Of a stretch of DNA of 28,069 nt, positions 1 through 28,069 are shown in pieces. Source of the stretch: a virus. The notes under the pieces were generated by a model, which was not told where the DNA came from, searched no databases, and saw nothing but the letters and a program-made list of their open reading frames with translations. Location of the stretch: positions 1-28,069 of the IMG/VR virus record IMGVR_UViG_3300038436_000215. The stretch is one strand, 5' to 3'. The translations under genes and the position numbers were made by a program. Each line of letters opens with the position of its first letter. Within the stretch, counting starts at the first letter, position 1.

Positions 1-332
1 ATTATGAGATACAAAGGTATTTTTTTGAACATGACGACTTCCTATATTTTCTAAATTTGTAAGGTGTGCAATATACAGCCAACCTTTCTACATTTCAATT
101 ATAATGTTTTGTGTAATATGTCATTGTCAGGGTGAATACGAACTTTTGGATAAGTATATAAAACAAAAAGACTTACGGCTTTATCGAGCGAAATTTCTAT
201 TTTGTCATCTATTTCAATAATTACCACATTTTTACACAGCGTTTGTCATCGGTTTGAGCAATCATTAAATGGCATTTATCCGCATATTTATTAGGTGTTA
301 AGCAACAATTAACGATTCATTTCTGACTTTAA

Positions 333-464
333 AGACAGGGTTAATAAATCGAAAGCCTGTCATTTACCCTGTCATTCAGTATAGCCCTGTCATTCCAAAT
401 TTAGCAAATTTTTGAATGATTTTGTTCAATTGCGAGATTTCGCTCATTATTAAACCCTGTCAAA
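333..464. repeat. Cluster of CCCTGTCATT repeats, candidate transposase-binding end
   Basis: The core (C/G)CCTGTCA(T/A)(T/A) occurs as direct copies at 355-364, 367-376, 385-394 and 455-464. One inverted copy lies at 333-340. The inverted copy and the last direct copy share a longer form, TTATTAA(A)CCCTGTC, facing each other across about 100 bp. Looser TGTCA matches lie further left (119-123, 125-129, 203-207, 244-248). Multiple short transposase sites spread over 100-200 bp are typical of the ends of Mu and TnsB-family elements, and no gene lies outside this point in the window. That these are MuA-family binding sites is inference. Confidence 0.45.
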
Positions 465-551
465 AATAATAGCGGATTCGATAATTATATCGAGGAGGGT
501 TGAGATCGTTGAACGTGGGCGATTTATGGCGGAATTTTATTGTATAAAAAG

Positions 552-621
552 GTCGACCGGTTTTGGCTACGCTCCCGATGGAAGACGCTCTATTGCTTAC
601 GCAAATAGAAAACCGGCCGAC
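552..621. other. Long inverted repeat, possible structured RNA
   Basis: GTCGACCGGTTTT (552-564) pairs with AAAACCGGCCGAC (609-621), giving 12 of 13 base pairs and a 44-nt loop. Inside the loop, CTATTGC and GCAAATAG (590-607) form a smaller hairpin with one bulge. GGTCGACC-like words recur at 551-558 and 633-639. There is no U-tract, so it is not a simple terminator. It lies beyond the terminator of the leftward operon. It could be a small RNA, a protein-binding site or part of the element end. Confidence 0.35.
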
Positions 622-671
622 AAAATTTAATCATCGACCGATTGTCCACCAGGAATTTTAGCCGAGACAAA

Positions 672-689
672 GTTAGTGATTTCGCTAAT
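672..689. promoter_or_regulatory. Operator-like palindrome, site 1
   Basis: GTTAGTG-ATTT-CGCTAAT is an imperfect palindrome of the form RTTAGYG-N4-CRCTAAT. Its 23-bp context (668-690) matches the site between the divergent regulators (13341-13363) at 21 of 23 positions, including the outer CAAAG. It sits next to the terminator of the early operon, near the presumed phage end, and no gene start lies close to it. It may be a repressor site acting in silencing or in blocking the end. Confidence 0.6.
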
Positions 690-695
690 AATAAA

Positions 696-719
696 AAACC
701 CCATTTTTCAATGGGGTTT
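696..719 (-). terminator. Rho-independent terminator of the leftward early operon
   Basis: AAACCCCATT (696-705) and AATGGGGTTT (710-719) form a perfect 10-bp stem with a 4-nt loop. Read on the minus strand the hairpin is followed by a U-run (the A-run at 693-698 on the plus strand). It lies 53 bases past the last leftward stop codon, where the early operon should end. Confidence 0.85.
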
Positions 720-772
720 AAAGTAGTGTTAATCTATTAATTATACGTCAAAAACTTGGTATCAAAATATTG

Positions 773-1339
773 TTATAAAGTGCTCATTGTAGCAAATGAG
801 TTACTATTTATTACAGAATGTTTTAGTATTAATGATTCTTCGAAATCGGTTAATAATTCAATCTTTGTTTTACTTCCATTCCAGCGCCATGCGACTATAG
901 ATGTGTACTTATTTTGTTCCATCGGTGCCGTTCCATATGTCTCATTTAGATAGGATAGTAGAACATGAATATTATCTTCGTTTAGATCAAATGATAACGA
1001 CAATTCGACTAAGCAATCTCGCTTATAAAGCAACATTACCAGAATGGGCTGTATATTATTGACATTAATATTATCATATTTGTTTAGAACAAATTCTTCA
1101 GATTCTCTAATTATTTTCTCGCCATCATATTTATTAATTAAACTTATTTTTAATGAATCCATCAATTGGAAATCAGCAGAAATCTTGGTGTTGTCAACTT
1201 TGTCCATTAGATGAGAGTTAATATTATCAGAATTCCTATCAGAACATGCGAAGATGACAATGATAACCAAAATACTCATTGATACGGTTCTTATTTGTTC
1301 TACTCGTTTTGATTTTTTCACTTTCTTTTTATCCTCCAT
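773..1339 (-). CDS. Putative lipoprotein, last gene of the early operon
   Basis: I do not recognise this family. After a Lys-rich N-terminus (about 20 residues) there is one hydrophobic stretch ending in IFAC-SD, a plausible lipobox with the lipid-bearing Cys at about residue 32. Beyond this the 188-residue protein is Asn- and Asp-rich and looks soluble, so it is probably an envelope lipoprotein. Its start overlaps the end of the upstream secreted-protein gene by 11 bases. An internal Met (residue 21, codon 1277-1279) just before the hydrophobic segment is an alternative start; neither has a clear ribosome-binding site. Its place at the distal end of the operon suggests an accessory gene, perhaps lysogenic conversion (inference). 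Confidence 0.65.
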   Translation of the reverse strand: MEDKKKVKKSKRVEQIRTVSMSILVIIVIFACSDRNSDNINSHLMDKVDNTKISADFQLMDSLKISLINKYDGEKIIRESEEFVLNKYDNINVNNIQPILVMLLYKRDCLVELSLSFDLNEDNIHVLLSYLNETYGTAPMEQNKYTSIVAWRWNGSKTKIELLTDFEESLILKHSVINSNSFATMSTL

Positions 1340-1694
1340 GCTGCCAACAATAATTGGATCCGGCTTTCGCTTTTCGTTTACATCGAGTTCCTTTTTTTGT
1401 CGTAGCGGAACATTGTGAACTCGTGGTTTGAGTTTTAACTGTGGTTGTTTTTTTTGTCTCTGTTTCTTTTGGATCAGTAGATTTAAGTGTGGCCGGATTA
1501 CATCTTGAACATGGTGTTAAATCACTATTTATTGCCTCCTGAAGAGTGAGTTTGATTGCTGTTTTTTTTAAATAGCTGCAACTGCTTGTGTGATACTTCT
1601 TCCCGGTCTTTGTTTTATAAACATCCTGTGCAGATATGGAAAGAGCTAAAATAAAAATGGACGATAAAATTAGTATTATCCTTCTGTTCATCAT
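1329..1694 (-). CDS. Secreted cysteine-rich protein with C-terminal CxxxGxRC-type zinc motif
   Basis: A signal peptide (residues 1-22) ends in SISA with Gln at +1. Next comes a short Cys-containing domain (about 25-68) with a Y-H-(x)3-C and a C-SR-C pair, resembling small metal-binding modules of exported bacterial proteins. After a Thr/Lys-rich linker, the C-terminus (about 95-121) reads QCSATTKKGTRCKRKA, then YCWQHGG. This Cys/His pattern is common in small phage and bacterial proteins (DUF5763-like). Probably exported and zinc-binding; role unknown. It overlaps its upstream neighbour by 4 bases and the lipoprotein gene downstream, so the two exported proteins look co-expressed. Confidence 0.75.
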   Translation of the reverse strand: MMNRRIILILSSIFILALSISAQDVYKTKTGKKYHTSSCSYLKKTAIKLTLQEAINSDLTPCSRCNPATLKSTDPKETETKKTTTVKTQTTSSQCSATTKKGTRCKRKAKAGSNYCWQHGG

Positions 1695-1906
1695 GGCTGA
1701 TGACCTATTGTGCCATAACCTGGATTTGTTTTTATCATTGCTTGGTAAAAACGAAAATCTTTTATCTCATCACTGCCTTGATTTGTAACTAAAACTTTTA
1801 AGTCACCAAAAAGCACATACCCTTCTTTTAACTTCTCATTCACTTCATTTTCTAGTTCATTGGAATCATAATTCCAAACGACTATGTAATGTTGATCTTT
1901 TGCCAT
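1691..1906 (-). CDS. Small DUF1737-like protein
   Basis: This is a 71-residue protein. Its pattern, an N-terminal Y-strand, then ELENEVNEKLKEGYVLFGDL and finally FYQAMIK, matches small DUF1737-type proteins, which have this E-x-x-VN-x-x-L-x-x-G-(W/Y) helix and a terminal QAM/QAL strand. The function of that family is unknown. The start is supported by an upstream AAACGAGGGGTAG, a version of the leader motif found before many genes here. The assignment is from pattern memory and moderate. Confidence 0.65.
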   Translation of the reverse strand: MAKDQHYIVVWNYDSNELENEVNEKLKEGYVLFGDLKVLVTNQGSDEIKDFRFYQAMIKTNPGYGTIGHQP

Positions 1907-1909
1907 CTG

Positions 1910-2176
1910 CTACCCCTCGTTTTTGTTATTAATTATTTTTACTTCTTGAATTAAATCTAATGTGTTTGCTGAAACATGAGCTGTGGTTATTTGACCGATT
2001 CTAGCAGAAAAAGCTTTTATGCACTGTTGAGCTCTCGGTCTTACAGCTAGAATGTATTTCTTAACAGTAAAATCGGAATTGAGTAAAGCTTTTTGATAAG
2101 GCTGCAGTTGAGTCTCTGCATGCAGTAAATTAGTGTCTTCTAAAAATTTTAATAAAGTAGGTTTATTTTTTGCCAC
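1910..2176 (-). CDS. Hypothetical protein, GTG start
   Basis: This is an 88-residue protein of unknown family, mostly helical, without Cys pairs, signal peptide or membrane segment. The start is GTG (codon 2174-2176), preceded by GGCGAGGCAGCAAG. It follows the zinc-finger gene by about 50 bases and precedes the DUF1737-like gene by three bases, in one operon. The context is the distal early region, where transposable phages carry variable small genes. Confidence 0.6.
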   Translation of the reverse strand: MAKNKPTLLKFLEDTNLLHAETQLQPYQKALLNSDFTVKKYILAVRPRAQQCIKAFSARIGQITTAHVSANTLDLIQEVKIINNKNEG

Positions 2177-2225
2177 CTTGCTGCCTCGCCTTTGTTTCTA
2201 AATTATTGAAACTATTATTAAAATT

Positions 2226-2456
2226 CTACTTTGTTTCAAATGGTGCTGTCATTTTTAGGGGTACTGGGAATTCTGTGTATGTTGTGCCATCTGCTTTGCC
2301 TTGTTTTTTCTTATAGTGGCGATCATGGCAACCCCAGCAAACATGCTGTTTGGTATCGCCGTCAAAGAAGCCGTTCCATAGGTTTTTATTTTTAGGATTT
2401 GGACCGGGATTCTTTTTGCAGTATGCGCATACTTTATTTATTGGTTGATTATGCAT
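2226..2456 (-). CDS. Small zinc-finger protein
   Basis: This is a 76-residue protein with two Cys pairs: CAYC near residues 11-14 and CWGC near 40-43, the second followed by HDRHYKKKQ. Spacing and basic residues are typical of a four-Cys zinc ribbon or HNH-like finger, and the His-rich CWGCHDRHY stretch could add ligands. It is too short for a full HNH nuclease and lacks an obvious catalytic HH-N-H set. It overlaps the DUF2786 gene by 8 bases, so the two are probably translated together. Confidence 0.65.
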   Translation of the reverse strand: MHNQPINKVCAYCKKNPGPNPKNKNLWNGFFDGDTKQHVCWGCHDRHYKKKQGKADGTTYTEFPVPLKMTAPFETK

Positions 2457-3120
2457 TTAGTGCTTTTGGTGATTGGTTTGAGTTAAGTCCCTTATGAATA
2501 TTGGTATTCACACCAGCTATTAATCCTCTTTGTTTTGCAGCAACCGCTTCATTTTTTGGTTTTACTTTTTCACTTTTGAGATCACTGAATTGTTTTTGTA
2601 AATAATCTTTCCGTTCTGCGGATCTATCAACTAGTATTAATCCTTCTGTTTGTTTTAATTCTCGGCCTACTCTATAGAGTTTTCTACAGATACCTTCGTA
2701 CATACCTTCCATAAATGACTGGCGGTTTCTTAATCTTCCCCGATTGTGATTCCACTCGTATCTAAATTGTTTTATTAAGTAATTGAAGACGTACTTTGCA
2801 ATTTCAATATCTACTTCTGTACCTACAAAAATTATATTCTTTTTGTAATAATCTTGAGAGGCAAAGGCATTTATGTTAAAAAACTGCTGTACAATTAATG
2901 CTGCATATTTAACTTCAATTTGTAAGCGAGATATTTTACCCATTGCGGCTAAGTGTGTTATGGGTTCACGTTCATCTTCGGGATTGATGCTTTCTAAATC
3001 GATGTTATATTTATCTGCTAATTTCTTTGCAAGATAGAGTGCGTTTTCAATCTCGGCAGCTGTGCCACCGGTTTTCATTTTAAGTAATTTTTTTATTTTT
3101 TCAATTACTTGCACTTCCAT
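2449..3120 (-). CDS. DUF2786-family protein
   Basis: The N-terminus (about 5-45) reads IEKIKKLLKMKT, then TAAEIENALYLAKKLADKYNID, the typical DUF2786 helical motif (K-I-x-x-L-L followed by E-A-x-x-A-x-x-x-A-x-x-L). The remaining 170 residues contain the strand FVGTEVDIEIAKYVFNYL and a basic, Arg-rich middle, as in the C-terminal half of related phage proteins. DUF2786 proteins are frequent in phages and prophages; their biochemical role is not known to me. AAGGAGT lies 7 bases before the ATG. The gene starts 11 bases after the J-domain gene ends. Confidence 0.8.
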   Translation of the reverse strand: MEVQVIEKIKKLLKMKTGGTAAEIENALYLAKKLADKYNIDLESINPEDEREPITHLAAMGKISRLQIEVKYAALIVQQFFNINAFASQDYYKKNIIFVGTEVDIEIAKYVFNYLIKQFRYEWNHNRGRLRNRQSFMEGMYEGICRKLYRVGRELKQTEGLILVDRSAERKDYLQKQFSDLKSEKVKPKNEAVAAKQRGLIAGVNTNIHKGLNSNQSPKALNA

Positions 3121-3130
3121 TTGTTACTCC

Positions 3131-3787
3131 TTACTTAAATTGACTTACAGCTTCTTCCATTGCTGCTTTAATTTGAATAAATTTTTCTTCATCACCGCCA
3201 TGAAGATCCGGATGATATTTCTTAGCAAGCTTGCGATAAGCTGCAGAGATCTCTTCCCGTGATGCATCTTTGTTTAATTCTAATATTTTCCACCATGGCT
3301 TGTTTGATTGTCCGGCATTTTGCGGCAAAGCTTTGAACCCGGTAAAAGCTGTTTTAAGATCTGCAACACCCCACCGTTCAATTCCTCTCATAGCGTTGAT
3401 GTGTGAGGCTATCGCAGCCATATTATCTGCGACTCTATCCCATCGATCGCAAGGCAAACAATGAGGCTCACCATCGAGATCGAAGTATACTGCAACACCT
3501 GAGTCTTGCGGCTCTTTAGAGTTAGAATACGGAAGTCCGTCGTTGCGAGTAGGAATGTTTGTTGAAATGATGATTGAATCAGGAGGGACTCTATATGTTT
3601 GCCCGACTTTTGTCATTTTGCTAATTTCTTCAAGTAAACGTTTTATTGCTTCGGCAACTGAAAGCTGTTTAATGCCCCAACCTCGATTTTTATCTTTACT
3701 ACCAAATCTTGCTCGCTGGGGTTTCTCAGTCCTCTTAACGTGTACCGGCCAATGTAATGGATAATTTTCTATTGTTGAAATCATCAT
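3131..3787 (-). CDS. Phage J-domain (DnaJ-like) protein
   Basis: The C-terminal 55 residues are a J-domain: PWWKILELNKDAS, helix II, then the invariant HPD (192-194), which would stimulate DnaK ATPase. Residues 1-160 form the N-terminal domain that accompanies such J-domains in phages and plasmids (PLHWPVHVKRT, SIIISTNIPTRNDGLPYS and DRVADNMAAIASHINAMRGIERWG). It probably recruits the host DnaK chaperone to a phage complex; in lambda, chaperones dismantle replication complexes, and a similar role after transposition is possible. AAGGAGGA precedes the ATG. It overlaps the small membrane protein gene upstream by 4 bases. Confidence 0.85.
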   Translation of the reverse strand: MMISTIENYPLHWPVHVKRTEKPQRARFGSKDKNRGWGIKQLSVAEAIKRLLEEISKMTKVGQTYRVPPDSIIISTNIPTRNDGLPYSNSKEPQDSGVAVYFDLDGEPHCLPCDRWDRVADNMAAIASHINAMRGIERWGVADLKTAFTGFKALPQNAGQSNKPWWKILELNKDASREEISAAYRKLAKKYHPDLHGGDEEKFIQIKAAMEEAVSQFK

Positions 3788-4023
3788 TCCTCCTTCAATA
3801 AATATTTTTTCTTATCCATACCATCTACCATGAAAGTTATTGTTCGATCTTCACATGTGGCTGGATCAATGCCGCAGTAGATGTTATTTGAATTATTCTT
3901 AAATCTTATTCTTGATCCATTTGGGAAAGTTATTGTTGTATAATTAATCATGGTGTATGCATTGATAAGGACTGCAATGACCCAAAGGACTATGAATATG
4001 TAACATACTATTGCTGCCATCAT
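3784..4023 (-). CDS. Small single-span membrane protein
   Basis: This is a 79-residue protein. Residues 3-26 form one hydrophobic span and the rest is a small polar domain with two Cys residues (about 50 and 57). I recognise no family. Start and stop overlap the Mor-like gene upstream (ATGATG over the stop) and the J-domain gene downstream, which argues for translational coupling. A second start two codons away (ATG-ATG) cannot be excluded. Confidence 0.6.
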   Translation of the reverse strand: MMAAIVCYIFIVLWVIAVLINAYTMINYTTITFPNGSRIRFKNNSNNIYCGIDPATCEDRTITFMVDGMDKKKYLLKEE

Positions 4024-4319
4024 TCTTCCTCAAATAAGTTTAGGTTATCGTCGTTCCCTTCGTTCCAACAAGAGTACACCCATCGCTCGCTTCTTTCTAA
4101 TTTCCGCGCAAGGTCGCGGGCGGTCATTTTGTCTTTCATTTTTTTTGCATATTCGCGGCGCATTGCATTGAACGGTTCTTCAGGGAAGTAGATGACCATC
4201 TTGTTAAATTTGTTTTGCAATTGTAGTAGCCCATCAATACCAATGTTCTCAACAATGAGCTGTTGGTCTTCATTGAGATGTTTCTTGTAATCAATCTCTT
4301 TAATGAAGCTAAGATCCAT
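4020..4319 (-). CDS. mor: Mor/C-family transcription activator
   Basis: This is a 99-residue protein with the Mor/C plan: an N-terminal dimerisation part (LIVENIGIDGLLQLQNKF, then the strand MVIYFPEEP), then a C-terminal helix-turn-helix (about 66-86, TARDLARKLERSERWVYSCW). In Mu, Mor turns on the middle promoter and its relative C turns on late promoters. Here one such gene near the distal part of the early operon probably activates the late operons. It is shorter than Mu Mor (129 residues). GGAAGA lies 7 bases before the start, which follows the 52-codon membrane gene by 2 bases. Confidence 0.8.
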   Translation of the reverse strand: MDLSFIKEIDYKKHLNEDQQLIVENIGIDGLLQLQNKFNKMVIYFPEEPFNAMRREYAKKMKDKMTARDLARKLERSERWVYSCWNEGNDDNLNLFEEE

Positions 4320-4321
4320 TA

Positions 4322-4480
4322 TTATCTTCCGTTTAATAAATAATAAATTGAGTTCCGAACGGCTGTTAACAGCCGTTTAACTGCGGCATAAATTAGTGTA
4401 ATAGCAACCATTGCCGCGATTATTCCGAAGGTTGCCGAAAAGCTGAATACTATAATTGTAATGATCATTTCGTCATTCAT
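4322..4480 (-). CDS. 52-residue membrane protein in the early operon
   Basis: This short reading frame fills an otherwise empty gap between gp16 and mor. The product starts MNDEMIITIIV and has one or two hydrophobic stretches (about 5-32) rich in Ile and Ala, then a basic tail with KRLLTAVR. It overlaps the gp16 stop as ATGA and ends 2 bases before mor, exactly as its neighbours are spaced, which supports a real gene. Family and role are unknown. A small membrane effector is possible, but I see no holin signature beyond size. Confidence 0.6.
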   Translation of the reverse strand: MNDEMIITIIVFSFSATFGIIAAMVAITLIYAAVKRLLTAVRNSIYYLLNGR

Positions 4481-4902
4481 AGATTCTCGATCGCTTTTTT
4501 AAGTTTTTGGACATCGGTTTTAAGAATAAAACTGATATGGCTTTTATGAGTAATTCGTAATACAAATTTATTAAATGCGAATTCTGTTTTTTCTCTGGCT
4601 AATTCCATCCACATTGCTTCAAGCATCCTCAGTTGTTTTGGAGATGCGTATTTATAGTCCCGGTTTGCATATTCTTCATACTTAACCGGCTTACCTTTGC
4701 TCTTGGGCTTCCAACCTATTTCTTTTAGTCTTGAAAGCAGTACTTCAGCTTGTTCGTAATTCAATTCTTTTGATGAGTTAACCGGCTCTCCGGATTGGTT
4801 GTTGAACCCGGAGAGTATGGCTTTATAATTTTCATCGGATAACTTAAGCTGAGATTTAGCAACGTGAATTTTTACTATTTGTGATTTATCAATCTGTTTC
4901 AT
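4477..4902 (-). CDS. Mu gp16-like protein (DUF1018)
   Basis: This is a 141-residue protein with the DUF1018 pattern: IVKIHVAKSQLKLSDENYKAIL near the N-terminus, a middle ELNYEQAEVLLSRLKEIGWKPK, and a C-terminal ASPKQLRMLEAMWMELAR segment. The family sits in the semi-early region of Mu-like phages and is described as regulatory, without a firm function. Its ATG overlaps the Gam stop (ATGA) and its stop overlaps the next gene in the same way. Gam, gp16 and Mor in this order support Mu ancestry. Confidence 0.88.
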   Translation of the reverse strand: MKQIDKSQIVKIHVAKSQLKLSDENYKAILSGFNNQSGEPVNSSKELNYEQAEVLLSRLKEIGWKPKSKGKPVKYEEYANRDYKYASPKQLRMLEAMWMELAREKTEFAFNKFVLRITHKSHISFILKTDVQKLKKAIENL

Positions 4903-5435
4903 TTTTTATCAGCTTTTTTAATTTCACGGAAGTTGAGTTGATAGTAGAATTCATCCTTCTTCTGTTCTACGCTGCAACCGGCTTCGGCAAGTATTTGTTC
5001 GTTTATCCGTTTTTCATTAAAGGCATTTATTAGTTCTTGTTTCTTTAGTGATTTATCTACCTTTATGAACTTAAGCCCGGTTAGTTCTTCGATTTTATCT
5101 CTTACAACATCCCATGTAAGTTTAGTTTTTTTCTTGAGTGAAAAGTTGCCGTCACGGAAACCAACTACACCAAAACCAAGCTTTATTGATTTAGCCGAGT
5201 TGAATGATCGTTTGTGTTCATTGCAAAATTTTTCCACTTCAATTTCTTTCGATTTTATTTGATGCTCTCTCAACTTAATTTTGGGTGAATATTTGTTCTC
5301 GACGGCAAGCTTCTCTTTATCTCTTTGAGCTTCCAGTTCGGCAAGTTCTGTTTGTAGTTTTGCTATTTTAAGAAGCTCTTTGTTTACTTCGTCGAAATTG
5401 TCCAATGTGGACTTAGGTTTATATTGGCGTGGCAT
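4899..5435 (-). CDS. gam: Mu Gam-like DNA end-protection protein
   Basis: This is a 178-residue protein. After a coiled-coil stretch (about 15-75) it carries the Gam core: KYSPKIKLREHQIKSKE, EVEKFCNEHKRSF, the strand KSIKLGFGVVGFRDG, then KLTWDVVRDKIEELTGLKFIKVDKSLKKQELINAF. Mu Gam binds double-strand ends as a Ku-like dimer and shields phage DNA from host exonucleases. GAGGAGG lies 9 bases before the ATG, which overlaps the stop of the coiled-coil gene (TAATG). Length matches Mu Gam (174). Confidence 0.9.
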   Translation of the reverse strand: MPRQYKPKSTLDNFDEVNKELLKIAKLQTELAELEAQRDKEKLAVENKYSPKIKLREHQIKSKEIEVEKFCNEHKRSFNSAKSIKLGFGVVGFRDGNFSLKKKTKLTWDVVRDKIEELTGLKFIKVDKSLKKQELINAFNEKRINEQILAEAGCSVEQKKDEFYYQLNFREIKKADKK

Positions 5436-5737
5436 TATTCGTCCTCCTCTGTAATTTCGATCTTATTAAATAGTGGCCCTTGATCAATTGGTTCGCCGGT
5501 TACGCGCTGAACCATGCTGTTCATGCTGAGAAGGAATTTTTCTTGAGTTGCTAATTCTTTCATTAATTCCTTTTTGCTCTCAACCAAATCGTTGTATTGA
5601 TTTACGATTGGTTTTAACTCATCGATTTTACGATCGATTTTTTGCACCTCTGATTTCTTTTCATTGTGCTGCTCGGAATAAGTTCTTAGAAATGTCATTT
5701 GCGAGGTGAACATTTCATTTACTTCTACTAGTGCCAT
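5435..5737 (-). CDS. Coiled-coil protein upstream of Gam
   Basis: This is a 100-residue acidic protein. Residues about 15-75 are a long heptad-like helix (KIDRKIDELKPIVNQYNDLV, then KKELMKELATQEKFL), and the tail is acidic (ITEEDE). No family recognised. Its start carries the full AAACGAGAGGAG leader motif (5743-5754) and its stop overlaps the Gam start, so it is likely translated with Gam. A partner of Gam is a guess from position only. Confidence 0.65.
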   Translation of the reverse strand: MALVEVNEMFTSQMTFLRTYSEQHNEKKSEVQKIDRKIDELKPIVNQYNDLVESKKELMKELATQEKFLLSMNSMVQRVTGEPIDQGPLFNKIEITEEDE

Positions 5738-5764
5738 AACTACTCCTCTCGTTTGTGTTGTTGA

Positions 5765-6262
5765 TTATTTAAGTAATACCCAATCTTCATTTGGCATTTC
5801 GCAATCATCCATTAGCCATGCTTTTGTGTTTGTTACATCTAACCGGGTGGGATATTTTTTGTAGAATTCGCCCAGCTTCTCCAGCTGTATCATAAATCTT
5901 ACGGGTAAAAGTCCTTCCAGATATATTATTTCAGATAGTTGATTCAAATAATGCAGACCAATGTTTATGCATTTAATGTTGCAATGCGATAACCGTCGGA
6001 CATCTTCCGGATTAATTAACAGACCATTGCTATAAATAAATATGTTTTTATCAGCAGGGATTCTATCTAAGGTTAAATACAATAATTCCTTTCTTAAAAA
6101 AGGTTCTCCACCGGTGATGCACACATTTTTATATTTACTGAAGTCAATTTCGCTGAAACTTTTCTTCACGAATTGTGAGCTGAATTGTTCTTGTTCATTG
6201 CAGCAGTAATGACAGCTTAAGTTGCATTCGGTAAATAGTATTAACCTTAATGTGTTTTTCAT
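5765..6262 (-). CDS. Small radical SAM protein
   Basis: The CxxxCxxC cluster motif is at Cys13, Cys17 and Cys20 (TECNLSCHYC), and would bind a 4Fe-4S cluster that cleaves S-adenosylmethionine. ITGGEPFL (49-56) is the GGEP motif contacting the SAM amino group. At 165 residues it holds only about half to two thirds of a usual radical SAM barrel, like activases (NrdG) or QueE-type enzymes. No class III ribonucleotide reductase or queuosine-pathway gene is visible. Its place among the early genes suggests base or protein modification, but the substrate cannot be told. The ATG follows a TAA as TAATAATG and lacks a strong ribosome-binding site. Confidence 0.85.
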   Translation of the reverse strand: MKNTLRLILFTECNLSCHYCCNEQEQFSSQFVKKSFSEIDFSKYKNVCITGGEPFLRKELLYLTLDRIPADKNIFIYSNGLLINPEDVRRLSHCNIKCINIGLHYLNQLSEIIYLEGLLPVRFMIQLEKLGEFYKKYPTRLDVTNTKAWLMDDCEMPNEDWVLLK

Positions 6263-6264
6263 TA

Positions 6265-6540
6265 TTATGACTCTTTATGATTATCTACAACATTCGTTAA
6301 AAAACTTCGGGCTTCAGCCATCACTTCAAAGTGCTGGCCTTCGAAAATTTGAAGTCTGGGTCTGAAGTACTCACCGGTAAGATCATCTACAACAAAAAAT
6401 TCTCTATATATTTTGATGTTGGTTTTAGGATTATTTTCATCACTACCGTCCTCACAATCTTCAATAAAAAAAGTAAAGCCCTTGTATTGCATACGAGATG
6501 TGGTACCAGTCATTCTATAAGTTGCTATTTCGTTATCCAT
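6265..6540 (-). CDS. Hypothetical early protein before the radical SAM gene
   Basis: This is a 91-residue acidic protein with alternating strands (MQYKGFTFFIED, then KIYREFFVVDD, then RLQIFEG), probably a small beta-rich fold. No family recognised. An ATG four codons upstream (6550-6552) is possible, but the chosen ATG has GGAG 7 bases before it and starts one base past the preceding stop. It ends 2 bases before the radical SAM gene, so the two are almost certainly co-translated; it could be a partner of that enzyme (inference). Confidence 0.6.
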   Translation of the reverse strand: MDNEIATYRMTGTTSRMQYKGFTFFIEDCEDGSDENNPKTNIKIYREFFVVDDLTGEYFRPRLQIFEGQHFEVMAEARSFLTNVVDNHKES

Positions 6541-6541
6541 A

Positions 6542-6970
6542 CTAAGCTCCATGAATTCTGTTATAAAGATTTTTGAAATTTACATGCCAGATTTTGTTCG
6601 GCTTTCCGGATTTACCTTTTTTTGTAATGTCCGGGAAGCCTGTAACGAGACCGGCTTCGATAAGATTATTTCGTCTGCCGGTTATAATGTTAATTCTCAT
6701 GCCGGTAGCTTCTTCTATTTCGTTATCTGTCATGCGACCGCCGTGAGTGATCATGGTGCTGAGGATTGTCCATGCATCATCATTAAGTCTTTCGCTACCT
6801 TTTATTTTATCCCAAACATCGGCTTTAACGGATGTGCCGGTGCATAACCACTTGGGATAATTTTTATTGCTGCCTGCCGTTTTAGGTTGATCGAAAAGCG
6901 GAAGATCTACGGTGTCGCCGAATCTCTCAATTCTTTCAGCCAGTTTTGGGTTTCGTTTTACGGTAAGCAT
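6542..6970 (-). CDS. Winged-helix DNA-binding protein
   Basis: This is a 142-residue protein. The C-terminal half (about 65-135) reads as a winged helix: WTILSTMITHGGRMTDNEIE, the recognition helix MRINIITGRRNNLIEAGLV, then a basic wing (GFPDITKKGKSGKP) and a final strand. The N-terminus is a 60-residue basic linker. It probably acts as a phage DNA-binding regulator or replication-linked protein. The ATG at 6968-6970 has AAGGTGG before it; a GTG three codons upstream (6977-6979) is an alternative start. Confidence 0.65.
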   Translation of the reverse strand: MLTVKRNPKLAERIERFGDTVDLPLFDQPKTAGSNKNYPKWLCTGTSVKADVWDKIKGSERLNDDAWTILSTMITHGGRMTDNEIEEATGMRINIITGRRNNLIEAGLVTGFPDITKKGKSGKPNKIWHVNFKNLYNRIHGA

Positions 6971-6981
6971 TCTTCCCACCT

Positions 6982-7227
6982 TTAGTTTTGTGATATTTGT
7001 AACTTTTCAATAATTGCTATGTCATCACTTTTTATGTACCACTCGAAATAAAGTATCTCGGAAACGAGCAAGTCATAATTTTTGTTTGATATATCCGGAG
7101 CTACTATTGTCTCTCTCAATACTTCCAAGTGCATCTTAACTGCGTTGTATGGATTTTTAGCTGATGGATATTTTGCCAATAAGCAGTCGTTAATTATTGA
7201 ATAGACTATTTTTTTATTTAGTAACAT
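6982..7227 (-). CDS. Hypothetical early protein
   Basis: This is an 81-residue, mostly helical protein of unknown family. An ATG ten codons upstream (7255-7257) has no ribosome-binding site. The chosen ATG is preceded by TTACGAGAGAAATC, a version of the leader motif seen before many genes here, and overlaps the upstream gene by 14 bases. It has no Cys pairs, membrane spans or known motifs. Confidence 0.55.
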   Translation of the reverse strand: MLLNKKIVYSIINDCLLAKYPSAKNPYNAVKMHLEVLRETIVAPDISNKNYDLLVSEILYFEWYIKSDDIAIIEKLQISQN

Positions 7228-7420
7228 TTGATTTCTCTCGTAAAGTTTTGAATTCATTAATTAGTTCTGATCTTAGGTCGCTCCATCGGAACCAGACAAA
7301 TTTGAGTATCAGTTTAGCTGCAATAGTTTTTACAATGTCTGAACCGAATCTTTTTTCAATATCAGTTAACTCATTGAACACTTTGTTGAATGCGGGTGTA
7401 TAATCGTTTGGGTTACGCAT
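7214..7420 (-). CDS. Hypothetical early protein
   Basis: This is a 68-residue basic helical protein containing FVWFRWSDLRSELINEF. No family recognised. The frame stays open 17 codons further upstream, but the ATG at 7418-7420 has GGAG 7 bases before it and overlaps the stop of the gene before it by 8 bases, matching the coupling seen along this operon. Context: between MuB and Gam, a region of variable small genes in Mu relatives. Confidence 0.55.
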   Translation of the reverse strand: MRNPNDYTPAFNKVFNELTDIEKRFGSDIVKTIAAKLILKFVWFRWSDLRSELINEFKTLREKSNVTK

Positions 7421-7991
7421 CAATAAGCTCCAACTCACCATCACGCCAGCCGGATTCGTAATCGACTTCACGCGGGGGTTTAATACAAGTTGCTAAGTCA
7501 CGGATTTGGTTCCAGCTAAACTCGCTGCGGATAATTTTTATTCTTTCTCCAGTAGAACTGGGAATGCTGGTTGATTTGTCAATTTCACTCAAATTCCTAA
7601 TCACAGTTCCTTTGTGGTTCATGTAGTTAACAAGCAGCACAGCAAACGACAATTTCCACTTTGAACCATCGGGCATAGTGATTATTATAAATTTATACAC
7701 CACTTTATTCCTCCTTTTATTATTTCTTCTTTCTCGTTTAGATCTACCCGGATAAAGAGTAATAATGCGTCCATTACGAAATATGAATTTTAGATTGTAT
7801 TCACGGTTAAGCAGCATTTGTCCTTTATCGGTTGTGCTAACCGGCTCGGCATTATTGAATAACATGAAGATGTAATTTCGAGTTTTAGTAAGTCTTGCTT
7901 GCTTGTCCGGTATGCTTGCAAGAGCAGGATTAAATCTGTTGATATAACTCTCGCAAGCATGATCGGTTATATATATTTTGTTTTTAGGCAT
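7413..7991 (-). CDS. Hypothetical basic protein after MuB
   Basis: This is a 192-residue protein. The N-terminus reads YITDHACESYINRFNP, then a strand-rich core (EYNLKFIFRNGRIITLYPG) and a strongly basic stretch RSKRERRNNKRRNK (about 83-97). The D-H-A-x-E-x-(Y/R)-x-x-R start followed by beta strands resembles small RelE- or DUF4258-like folds, but the match is too weak to assign a function. Nucleic-acid binding is plausible from the charge. Its ATG overlaps the MuB stop (ATGA), so the two are coupled. Confidence 0.6.
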   Translation of the reverse strand: MPKNKIYITDHACESYINRFNPALASIPDKQARLTKTRNYIFMLFNNAEPVSTTDKGQMLLNREYNLKFIFRNGRIITLYPGRSKRERRNNKRRNKVVYKFIIITMPDGSKWKLSFAVLLVNYMNHKGTVIRNLSEIDKSTSIPSSTGERIKIIRSEFSWNQIRDLATCIKPPREVDYESGWRDGELELIDA

Positions 7992-8896
7992 CAGCTTATT
8001 ATTAAAGTTGTTGCTGCTTCTTCAATTAGATCCTCGGTTATATGACCTTCTTCGCCGGCGACTACTCTGATTGCATCAAGTAAATTACCGAGGTGTCGTG
8101 CATTTCGTTTTGAATGGGAATAAATAACTCTCCAGAGTGCATTTACACCGGGGAGGTTTGCTTGGATAATTTCTTGAGCGTCTCTTTCGTTTAGCACACC
8201 GACCTCATGAGCTAATCCAACCCGAGAATAAAGCTGCGCAAATTCACCACGTCTGCCACGTAGATTTTTAATAAGTTGAGTGGTTCCGACAAGTAGTACT
8301 CCGATCTTTGATAGATCCCAAAGCCTTCTTACTAATTCGAGACACCGTTTTGGAAGATTTTCCGCTTCATCGATGATCAGGATAATATTTGTCTCTTTCA
8401 GTCTGTTTTCGGTTTCTTTAAACATGCTGTGGATAGAGCCAAGTCCGGATAGTTTTAATTCAGAGTGAAGTAATTTGAAAAGCTCGCTTGGCGAGATAGT
8501 TGGTACGGCTTCAATAAGTATGACACCTGAATATTTTTCAGTAAATTCTTTAACGGCAATTGATTTTCCAGTCCCGGGATCTCCGGTGACAACACATAAT
8601 TTTTTTTGATCTTTTGCATATTTAGCCACTTTAAATAGTTCACGCATTGTTTGAGTTGTAACAATCTGCTGTGTCTTTATCGAAGTTGTTAATCGGTTCT
8701 TTTCCTCATCAATATATTTTTGTAGCTTTGCAGCAAGGGGAGTTTCGTCACCCGAATATTTGTTGGCTGCAAAGAGTGATATGGTGCTAGCTGAATATGC
8801 GCCGGCTAATGAAGCACTGATTTTCTTAAAAGAAGTTCCGGTGAGTTTTCTGTAGTTGTTTAATTCAATTCTTACTTTTTCAATATAATTTTCCAT
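7991..8896 (-). CDS. B: MuB-type AAA+ transposition ATPase
   Basis: This is a 301-residue protein (Mu B is 312). Residues 1-65 form an N-terminal helix-turn-helix-like domain. Walker A GDPGTGKS is at 105-112, Walker B IILIIDEAE at 171-179 and a sensor-1 strand LLVGTT at 201-206. The C-terminal helical part (about 235-300) matches the MuB lid. MuB forms ATP-dependent filaments on target DNA, delivers it to the transposase and gives target immunity. The start carries the AAACGAGAGGAA leader motif (8903-8914), 6 bases before the ATG. A 72-base gap separates it from the pseudo-ATPase gene. Confidence 0.92.
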   Translation of the reverse strand: MENYIEKVRIELNNYRKLTGTSFKKISASLAGAYSASTISLFAANKYSGDETPLAAKLQKYIDEEKNRLTTSIKTQQIVTTQTMRELFKVAKYAKDQKKLCVVTGDPGTGKSIAVKEFTEKYSGVILIEAVPTISPSELFKLLHSELKLSGLGSIHSMFKETENRLKETNIILIIDEAENLPKRCLELVRRLWDLSKIGVLLVGTTQLIKNLRGRRGEFAQLYSRVGLAHEVGVLNERDAQEIIQANLPGVNALWRVIYSHSKRNARHLGNLLDAIRVVAGEEGHITEDLIEEAATTLIIS

Positions 8897-8968
8897 GCTG
8901 CGTTCCTCTCGTTTGTAATGTAGTGTGGAATCAAGCAGTCGGGTAGCTGCGAACTATCCGGCTGCACT

Positions 8969-9430
8969 TTATAAACTTACTTTGTAATCAACCTCCGCTA
9001 AAGCTTTGTTCCTATATATTTTGCTGTCATGCAGCAAATACATATATCTTGGATGCGAACTAACCAAGACGACCGGTTGTTGATATTTATCATTAAGCTC
9101 AAGTAAAAAATCCAGACCGCTTGGTGAAACCATTTCAGCGGAATCAACTATAATTGCTCTCTGATTCTTATCTTGTGCGGTCATAAACTTTACAATCTTT
9201 GTTTCAACTCTTTCGCTGCTGTGCATGCCAAGATCTTTCCCAAAAGCCATAACCATGTTAGTTTTTCGGGAACACTTTAGTCCGCTAATTAAGAATTCAT
9301 CTCCTAATTTTGCGAGAAGACTCTTTTTCTCATCTTCTTCCAAATTATAAATAGCACAGATGCCCCGGTGCCGTTTAATTCGCTCAATTGTATCCAAAGC
9401 GAACTGCTGTTTTTTGATTGCTGCCATCAT
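8969..9430 (-). CDS. Degenerate MuB-like protein without a P-loop
   Basis: This is a 153-residue protein. It lines up by eye with the AAA+ core of the neighbouring MuB: GICAIYNLEEDEKKSL (23-38) stands where MuB has its first strand and P-loop, AIIVDSAEMVSPSGLDFLLEL (92-112) is a Walker B-like strand with DS in place of DE, and VVLVSSHPRYMYLL (120-133) matches sensor 1 and the next helix. It ends about where the MuB lid would begin. With no GxxGxGK[ST], ATP hydrolysis is unlikely, so a regulatory or structural MuB paralogue is the best reading. AAGGAGG precedes an ATGATG that overlaps the transposase stop. Confidence 0.7.
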   Translation of the reverse strand: MMAAIKKQQFALDTIERIKRHRGICAIYNLEEDEKKSLLAKLGDEFLISGLKCSRKTNMVMAFGKDLGMHSSERVETKIVKFMTAQDKNQRAIIVDSAEMVSPSGLDFLLELNDKYQQPVVLVSSHPRYMYLLHDSKIYRNKALAEVDYKVSL

Positions 9431-11427
9431 GCCTCCTTAACGTTTCTGAAGAATATGTTTTCCGATTTTTCTTTTACTTCAATGTCGTCCATTTTATTTA
9501 AGAAACTAATGCGTTTTTTGCTTGCTTTACTCTCTTCCTTTGATACTTCTCTTTTATAAACATCAGCTTGATCTAATTTGATAATATTTGCTTGTGCAAG
9601 ATGCCGTTGTGATTCCGGCAGCACTTCTGTTTTTAAGAATTGTTTTGCTTCGCTGATTACCGTCTTTTTAAGTTGACCTTTCATTTCCAAAGCGGCGTTA
9701 AGTTTTATTACATCTTCCGCTGTTCCTAAGATACCGGCAGCGGGATTTACTTTATCGGTTCTTGTTGCTTCGCATATAAATTTACCATCCTCGTCATAAA
9801 CGTAAATAGTATCGTTTTCAATAAGGTCATACTTGATGACAGCATTTATAGACTCAAGCCCGAAGAGTTCTTCATTCCAGTAGTATTTCCCTAAAAATTT
9901 AATTCCATTACGATAAATTGTTTTGACTTCTTCACTCATCATGAGGAACGTTAATTCTTTTTTGTTTATTCCATCACCTTTACCATCGAGAAATACCTGG
10001 CTTGGAGTTAATCCTTTAAGGTGACCGTCTTGTTGTTCACGTTTTGCATATTCGTCAAACCACCAAGCAACGGCTCGGTGTGCAGTTGCTAAATCGAAAG
10101 TTGTATTTTGATGTAAACGTTCATGCAAACTCCTATGGACTCTCTCGCCTCTGTTCATTCTTGGCGGTTGCATTTCGATTGAAGTACCTACATAAGTAGG
10201 GAGCATTCTTTCTAGCTCGCTAAATGATCTAAAGAATCTCTCAATAGTTTTGGATTGCCCGTGATACGGCCATGCCGTGATTAGCTTTGCTCCGATGCGT
10301 TCAAAAATTCCATTGAAGCCCACAGTTCTGAAATCGACACCCTTGAAGAATCTAGCACCGAATGCTCGACCGTTATCGAGATAAATTACTTTTGGGTATT
10401 TACCCAACCTCATAATTGCTCTTCGTAAAGCTACAGCAATGGACATCACGTTCTCAGTAGGTGAGATCTCCCAACCAAGAGGATAACTACTTTTCATATC
10501 CAAAAACAGAATCATCATCATCCTTTTGGGTTTACCGGTAAATGGATTTATTACTTCAAAATTGAGTACGTGCCCGTCAGCGACTAGAATATCACCCACT
10601 TCAATCATATCATAATCACGTTCAATATAAGGAAGACATTTATCGTTTAATCCTTTTTCGCCTTCGCGGTAGAATACCCAATATGCATAGTTCTTGATTT
10701 TCCAATCTTCAATATACCTTCGGTAGGTTGCAGTGCTTTTTATATTCTCATAATTTTTCATTACAAAAATATCTTTTGCTTTTCGTATTACTTCGGATAT
10801 TAAAGGATTGTTAGGGTTGAGTGCGAGTTTAATCAGTATTTCGGATTGTTCTTTCGGAATACTGAATCCTGAAGGCGATGTATAACCAGGAGCTAGCGAC
10901 CGGTAATCTTTATCTGATTCAAGAAAAGTTTTTTTCCATCGTTCAAGAGTTCTATAACTAACTTCACCTAAAATTTGATAAAGATTTGGGAGAGCATTCA
11001 GATTGTATGTTTCAACAAACTGTTTCTTGGCTTTAACCACAGATTTTTTAGAGTCTTCTGCAGTTTTAATATATAGCTTGACAAGATCAGTTCTCGCTAA
11101 AGCGACTTTTAATTTATCGCCGGTTAATTCGTCATTAATCGGAGTTTTATCTTTAGTTATTATCTCCGTTTTCTCGCTTACCTGAAGCGATTGAATTTTT
11201 TCATTCGATAGTTCTTCTCCCCAATATTTTATTTTTACTTTTGTTGGTATTAGAGAATCATTAATATGGATATGATTCTTGCTGTTGATCTTTTTTACCT
11301 GAGCGTACTTTCCTCTTCGCAGTCTTGTCCAAATTGCATTGTATTCTTTCTCAATGTTATCAGGACTTGTTAGTGCTGCCAATTCTTTAAGAGAAAGCCA
11401 CCCGTCTTTTTCTAACTGTTTTTCCAT
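9427..11427 (-). CDS. A: MuA-type DDE transposase
   Basis: This is a 666-residue protein (Mu A is 663). Residues 5-60 form an N-terminal Mu-type winged helix (WLSLKELAALTS, then WTRLRRGKY). About 110-260 form helical DNA-binding domains for the element ends. The RNase-H-like core carries the catalytic triad Asp284 (VADGH), Asp351 (YLDNGRAF) and Glu396 (SKTIERFF). A beta-barrel-like domain follows (about 490-560), then a Lys/Glu-rich tail that in Mu contacts MuB. It cuts the phage ends and joins them to target DNA for integration and replicative transposition. The stop overlaps the next start. Confidence 0.95.
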   Translation of the reverse strand: MEKQLEKDGWLSLKELAALTSPDNIEKEYNAIWTRLRRGKYAQVKKINSKNHIHINDSLIPTKVKIKYWGEELSNEKIQSLQVSEKTEIITKDKTPINDELTGDKLKVALARTDLVKLYIKTAEDSKKSVVKAKKQFVETYNLNALPNLYQILGEVSYRTLERWKKTFLESDKDYRSLAPGYTSPSGFSIPKEQSEILIKLALNPNNPLISEVIRKAKDIFVMKNYENIKSTATYRRYIEDWKIKNYAYWVFYREGEKGLNDKCLPYIERDYDMIEVGDILVADGHVLNFEVINPFTGKPKRMMMILFLDMKSSYPLGWEISPTENVMSIAVALRRAIMRLGKYPKVIYLDNGRAFGARFFKGVDFRTVGFNGIFERIGAKLITAWPYHGQSKTIERFFRSFSELERMLPTYVGTSIEMQPPRMNRGERVHRSLHERLHQNTTFDLATAHRAVAWWFDEYAKREQQDGHLKGLTPSQVFLDGKGDGINKKELTFLMMSEEVKTIYRNGIKFLGKYYWNEELFGLESINAVIKYDLIENDTIYVYDEDGKFICEATRTDKVNPAAGILGTAEDVIKLNAALEMKGQLKKTVISEAKQFLKTEVLPESQRHLAQANIIKLDQADVYKREVSKEESKASKKRISFLNKMDDIEVKEKSENIFFRNVKEA

Positions 11428-11429
11428 AA

Positions 11430-11900
11430 TTACACCAGGTTATTTTTTATTGCAAATTGAATACGTTGGGCTTTGTTGCCGATACCGGTTTTTGCTTTAA
11501 TATTTGCAAAGTGGTTGTTTACAGTGTTTACACTAATCGATAATTTATCAGCAATGTCTTTTGCAGACAGACCATTAGCTTCCCATCTAATCATCTCAAT
11601 TTCTCTTTTAGTTAATAGCATAAGTTTATCTTCATCAATATGATTACTCTTCACTTCCTGGCTTATATATGGTTGCGGTGGATTGATCTTATCATGATGT
11701 TTCGTCAACATAACGTAATTCATTAGCTTTTCATTCATTAATTTTTCGTTACGCAAGCTTTGAATCTCAAATTGCTGTTTTTCTTTATCTCTTTTGACAT
11801 TCAAAAAATGTATAAATCCAACCGTTACAAGCACAGCCAAACATGCCAGTATTAGAACTAACATCAGAACATCAATACCTATTGTTGTCGATGATAACAT
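11430..11900 (-). CDS. Membrane-anchored LuxR-type transcription regulator
   Basis: This is a 156-residue protein. Residues 10-32 are one strong transmembrane span near the N-terminus. A charged helix with a tandem NEKLM repeat (51-60) follows, then a C-terminal LuxR/GerE helix-turn-helix (96-156, LTKREIEMIRWEANGLSAKDIA, recognition helix VNTVNNHFANIKAK). There is no receiver or autoinducer domain, so input must come through the membrane or a partner. It overlaps the seven-helix membrane gene by 22 bases and ends 2 bases before the transposase gene. AAGGTG precedes the ATG. A signal-controlled regulator here is not part of the Mu plan. Confidence 0.85.
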   Translation of the reverse strand: MLSSTTIGIDVLMLVLILACLAVLVTVGFIHFLNVKRDKEKQQFEIQSLRNEKLMNEKLMNYVMLTKHHDKINPPQPYISQEVKSNHIDEDKLMLLTKREIEMIRWEANGLSAKDIADKLSISVNTVNNHFANIKAKTGIGNKAQRIQFAIKNNLV

Positions 11901-12499
11901 ATCACACCTTTTGTAAATAATATATTTTGAGTTACAACAAGGATAGCATGTAAATTATATGCGAAGAATAGAGTTACGGATGCAAATCCGAATACGACGA
12001 CATTATTCAATGAATAAATTAGTATCCCCAAGATTATATAGTAATACCAAGAATATTTTCTCTCGCTCACTAGGATGTTAACCTTAGCTACAGTCTTAAA
12101 ACCCAACAATGAAAAAGCGAGGCAATTAATTACAATCATTTCGTATGGAGGATTATTAATCTCACCGAAGAGAATATCAATTAAAATAGGAACGGTAATC
12201 AAAGCAAATATTTTTGTTAGAGTGAGTGCTTTATTCCCTTGTAGAAGAATTAATAAAAACCCTCCAAGTAGGAGCATTTCGACAACAACATAAACACGAA
12301 CAATATTGACATTTGTTGTGCCGGCTAAGCTTAGTGCCGATATGGTAGTTTGGAAAAAGAAAGCGACTGAAAAATAGAGCACGAACAACCAATAACTATA
12401 TTCGTGTTTTTTTCTTTTCCTATTCAGTTGAAAGTAGACAATGCTTGCTGCCGGCAACATCATCGATAACGCTCCTACATATTGAAGTATTATAGCCAT
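11879..12499 (-). CDS. Seven-helix integral membrane protein
   Basis: This is a 206-residue protein that is almost entirely membrane. Likely spans are at about 2-24, 34-60, 66-88, 93-112, 118-138, 150-168 and 170-197, with short loops and basic patches (NRKRKKHE after span 1). The layout resembles the seven-helix sensor modules seen in front of kinases and regulators in Bacteroidota, but no output domain is attached. The next gene, overlapping by 22 bases, encodes a membrane-tethered LuxR regulator, a natural output partner. A superinfection-exclusion protein or transporter remains possible. The family is not recognised. Confidence 0.7.
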   Translation of the reverse strand: MAIILQYVGALSMMLPAASIVYFQLNRKRKKHEYSYWLFVLYFSVAFFFQTTISALSLAGTTNVNIVRVYVVVEMLLLGGFLLILLQGNKALTLTKIFALITVPILIDILFGEINNPPYEMIVINCLAFSLLGFKTVAKVNILVSERKYSWYYYIILGILIYSLNNVVVFGFASVTLFFAYNLHAILVVTQNILFTKGVICYHRQQ

Positions 12500-12506
12500 A
12501 AAATAA

Positions 12507-12914
12507 TCAGCAAAAAGGTGGACATAACATTGAAACTTCCAACGTGTAATTACCGTTGGTAACAGTTAGTACATCGCCTCGCATTTCTATATACGTAGTT
12601 GATGCCCCTCCGGCGGACAGAAGTTCCTTAACTTTCTCTTTGGAAAACATATGATATACATCACTGTCATTTACTCCAAATTTGGTTAACAATGATTTTC
12701 GGTTATCTCCGAGTATGTTCATTTGAGAATTCTCAACTCGGAACATCACTTGCTGCTCTGTTAACCTTATCCTTGAGCTGAGTTCTGATGTAGAGATCTC
12801 AACAGATTGAGTAACTTTGCCGAAGAGCTGGTTTGCTTTTTCAGCGGTGAAAATCTCTCCCTGCGCAAATAATGAAGAGCTTGTGAGTGTTAATAACAAG
12901 ATGAGTGATTTCAT
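12507..12914 (-). CDS. Exported protein of unknown family
   Basis: This is a 135-residue protein with a signal peptide (1-17) ending in LFA before QGE, typical of Bacteroidota. The mature part is a small soluble domain (about 115 residues) that ends abruptly in CPPFC, so a disulfide near the C-terminus is likely after export. AAAGGAGG lies 5 bases before the ATG. The gene is 7 bases upstream of the seven-helix membrane gene, in the same operon. It may be the extracytoplasmic ligand or accessory protein for that membrane protein (inference). I do not recognise the family. Confidence 0.7.
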   Translation of the reverse strand: MKSLILLLTLTSSSLFAQGEIFTAEKANQLFGKVTQSVEISTSELSSRIRLTEQQVMFRVENSQMNILGDNRKSLLTKFGVNDSDVYHMFSKEKVKELLSAGGASTTYIEMRGDVLTVTNGNYTLEVSMLCPPFC

Positions 12915-12943
12915 AAGTACCTCCTTTTATAGTTATTGCTGAC

Positions 12944-12975
12944 TAGTGATTTACTACTTTGGTTATTTATCACTA
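12944..12975. repeat. Inverted repeat upstream of the exported-protein gene
   Basis: TAGTGAT (12944-12950) and ATCACTA (12969-12975) form a 7-bp inverted repeat with an 18-bp spacer, between the HTH gene and the exported-protein gene. It differs from the main operator family. It could bind a regulator such as the LuxR-type protein encoded just downstream, but that is speculative. Confidence 0.25.
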
Positions 12976-12999
12976 TGTCATGTTGACAATTAATCATTT

Positions 13000-13308
13000 T
13001 TAACTATTTACTAAACTTTTGGATTGTGTTATATTGTTATCTATGTATAAAGTGGAAGTATTTACATTAAAGGCATTTTTATAAAGCTCTAAACAAGCTT
13101 TGTAAATTTTTTTTGTTGTTTCAGGACTGCCTTGGGATTTTTTAAATGCTTTGTAAATGGTTGATCTATTAAGCCCTGTTTCAATGGCAATGAGATTAAA
13201 GTTGAGGGTCTCTTCGCTAATCTCAATGTCATAGACTCTGTAATAAGCTTTCTTCTTATTCTTCATAACTTTTAAGAAGCGGTATATTTTGTTTATTTGA
13301 TCAGCCAT
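13000..13308 (-). CDS. Small HTH regulator, first gene of the early operon
   Basis: This is a 102-residue basic protein with a helix-turn-helix at about 40-75 (LIAIETGLNRSTIYKAFKKSQG, then PETTKKIYKACLEL), similar to small phage Cro or Ner-like proteins. In Mu, Ner is the first early gene and shuts down both the early and the repressor promoter. Here the protein is divergent from the XRE-type gene with an operator between them, which fits a Ner/Cro role. The last 25 residues are polar and unlike a DNA-binding fold. Confidence 0.7.
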   Translation of the reverse strand: MADQINKIYRFLKVMKNKKKAYYRVYDIEISEETLNFNLIAIETGLNRSTIYKAFKKSQGSPETTKKIYKACLELYKNAFNVNTSTLYIDNNITQSKSLVNS

Positions 13309-13344
13309 TAGTTTTTGTTTTGATTGTCAACATTTGTTGCCAAA

Positions 13345-13362
13345 GTTAGCGATTTCACTAAT
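13345..13362. promoter_or_regulatory. Operator-like palindrome, site 2, between divergent regulators
   Basis: GTTAGCG-ATTT-CACTAAT sits in the 109-bp gap between the leftward HTH gene and the rightward XRE-type gene, the classical place for a phage switch operator. Arms pair with one mismatch. The flanking CAAAG is shared with site 1. Confidence 0.75.
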
Positions 13363-13417
13363 ACTTGTCAAGAAAAAAAATAAGCTTATTCACTAATTAA
13401 AATAGCAGAGAATAACT

Positions 13418-13996
13418 ATGGGATTCGGGAAAAAGTTAAAGCAGCTCGGAAAGCAGAAATTTGGAACTCTAAAACGATTTGCCGAAGCATGGGAAATCCA
13501 CGAGCCATCATTGCAAAAGTATATTAATGAAGAGCAGGAACCCGGTAGAGCAAAACTGGCAAAGCTGATACCGTTGGGATTTGACCTTAATTATTTGCTT
13601 GATGATAATGCAACCCTCAATGGACATTCTACGCTAAGAGAAAAATCAATTGATTATCATGCTAACACAATTGAGTCTCTACATTCTTTATGTATCAAAA
13701 TGGAAGAGTTATATTACATATTAACTTCCTATCATGATTTTGAGAATCCAACTAAGCATAACAAAGAGCTAGTCCTTTTGTTACGTTGGATGGAAAGAAT
13801 TTGTGAAACGAGTTTGGAAATGATCCGGAATTCAATTGAATCAGAGGATGATTCGTTTATAAACATCAATGATAAAAAAATGCTTGAAGAAGTTATCTCC
13901 CAGCATAAGAATTTACTCTCAAGATTAAAAAATACTAATACTGAGATTGAATTGTCGATAAACTATAAAAGGAGTGGTTCTGAAACGGCAGGATAA
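13418..13996 (+). CDS. XRE-type regulator, probable phage repressor
   Basis: This is a 192-residue protein. The N-terminal 65 residues form a Cro/CI-type helix-turn-helix (FGTLKRFAEAWEIHEPSLQK, then REPG-like EEQEPGRAKLAKLIPLGFDLNYLLD). The rest is helical and acidic. There is no S24 self-cleavage peptidase, so induction by RecA as in lambda is not expected. It is the only rightward gene between two leftward operons and faces the early operon across an operator, as Mu c does with ner. Its stop lies 27 bases from the stop of the convergent late operon, and I see no clear terminator between them. Confidence 0.75.
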   Translation: MGFGKKLKQLGKQKFGTLKRFAEAWEIHEPSLQKYINEEQEPGRAKLAKLIPLGFDLNYLLDDNATLNGHSTLREKSIDYHANTIESLHSLCIKMEELYYILTSYHDFENPTKHNKELVLLLRWMERICETSLEMIRNSIESEDDSFININDKKMLEEVISQHKNLLSRLKNTNTEIELSINYKRSGSETAG

Positions 13997-14023
13997 TGCA
14001 AAAGATTGTTTGAAGAGGTTTTA

Positions 14024-14446
14024 TCAACTCACACCCCAAATCTTGACTGCATTATCAAAACCTACCCACTCACCATTCTTCCCTAAACCCCGGTTTGCCA
14101 TTTCCAATTTAGCTAGAAGATTCAAGTCTAATTCTCCCTTAGCAGCCTTGAGCATGAAATCATGATTACTTAAAGAAAATGGATTATCTTCGGCATTAAA
14201 ATATGTACGGTGTGTTGCTGTGGCTAAATCACGTTTTGAAACATTTTTAATCTTTTCACTCTCCAGCTGATCTATTCGTTTTAGTGCAAACTCAAGCGAG
14301 TCATCAAGATTATCTTTCTTGTGCGTAAAAAGTAGTTCCTCATCTTTGCTTATGCCTGTAAAATACTTTGAAATATTGTTCTTGATGGTTGAATGAATAT
14401 GAATTTTGTAACCTCTGTAATTGTAACGTTTTGTCTCTGATGCCAT
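14024..14446 (-). CDS. Hypothetical protein at the end of the left late block
   Basis: This is a 140-residue protein. The N-terminus is strand-like (YNYRGYKIHIHSTI, then KYFTGIS); the middle and end are helical and basic. No family recognised. It is 23 bases after the 93-residue gene. The pair lies downstream of operator site 3 and convergent to the repressor, so it could be under repressor control separately from the head genes. Confidence 0.55.
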   Translation of the reverse strand: MASETKRYNYRGYKIHIHSTIKNNISKYFTGISKDEELLFTHKKDNLDDSLEFALKRIDQLESEKIKNVSKRDLATATHRTYFNAEDNPFSLSNHDFMLKAAKGELDLNLLAKLEMANRGLGKNGEWVGFDNAVKIWGVS

Positions 14447-14469
14447 GATATTATTCCTTCCGATTTTAT

Positions 14470-14751
14470 TTAAAGTTTTTTGTTGTTGTAATAATAATCT
14501 ATTCCATACCTCGATATTACAAGCAAACCTCTGTAAACTGAATCCGCATTTTCATCGCCATAATCTTCATGAATTGCCATATAGATGTCTTCTAATTCAA
14601 CGCCATTTTCCAACATGTTTTTATAATCTTCAATCCTACCTCCTATTGTAGCCCATCCTTCGGTTTTCAATTCGTTGCGGGTATAATCAAGTCTGAAGTT
14701 TGGCGGTACCGTTACCGTTCTATTGTGGGAGGGTACGTAATATTTTTTCAT
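14470..14751 (-). CDS. Hypothetical small protein
   Basis: This is a 93-residue protein, predicted mixed alpha/beta, with a Tyr-rich C-terminus (YGIDYYYNNKKL) and a regular-looking MKKYYVPSHNRTVTVPPNFR start. No family recognised. An 88-base gap holding operator site 3 separates it from the upstream gene, so its transcription may start there. Confidence 0.55.
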   Translation of the reverse strand: MKKYYVPSHNRTVTVPPNFRLDYTRNELKTEGWATIGGRIEDYKNMLENGVELEDIYMAIHEDYGDENADSVYRGLLVISRYGIDYYYNNKKL

Positions 14752-14818
14752 GCTATGCCCCTTGTGTTAATTGTTTCGTTAGCAATGTGCAGTCCATTTC
14801 TGAGGAAGTCAAGGGGAA

Positions 14819-14836
14819 ATTAGCGTATTCGCTAAT
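14819..14836. promoter_or_regulatory. Operator-like palindrome, site 3 (perfect arms)
   Basis: ATTAGCG-TATT-CGCTAAT has two perfectly complementary 7-bp arms. It lies just past the stop of the zinc-ribbon gene and 68 bases upstream of the 93-residue gene. With its flanks (14818-14839) it matches site 4 at 21 of 22 positions. The same arms as sites 1 and 2, but a TATT spacer. Confidence 0.7.
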
Positions 14837-14839
14837 TTA

Positions 14840-15103
14840 TTACCGGGTTAGTTCATCACCAAACATTTTAGCTGTTTCTTTTTTACGCAGATGCCATTTA
14901 ATCTGATCCCAATCTTCTCTACGCGGCTTGCAGTTTTTAAGATGAGAAGTGTGGATCTCCGGGTTAAACTCATCATCTTCCGGAGGGACGCCGTTTATAA
15001 ATTCAACCGGCAGCCAGCTTCCCGATTTAGTTGGGAGTATCTTAAATCTAGTTTTACAATGTTTGCACGGGTAACTGCCGTAACAGCGGATGACGCCTTT
15101 CAT
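14840..15103 (-). CDS. Small zinc-ribbon-like phage protein
   Basis: This is an 87-residue protein. CKHC (14-17) and a later HTSHLKNC (51-58) give a Cys-Cys-His-Cys set that could hold one zinc, with a conserved-looking TKSGSWLPVEF strand between. Many phages carry short proteins of this plan near head genes; their role is unknown. Mu Com, a zinc-binding translational activator, has different spacing, so I do not assign it. Confidence 0.6.
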   Translation of the reverse strand: MKGVIRCYGSYPCKHCKTRFKILPTKSGSWLPVEFINGVPPEDDEFNPEIHTSHLKNCKPRREDWDQIKWHLRKKETAKMFGDELTR

Positions 15104-15112
15104 TTATTATTT

Positions 15113-15133
15113 ACTATTGTCTATTGACTATTT
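15113..15133. repeat. Heptanucleotide tandem repeat, three units
   Basis: ACTATTG, TCTATTG and ACTATTT follow each other directly in the spacer between two leftward genes. Heptamer tandem repeats in spacers are known in some bacterial genomes. Another heptamer array lies at 26535-26562. Confidence 0.5.
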
Positions 15134-15139
15134 TTTTTG

Positions 15140-15409
15140 TTAAACGATTTTTATTTGGGTGATGCGAAACTTTTTGAATATTTCTTTTGCTTCTTTGTTG
15201 TATCTCAAGAAACCGTTATAAGCAACTTCGCCATCAATCTTAAAAATATAACGAGTGCGATTGTCTCTAGTTCTTTCTTCATCGATAGTAACATTTGCAA
15301 ACGGCTGCGGAAGATACCAGCAGCCCGCTTTTGAACTCCATAAAAAACCGAATGTGCCGGGATAAAATTCGCCGGTATCGGATGGATTAAATAAGTTTTG
15401 TTGTGCCAT
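15140..15409 (-). CDS. Hypothetical small protein after gpG
   Basis: This is an 89-residue protein with a beta-rich sequence (GTFGFLWSSKAGCWYLPQPF, TRYIFKIDGEVAYNGFL) and a basic C-terminus. No family recognised. It starts one base after the gpG stop and so belongs to the head-morphogenesis operon. Confidence 0.6.
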   Translation of the reverse strand: MAQQNLFNPSDTGEFYPGTFGFLWSSKAGCWYLPQPFANVTIDEERTRDNRTRYIFKIDGEVAYNGFLRYNKEAKEIFKKFRITQIKIV

Positions 15410-15937
15410 TTATTTCCCCGAGATATGGTTTAAAATTCTTTTTTCAATTGAATTAAAATCTTCATTAGCCAGATTAAACGGGTTACGCTGTGGGAATTTT
15501 ACCGAGTGTGCCCGGAAAGAATATCCTTGCGTAATTCCCCGTTCTTCGAATGCTTTAAGTTTTTTGAAGCGACCGCTTTTATTTTTACTTCTTTTAAATG
15601 TTTCGCTGCGTGCAGGAAAGTTGACTGTTAATCCGAGAACATGAGTTGCCATGTAGCGTGCCGTAGCCGGCGGAAGATAAACCGCCGCATAGTTATTGCT
15701 AAAAATATTATTCATGGATCTTATTGCTGCACCTGTTTCTTGAAGTATTCTCTTTCCTTTTTTCCTTTTCCTATAAGCAGGCGATAGAGCGGCGAATGGT
15801 TGACCCGGGAGTGATTCTTCTTTTCTCCAGTTTCTTCCCACAGCGGACTGCATGTCACCGGCAATAACTTTATACAGATCTTCTTTGTTCTTAATTCGAT
15901 TAAAGATAGATAGTACTACGGGATCCCAAGTTGACAT
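15410..15937 (-). CDS. G: Phage virion morphogenesis protein (Mu gpG-like)
   Basis: This is a 175-residue protein. Near the N-terminus come VIAGDMQSAVGRNWRKEE, then PFAALSPAYRKRKKGKRILQETGAA, the typical gpG block (a W-x-x-L-S-x-x-T/Y-x-x-R-K-K motif followed by L-x-x-T-G). A strand-rich middle with TARYMATHVLG and a C-terminal helix complete it. In Mu-like and P2-like phages this family acts in tail completion or head-tail joining. It lies 22 bases after MuF, as F and G are ordered in Mu. Confidence 0.82.
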   Translation of the reverse strand: MSTWDPVVLSIFNRIKNKEDLYKVIAGDMQSAVGRNWRKEESLPGQPFAALSPAYRKRKKGKRILQETGAAIRSMNNIFSNNYAAVYLPPATARYMATHVLGLTVNFPARSETFKRSKNKSGRFKKLKAFEERGITQGYSFRAHSVKFPQRNPFNLANEDFNSIEKRILNHISGK

Positions 15938-15959
15938 AAATGCAATGCTCTGTTTTTAG

Positions 15960-16760
15960 TTATGAACGTTGAATTCTCATTTGTTGTTTGAATACTCTAA
16001 AGAGATCTCGATCGTATTCTTTTTTATTGGGAGTGAATACTGATTTACCCGGATTATAACGCCAGCTTTCAGGTATTAAGGATAGTGCAAGCTCTTTATA
16101 GTTGTTGCCGTCGCTTACTTTCAATCCCTCGCTATCCAATTCCTCTTTAGTAAGAGCGCGAGTATAGCAGCCGCAATTGAACCAATTTGGCGGGTATATT
16201 ATATCCCAGATAGGATCATTAATGTGAAAGACCAGATCGGCAAAGTGTGAGTGATCGTGGTTAAACCCTTCTCTTTCTATTTGTTTGTATTGCAAGTAAG
16301 GACGGCTTTCTTTATTAGCAATTTGAGACAAATATCTATTAGCATTATACCCGACGTTCGCATTTGTATTATAAATAGTTTTTAATCTATGAGGTGATCC
16401 AAGCTGGACAAGTCTTTCCGGATCGCCAAGCGCAAGGCGATCTTCTTCTGATAGGTCGTAATAACCGGGGACATCTTGTATTCTTTGTTTACCCCACCAA
16501 CCTTCGGTTTTTAAGTAGCCTTCAAGTCTACGCTGAAATTCTACAAACGTTAAACCTTTTTTTTGAGACTCAATCCATCTGTCTCTGATTGTTTGGAGAA
16601 GATCTAGCTTAAGAATTTTTGCGACGGTAAATGAACGCGAGTGTGCATCCTGCCAAACATCTTCCCAGTTCCACGAGATTTCGTAACCTTTGGATTCATA
16701 CCAATTGATGATTTCTATCGGTTCGAGACCGAGTAAGTAGTTTAGGTTAGGTGTTGGCAT
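15960..16760 (-). CDS. F: Phage head morphogenesis protein (MuF/SPP1 gp7 family)
   Basis: This is a 266-residue protein. The helical N-terminal half has SFTVAKILKLDLLQTIRDRW and VEFQRRLEGYLK. The hallmark C-terminal part has RLKTIYNTNANVGYNANRY and WFNCGCYTRALTKEEL, the motif Cys/His-rich region of MuF proteins. The family is a minor head protein bound to the portal and needed for head assembly and DNA packaging. Its start overlaps the stop of the PUA-like gene by one base. Length is shorter than Mu F (about 425), a common feature in relatives without a C-terminal extension. Confidence 0.87.
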   Translation of the reverse strand: MPTPNLNYLLGLEPIEIINWYESKGYEISWNWEDVWQDAHSRSFTVAKILKLDLLQTIRDRWIESQKKGLTFVEFQRRLEGYLKTEGWWGKQRIQDVPGYYDLSEEDRLALGDPERLVQLGSPHRLKTIYNTNANVGYNANRYLSQIANKESRPYLQYKQIEREGFNHDHSHFADLVFHINDPIWDIIYPPNWFNCGCYTRALTKEELDSEGLKVSDGNNYKELALSLIPESWRYNPGKSVFTPNKKEYDRDLFRVFKQQMRIQRS

Positions 16761-17137
16761 TATTCATAAACCTCATAACAATATCTAAATCCTTGAAACC
16801 CTTTCATTGGAATTGGCTCTCTTAATTTTGTTACAGGAGCTGCCACTTGAACCCAAATCTTTCCGGATTTATATTCACCGGTATAGCATTTAATATTTCC
16901 TAAGTCTTCATAGCCGATGATGTTCGCTCTGAATCTTATCGCCCCATCAAACAATAAATAGAAATAAAGTATGTCGTACTTTGGTTTACCAGGAAGATTA
17001 AATACCCAGTGATAATCCTCAATCTCATTCATCTTTAGAAAGGTGCGTTCCCATTCTTTGAGTCCCTTAGGTAAACGATTGATCCATTCATGAGGCATTG
17101 TTTTAATAATACCTACTGGCTGCTCGTTAAACTGCAT
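16760..17137 (-). CDS. PUA/ASCH-like small protein next to the methyltransferase
   Basis: This is a 125-residue protein. Strands DILYFYLLFDGAIRFRANIIGYE, then IWVQVAAPVTKLREPIPMKGFQGFRY, follow the pattern of PUA-fold proteins (ASCH/EVE types), which bind RNA or modified bases in a small barrel. The assignment is from pattern only. The gene overlaps the end of the DNA methyltransferase gene by 11 bases and precedes MuF directly, so it is co-expressed with both. A reader of modified phage DNA or an RNA-binding role are both possible. Confidence 0.55.
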   Translation of the reverse strand: MQFNEQPVGIIKTMPHEWINRLPKGLKEWERTFLKMNEIEDYHWVFNLPGKPKYDILYFYLLFDGAIRFRANIIGYEDLGNIKCYTGEYKSGKIWVQVAAPVTKLREPIPMKGFQGFRYCYEVYE

Positions 17138-17906
17138 TTAATCTTCTCCTTGCAATTCTGCAGTACTGAGAACTTATATCGCAACCGAGGAAATTTCTGT
17201 TAAGCAGTTTCGCTTGTTTAAGAGTTGTTCCACTTCCGGACATCGGATCAAAAACGAGATCTCCTTGATTAGTCCAGCTAAGGATGTGATCTCTTGCTAG
17301 ATCCTCCGGAAAGATTGCTGGATGTTCAAATGCAATTTTATCTTTACTTGTATGCATATACCCAACACGATAAAACCAAATATTACTTTTGATTTTTTCT
17401 TCTTGAATCCGGTTTATCTTTTTACGAGAAATTGATCCGTCTTTTTGCCTGAAGCCTACATTGTTTGTGCTACCTGCATATTTGCATGGCTCAATGATAG
17501 GATTAAATTTTACCGGCAAACCTTTTGAGAAAACAAACATATATTCAAATGCTTGCGCATATCTTTTATGAATGATCTGTTGAGGCATGGGATTCTGTTT
17601 CGCATAAATCATTGTCTCAAGATTGAAACCACACACTTCAACAAAATAGATCGCCTGTTTAAAACTCGTTAATGATTCTGATCCCTTTTTTGTTTGATCA
17701 TTAACAACCCAAACAATAACTCCTCCGGGTTTTGTAATTCTGAAAAGCTGATGAGCAATATCTTCGAATTGAAAATTATAACCCTTGTAATCTCTTAGAT
17801 TATCATAAGGAGGAGATGTTACGGTAAGATCAACAAGTTCATCGGGCAGCTTCTTCATAAAAACCGAAGCTTCCGAGCAATAAATTTTGTTGACACTAAT
17901 ATTCAT
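17127..17906 (-). CDS. DNA methyltransferase, beta class (N4-cytosine or N6-adenine)
   Basis: This is a 259-residue protein. The catalytic motif TSPPY is at 30-34, in the typical start context (NKIYCSEASVFMKKLPDELVDL). The SAM-binding motif I DPMSGSGTTLKQA is near the C-terminus (220-232), the order of beta-class enzymes. It transfers a methyl group to the exocyclic amine of C or A; the target is unknown. No restriction enzyme is nearby, so it is an orphan phage methylase probably shielding DNA. The frame stays open to an ATG 14 codons upstream (17946-17948); the chosen start fits the family but has no ribosome-binding site. The upstream leader is shared with the Dam gene. Confidence 0.88.
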   Translation of the reverse strand: MNISVNKIYCSEASVFMKKLPDELVDLTVTSPPYDNLRDYKGYNFQFEDIAHQLFRITKPGGVIVWVVNDQTKKGSESLTSFKQAIYFVEVCGFNLETMIYAKQNPMPQQIIHKRYAQAFEYMFVFSKGLPVKFNPIIEPCKYAGSTNNVGFRQKDGSISRKKINRIQEEKIKSNIWFYRVGYMHTSKDKIAFEHPAIFPEDLARDHILSWTNQGDLVFDPMSGSGTTLKQAKLLNRNFLGCDISSQYCRIARRRLNAV

Positions 17907-17942
17907 TATCAGTATTGTACCAAGTAATATTTTAATAAAATT

Positions 17943-17961
17943 TACCATCGGGATTTTAGCC
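17943..17961 (-). promoter_or_regulatory. Shared 19-bp leader element, copy 1
   Basis: On the plus strand this reads TACCATCGGGATTTTAGCC. The same word with two changes occurs at 21798-21816. Both copies lie 37-50 bases upstream of the likely start of a DNA methyltransferase gene, and both are followed by ATGGTA and a TTTATTAAA-like stretch. It is probably a promoter, regulator site or leader of common origin. Confidence 0.5.
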
Positions 17962-17985
17962 AGTTTGGGGTCGGATAATTGTTAA

Positions 17986-19536
17986 TTAATCATTGTTTAA
18001 TTGCTCATCAACTCTTGCTTGAATGCCGTTTATAAAAATTAATTTTGCCAAAGTTTGTTGAATATCTTTATCGTTCATATCCGGAAAAATTTTAACAAGA
18101 CTTTTCTTTAACACACTTTCGTCTTTACCTTCTTTAATCAGTTTAATAACCGGAGCAAGTAACTTTTCCATTTGAGACTGAAGCAAAGTATCTTTTAATC
18201 CATCGGCTTTTACTTTGTTTACTCCTTCACCTTCGGCGAACTCAACAGGCGAAAAGTTTTTATTATCAAACGGATTTTGATTTCCGGTTGTTTCAACTAC
18301 TTCAAATTCATCATCTTGCAGATTATAATTACGTTTATAATATGGTCGAGTGAATTTCACTCCTTGAGTTTTAAGACTGGCATCGCGTTCAGCTAAATCC
18401 TTTTTGACATCGCTCTCTTCATAAGCTCTGTACTGCGGATATTTAGCCGTGCCAAGATTAAGGTCAACAACGGAAATAAATATTTCATCAAATAATTCTT
18501 CGGTAAGATTTCTGTCGTCGAACGAAAGATCATTCTCAAATTCAGAACCGGCATCGGCTGAAGAGTAACCGCCTTTTTCATGCTGCTGCATTGAGAGAGA
18601 ATTCAATAAGATAGCTTTCTGAATAGCTTTATCTTGTGCATTAATAAAATCTTTATAAATATTCGAACTGGATTGAGAAGATCCTTCGCCAAGAATATCA
18701 ACGGAAGAATCATCGGGTATAACCGCAACTGCATCATGAACCATAGCCGCTAATTTATTGAGTAGATCGTTAGTTGAAGTTTCACCGGCTCCTCTCGGTT
18801 GTTTGCCGACTAAGTAAGGCATTGCATATTTTTCAACAAAGGTCATATAGAATCTAAGTCCACCTCGCTTGAATGCAACCGGCCAGAAACATCTGCTTAA
18901 AGCTTTATCGCCGTATGGATTTTCATAAGTAGGATTATTTTGTAAAACAATAAACCTATGTATCATCATCGGGTGAGCTCCGGGACCGGTGATGTGAACT
19001 TCGTTTGCTATGGTTTCCGGTTTATATATAAGATGATTGCTCTCGTTGAAGTAAAACCATTCGCGGGGCTTCTCTTGTATCTTAACCGGCAGCCAATACT
19101 TACCTATCTTGTCCCACACAATTTCAAAAACGGAATAACCCCAGTAGATTGGATTGAGAGATTGACTAACTAAATCTTTTGCACGGGTTTTAGGGAATTT
19201 AATATTGTTCTTCGATTGTAAATTTTTCAAAGCAAGTTCGCAAAGTTCAACTTCTTTGTCGGTCGCTTCATCGCCTTGCTCAATGCGCCAGTCCAAAGAT
19301 TTAACACCCATGTTCCTTCTCGCAATTGCTGCGGATACTTCTTCGTCTGCTAGTAAATCTTTGTATATGATTGCCGTTTGTCCGAGCTTGCGAAGAACCG
19401 GATCGGGATCCGGGAGCATACCGATTAAACCCCAATACCCGCCGTTGTAAATAGAACGAACGGCTATTTCTTCGGCAAGTTTTAGGTCTTCAAATTTTTT
19501 GAACTCGTTATCGTTAATCCAAATTCCGTTTGTCAT
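17986..19536 (-). CDS. Mu gp29-like portal protein (DUF935)
   Basis: This is a 516-residue protein. Near the N-terminus come PDPDPVLRKLGQTAIIYKDLLADEEVSAAI and the RRNMGVKSLDWRI strand, then SLNPIYWGYSVFEIVWDK, then HRFIVLQNNPTYENPYGDKALSRCFWPVAFKRGGLRFYM: the DUF935 portal signature. The acidic C-terminus may bind the scaffold. The portal forms the dodecameric ring through which DNA enters the head. Size and place after the terminase match Mu gp29 (512). A 63-base spacer with a palindrome separates it from the terminase gene. Confidence 0.92.
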   Translation of the reverse strand: MTNGIWINDNEFKKFEDLKLAEEIAVRSIYNGGYWGLIGMLPDPDPVLRKLGQTAIIYKDLLADEEVSAAIARRNMGVKSLDWRIEQGDEATDKEVELCELALKNLQSKNNIKFPKTRAKDLVSQSLNPIYWGYSVFEIVWDKIGKYWLPVKIQEKPREWFYFNESNHLIYKPETIANEVHITGPGAHPMMIHRFIVLQNNPTYENPYGDKALSRCFWPVAFKRGGLRFYMTFVEKYAMPYLVGKQPRGAGETSTNDLLNKLAAMVHDAVAVIPDDSSVDILGEGSSQSSSNIYKDFINAQDKAIQKAILLNSLSMQQHEKGGYSSADAGSEFENDLSFDDRNLTEELFDEIFISVVDLNLGTAKYPQYRAYEESDVKKDLAERDASLKTQGVKFTRPYYKRNYNLQDDEFEVVETTGNQNPFDNKNFSPVEFAEGEGVNKVKADGLKDTLLQSQMEKLLAPVIKLIKEGKDESVLKKSLVKIFPDMNDKDIQQTLAKLIFINGIQARVDEQLNND

Positions 19537-19564
19537 TTTTTATTTCCTTCAAATAATTTATATG

Positions 19565-19593
19565 GTAGAGACACAGCAATGCTGTGTCTCTAC
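19565..19593. repeat. Perfect REP-like palindrome between terminase and portal genes
   Basis: GTAGAGACACAGCA (19565-19578) and TGCTGTGTCTCTAC (19580-19593) are perfect reverse complements around one central base. There is no U-tract. GTAGAGAC-type palindromes are dispersed intergenic repeats in many bacterial genomes, so this may be an inserted host repeat, though it would also act as an RNA hairpin in the operon. Confidence 0.7.
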
Positions 19594-19599
19594 GAATAA

Positions 19600-21003
19600 T
19601 TACCAATAACCATTAAGTATTGATGTGCTTTCTCGTTTACCGCCGGATGCGATGATAACGGGACCGGCATTGCTCTTACGCGCATGTCTGTTTAATGCGA
19701 ATGCAAAAAATCTATCGGCATGACCGTGTTCGGTTTCGGTAGCTTCATAACGAACGTTACCGGCTGCGGTAACAACTGCTTTAACCGAATAGAAATCATC
19801 TCTTATTTTTTTATCTCTCGGTATCAATACTCTTCCGTTTTCAACTTGCACGTAAGCGTGAGTTGCAAGTTCTTCTTTAATTGCGTTTGTAAAAGTGACC
19901 GGTTCAACTTTAAATTTTCCGAAATCTTCTTGTGCTTCTTCGGCTATTTGCATACCAAGACCGGATGAATCTATACAGCATCTTCTTAAATTCGGGTGAG
20001 ATAAAATTTCGTATAAAATTTTCTTTTGATCACGGAATGAAAAATTCTGCATCTCGATAACTTGACGTGTATAATCAAGTTCGCCGATTGATTCGGTTAC
20101 CCAAATAACCGAGAAGTGTTTTCTCCTAGCAACGTCGAAGCCTGCGTATAAATTGCCGGTTGTTTCTTCAAGTGGTCTAAGAATATCATCTCGCATTACA
20201 TCGTTGATCATTGCGAAGCTTAATAAATGTGAAGATGAAGATGAACGTGGGATGCAATAATACTCTTCCATTATTGCTTCTTGGGTCATTCCGGAGAAGG
20301 AATCTTTTTTGAAATATTCTATTTCTTCTTCAGTTGCCGGTCTATTTAGCTTTTTGACTTTCTCTACTAAACCTTGAGCGATTGCATCATCGAGAGTCGT
20401 TTTATGGAGAGACCAATTCTCCATATCGCCATCTTTACCTTTATTAATTTCTTTAATGAGCTGATTGAAATAGGACTCTTCGCCGTTGTGAGTAGAGATG
20501 ATTCTAAGTTCAGCACCCCACATTGTTGAAGGTTTAGCAGCCTGAAAAAGTTTCTCTGCTTGTTCGTGATGAGCAAATTCGTCAAGGATAACACGACCGC
20601 CTTTGGATCTAAACTTAGTCGGGTTACTTGAGATAACATTTATCTCGCTCCCGGATGCATACTTAACGGTGTGGACTTTCACATCACGATCTTTATCTAT
20701 AATGCGCTCACCCATATCCTCGGCAATTGCACCGATAATTTCGTTCCACATTTTAACGTAGTCCATAAACTCTTCAGCAGCTGTTAAGTCTGCCGAAGAG
20801 AACCAAACTTCTTTTACTCTACCGGCAGCCGCATCTAATGCATTGTCGAAAGATTCAACATAGGTCATACCGATACGTCGTGACTTTTCTACTAATTTGA
20901 AACGGGATTTATCATTTAAATACCTCGCCTGGTAGGGCATGAAATACTTTTTGATAATTTGTTTAATTGCTTTCTCTTCGATATGTTGATTTGTCTCTGC
21001 CAT
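19600..21003 (-). CDS. Large terminase subunit (Mu gp28-like)
   Basis: This is a 467-residue protein. The ATPase domain has a Walker A-like VEKSRRIGMTY (38-48), Walker B GRVILDEFAH (136-145, Asp141 and Glu142) and coupling motif STHN (170-173). The RNase-H-like nuclease has acidic residues at Asp290 (YAGFDVARRKH), Asp345 (CCIDSSGLG) and Asp430 (GHADRFF). It pumps DNA into the prohead and cuts it; in Mu, packaging starts in the phage end and takes in some host DNA. Its ATG overlaps the Dam stop (TAATG). Confidence 0.93.
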   Translation of the reverse strand: MAETNQHIEEKAIKQIIKKYFMPYQARYLNDKSRFKLVEKSRRIGMTYVESFDNALDAAAGRVKEVWFSSADLTAAEEFMDYVKMWNEIIGAIAEDMGERIIDKDRDVKVHTVKYASGSEINVISSNPTKFRSKGGRVILDEFAHHEQAEKLFQAAKPSTMWGAELRIISTHNGEESYFNQLIKEINKGKDGDMENWSLHKTTLDDAIAQGLVEKVKKLNRPATEEEIEYFKKDSFSGMTQEAIMEEYYCIPRSSSSSHLLSFAMINDVMRDDILRPLEETTGNLYAGFDVARRKHFSVIWVTESIGELDYTRQVIEMQNFSFRDQKKILYEILSHPNLRRCCIDSSGLGMQIAEEAQEDFGKFKVEPVTFTNAIKEELATHAYVQVENGRVLIPRDKKIRDDFYSVKAVVTAAGNVRYEATETEHGHADRFFAFALNRHARKSNAGPVIIASGGKRESTSILNGYW

Positions 21004-21752
21004 TAATAGTTTTTTATAATTAATTCTTTGTAAATGTTGTTGACAATATTTTTTCGATTGATACCGTTAACCCTTTCAATCGGTTGTATGTTGAACTGCT
21101 TAAAGAGCTTTCTATTTTTCGGATGATCATCGAGAGTCAGCAGGAATCGTGCTTTTAGATTTTTTAATCTTTCTAAAAAATCTTCATAGTCCATACGTCC
21201 GGCTTTGTATTGATGACCTTGACGATAAGGTGGATCCAGGAAAAAGAAATTTTTCTCGAGATCATAAAATTCAAGGATCTCTCTATAATCTCGATTCTCC
21301 AGAGTAACTCGGTCTAATCTGTCAGAAACATGCTGTACATGCCTAAGCATGTTATTAAGAGATTTAGCCGGATTAGATTTTGCTGATCTCCCGAAATGAT
21401 CCCCTTGCGAACCGAATGATCTTTTTATTAAATAAAAAAATCTTGCAGCCTGTTGAATATCCGTTAATCCCTTTTGTTCTCTGATCTCTTCAAAAAGTGA
21501 TCTGCTGTGAATCATAAACTCAAGTTCTTTCTTCATTTCGGCAGGATGATATTTCACTACAAGAAATAAATTAGTGAGTCTGCTGTCTATGTCGTTATAA
21601 ACTTCAACATCAGCCCATTTTTCTTTATAGAATAAAATCCAACCGGCTCCACCGAATACTTCTATGTATCCATTGATGTCGCTTGGGATTTGGTCTGAGA
21701 TTATTTGTCTCAGTTGTTTCTTACCGCCAATCCATGAAATTAGACTATCCAT
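21003..21752 (-). CDS. dam: Dam-type DNA adenine methyltransferase (D12 class)
   Basis: This is a 249-residue protein. SAM-binding motif I is SWIGGKKQL near residue 5 plus YIEVFGGAGWILF near 30, and the catalytic motif FLDPPYRQG is near 172, the alpha-class N6-adenine layout. Dam relatives often methylate GATC, but the site cannot be told here. An upstream in-frame ATG (21801-21803) exists; the chosen ATG has AAGGAGT 5 bases before it. Operator site 4 lies 14 bases upstream, so the repressor may control it. Mu also makes a DNA modification (Mom), whose gene depends on Dam. Confidence 0.9.
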   Translation of the reverse strand: MDSLISWIGGKKQLRQIISDQIPSDINGYIEVFGGAGWILFYKEKWADVEVYNDIDSRLTNLFLVVKYHPAEMKKELEFMIHSRSLFEEIREQKGLTDIQQAARFFYLIKRSFGSQGDHFGRSAKSNPAKSLNNMLRHVQHVSDRLDRVTLENRDYREILEFYDLEKNFFFLDPPYRQGHQYKAGRMDYEDFLERLKNLKARFLLTLDDHPKNRKLFKQFNIQPIERVNGINRKNIVNNIYKELIIKNY

Positions 21753-21765
21753 TTGGTACTCCTTA

Positions 21766-21783
21766 ATTAGTGTATTCGCTAAT
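21766..21783. promoter_or_regulatory. Operator-like palindrome, site 4, upstream of dam
   Basis: ATTAGTG-TATT-CGCTAAT, one mismatch between the arms. It lies 14 bases upstream of the dam start and just next to the ribosome-binding site, so a bound repressor would block expression. With its flanks it matches site 3 at 21 of 22 positions. Confidence 0.7.
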
Positions 21784-21797
21784 TTAATAAACATAAA

Positions 21798-21816
21798 TAC
21801 CATCGGATTTTTAGCC
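21798..21816 (-). promoter_or_regulatory. Shared 19-bp leader element, copy 2
   Basis: On the plus strand this reads TACCATCGGATTTTTAGCC. It matches copy 1 (17943-17961) at 17 of 19 positions without gaps. It lies 46 bases before the dam start codon, followed by operator site 4. A weaker match (GGAATTTTAGCC) lies at 652-663. Confidence 0.5.
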
Positions 21817-21970
21817 TAAATTTTATTAAAAATGATCAAACCGGTAAATTTGAGCCCGGGTACCCTTCAAAATGCCGTTTAATTTCGATTAAACAGCGAT
21901 TAAAAACGACGATCTCTCGTGAATGGTAGGTTTCTACCCTAGAAATCGGTACAGGCGATTTATGAGCGAA
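21817..21970. other. Intergenic region with hairpins between small terminase and dam
   Basis: No gene is visible. GTTTAAT-TTCG-ATTAAAC (21877-21894) is a perfect 7-bp stem with a UUCG-type loop; GGTAG-GTTT-CTACC (21925-21938) is a second hairpin. ACGATCTCTCGT (21907-21918) is a short palindrome. Probably a transcript end or regulatory gap within the leftward block, with a fresh promoter for dam. Confidence 0.4.
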
Positions 21971-21988
21971 ATTTGCGAAGTCGCTAAT
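21971..21988. promoter_or_regulatory. Operator-like palindrome, site 5 (weaker)
   Basis: ATTTGCG-AAGT-CGCTAAT. The right arm fits the consensus fully, the left arm differs in one base and the spacer differs. It overlaps the last codons of the small terminase-like gene, at the head of the gap before dam. It may be a degenerate member of the family. Confidence 0.4.
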
Positions 21989-22415
21989 CTTCGGAATCAT
22001 CCTCATCCTCATCTATTTTTACACCGAGTTTTTCTTCGATTAGCTTTTTGGTTCGATCGGAAATTCCTTTATGCTCATCCTTTTTGTCTGGAGTCATTCT
22101 CGCTTGAACTAAAGGAGACGAAATAATTTTTTCATGGAGTGTATAGGTCCTCAACGCAGATAACGAAGTCTTTGGGTTAATATCCGCCTCTAGTTTATTG
22201 AGAGCAGTACGCAAAATTTCATAAGCTTGATCCTCGATAAGTTTACCTCGGTCAACAAATTCTTCTCGAAGCTTATCCCAATTCTCAACAGCTCTCCAGT
22301 TGTAAACAGTTTTACGGTTAACCTTTGATGGGAGCAATCGTACAATCGTGTCAACAGAGAATCCATATTTCACATAATAGTCCCTGGCAAGGTTTCGAAC
22401 ATCGGCAGCTTTCAT
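21984..22415 (-). CDS. Small terminase-like HTH protein
   Basis: This is a 143-residue protein. Residues 1-50 form a helix-turn-helix (ARDYYVKYGFSVDTIVRLLP, then VNRKTVYNWRAVENWDKLREEF), typical of phage terminase small subunits and of DUF1804/gp26-type proteins of Mu relatives. Helices follow, then a very acidic tail (DEDEDDSED). It probably recognises the packaging site and loads the large subunit, whose gene lies two genes downstream. The W-R-x-x-x-x-W motif supports this family. Confidence 0.72.
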   Translation of the reverse strand: MKAADVRNLARDYYVKYGFSVDTIVRLLPSKVNRKTVYNWRAVENWDKLREEFVDRGKLIEDQAYEILRTALNKLEADINPKTSLSALRTYTLHEKIISSPLVQARMTPDKKDEHKGISDRTKKLIEEKLGVKIDEDEDDSED

Positions 22416-22417
22416 TA

Positions 22418-22696
22418 TTACTCCAGGTCTAAGTCATCAAAATTATATCGTGCTTGAATAGAGTCGATTGATTTAGAAATTGCTTTAGCTTCTCTTTGAA
22501 GCTGAATCAATTCCACCATATTGTCTTTTGCCAGCTCTAAATTTTTATTCATAAAATCTTCACCGATTAATGTGTCAACTTCACGATATACCTCACCTAA
22601 TAGTTGACCGGCTTTTAGGTGGATTTTTTTTAACCTATTCTTTTTTGTTACAAGCTGACCAATAGCTCGATCTCTTTCGTATGCAGTATTATCCAT
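22418..22696 (-). CDS. Coiled-coil protein of the late block
   Basis: This is a 92-residue helical protein with an acidic C-terminus (FDDLDLE). No family recognised. It overlaps the upstream membrane gene by 8 bases and ends 2 bases before the small terminase gene. In Mu the genes just before the terminase encode similarly small proteins (gp24 to gp27), so this is probably a counterpart by position. Confidence 0.6.
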   Translation of the reverse strand: MDNTAYERDRAIGQLVTKKNRLKKIHLKAGQLLGEVYREVDTLIGEDFMNKNLELAKDNMVELIQLQREAKAISKSIDSIQARYNFDDLDLE

Positions 22697-23195
22697 TTTT
22701 AAACTCCTTGCTAATTTTATTACGCATATCTATCAGAGCGCCAAGAATAGCTTCTTGATTTTGAACGTTTTTATCATGAAGGTTAAATTGGCGTTCAATA
22801 AAGCTGTGGTAATTTTTGAAATGCTCTGAGCTTTGTACTTCTTGCCTGCGGATTAATTCATCATAACGATTAGCTACCTCCCTCATAAGAGAACGATTTT
22901 CTTTACCGTTTTCTTCAATAGTTTTATTATGCGTAGCTGCAACCTCTCGTATTGTTCTCTCATACTTAGCCGTGTATGCTTCGAGCGTTTGCGCGTTCAA
23001 TGAATTGATTGTTGCAAGATTTTCTCTTTGCTGCTTAGTGAAGTACTTGGCAGTTATAATCCAGATGATAAAGATTATAAAAGCCGTTCCCATTTTTTCA
23101 AATCCCTCATCCAGATTCCATCCTGAAAGTGACTGTATCAGCCCCGGGATGTATGCCGTGAAAAGGAATAACCAAAAAGCTGAGATATACTGCAT
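22689..23195 (-). CDS. Membrane-anchored coiled-coil protein, first gene of the left late block
   Basis: This is a 168-residue protein. Two hydrophobic spans (about 4-24 and 35-52) are followed by a long helix with charged heptads (about 55-160). The plan resembles DUF2730-like proteins found just before the terminase in Mu relatives; a role in lysis (spanin or holin partner) is another possibility. It is the first gene of the leftward late operon, with AAGGGG 10 bases before the ATG. Confidence 0.6.
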   Translation of the reverse strand: MQYISAFWLFLFTAYIPGLIQSLSGWNLDEGFEKMGTAFIIFIIWIITAKYFTKQQRENLATINSLNAQTLEAYTAKYERTIREVAATHNKTIEENGKENRSLMREVANRYDELIRRQEVQSSEHFKNYHSFIERQFNLHDKNVQNQEAILGALIDMRNKISKEFKNG

Positions 23196-23392
23196 TCGAC
23201 TTGACCCCTTGAATTATAGAAAAATTTGATAGACAAGGTAATCAAGGAACATGCATTTCTCTTTTGAAGTGGTTCAGTGAAGTAGTTCAATAGATAAGAT
23301 ACGAGTGGGACTTTAGATTTGACTCACAAATATACGCAACGCCGGTTGAGTTGACAAATTAATTTTTCCGGTGCACTAAACGAGAGGAGAAA
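23196..23392. promoter_or_regulatory. Divergent late promoter region
   Basis: This 197-bp gap separates the leftward terminase-portal operon from the rightward protease-capsid operon, so it should hold both late promoters. An 11-bp direct repeat, GAAGT(G/A)GTTCA, occurs at 23266-23276 and 23279-23289, spaced 13 bp. TTGACA is at 23351-23356. CCTTGA and TCAAGG words face each other near 23210-23250. The repeats could be activator sites, for example for the Mor-like protein (inference). Confidence 0.45.
23378..23389 (+). promoter_or_regulatory. Recurrent leader/ribosome-binding motif AAACGAGAGGAG
   Basis: This 12-base word lies 3 bases before the protease start. The same or nearly the same word precedes other starts: 5743-5754 (minus), 8903-8914 (minus), 1911-1922 (minus), 27091-27102, 26577-26588 and, inside the protease gene, 24064-24073. 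GAGGAG is the Shine-Dalgarno part; the conserved AAACGA to its left is unusual. Confidence 0.6.
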
Positions 23393-24487
23393 ATGAAAAA
23401 GAAAATCAAACTGCCTGCACTTATAACCGGTAAATTCAAAGACAAGAGCGGAAAGCTTGTTGATGTGACAAAAGATTTTATGTCTAAAGTTAAATCAGCA
23501 ACTGAAAAATTTCAATACCCGGGCGGACTAATTCCCATTGTGAAAGGTCATCCGAAAGAAGAGGATCCCGCTTACGGACATGTTAAGAATACTGCTCTAC
23601 AGTTTGACGATAAAGGTCAGCTCTATGCATTTGCAGATGTTGATGATTTAGATCCGGATTTTTATGAAGATGTAAAAAAGAAAAAGTATAACAAAGTATC
23701 AGTGGCAATTCGTAAAGACGGAAGCATTCGTCACTTCGGAACATTCGGAGCACACCCAACAGCTATACCTCTCGATCCAATATCATTCGCTGAAGAAGAC
23801 GATATGGTATTTCAATTCGGTGAATGTAACGTAACCGAAACCGATACCGAAATAATATTTGGTGCAGCTGATAATCTTGAAATCAGCGACTGGCCGTTTA
23901 GAAATTTACGCCAGCTATTACGAAGACTTAAAAATTGGTTGGTAGAATCCGAAGGAGCTGAAGAAGCCGAAAAGATTCTTCCCGAATGGGATCTAGATTC
24001 AATTGGAGAGCCGCCGAGAATTTTTGAAAAAGTATCAACCGAAAAATCTTTTAGTGAATCAATAAACGAGGAAGACATGAAATTATCTCCGGAAGTACAA
24101 GCACAGTTAGATGCTGCAAATGAAAAGATCGAGAAATTAACCGGTCAACTTACCGCAGCAACAACCCAGCTCTCAGCAAGTGAAAGAGAGAAAAAATTTA
24201 ATTCAGCTTTGGCTTTTTGCGAAAGCGACGAAATGAAAAATAAAATCCCACCGGCTCTGGGTACAAATAGAGTTGCTAATCTATTAGTAGAATTAGAAGG
24301 AGTTGGTGAGATTGAATTTTCCGAAGGCGAAGAAACAATAAAAGAAAACGCTGCCGATACATTAAGATCAATTCTGAAACAATTGCCTGAATTTGAATTT
24401 GCTGAAATGGCAAACAACGGTAGCAAAGACGACGGTAGAAGCGATGCCGCGAAGCTCGGCGAACAGATAGCTTCTTACGTCAATTAA
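23393..24487 (+). CDS. I: Prohead protease with C-terminal scaffold (Mu gpI-like)
   Basis: This is a 364-residue protein. Residues about 30-145 carry the protease part of the Mu I type (PGGLIPIVKGHPKEEDPAYGHV, then YNKVSVAIRKDGSIRHFGTFGAHPTAIP). The middle is an acidic linker; from residue 229 there is a helical scaffold-like part with coiled coil (PEVQAQLDAANEKIEKLTGQ). In Mu, I is cut and its C-terminal part Z serves as scaffold. It is the first gene of the right late operon, with decoration and capsid genes following. Confidence 0.87.
   Translation: MKKKIKLPALITGKFKDKSGKLVDVTKDFMSKVKSATEKFQYPGGLIPIVKGHPKEEDPAYGHVKNTALQFDDKGQLYAFADVDDLDPDFYEDVKKKKYNKVSVAIRKDGSIRHFGTFGAHPTAIPLDPISFAEEDDMVFQFGECNVTETDTEIIFGAADNLEISDWPFRNLRQLLRRLKNWLVESEGAEEAEKILPEWDLDSIGEPPRIFEKVSTEKSFSESINEEDMKLSPEVQAQLDAANEKIEKLTGQLTAATTQLSASEREKKFNSALAFCESDEMKNKIPPALGTNRVANLLVELEGVGEIEFSEGEETIKENAADTLRSILKQLPEFEFAEMANNGSKDDGRSDAAKLGEQIASYVN
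24077..24487 (+). CDS. Z: Nested in-frame scaffold protein (Mu gpZ-like)
   Basis: An ATG at 24077, in frame with the protease gene (codon 229), is preceded by AAACGAGGAAG (24064-24074), a variant of the leader motif used by other starts here. It would yield a 136-residue protein beginning MKLSPEVQAQLD, with coiled coil and then a globular acidic end, suited to scaffold the capsid. Mu encodes its scaffold Z inside I in this same way. The protein itself is not proven. Confidence 0.65.
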   Translation: MKLSPEVQAQLDAANEKIEKLTGQLTAATTQLSASEREKKFNSALAFCESDEMKNKIPPALGTNRVANLLVELEGVGEIEFSEGEETIKENAADTLRSILKQLPEFEFAEMANNGSKDDGRSDAAKLGEQIASYVN

Positions 24488-24523
24488 AAAGTTTAATCAA
24501 TCATTTAACTATAGGTGTAAAAA

Positions 24524-24880
24524 ATGGATTTAGTAACTAGTTCAAGCCAAAGCCCATTAAATTTATTCGCCCATGATTTCCCAAGAGTAACCGTTCCGGT
24601 TACAATTAAATCGGGAGCCGGTGAAGTTGCAGTCGGTACGGTACTCGGCAAAGTCACAGCCAGCGGCGAATATGCCCCATACGATGGTGATGCCAACGAC
24701 GGAACGGAAACTGCAAAATTGATTTTGAAGGATGCCGTCGATGCAACATCAGAAGCAGTATTAACAAACGCATACGTTACCGGTGTATTCAACGCAAATG
24801 CTTTAACCGGTTTAGATGCAGCAGCACGTGTCGATTTTGAAGGCACTCCAATCATCTTAAAAGATGATGTAGTAGAATAA
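24524..24880 (+). CDS. Head decoration protein (lambda gpD-like)
   Basis: This is a 118-residue protein with the lambda D layout: a flexible N-terminus, then VTIKSGAGEVAVGTVLGKVTA, a strand, an acidic loop (YDGDANDGTETA), then KLILKDAVDA and VLTNAYVTGVFNANAL. In lambda, D trimers clamp the expanded shell. It lies between protease and capsid genes, the D-E order seen in lambda. The start is 36 bases past the protease stop. Confidence 0.83.
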   Translation: MDLVTSSSQSPLNLFAHDFPRVTVPVTIKSGAGEVAVGTVLGKVTASGEYAPYDGDANDGTETAKLILKDAVDATSEAVLTNAYVTGVFNANALTGLDAAARVDFEGTPIILKDDVVE

Positions 24881-24915
24881 AAAAGTTTATCAATTCATAA
24901 TTAGCGGAGAATACA

Positions 24916-25959
24916 ATGTCTTTCAGTATCCCAACATTTGGTTACATAACGTTGACCGAGTCGGTCAATAAGATGATCCGCCCGAAAAGGTTTTTAACAA
25001 ACTTGTTATTCGGCAGATCAAAAGAGCATGCAACAACTAAGGTGCAGGTTGACATAGTTGTCGGCAAGCGCAGAATAGCTCCATTCGTAAGACGTGGTAA
25101 AGAAGCCGTTCATATCGGCGATCTTGGTCAACAAACACAAATTTTCGAGCCACCAAACATTCGTATGAAAAAGGATTTGGATGCCGAGCAGCTCTTGTTT
25201 ACAAGAGGGGCCGGAATGCCGATCTACGTGCCGGGCGGTTCCGGAGATATGATTCAGCAAGGAAGAATGAAAAAAATTGCCGAAGAGCAAGCAGATTTAA
25301 GAGATATGGTCGACAGAACAATTGAATACCTGTGCGCCAAGGCGTTAACCGGTTCTTACTCAATAACCGGTTCTGACGGTGTATTCGCAATTGATTTCTC
25401 AATGCCTGCGGCTAACAAACCGGTTTTAGCGGGAACGGCGAAGTGGGATCAAGCAGACACAGCAACTCCGCTGGCAAATATAAGAGCGTGGAAACTCGCT
25501 GCAAGAAAGGCAAGCGGTAAGATTCCTACAGTTGCAATAATGACAACCGGAACATGGGAAAAGTTTTTGAAAACCGCAGAAGTCAAAACTTATCTCGATA
25601 AGCTGAACATCGATCTCGGCAAAATTATAACACCGGTTGAACTGCTTGACATGGGTGCAACTAAAGTAGCCGAAATAGAAAATGTAACATATTACACTTA
25701 CGACGAGTATTTCACTAACTCAAGCGGTGATCTTGAATCTATGGTGCCGGATGGTAAAGTAATGTTAGCATCACCTAGCGCAGATCACAGATTACACTAC
25801 GCCGCAATTGAAGATCTGAAGTCTGGAACGGTGATGGGCAAGTATTTCAGTAAAGATTGGATCACCGAAGATCCTTCGGTTTACTGGCTGCTTGTAGAAA
25901 CTCATCCTTTGCCGGTGACACACGAACCTGAAGCAAATATTTACGCTTCGGTTTATTAA
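24916..25959 (+). CDS. Major capsid protein (lambda gpE-like)
   Basis: This is a 347-residue protein (lambda E is 341). N-terminal TLTESVNKMIRPKRFLTNLLF, then FVRRGKEAVHIGDLGQQTQIFEPPNIRMKKDLDAEQLL, corresponds to the E-type N-arm and extended loop. The middle TGSYSITGSDGVFAIDFSMP matches the conserved Gly-Thr-Tyr strand; C-terminal RLHYAAIEDLKSGTVMGKYFSKDWITEDPSVYWLLVETHPLP matches the end of the HK97-fold A domain. It forms the shell. GCGGAG lies 7 bases before the ATG. Confidence 0.9.
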   Translation: MSFSIPTFGYITLTESVNKMIRPKRFLTNLLFGRSKEHATTKVQVDIVVGKRRIAPFVRRGKEAVHIGDLGQQTQIFEPPNIRMKKDLDAEQLLFTRGAGMPIYVPGGSGDMIQQGRMKKIAEEQADLRDMVDRTIEYLCAKALTGSYSITGSDGVFAIDFSMPAANKPVLAGTAKWDQADTATPLANIRAWKLAARKASGKIPTVAIMTTGTWEKFLKTAEVKTYLDKLNIDLGKIITPVELLDMGATKVAEIENVTYYTYDEYFTNSSGDLESMVPDGKVMLASPSADHRLHYAAIEDLKSGTVMGKYFSKDWITEDPSVYWLLVETHPLPVTHEPEANIYASVY

Positions 25960-26002
25960 TAAGAACACAATACCAGTGATAGGTTAACGTGATATAGTGC
26001 AC

Positions 26003-26024
26003 TGCTCCCGGGACGCCGGGAGCA
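26003..26024 (+). terminator. Hairpin after the capsid gene, probable terminator or attenuator
   Basis: TGCTCCCGG (26003-26011) and CCGGGAGCA (26016-26024) form a perfect 9-bp GC-rich stem with a GACG loop. An A/T stretch (AATATTT) follows instead of a clean U-run, so it may only reduce read-through. That would lower expression of genes after the capsid gene, as in many phages. Confidence 0.6.
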
Positions 26025-26055
26025 AATATTTAACTACAAACTAATAGGTACTAAA

Positions 26056-26532
26056 ATGAAAATGAAATTAATGATTATAGCGTTATTGTTCGCTGCACTA
26101 TTTGTTCTGTTTACACCGGTGCAAGGACAAACATGGAATACGGCGTTTGCAAAAGTAACATCTCAGGATAATACCGAAGTCCGCTATTCCGGTACTGCAA
26201 CAATAATCGGAACGGGTTCAGCATCGTCAACGAGCTTCGATCTTATCGGCACCGATAGAATCTTTGAATCTTTTCTCGATACGGAAATGATCAATGATAC
26301 CGGAGCGGTTACCGTTAAGCTGCAATACCAAAAAGCATCCAGCGATTGGAAAGATATGACAACAGTCTTTACGATAGCGGAAAAGTTAGATTCAACTTTC
26401 GTATCGGCAATCGATACATCATTCTATGCAAGTAATGATGTTAATTATAGATACCTGTTAACCGGCGGGGCTGCTAACGATACGATTAGAGTTAAGCTGC
26501 AAACTACTTTGAAGAAGAAGGGATTTAGGTAA
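26056..26532 (+). CDS. Exported protein in the capsid operon
   Basis: This is a 158-residue protein with a signal peptide (1-24, hydrophobic core IALLFAALFVLF) ending in VQG before Q-TW. The mature domain is beta-rich (SGTATIIGTG, VKLQYQKASSDW, RYLLTGGAANDTIRVKLQTT) and Thr/Ser-rich, like small virion surface or tail proteins. A signal peptide is unexpected in a head gene cluster. Either it is a phage protein put into the envelope, or a virion protein with an export signal of host origin. Family not recognised. Met3 and Met6 are possible starts. Confidence 0.65.
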   Translation: MKMKLMIIALLFAALFVLFTPVQGQTWNTAFAKVTSQDNTEVRYSGTATIIGTGSASSTSFDLIGTDRIFESFLDTEMINDTGAVTVKLQYQKASSDWKDMTTVFTIAEKLDSTFVSAIDTSFYASNDVNYRYLLTGGAANDTIRVKLQTTLKKKGFR

Positions 26533-26534
26533 GG

Positions 26535-26562
26535 CAGAATTCAGAACTCAGAATTCAGAATG
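26535..26562. repeat. Heptanucleotide tandem repeat, four units
   Basis: CAGAATT, CAGAACT, CAGAATT and CAGAATG follow each other without gaps directly after the exported-protein gene. A second heptamer array lies at 15113-15133. These look like spacer repeats of host type. Confidence 0.6.
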
Positions 26563-26590
26563 ATTAATTAATAATTAACGAGAGATTGAA

Positions 26591-26812
26591 ATGTCAGATA
26601 AAGTTAAAGTAGAAATAACAGGTAGTGTTGATTTTGGTAAAGGACCGGTTGAGTTGGGAGTTCATCTTCTCAGTCCGGCGGAAGCCGACGATGTAATTAA
26701 AGCCGGTGCAGGTTGTTTGGTTAAAAACGTGGAGACGAAAGACGTGGAGACGGAAGAAGTTGAGACGGAAGACGTGAAAGCGGAAACCGGCAAGAATAAA
26801 AAGAAGAAATAG
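26591..26812 (+). CDS. Small head-region protein with 5-residue repeats
   Basis: This is a 73-residue protein. The N-terminal 45 residues (KVEITGSVDFGKGPVELGVHLLSPAEADDVIKAG) resemble small proteins found after capsid genes in Mu relatives. From about 47 there are four acidic repeats of the VETxx type (DNA 26729-26788, 15-bp unit), then a Lys-rich end GKNKKKK. The repeat copies at DNA level (GTGGAGACG) suggest recent slippage. AACGAGAG precedes the ATG. Confidence 0.6.
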   Translation: MSDKVKVEITGSVDFGKGPVELGVHLLSPAEADDVIKAGAGCLVKNVETKDVETEEVETEDVKAETGKNKKKK

Positions 26813-27112
26813 TTCTTATACATTTTGAAAAATCCCATTGAGAGGGTTACAGCATTAAGTTGCTGCGTATCGGATTGTCGAATATTGTGGCGGTGCCTCT
26901 GGCAATATTCAAATTCAAGATGAGTAATCTTGTCTAAGACAAAAGCACTATACGACTCTCGCCGACAAATGAACCGGGAGGAGTAGGATGAATTTCCTCT
27001 CCTCCCACTATTAAAGTTACGTCACCCTCAAAGAGACGAACTGCTGCCACGGTACCTTCTGCTCATGCCCTAGCGGAGGGTACCATTAATAAACGAGAGG
27101 AGCAAAAGTTTT
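26813..27112 (+). ncRNA. Hairpin-rich leader before gp36, candidate structured RNA
   Basis: No gene of normal size fits here. Reading rightward: AGCA/TGCT (26851-26864), GAATATTG/CAATATTC (26880-26910), CAAGAT/ATCTTG (26916-26932), TTGTCT-A-AGACAA (26930-26942), GGGAGGAG with AGGA paired to TCCT with CTCCTCCC (26976-27006), and GGTACCTTCTGC paired to GCGGAGGGTACC (27051-27084) with two G-U pairs. G-U pairs show the structure is likely at the RNA level on this strand. An 8-codon frame (26988-27014) with a strong ribosome-binding site lies inside the fifth hairpin. A regulatory leader is likely; I match no named family. Confidence 0.5.
27051..27084 (+). promoter_or_regulatory. 12-bp hairpin just before the gp36 ribosome-binding site
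   Basis: GGTACCTTCTGC (27051-27062), a 10-nt loop, and GCGGAGGGTACC (27073-27084) pair fully, with two G-U pairs. The stem ends 6 bases before the leader motif AAACGAGAGGAG (27091-27102) of the gp36 gene. It may regulate translation or stability. Confidence 0.6.
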
Positions 27113-27580
27113 ATGAGTACCTATTACAGCTCAATACAAAGTTTGAAAGATGCGATCGGTGAAGCGCCGCTGATAAACTATGTTAATGATGAATCGCTTC
27201 TTGAAGATGAAATTGATCTTGAAGATGAAGATGATTTATGCAATAAGCGCATCAATGAAGTTATTAAAAAAGTTTACGATGAAATAAACAGCTACATCGA
27301 TAATAGATATACGCTTCCTTTTAGTTCCATCCCGGAACGACTACTCCCCATCAGTGATGATATATGTGTCTACTATTTAGTTAAGAGACGGAATAGAACC
27401 AACATGCCGGAAGATGTAGTAAAGGATTATCAAAAGCGAATTAAAGATTTGGAAAAAATTGCGAAAGGAACTATCGATCTCGGTATAACCGATCAGCCGA
27501 GCAACATGGCTTCGGAAATGAAAACAAATAAAACATCTTCGGATAAAATATTTAATAACGATGTCTGGAAAAAATTCTAA
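27113..27580 (+). CDS. Mu gp36-like head-tail connector (DUF1320)
   Basis: This is a 155-residue protein. YYSSIQSLKDAIGEAPLINYVNDE at the start, then VIKKVYDEINSYIDNRYTLPFSSIPERLLPISDDICVYYLVKRR, is the DUF1320 signature (an all-helical connector fold that packs against the portal). The acidic insert EDEIDLEDEDDL is local. In Mu, gp36 links capsid and tail. Its stop overlaps the lysozyme start (TAATG). Unusually, a 300-nt structured leader precedes it. Confidence 0.87.
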   Translation: MSTYYSSIQSLKDAIGEAPLINYVNDESLLEDEIDLEDEDDLCNKRINEVIKKVYDEINSYIDNRYTLPFSSIPERLLPISDDICVYYLVKRRNRTNMPEDVVKDYQKRIKDLEKIAKGTIDLGITDQPSNMASEMKTNKTSSDKIFNNDVWKKF

Positions 27581-28069
27581 TGGAATTCAGAGAGTCATTT
27601 GAAATAGCATATAATAAAGTGATAGTCGGGCATGAAGCCGGTTATGTAAATGATCCGCACGATCTCGGCGGTGAAACTTGGGATGGTATCTCAAGAGGTC
27701 ATAACCCCGACTGGGAAGGATGGAAAATTATTGATGCAATGAAAAATAATCCGGAGTTCCCGAAATGTTTGGATAGAGATCAGCAGCTCTTCCATCTTAA
27801 GAAGAAATTGTATTACAATAAATATTTCACTGCAGCAGGACTAGAGTTATATAACAATGATGCCATCGTAACAAAGCTGTTTGATATTGCCGTACACATG
27901 GGTGTCTCTAAATCTATTTCTATTCTTCAACAATCATTGAACATACTGAATAATGACCCAGCCCAAGACGACATTGCAGAAAACGGAAAGCTGGACGCAT
28001 ATGTTGTTAATGCAACTCAGACTTACATTTCAAGAGCTGCGCTAAATGCTCGTGGTTACAATATCAAAT
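27580..28069 (+). CDS. GH108-type lysozyme, cut by the window end
   Basis: The visible 163 residues begin MEFRESFEIAYNKVIVGHEAGY, with the catalytic Glu19 in the HEAGY motif and the following VNDPHDLGGETWDGIS stretch, the hallmark of glycoside hydrolase family 108 lysozymes. The C-terminal part with LFDIAVHMGVSKSISILQQSLN fits the peptidoglycan-binding module that often accompanies it. It cuts the glycan strands of the cell wall for lysis. Position after gp36, inside the head genes, differs from Mu, where lysis comes earlier. The stop lies beyond the window. Confidence 0.88.
   Translation, partial: MEFRESFEIAYNKVIVGHEAGYVNDPHDLGGETWDGISRGHNPDWEGWKIIDAMKNNPEFPKCLDRDQQLFHLKKKLYYNKYFTAAGLELYNNDAIVTKLFDIAVHMGVSKSISILQQSLNILNNDPAQDDIAENGKLDAYVVNATQTYISRAALNARGYNIK

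Follow-up and report, generated by a model that had tools for sequence, protein, structure and literature searches.

What do an exported protein, a seven-helix membrane protein and a membrane-anchored LuxR-type regulator do in the early region of a phage, directly in front of its transposase gene? The question arises in a Mu-like transposable phage known from a whole virus record of 28,069 bases, all of which was analysed (the window). Its MuA, MuB and Mu portal genes were recognised with Pfam and PHROGs (portal, PF06074; protease, phrog_976), and its hosts are probably Bacteroidota-type bacteria, the phages of which have been little studied. A preliminary description of the DNA had proposed that the three genes read an envelope or population signal and pass it to transcription of the transposase genes.

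Three consecutive genes lie between a Cro-like gene and MuA

The early operon runs along the minus strand in the order Cro-like helix-turn-helix (HTH) protein, exported protein, seven-helix protein, LuxR-type protein, MuA, a 153-aa protein and MuB, and a repressor-like HTH gene diverges from it (Table 1). The coordinates, strand and spacings described for the three genes were confirmed to the base: a 7-nt gap separates the first two, the second and third overlap, and MuA starts 2 nt past the stop of the LuxR-type gene. All the protein features listed earlier are likewise present, namely the signal peptide, the C-terminal CPPFC, the seven hydrophobic spans and the single span of the LuxR-type protein.

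Table 1. Features of the early region and of the plasmid locus compared with it. Positions are those of the window unless a record is named.
Feature	Position	Strand	Evidence and remarks
MuB-type ATPase	7991..8896	-	AAA_22 3.6e-20, phrog_296 1.1e-58
MuA-type transposase	9427..11427	-	Mu-transpos_C 1.1e-12, phrog_310 2.3e-82
Membrane-anchored LuxR-type regulator, 156 aa	11430..11900	-	GerE 6.7e-16; one span
Seven-helix/LuxR gene overlap, 22 nt	11879..11900	-	19 nt in L015
Seven-helix membrane protein, 206 aa	11879..12499	-	seven hydrophobic spans; homologue L015:4713-5315
Exported protein, 135 aa, C-terminus NGNYTLEVSMLCPPFC	12507..12914	-	signal peptide; 43% identical to L015:4277-4702
Small HTH protein in Cro/Ner-like position, heads early operon	13000..13308	-	weak HTH matches
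Palindromic operator candidate TTAGCGATTTCACTAA	13346..13361	.	between divergent repressor and early genes
Divergent repressor-like HTH protein	13418..13996	+	RstR-like HTH 6.7e-4
Spirosoma oryzicola plasmid locus	NZ_CP089539.1 209131-211741 (L096:3341-5951)		CPPxC protein, seven-helix protein, one-span histidine kinase, LuxR response regulator

The gene of the exported protein carries a Shine-Dalgarno GGAGG; its signal peptide ends at SLFA/QGE, with AQG at the cut site, and leaves a mature part of about 117 aa. The seven-helix protein has an N-out/C-in topology by the positive-inside rule, and its AlphaFold model, of low confidence (pLDDT 54), likewise consists of seven helices. Of the profile-HMM and structure searches suggested earlier, those with the LuxR-type protein matched GerE in Pfam, confirming the predicted LuxR HTH, while the exported and seven-helix proteins stayed without a family: neither gave a usable match in Pfam, PHROGs, NCBIfam, PADLOC or the PDB, the structure models were poor (pLDDT 54 and 46) and fold searches with them were uninformative. 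Matches to an IA-2 receptor or SLATT identity for these two proteins were weak, fell below cut-off and were disregarded.

A short radical-SAM protein is also encoded in the early region (5765-6262, minus strand; 165 aa, PF04055 3.6e-11). As a modifier of the CPPxC tail it was rejected: a 55% identical copy is present in a relative without the three genes (L002), and it was not found in L015, the relative that has them.

The cassette is kept together in a divergent phage and is rare in the searched data

MuA profiles retrieved about 80 distinct viral loci. One of these, L015 (IMG/VR 3300044823_000534, a 41,720-base record), has a MuA 49% identical to the one described here and shows the order repressor (minus strand), Cro-like protein, exported protein (ending in CPPNCP), seven-helix protein, one-span LuxR-type protein, an extra 71-aa gene and MuA. 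Identities between the two phages are 43% for the exported, 25% for the seven-helix (phmmer 2.4e-8) and 26% for the LuxR-type proteins, and none of 2000 block-shuffled controls scored as high as the real alignment for any of the three (z 24, 9.8 and 7.6, respectively). The seven-helix homologue in L015 has six clear spans and a weaker seventh. Homologues of the flanking regulators are found as well: L015:3889-4161 corresponds to the Cro-like gene in an equivalent place (2.8e-4), and the repressor-like gene is matched by L015:3256-3795(-) (1.3e-7) and in L016 (1.8e-9).

Since homologues of all three genes, with order and place kept, occur in a phage with 49% MuA identity, the arrangement goes beyond chance, and on sequence grounds the three genes are not chance open reading frames. 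We conclude that the cassette is real, kept together and rare within the searched data, its conservation being that of one pair, the two phages carrying it. It had been asked earlier whether the genes stay together before MuA in relatives; in the divergent L015 they do. Scattered or single occurrence, which would have counted against a cassette, was not seen for the exported and seven-helix proteins in MuA loci or in phage and plasmid records: no fetched MuA locus besides L015 encodes either, the about 80 other loci have no such trio, and an isolated GerE-like ORF in L044 is the only LuxR-type match in MuA loci outside L015. The seven-helix and LuxR-type proteins were not found in the full records of eight relatives, phage and plasmid collections contained nothing convincingly related to the exported or the seven-helix protein at the sensitivity used, and a scan of viral contigs for bacterial-type seven-helix genes found none.

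The three might be unrelated cargo genes that happen to share one operon, and the small genes of this interval do differ in most relatives. Nevertheless, a phage whose MuA is about 50% identical has the same three genes in the same order and with the same kind of overlap, and a Bacteroidota plasmid shows a parallel layout (see below); we regard accidental neighbourhood as very improbable.

Small proteins bearing signal peptides also adjoin the repressor gene, on the repressor strand, in three of the relatives (L002:5374-5880 (-), L016:3585-4121 (-) and L015:2633-3219 (-)); these are possible lysogenic conversion genes.

The LuxR-type regulator consists of a membrane anchor, a linker and a GerE domain

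In the LuxR-type protein a charged, helical linker connects a span (residues 11-27) to a GerE domain (95-150), which scores 58.1 bits against a Pfam cut-off of 23.5; the counterpart protein in L015 (5297-5788) also has one span and a GerE domain (38.5 bits, 8.9e-10). The significant part of the alignment between the two is confined to the DNA-binding domain, span and linker being alike in shape only. An autoinducer-binding domain, sought with Pfam, is absent, the N-terminal 92 aa being taken up by span and linker, and a search for a Response_reg receiver domain as in NarL-type regulators gave no match. In both phages, the GerE domain thus comes without a receiver domain but is membrane-anchored. 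No PADLOC defence model matched over most of a protein; the matches were partial only, one between a CARF model and the GerE region and another, weak, to PDC-M33C. Matches of the LuxR-type protein in human-faecal 'phage' sequences were set aside as response regulators or bacterial-looking.

Flavobacterial phages are known to carry LuxR genes, which have been read as density sensing (PMC8776804). Bacteroides phage Versailles offers a further case of a LuxR-type regulator at the switch of a Bacteroidota phage: its GerE protein (L014:2683-3189) lacks a membrane span, bears a sigma-factor annotation and is encoded immediately after a repressor-annotated gene.

A plasmid locus of Spirosoma resembles the phage cassette

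A query sequence taken to represent a Bacteroidota seven-helix family matched one protein, encoded on a plasmid of Spirosoma oryzicola (Table 1). The first protein of that locus (161 aa) carries CPPQC near its C-terminus and, read from the annotated start, lacks a signal peptide. The HisKA_3 kinase has an unannotated in-frame start (4486, not 4621) that adds one span and a helical linker, and with this extended start its gene overlaps the seven-helix gene by 25 nt. Layout, approximate overlap and CPPxC motif are therefore shared with the phage, whereas the output of the plasmid locus is a kinase with a separate response regulator and that of the phage a tethered GerE protein.

A weak profile match covers the CPPxC tail of the Spirosoma protein, and CPPxC occurs in only 1 of 292 non-overlapping ORFs of the plasmid; motif and overlap were recognised in a locus already identified. 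Between the seven-helix proteins, hhalign gives a score of 16.9 against decoys of up to 17.9, which is not significant by sequence alone; a strong hhalign link was not counted, because it needed the query sequence in the profile and otherwise did not rise above decoys. Taken together, the comparison is suggestive of homology between the phage trio and the Spirosoma locus. If this link holds, it suggests that in the phage version the phosphorelay was dropped and the LuxR domain joined directly to the one-span anchor. The pair of CPPxC-protein and seven-helix genes on the Bacteroidota plasmid appears to be uncharacterised.

The CPPxC tail is conserved in both exported phage proteins and predicted to be capable of forming a disulfide. 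In an alternative reading, the exported protein would be a pro-pheromone with a CPPxC loop as signal, the seven-helix protein its receptor and the LuxR-type protein the executor of an arbitrium-like counting of infections. Conservation between the exported proteins peaks in the last 24 alignment columns (16 of 23 identical), and within this C-terminus the tails, CPPFC and CPPNCP, differ at the x position and the last residue; the early-operon location would suit an infection counter, and in Spirosoma, too, a CPPxC protein is encoded ahead of the seven-helix gene. The signal peptide missing from that protein's annotated start speaks against such phage-to-phage communication, however, as does the conservation of the mature part without the tail (z 15.7), so that the protein would be more than a leader. 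Moreover, we know of no protease site or exporter for it, and variation in specificity is not demonstrable from two sequences. We consider this reading unlikely.

The regulator occupies the place of a CII-like gene

Upstream sequence of 1.5 kb or more was available for 70 loci, and in the Cro-MuA interval of 56 of them an iterated profile found a CII-like/CP76-like or related HTH gene; in L016 and L065 this gene belongs to Phage_CP76, the CII family. CP76 regulators of Mu-like phages share with the LuxR-type protein the early-operon position before MuA but are HTH proteins without a membrane part. Both trio phages are among the 14 loci without a CII-like gene, which suggests that the LuxR-type protein fills the CII role. 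The missing gene counts as one observation and is not strong by itself, because other HTH genes may have crept into the iterated profile and the two trio phages probably belong to a single lineage; it is weak evidence also because about 20% of the relatives lack one.

No LuxR-type operator was identified, inverted repeats before the exported gene being within chance in both phages. A dispersed 16-bp palindrome resembling TTAGYGAWTTCRCTAA, picked by eye and post hoc, has 16 strand matches with up to 3 mismatches, against 3.6 expected. Its sites are intergenic or near starts (673-688, 13346-13361, 13381-13396, 14820-14835, 21767-21782 and 21972-21987) and some fall in the promoter region of the divergent early genes and around the start of a D12 adenine methyltransferase gene. 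The pattern looks as if one repressor controlled several units. The apparent D12-class DNA methyltransferase (21003-21803, minus strand; PF02086 4e-19) is encoded among the head genes, as is a second apparent DNA methyltransferase, called from motifs, beside the portal gene (17127-17948, minus strand).

The trio might instead sense the envelope and regulate host genes, for example surface or receptor genes, or act in superinfection exclusion, and not regulate the phage switch. Exported or membrane proteins of phages are often exclusion or conversion factors and surface traits are commonly under LuxR-type regulators, which, like the fact that no phage operator was found for the LuxR-type protein, speaks for such a role. 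Conversion genes, however, usually lie outside the lytic early operon, whereas the trio sits inside it in both phages, at a CII-like place just before MuA; we regard a host-directed cassette as quite improbable.

Discussion

On balance, we lean towards reading the trio as one transmembrane signal-input cassette by which the phage regulates its early choice of transposition/lysis or lysogeny. In this respect the preliminary proposal gains from the recurrence of the unit in L015, the LuxR-type protein at the CII place and the look-alike on a Bacteroidota plasmid, while a sensor at work in a quiescent prophage fits less well. Because the trio lies inside the lytic early operon, its products, if transcribed from the early promoter, would be made mainly after infection or derepression, and a decision taken after infection, as with CII or arbitrium, therefore fits better than a sensor in a quiescent prophage.

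We envisage that the early operon, from the Cro-like gene through the trio and MuA to MuB, would be expressed on infection or derepression, and that the exported protein would reach the periplasm or the outside. There, via its CPPxC tail, it may be a ligand or sensing partner of the seven-helix protein, which in turn would touch the span and helical linker of the LuxR-type protein and govern dimerisation or release of its GerE domain. The latter could then act on early or repressor promoters, so that the LuxR-type protein would do a CII-like job under the control of a signal from the envelope or from outside the cell. Inferred parts of this scheme are the contacts between the proteins, the signal, the promoters acted on and the sign of regulation.

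Judged by analogy, the trio would work most like co-component systems such as ToxR/ToxS and VtrA/VtrC, in which a membrane-tethered transcription factor is encoded next to, and often overlapping, the gene of a sensing partner, and the sensor part evolves fast (PMC9214523). The layout is the same in that one operon encodes a tethered transcription factor side by side with a membrane or periplasmic partner, but the domains that define these systems of enteric bacteria, a winged HTH of the CadC/VtrA type and a lipocalin-like partner in the periplasm (PMC9214523), are missing: the trio combines a GerE HTH with a seven-span partner and a third, exported protein in a phage early operon. Phage LuxR-type quorum-sensing receptors (PMC6456758) and LuxI/LuxR prophages (PMC13345283) respond to small autoinducers. 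They also tie a LuxR/GerE regulator to a life-cycle decision, whereas the trio has no autoinducer domain or synthase and instead a membrane span with two membrane or exported partners. In other prophage modules, the repressor is inactivated by a small protein that a transcription factor, encoded next to it, turns on (PMC10432266); these share with the trio a prophage-encoded, SOS-independent sensory input, but have no seven-helix or exported partner.

The trio also bears comparison with arbitrium. In the AimP/AimR/AimX system a hexapeptide is imported to a cytoplasmic TPR regulator. An exported phage protein and a regulator acting early in infection are common to both, and the logic may be shared, whereas the receptor candidate here is a seven-helix membrane protein; Pfam, PHROGs and NCBIfam revealed no AimR-type TPR regulator with HTH among the three proteins. 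It is a doubtful but conceivable extension that a phage's own extracellular signal (the CPPxC-tailed exported protein), a seven-helix receptor and an anchored LuxR factor, derived from a Bacteroidota two-component-type locus by direct fusion of DNA-binding domain and anchor, replace CII in the choice between lysogeny and transposition and amount to transmembrane phage communication.

In the open-access literature we found no description of a phage membrane receptor together with a membrane-anchored LuxR protein. The phage decision systems studied so far mostly sense inside the cell, through imported peptides, diffusible autoinducers or DNA damage. If the signal-input reading is true, a phage membrane receptor that works with a tethered transcription factor would give a virus a new means of reading the exterior of its host.
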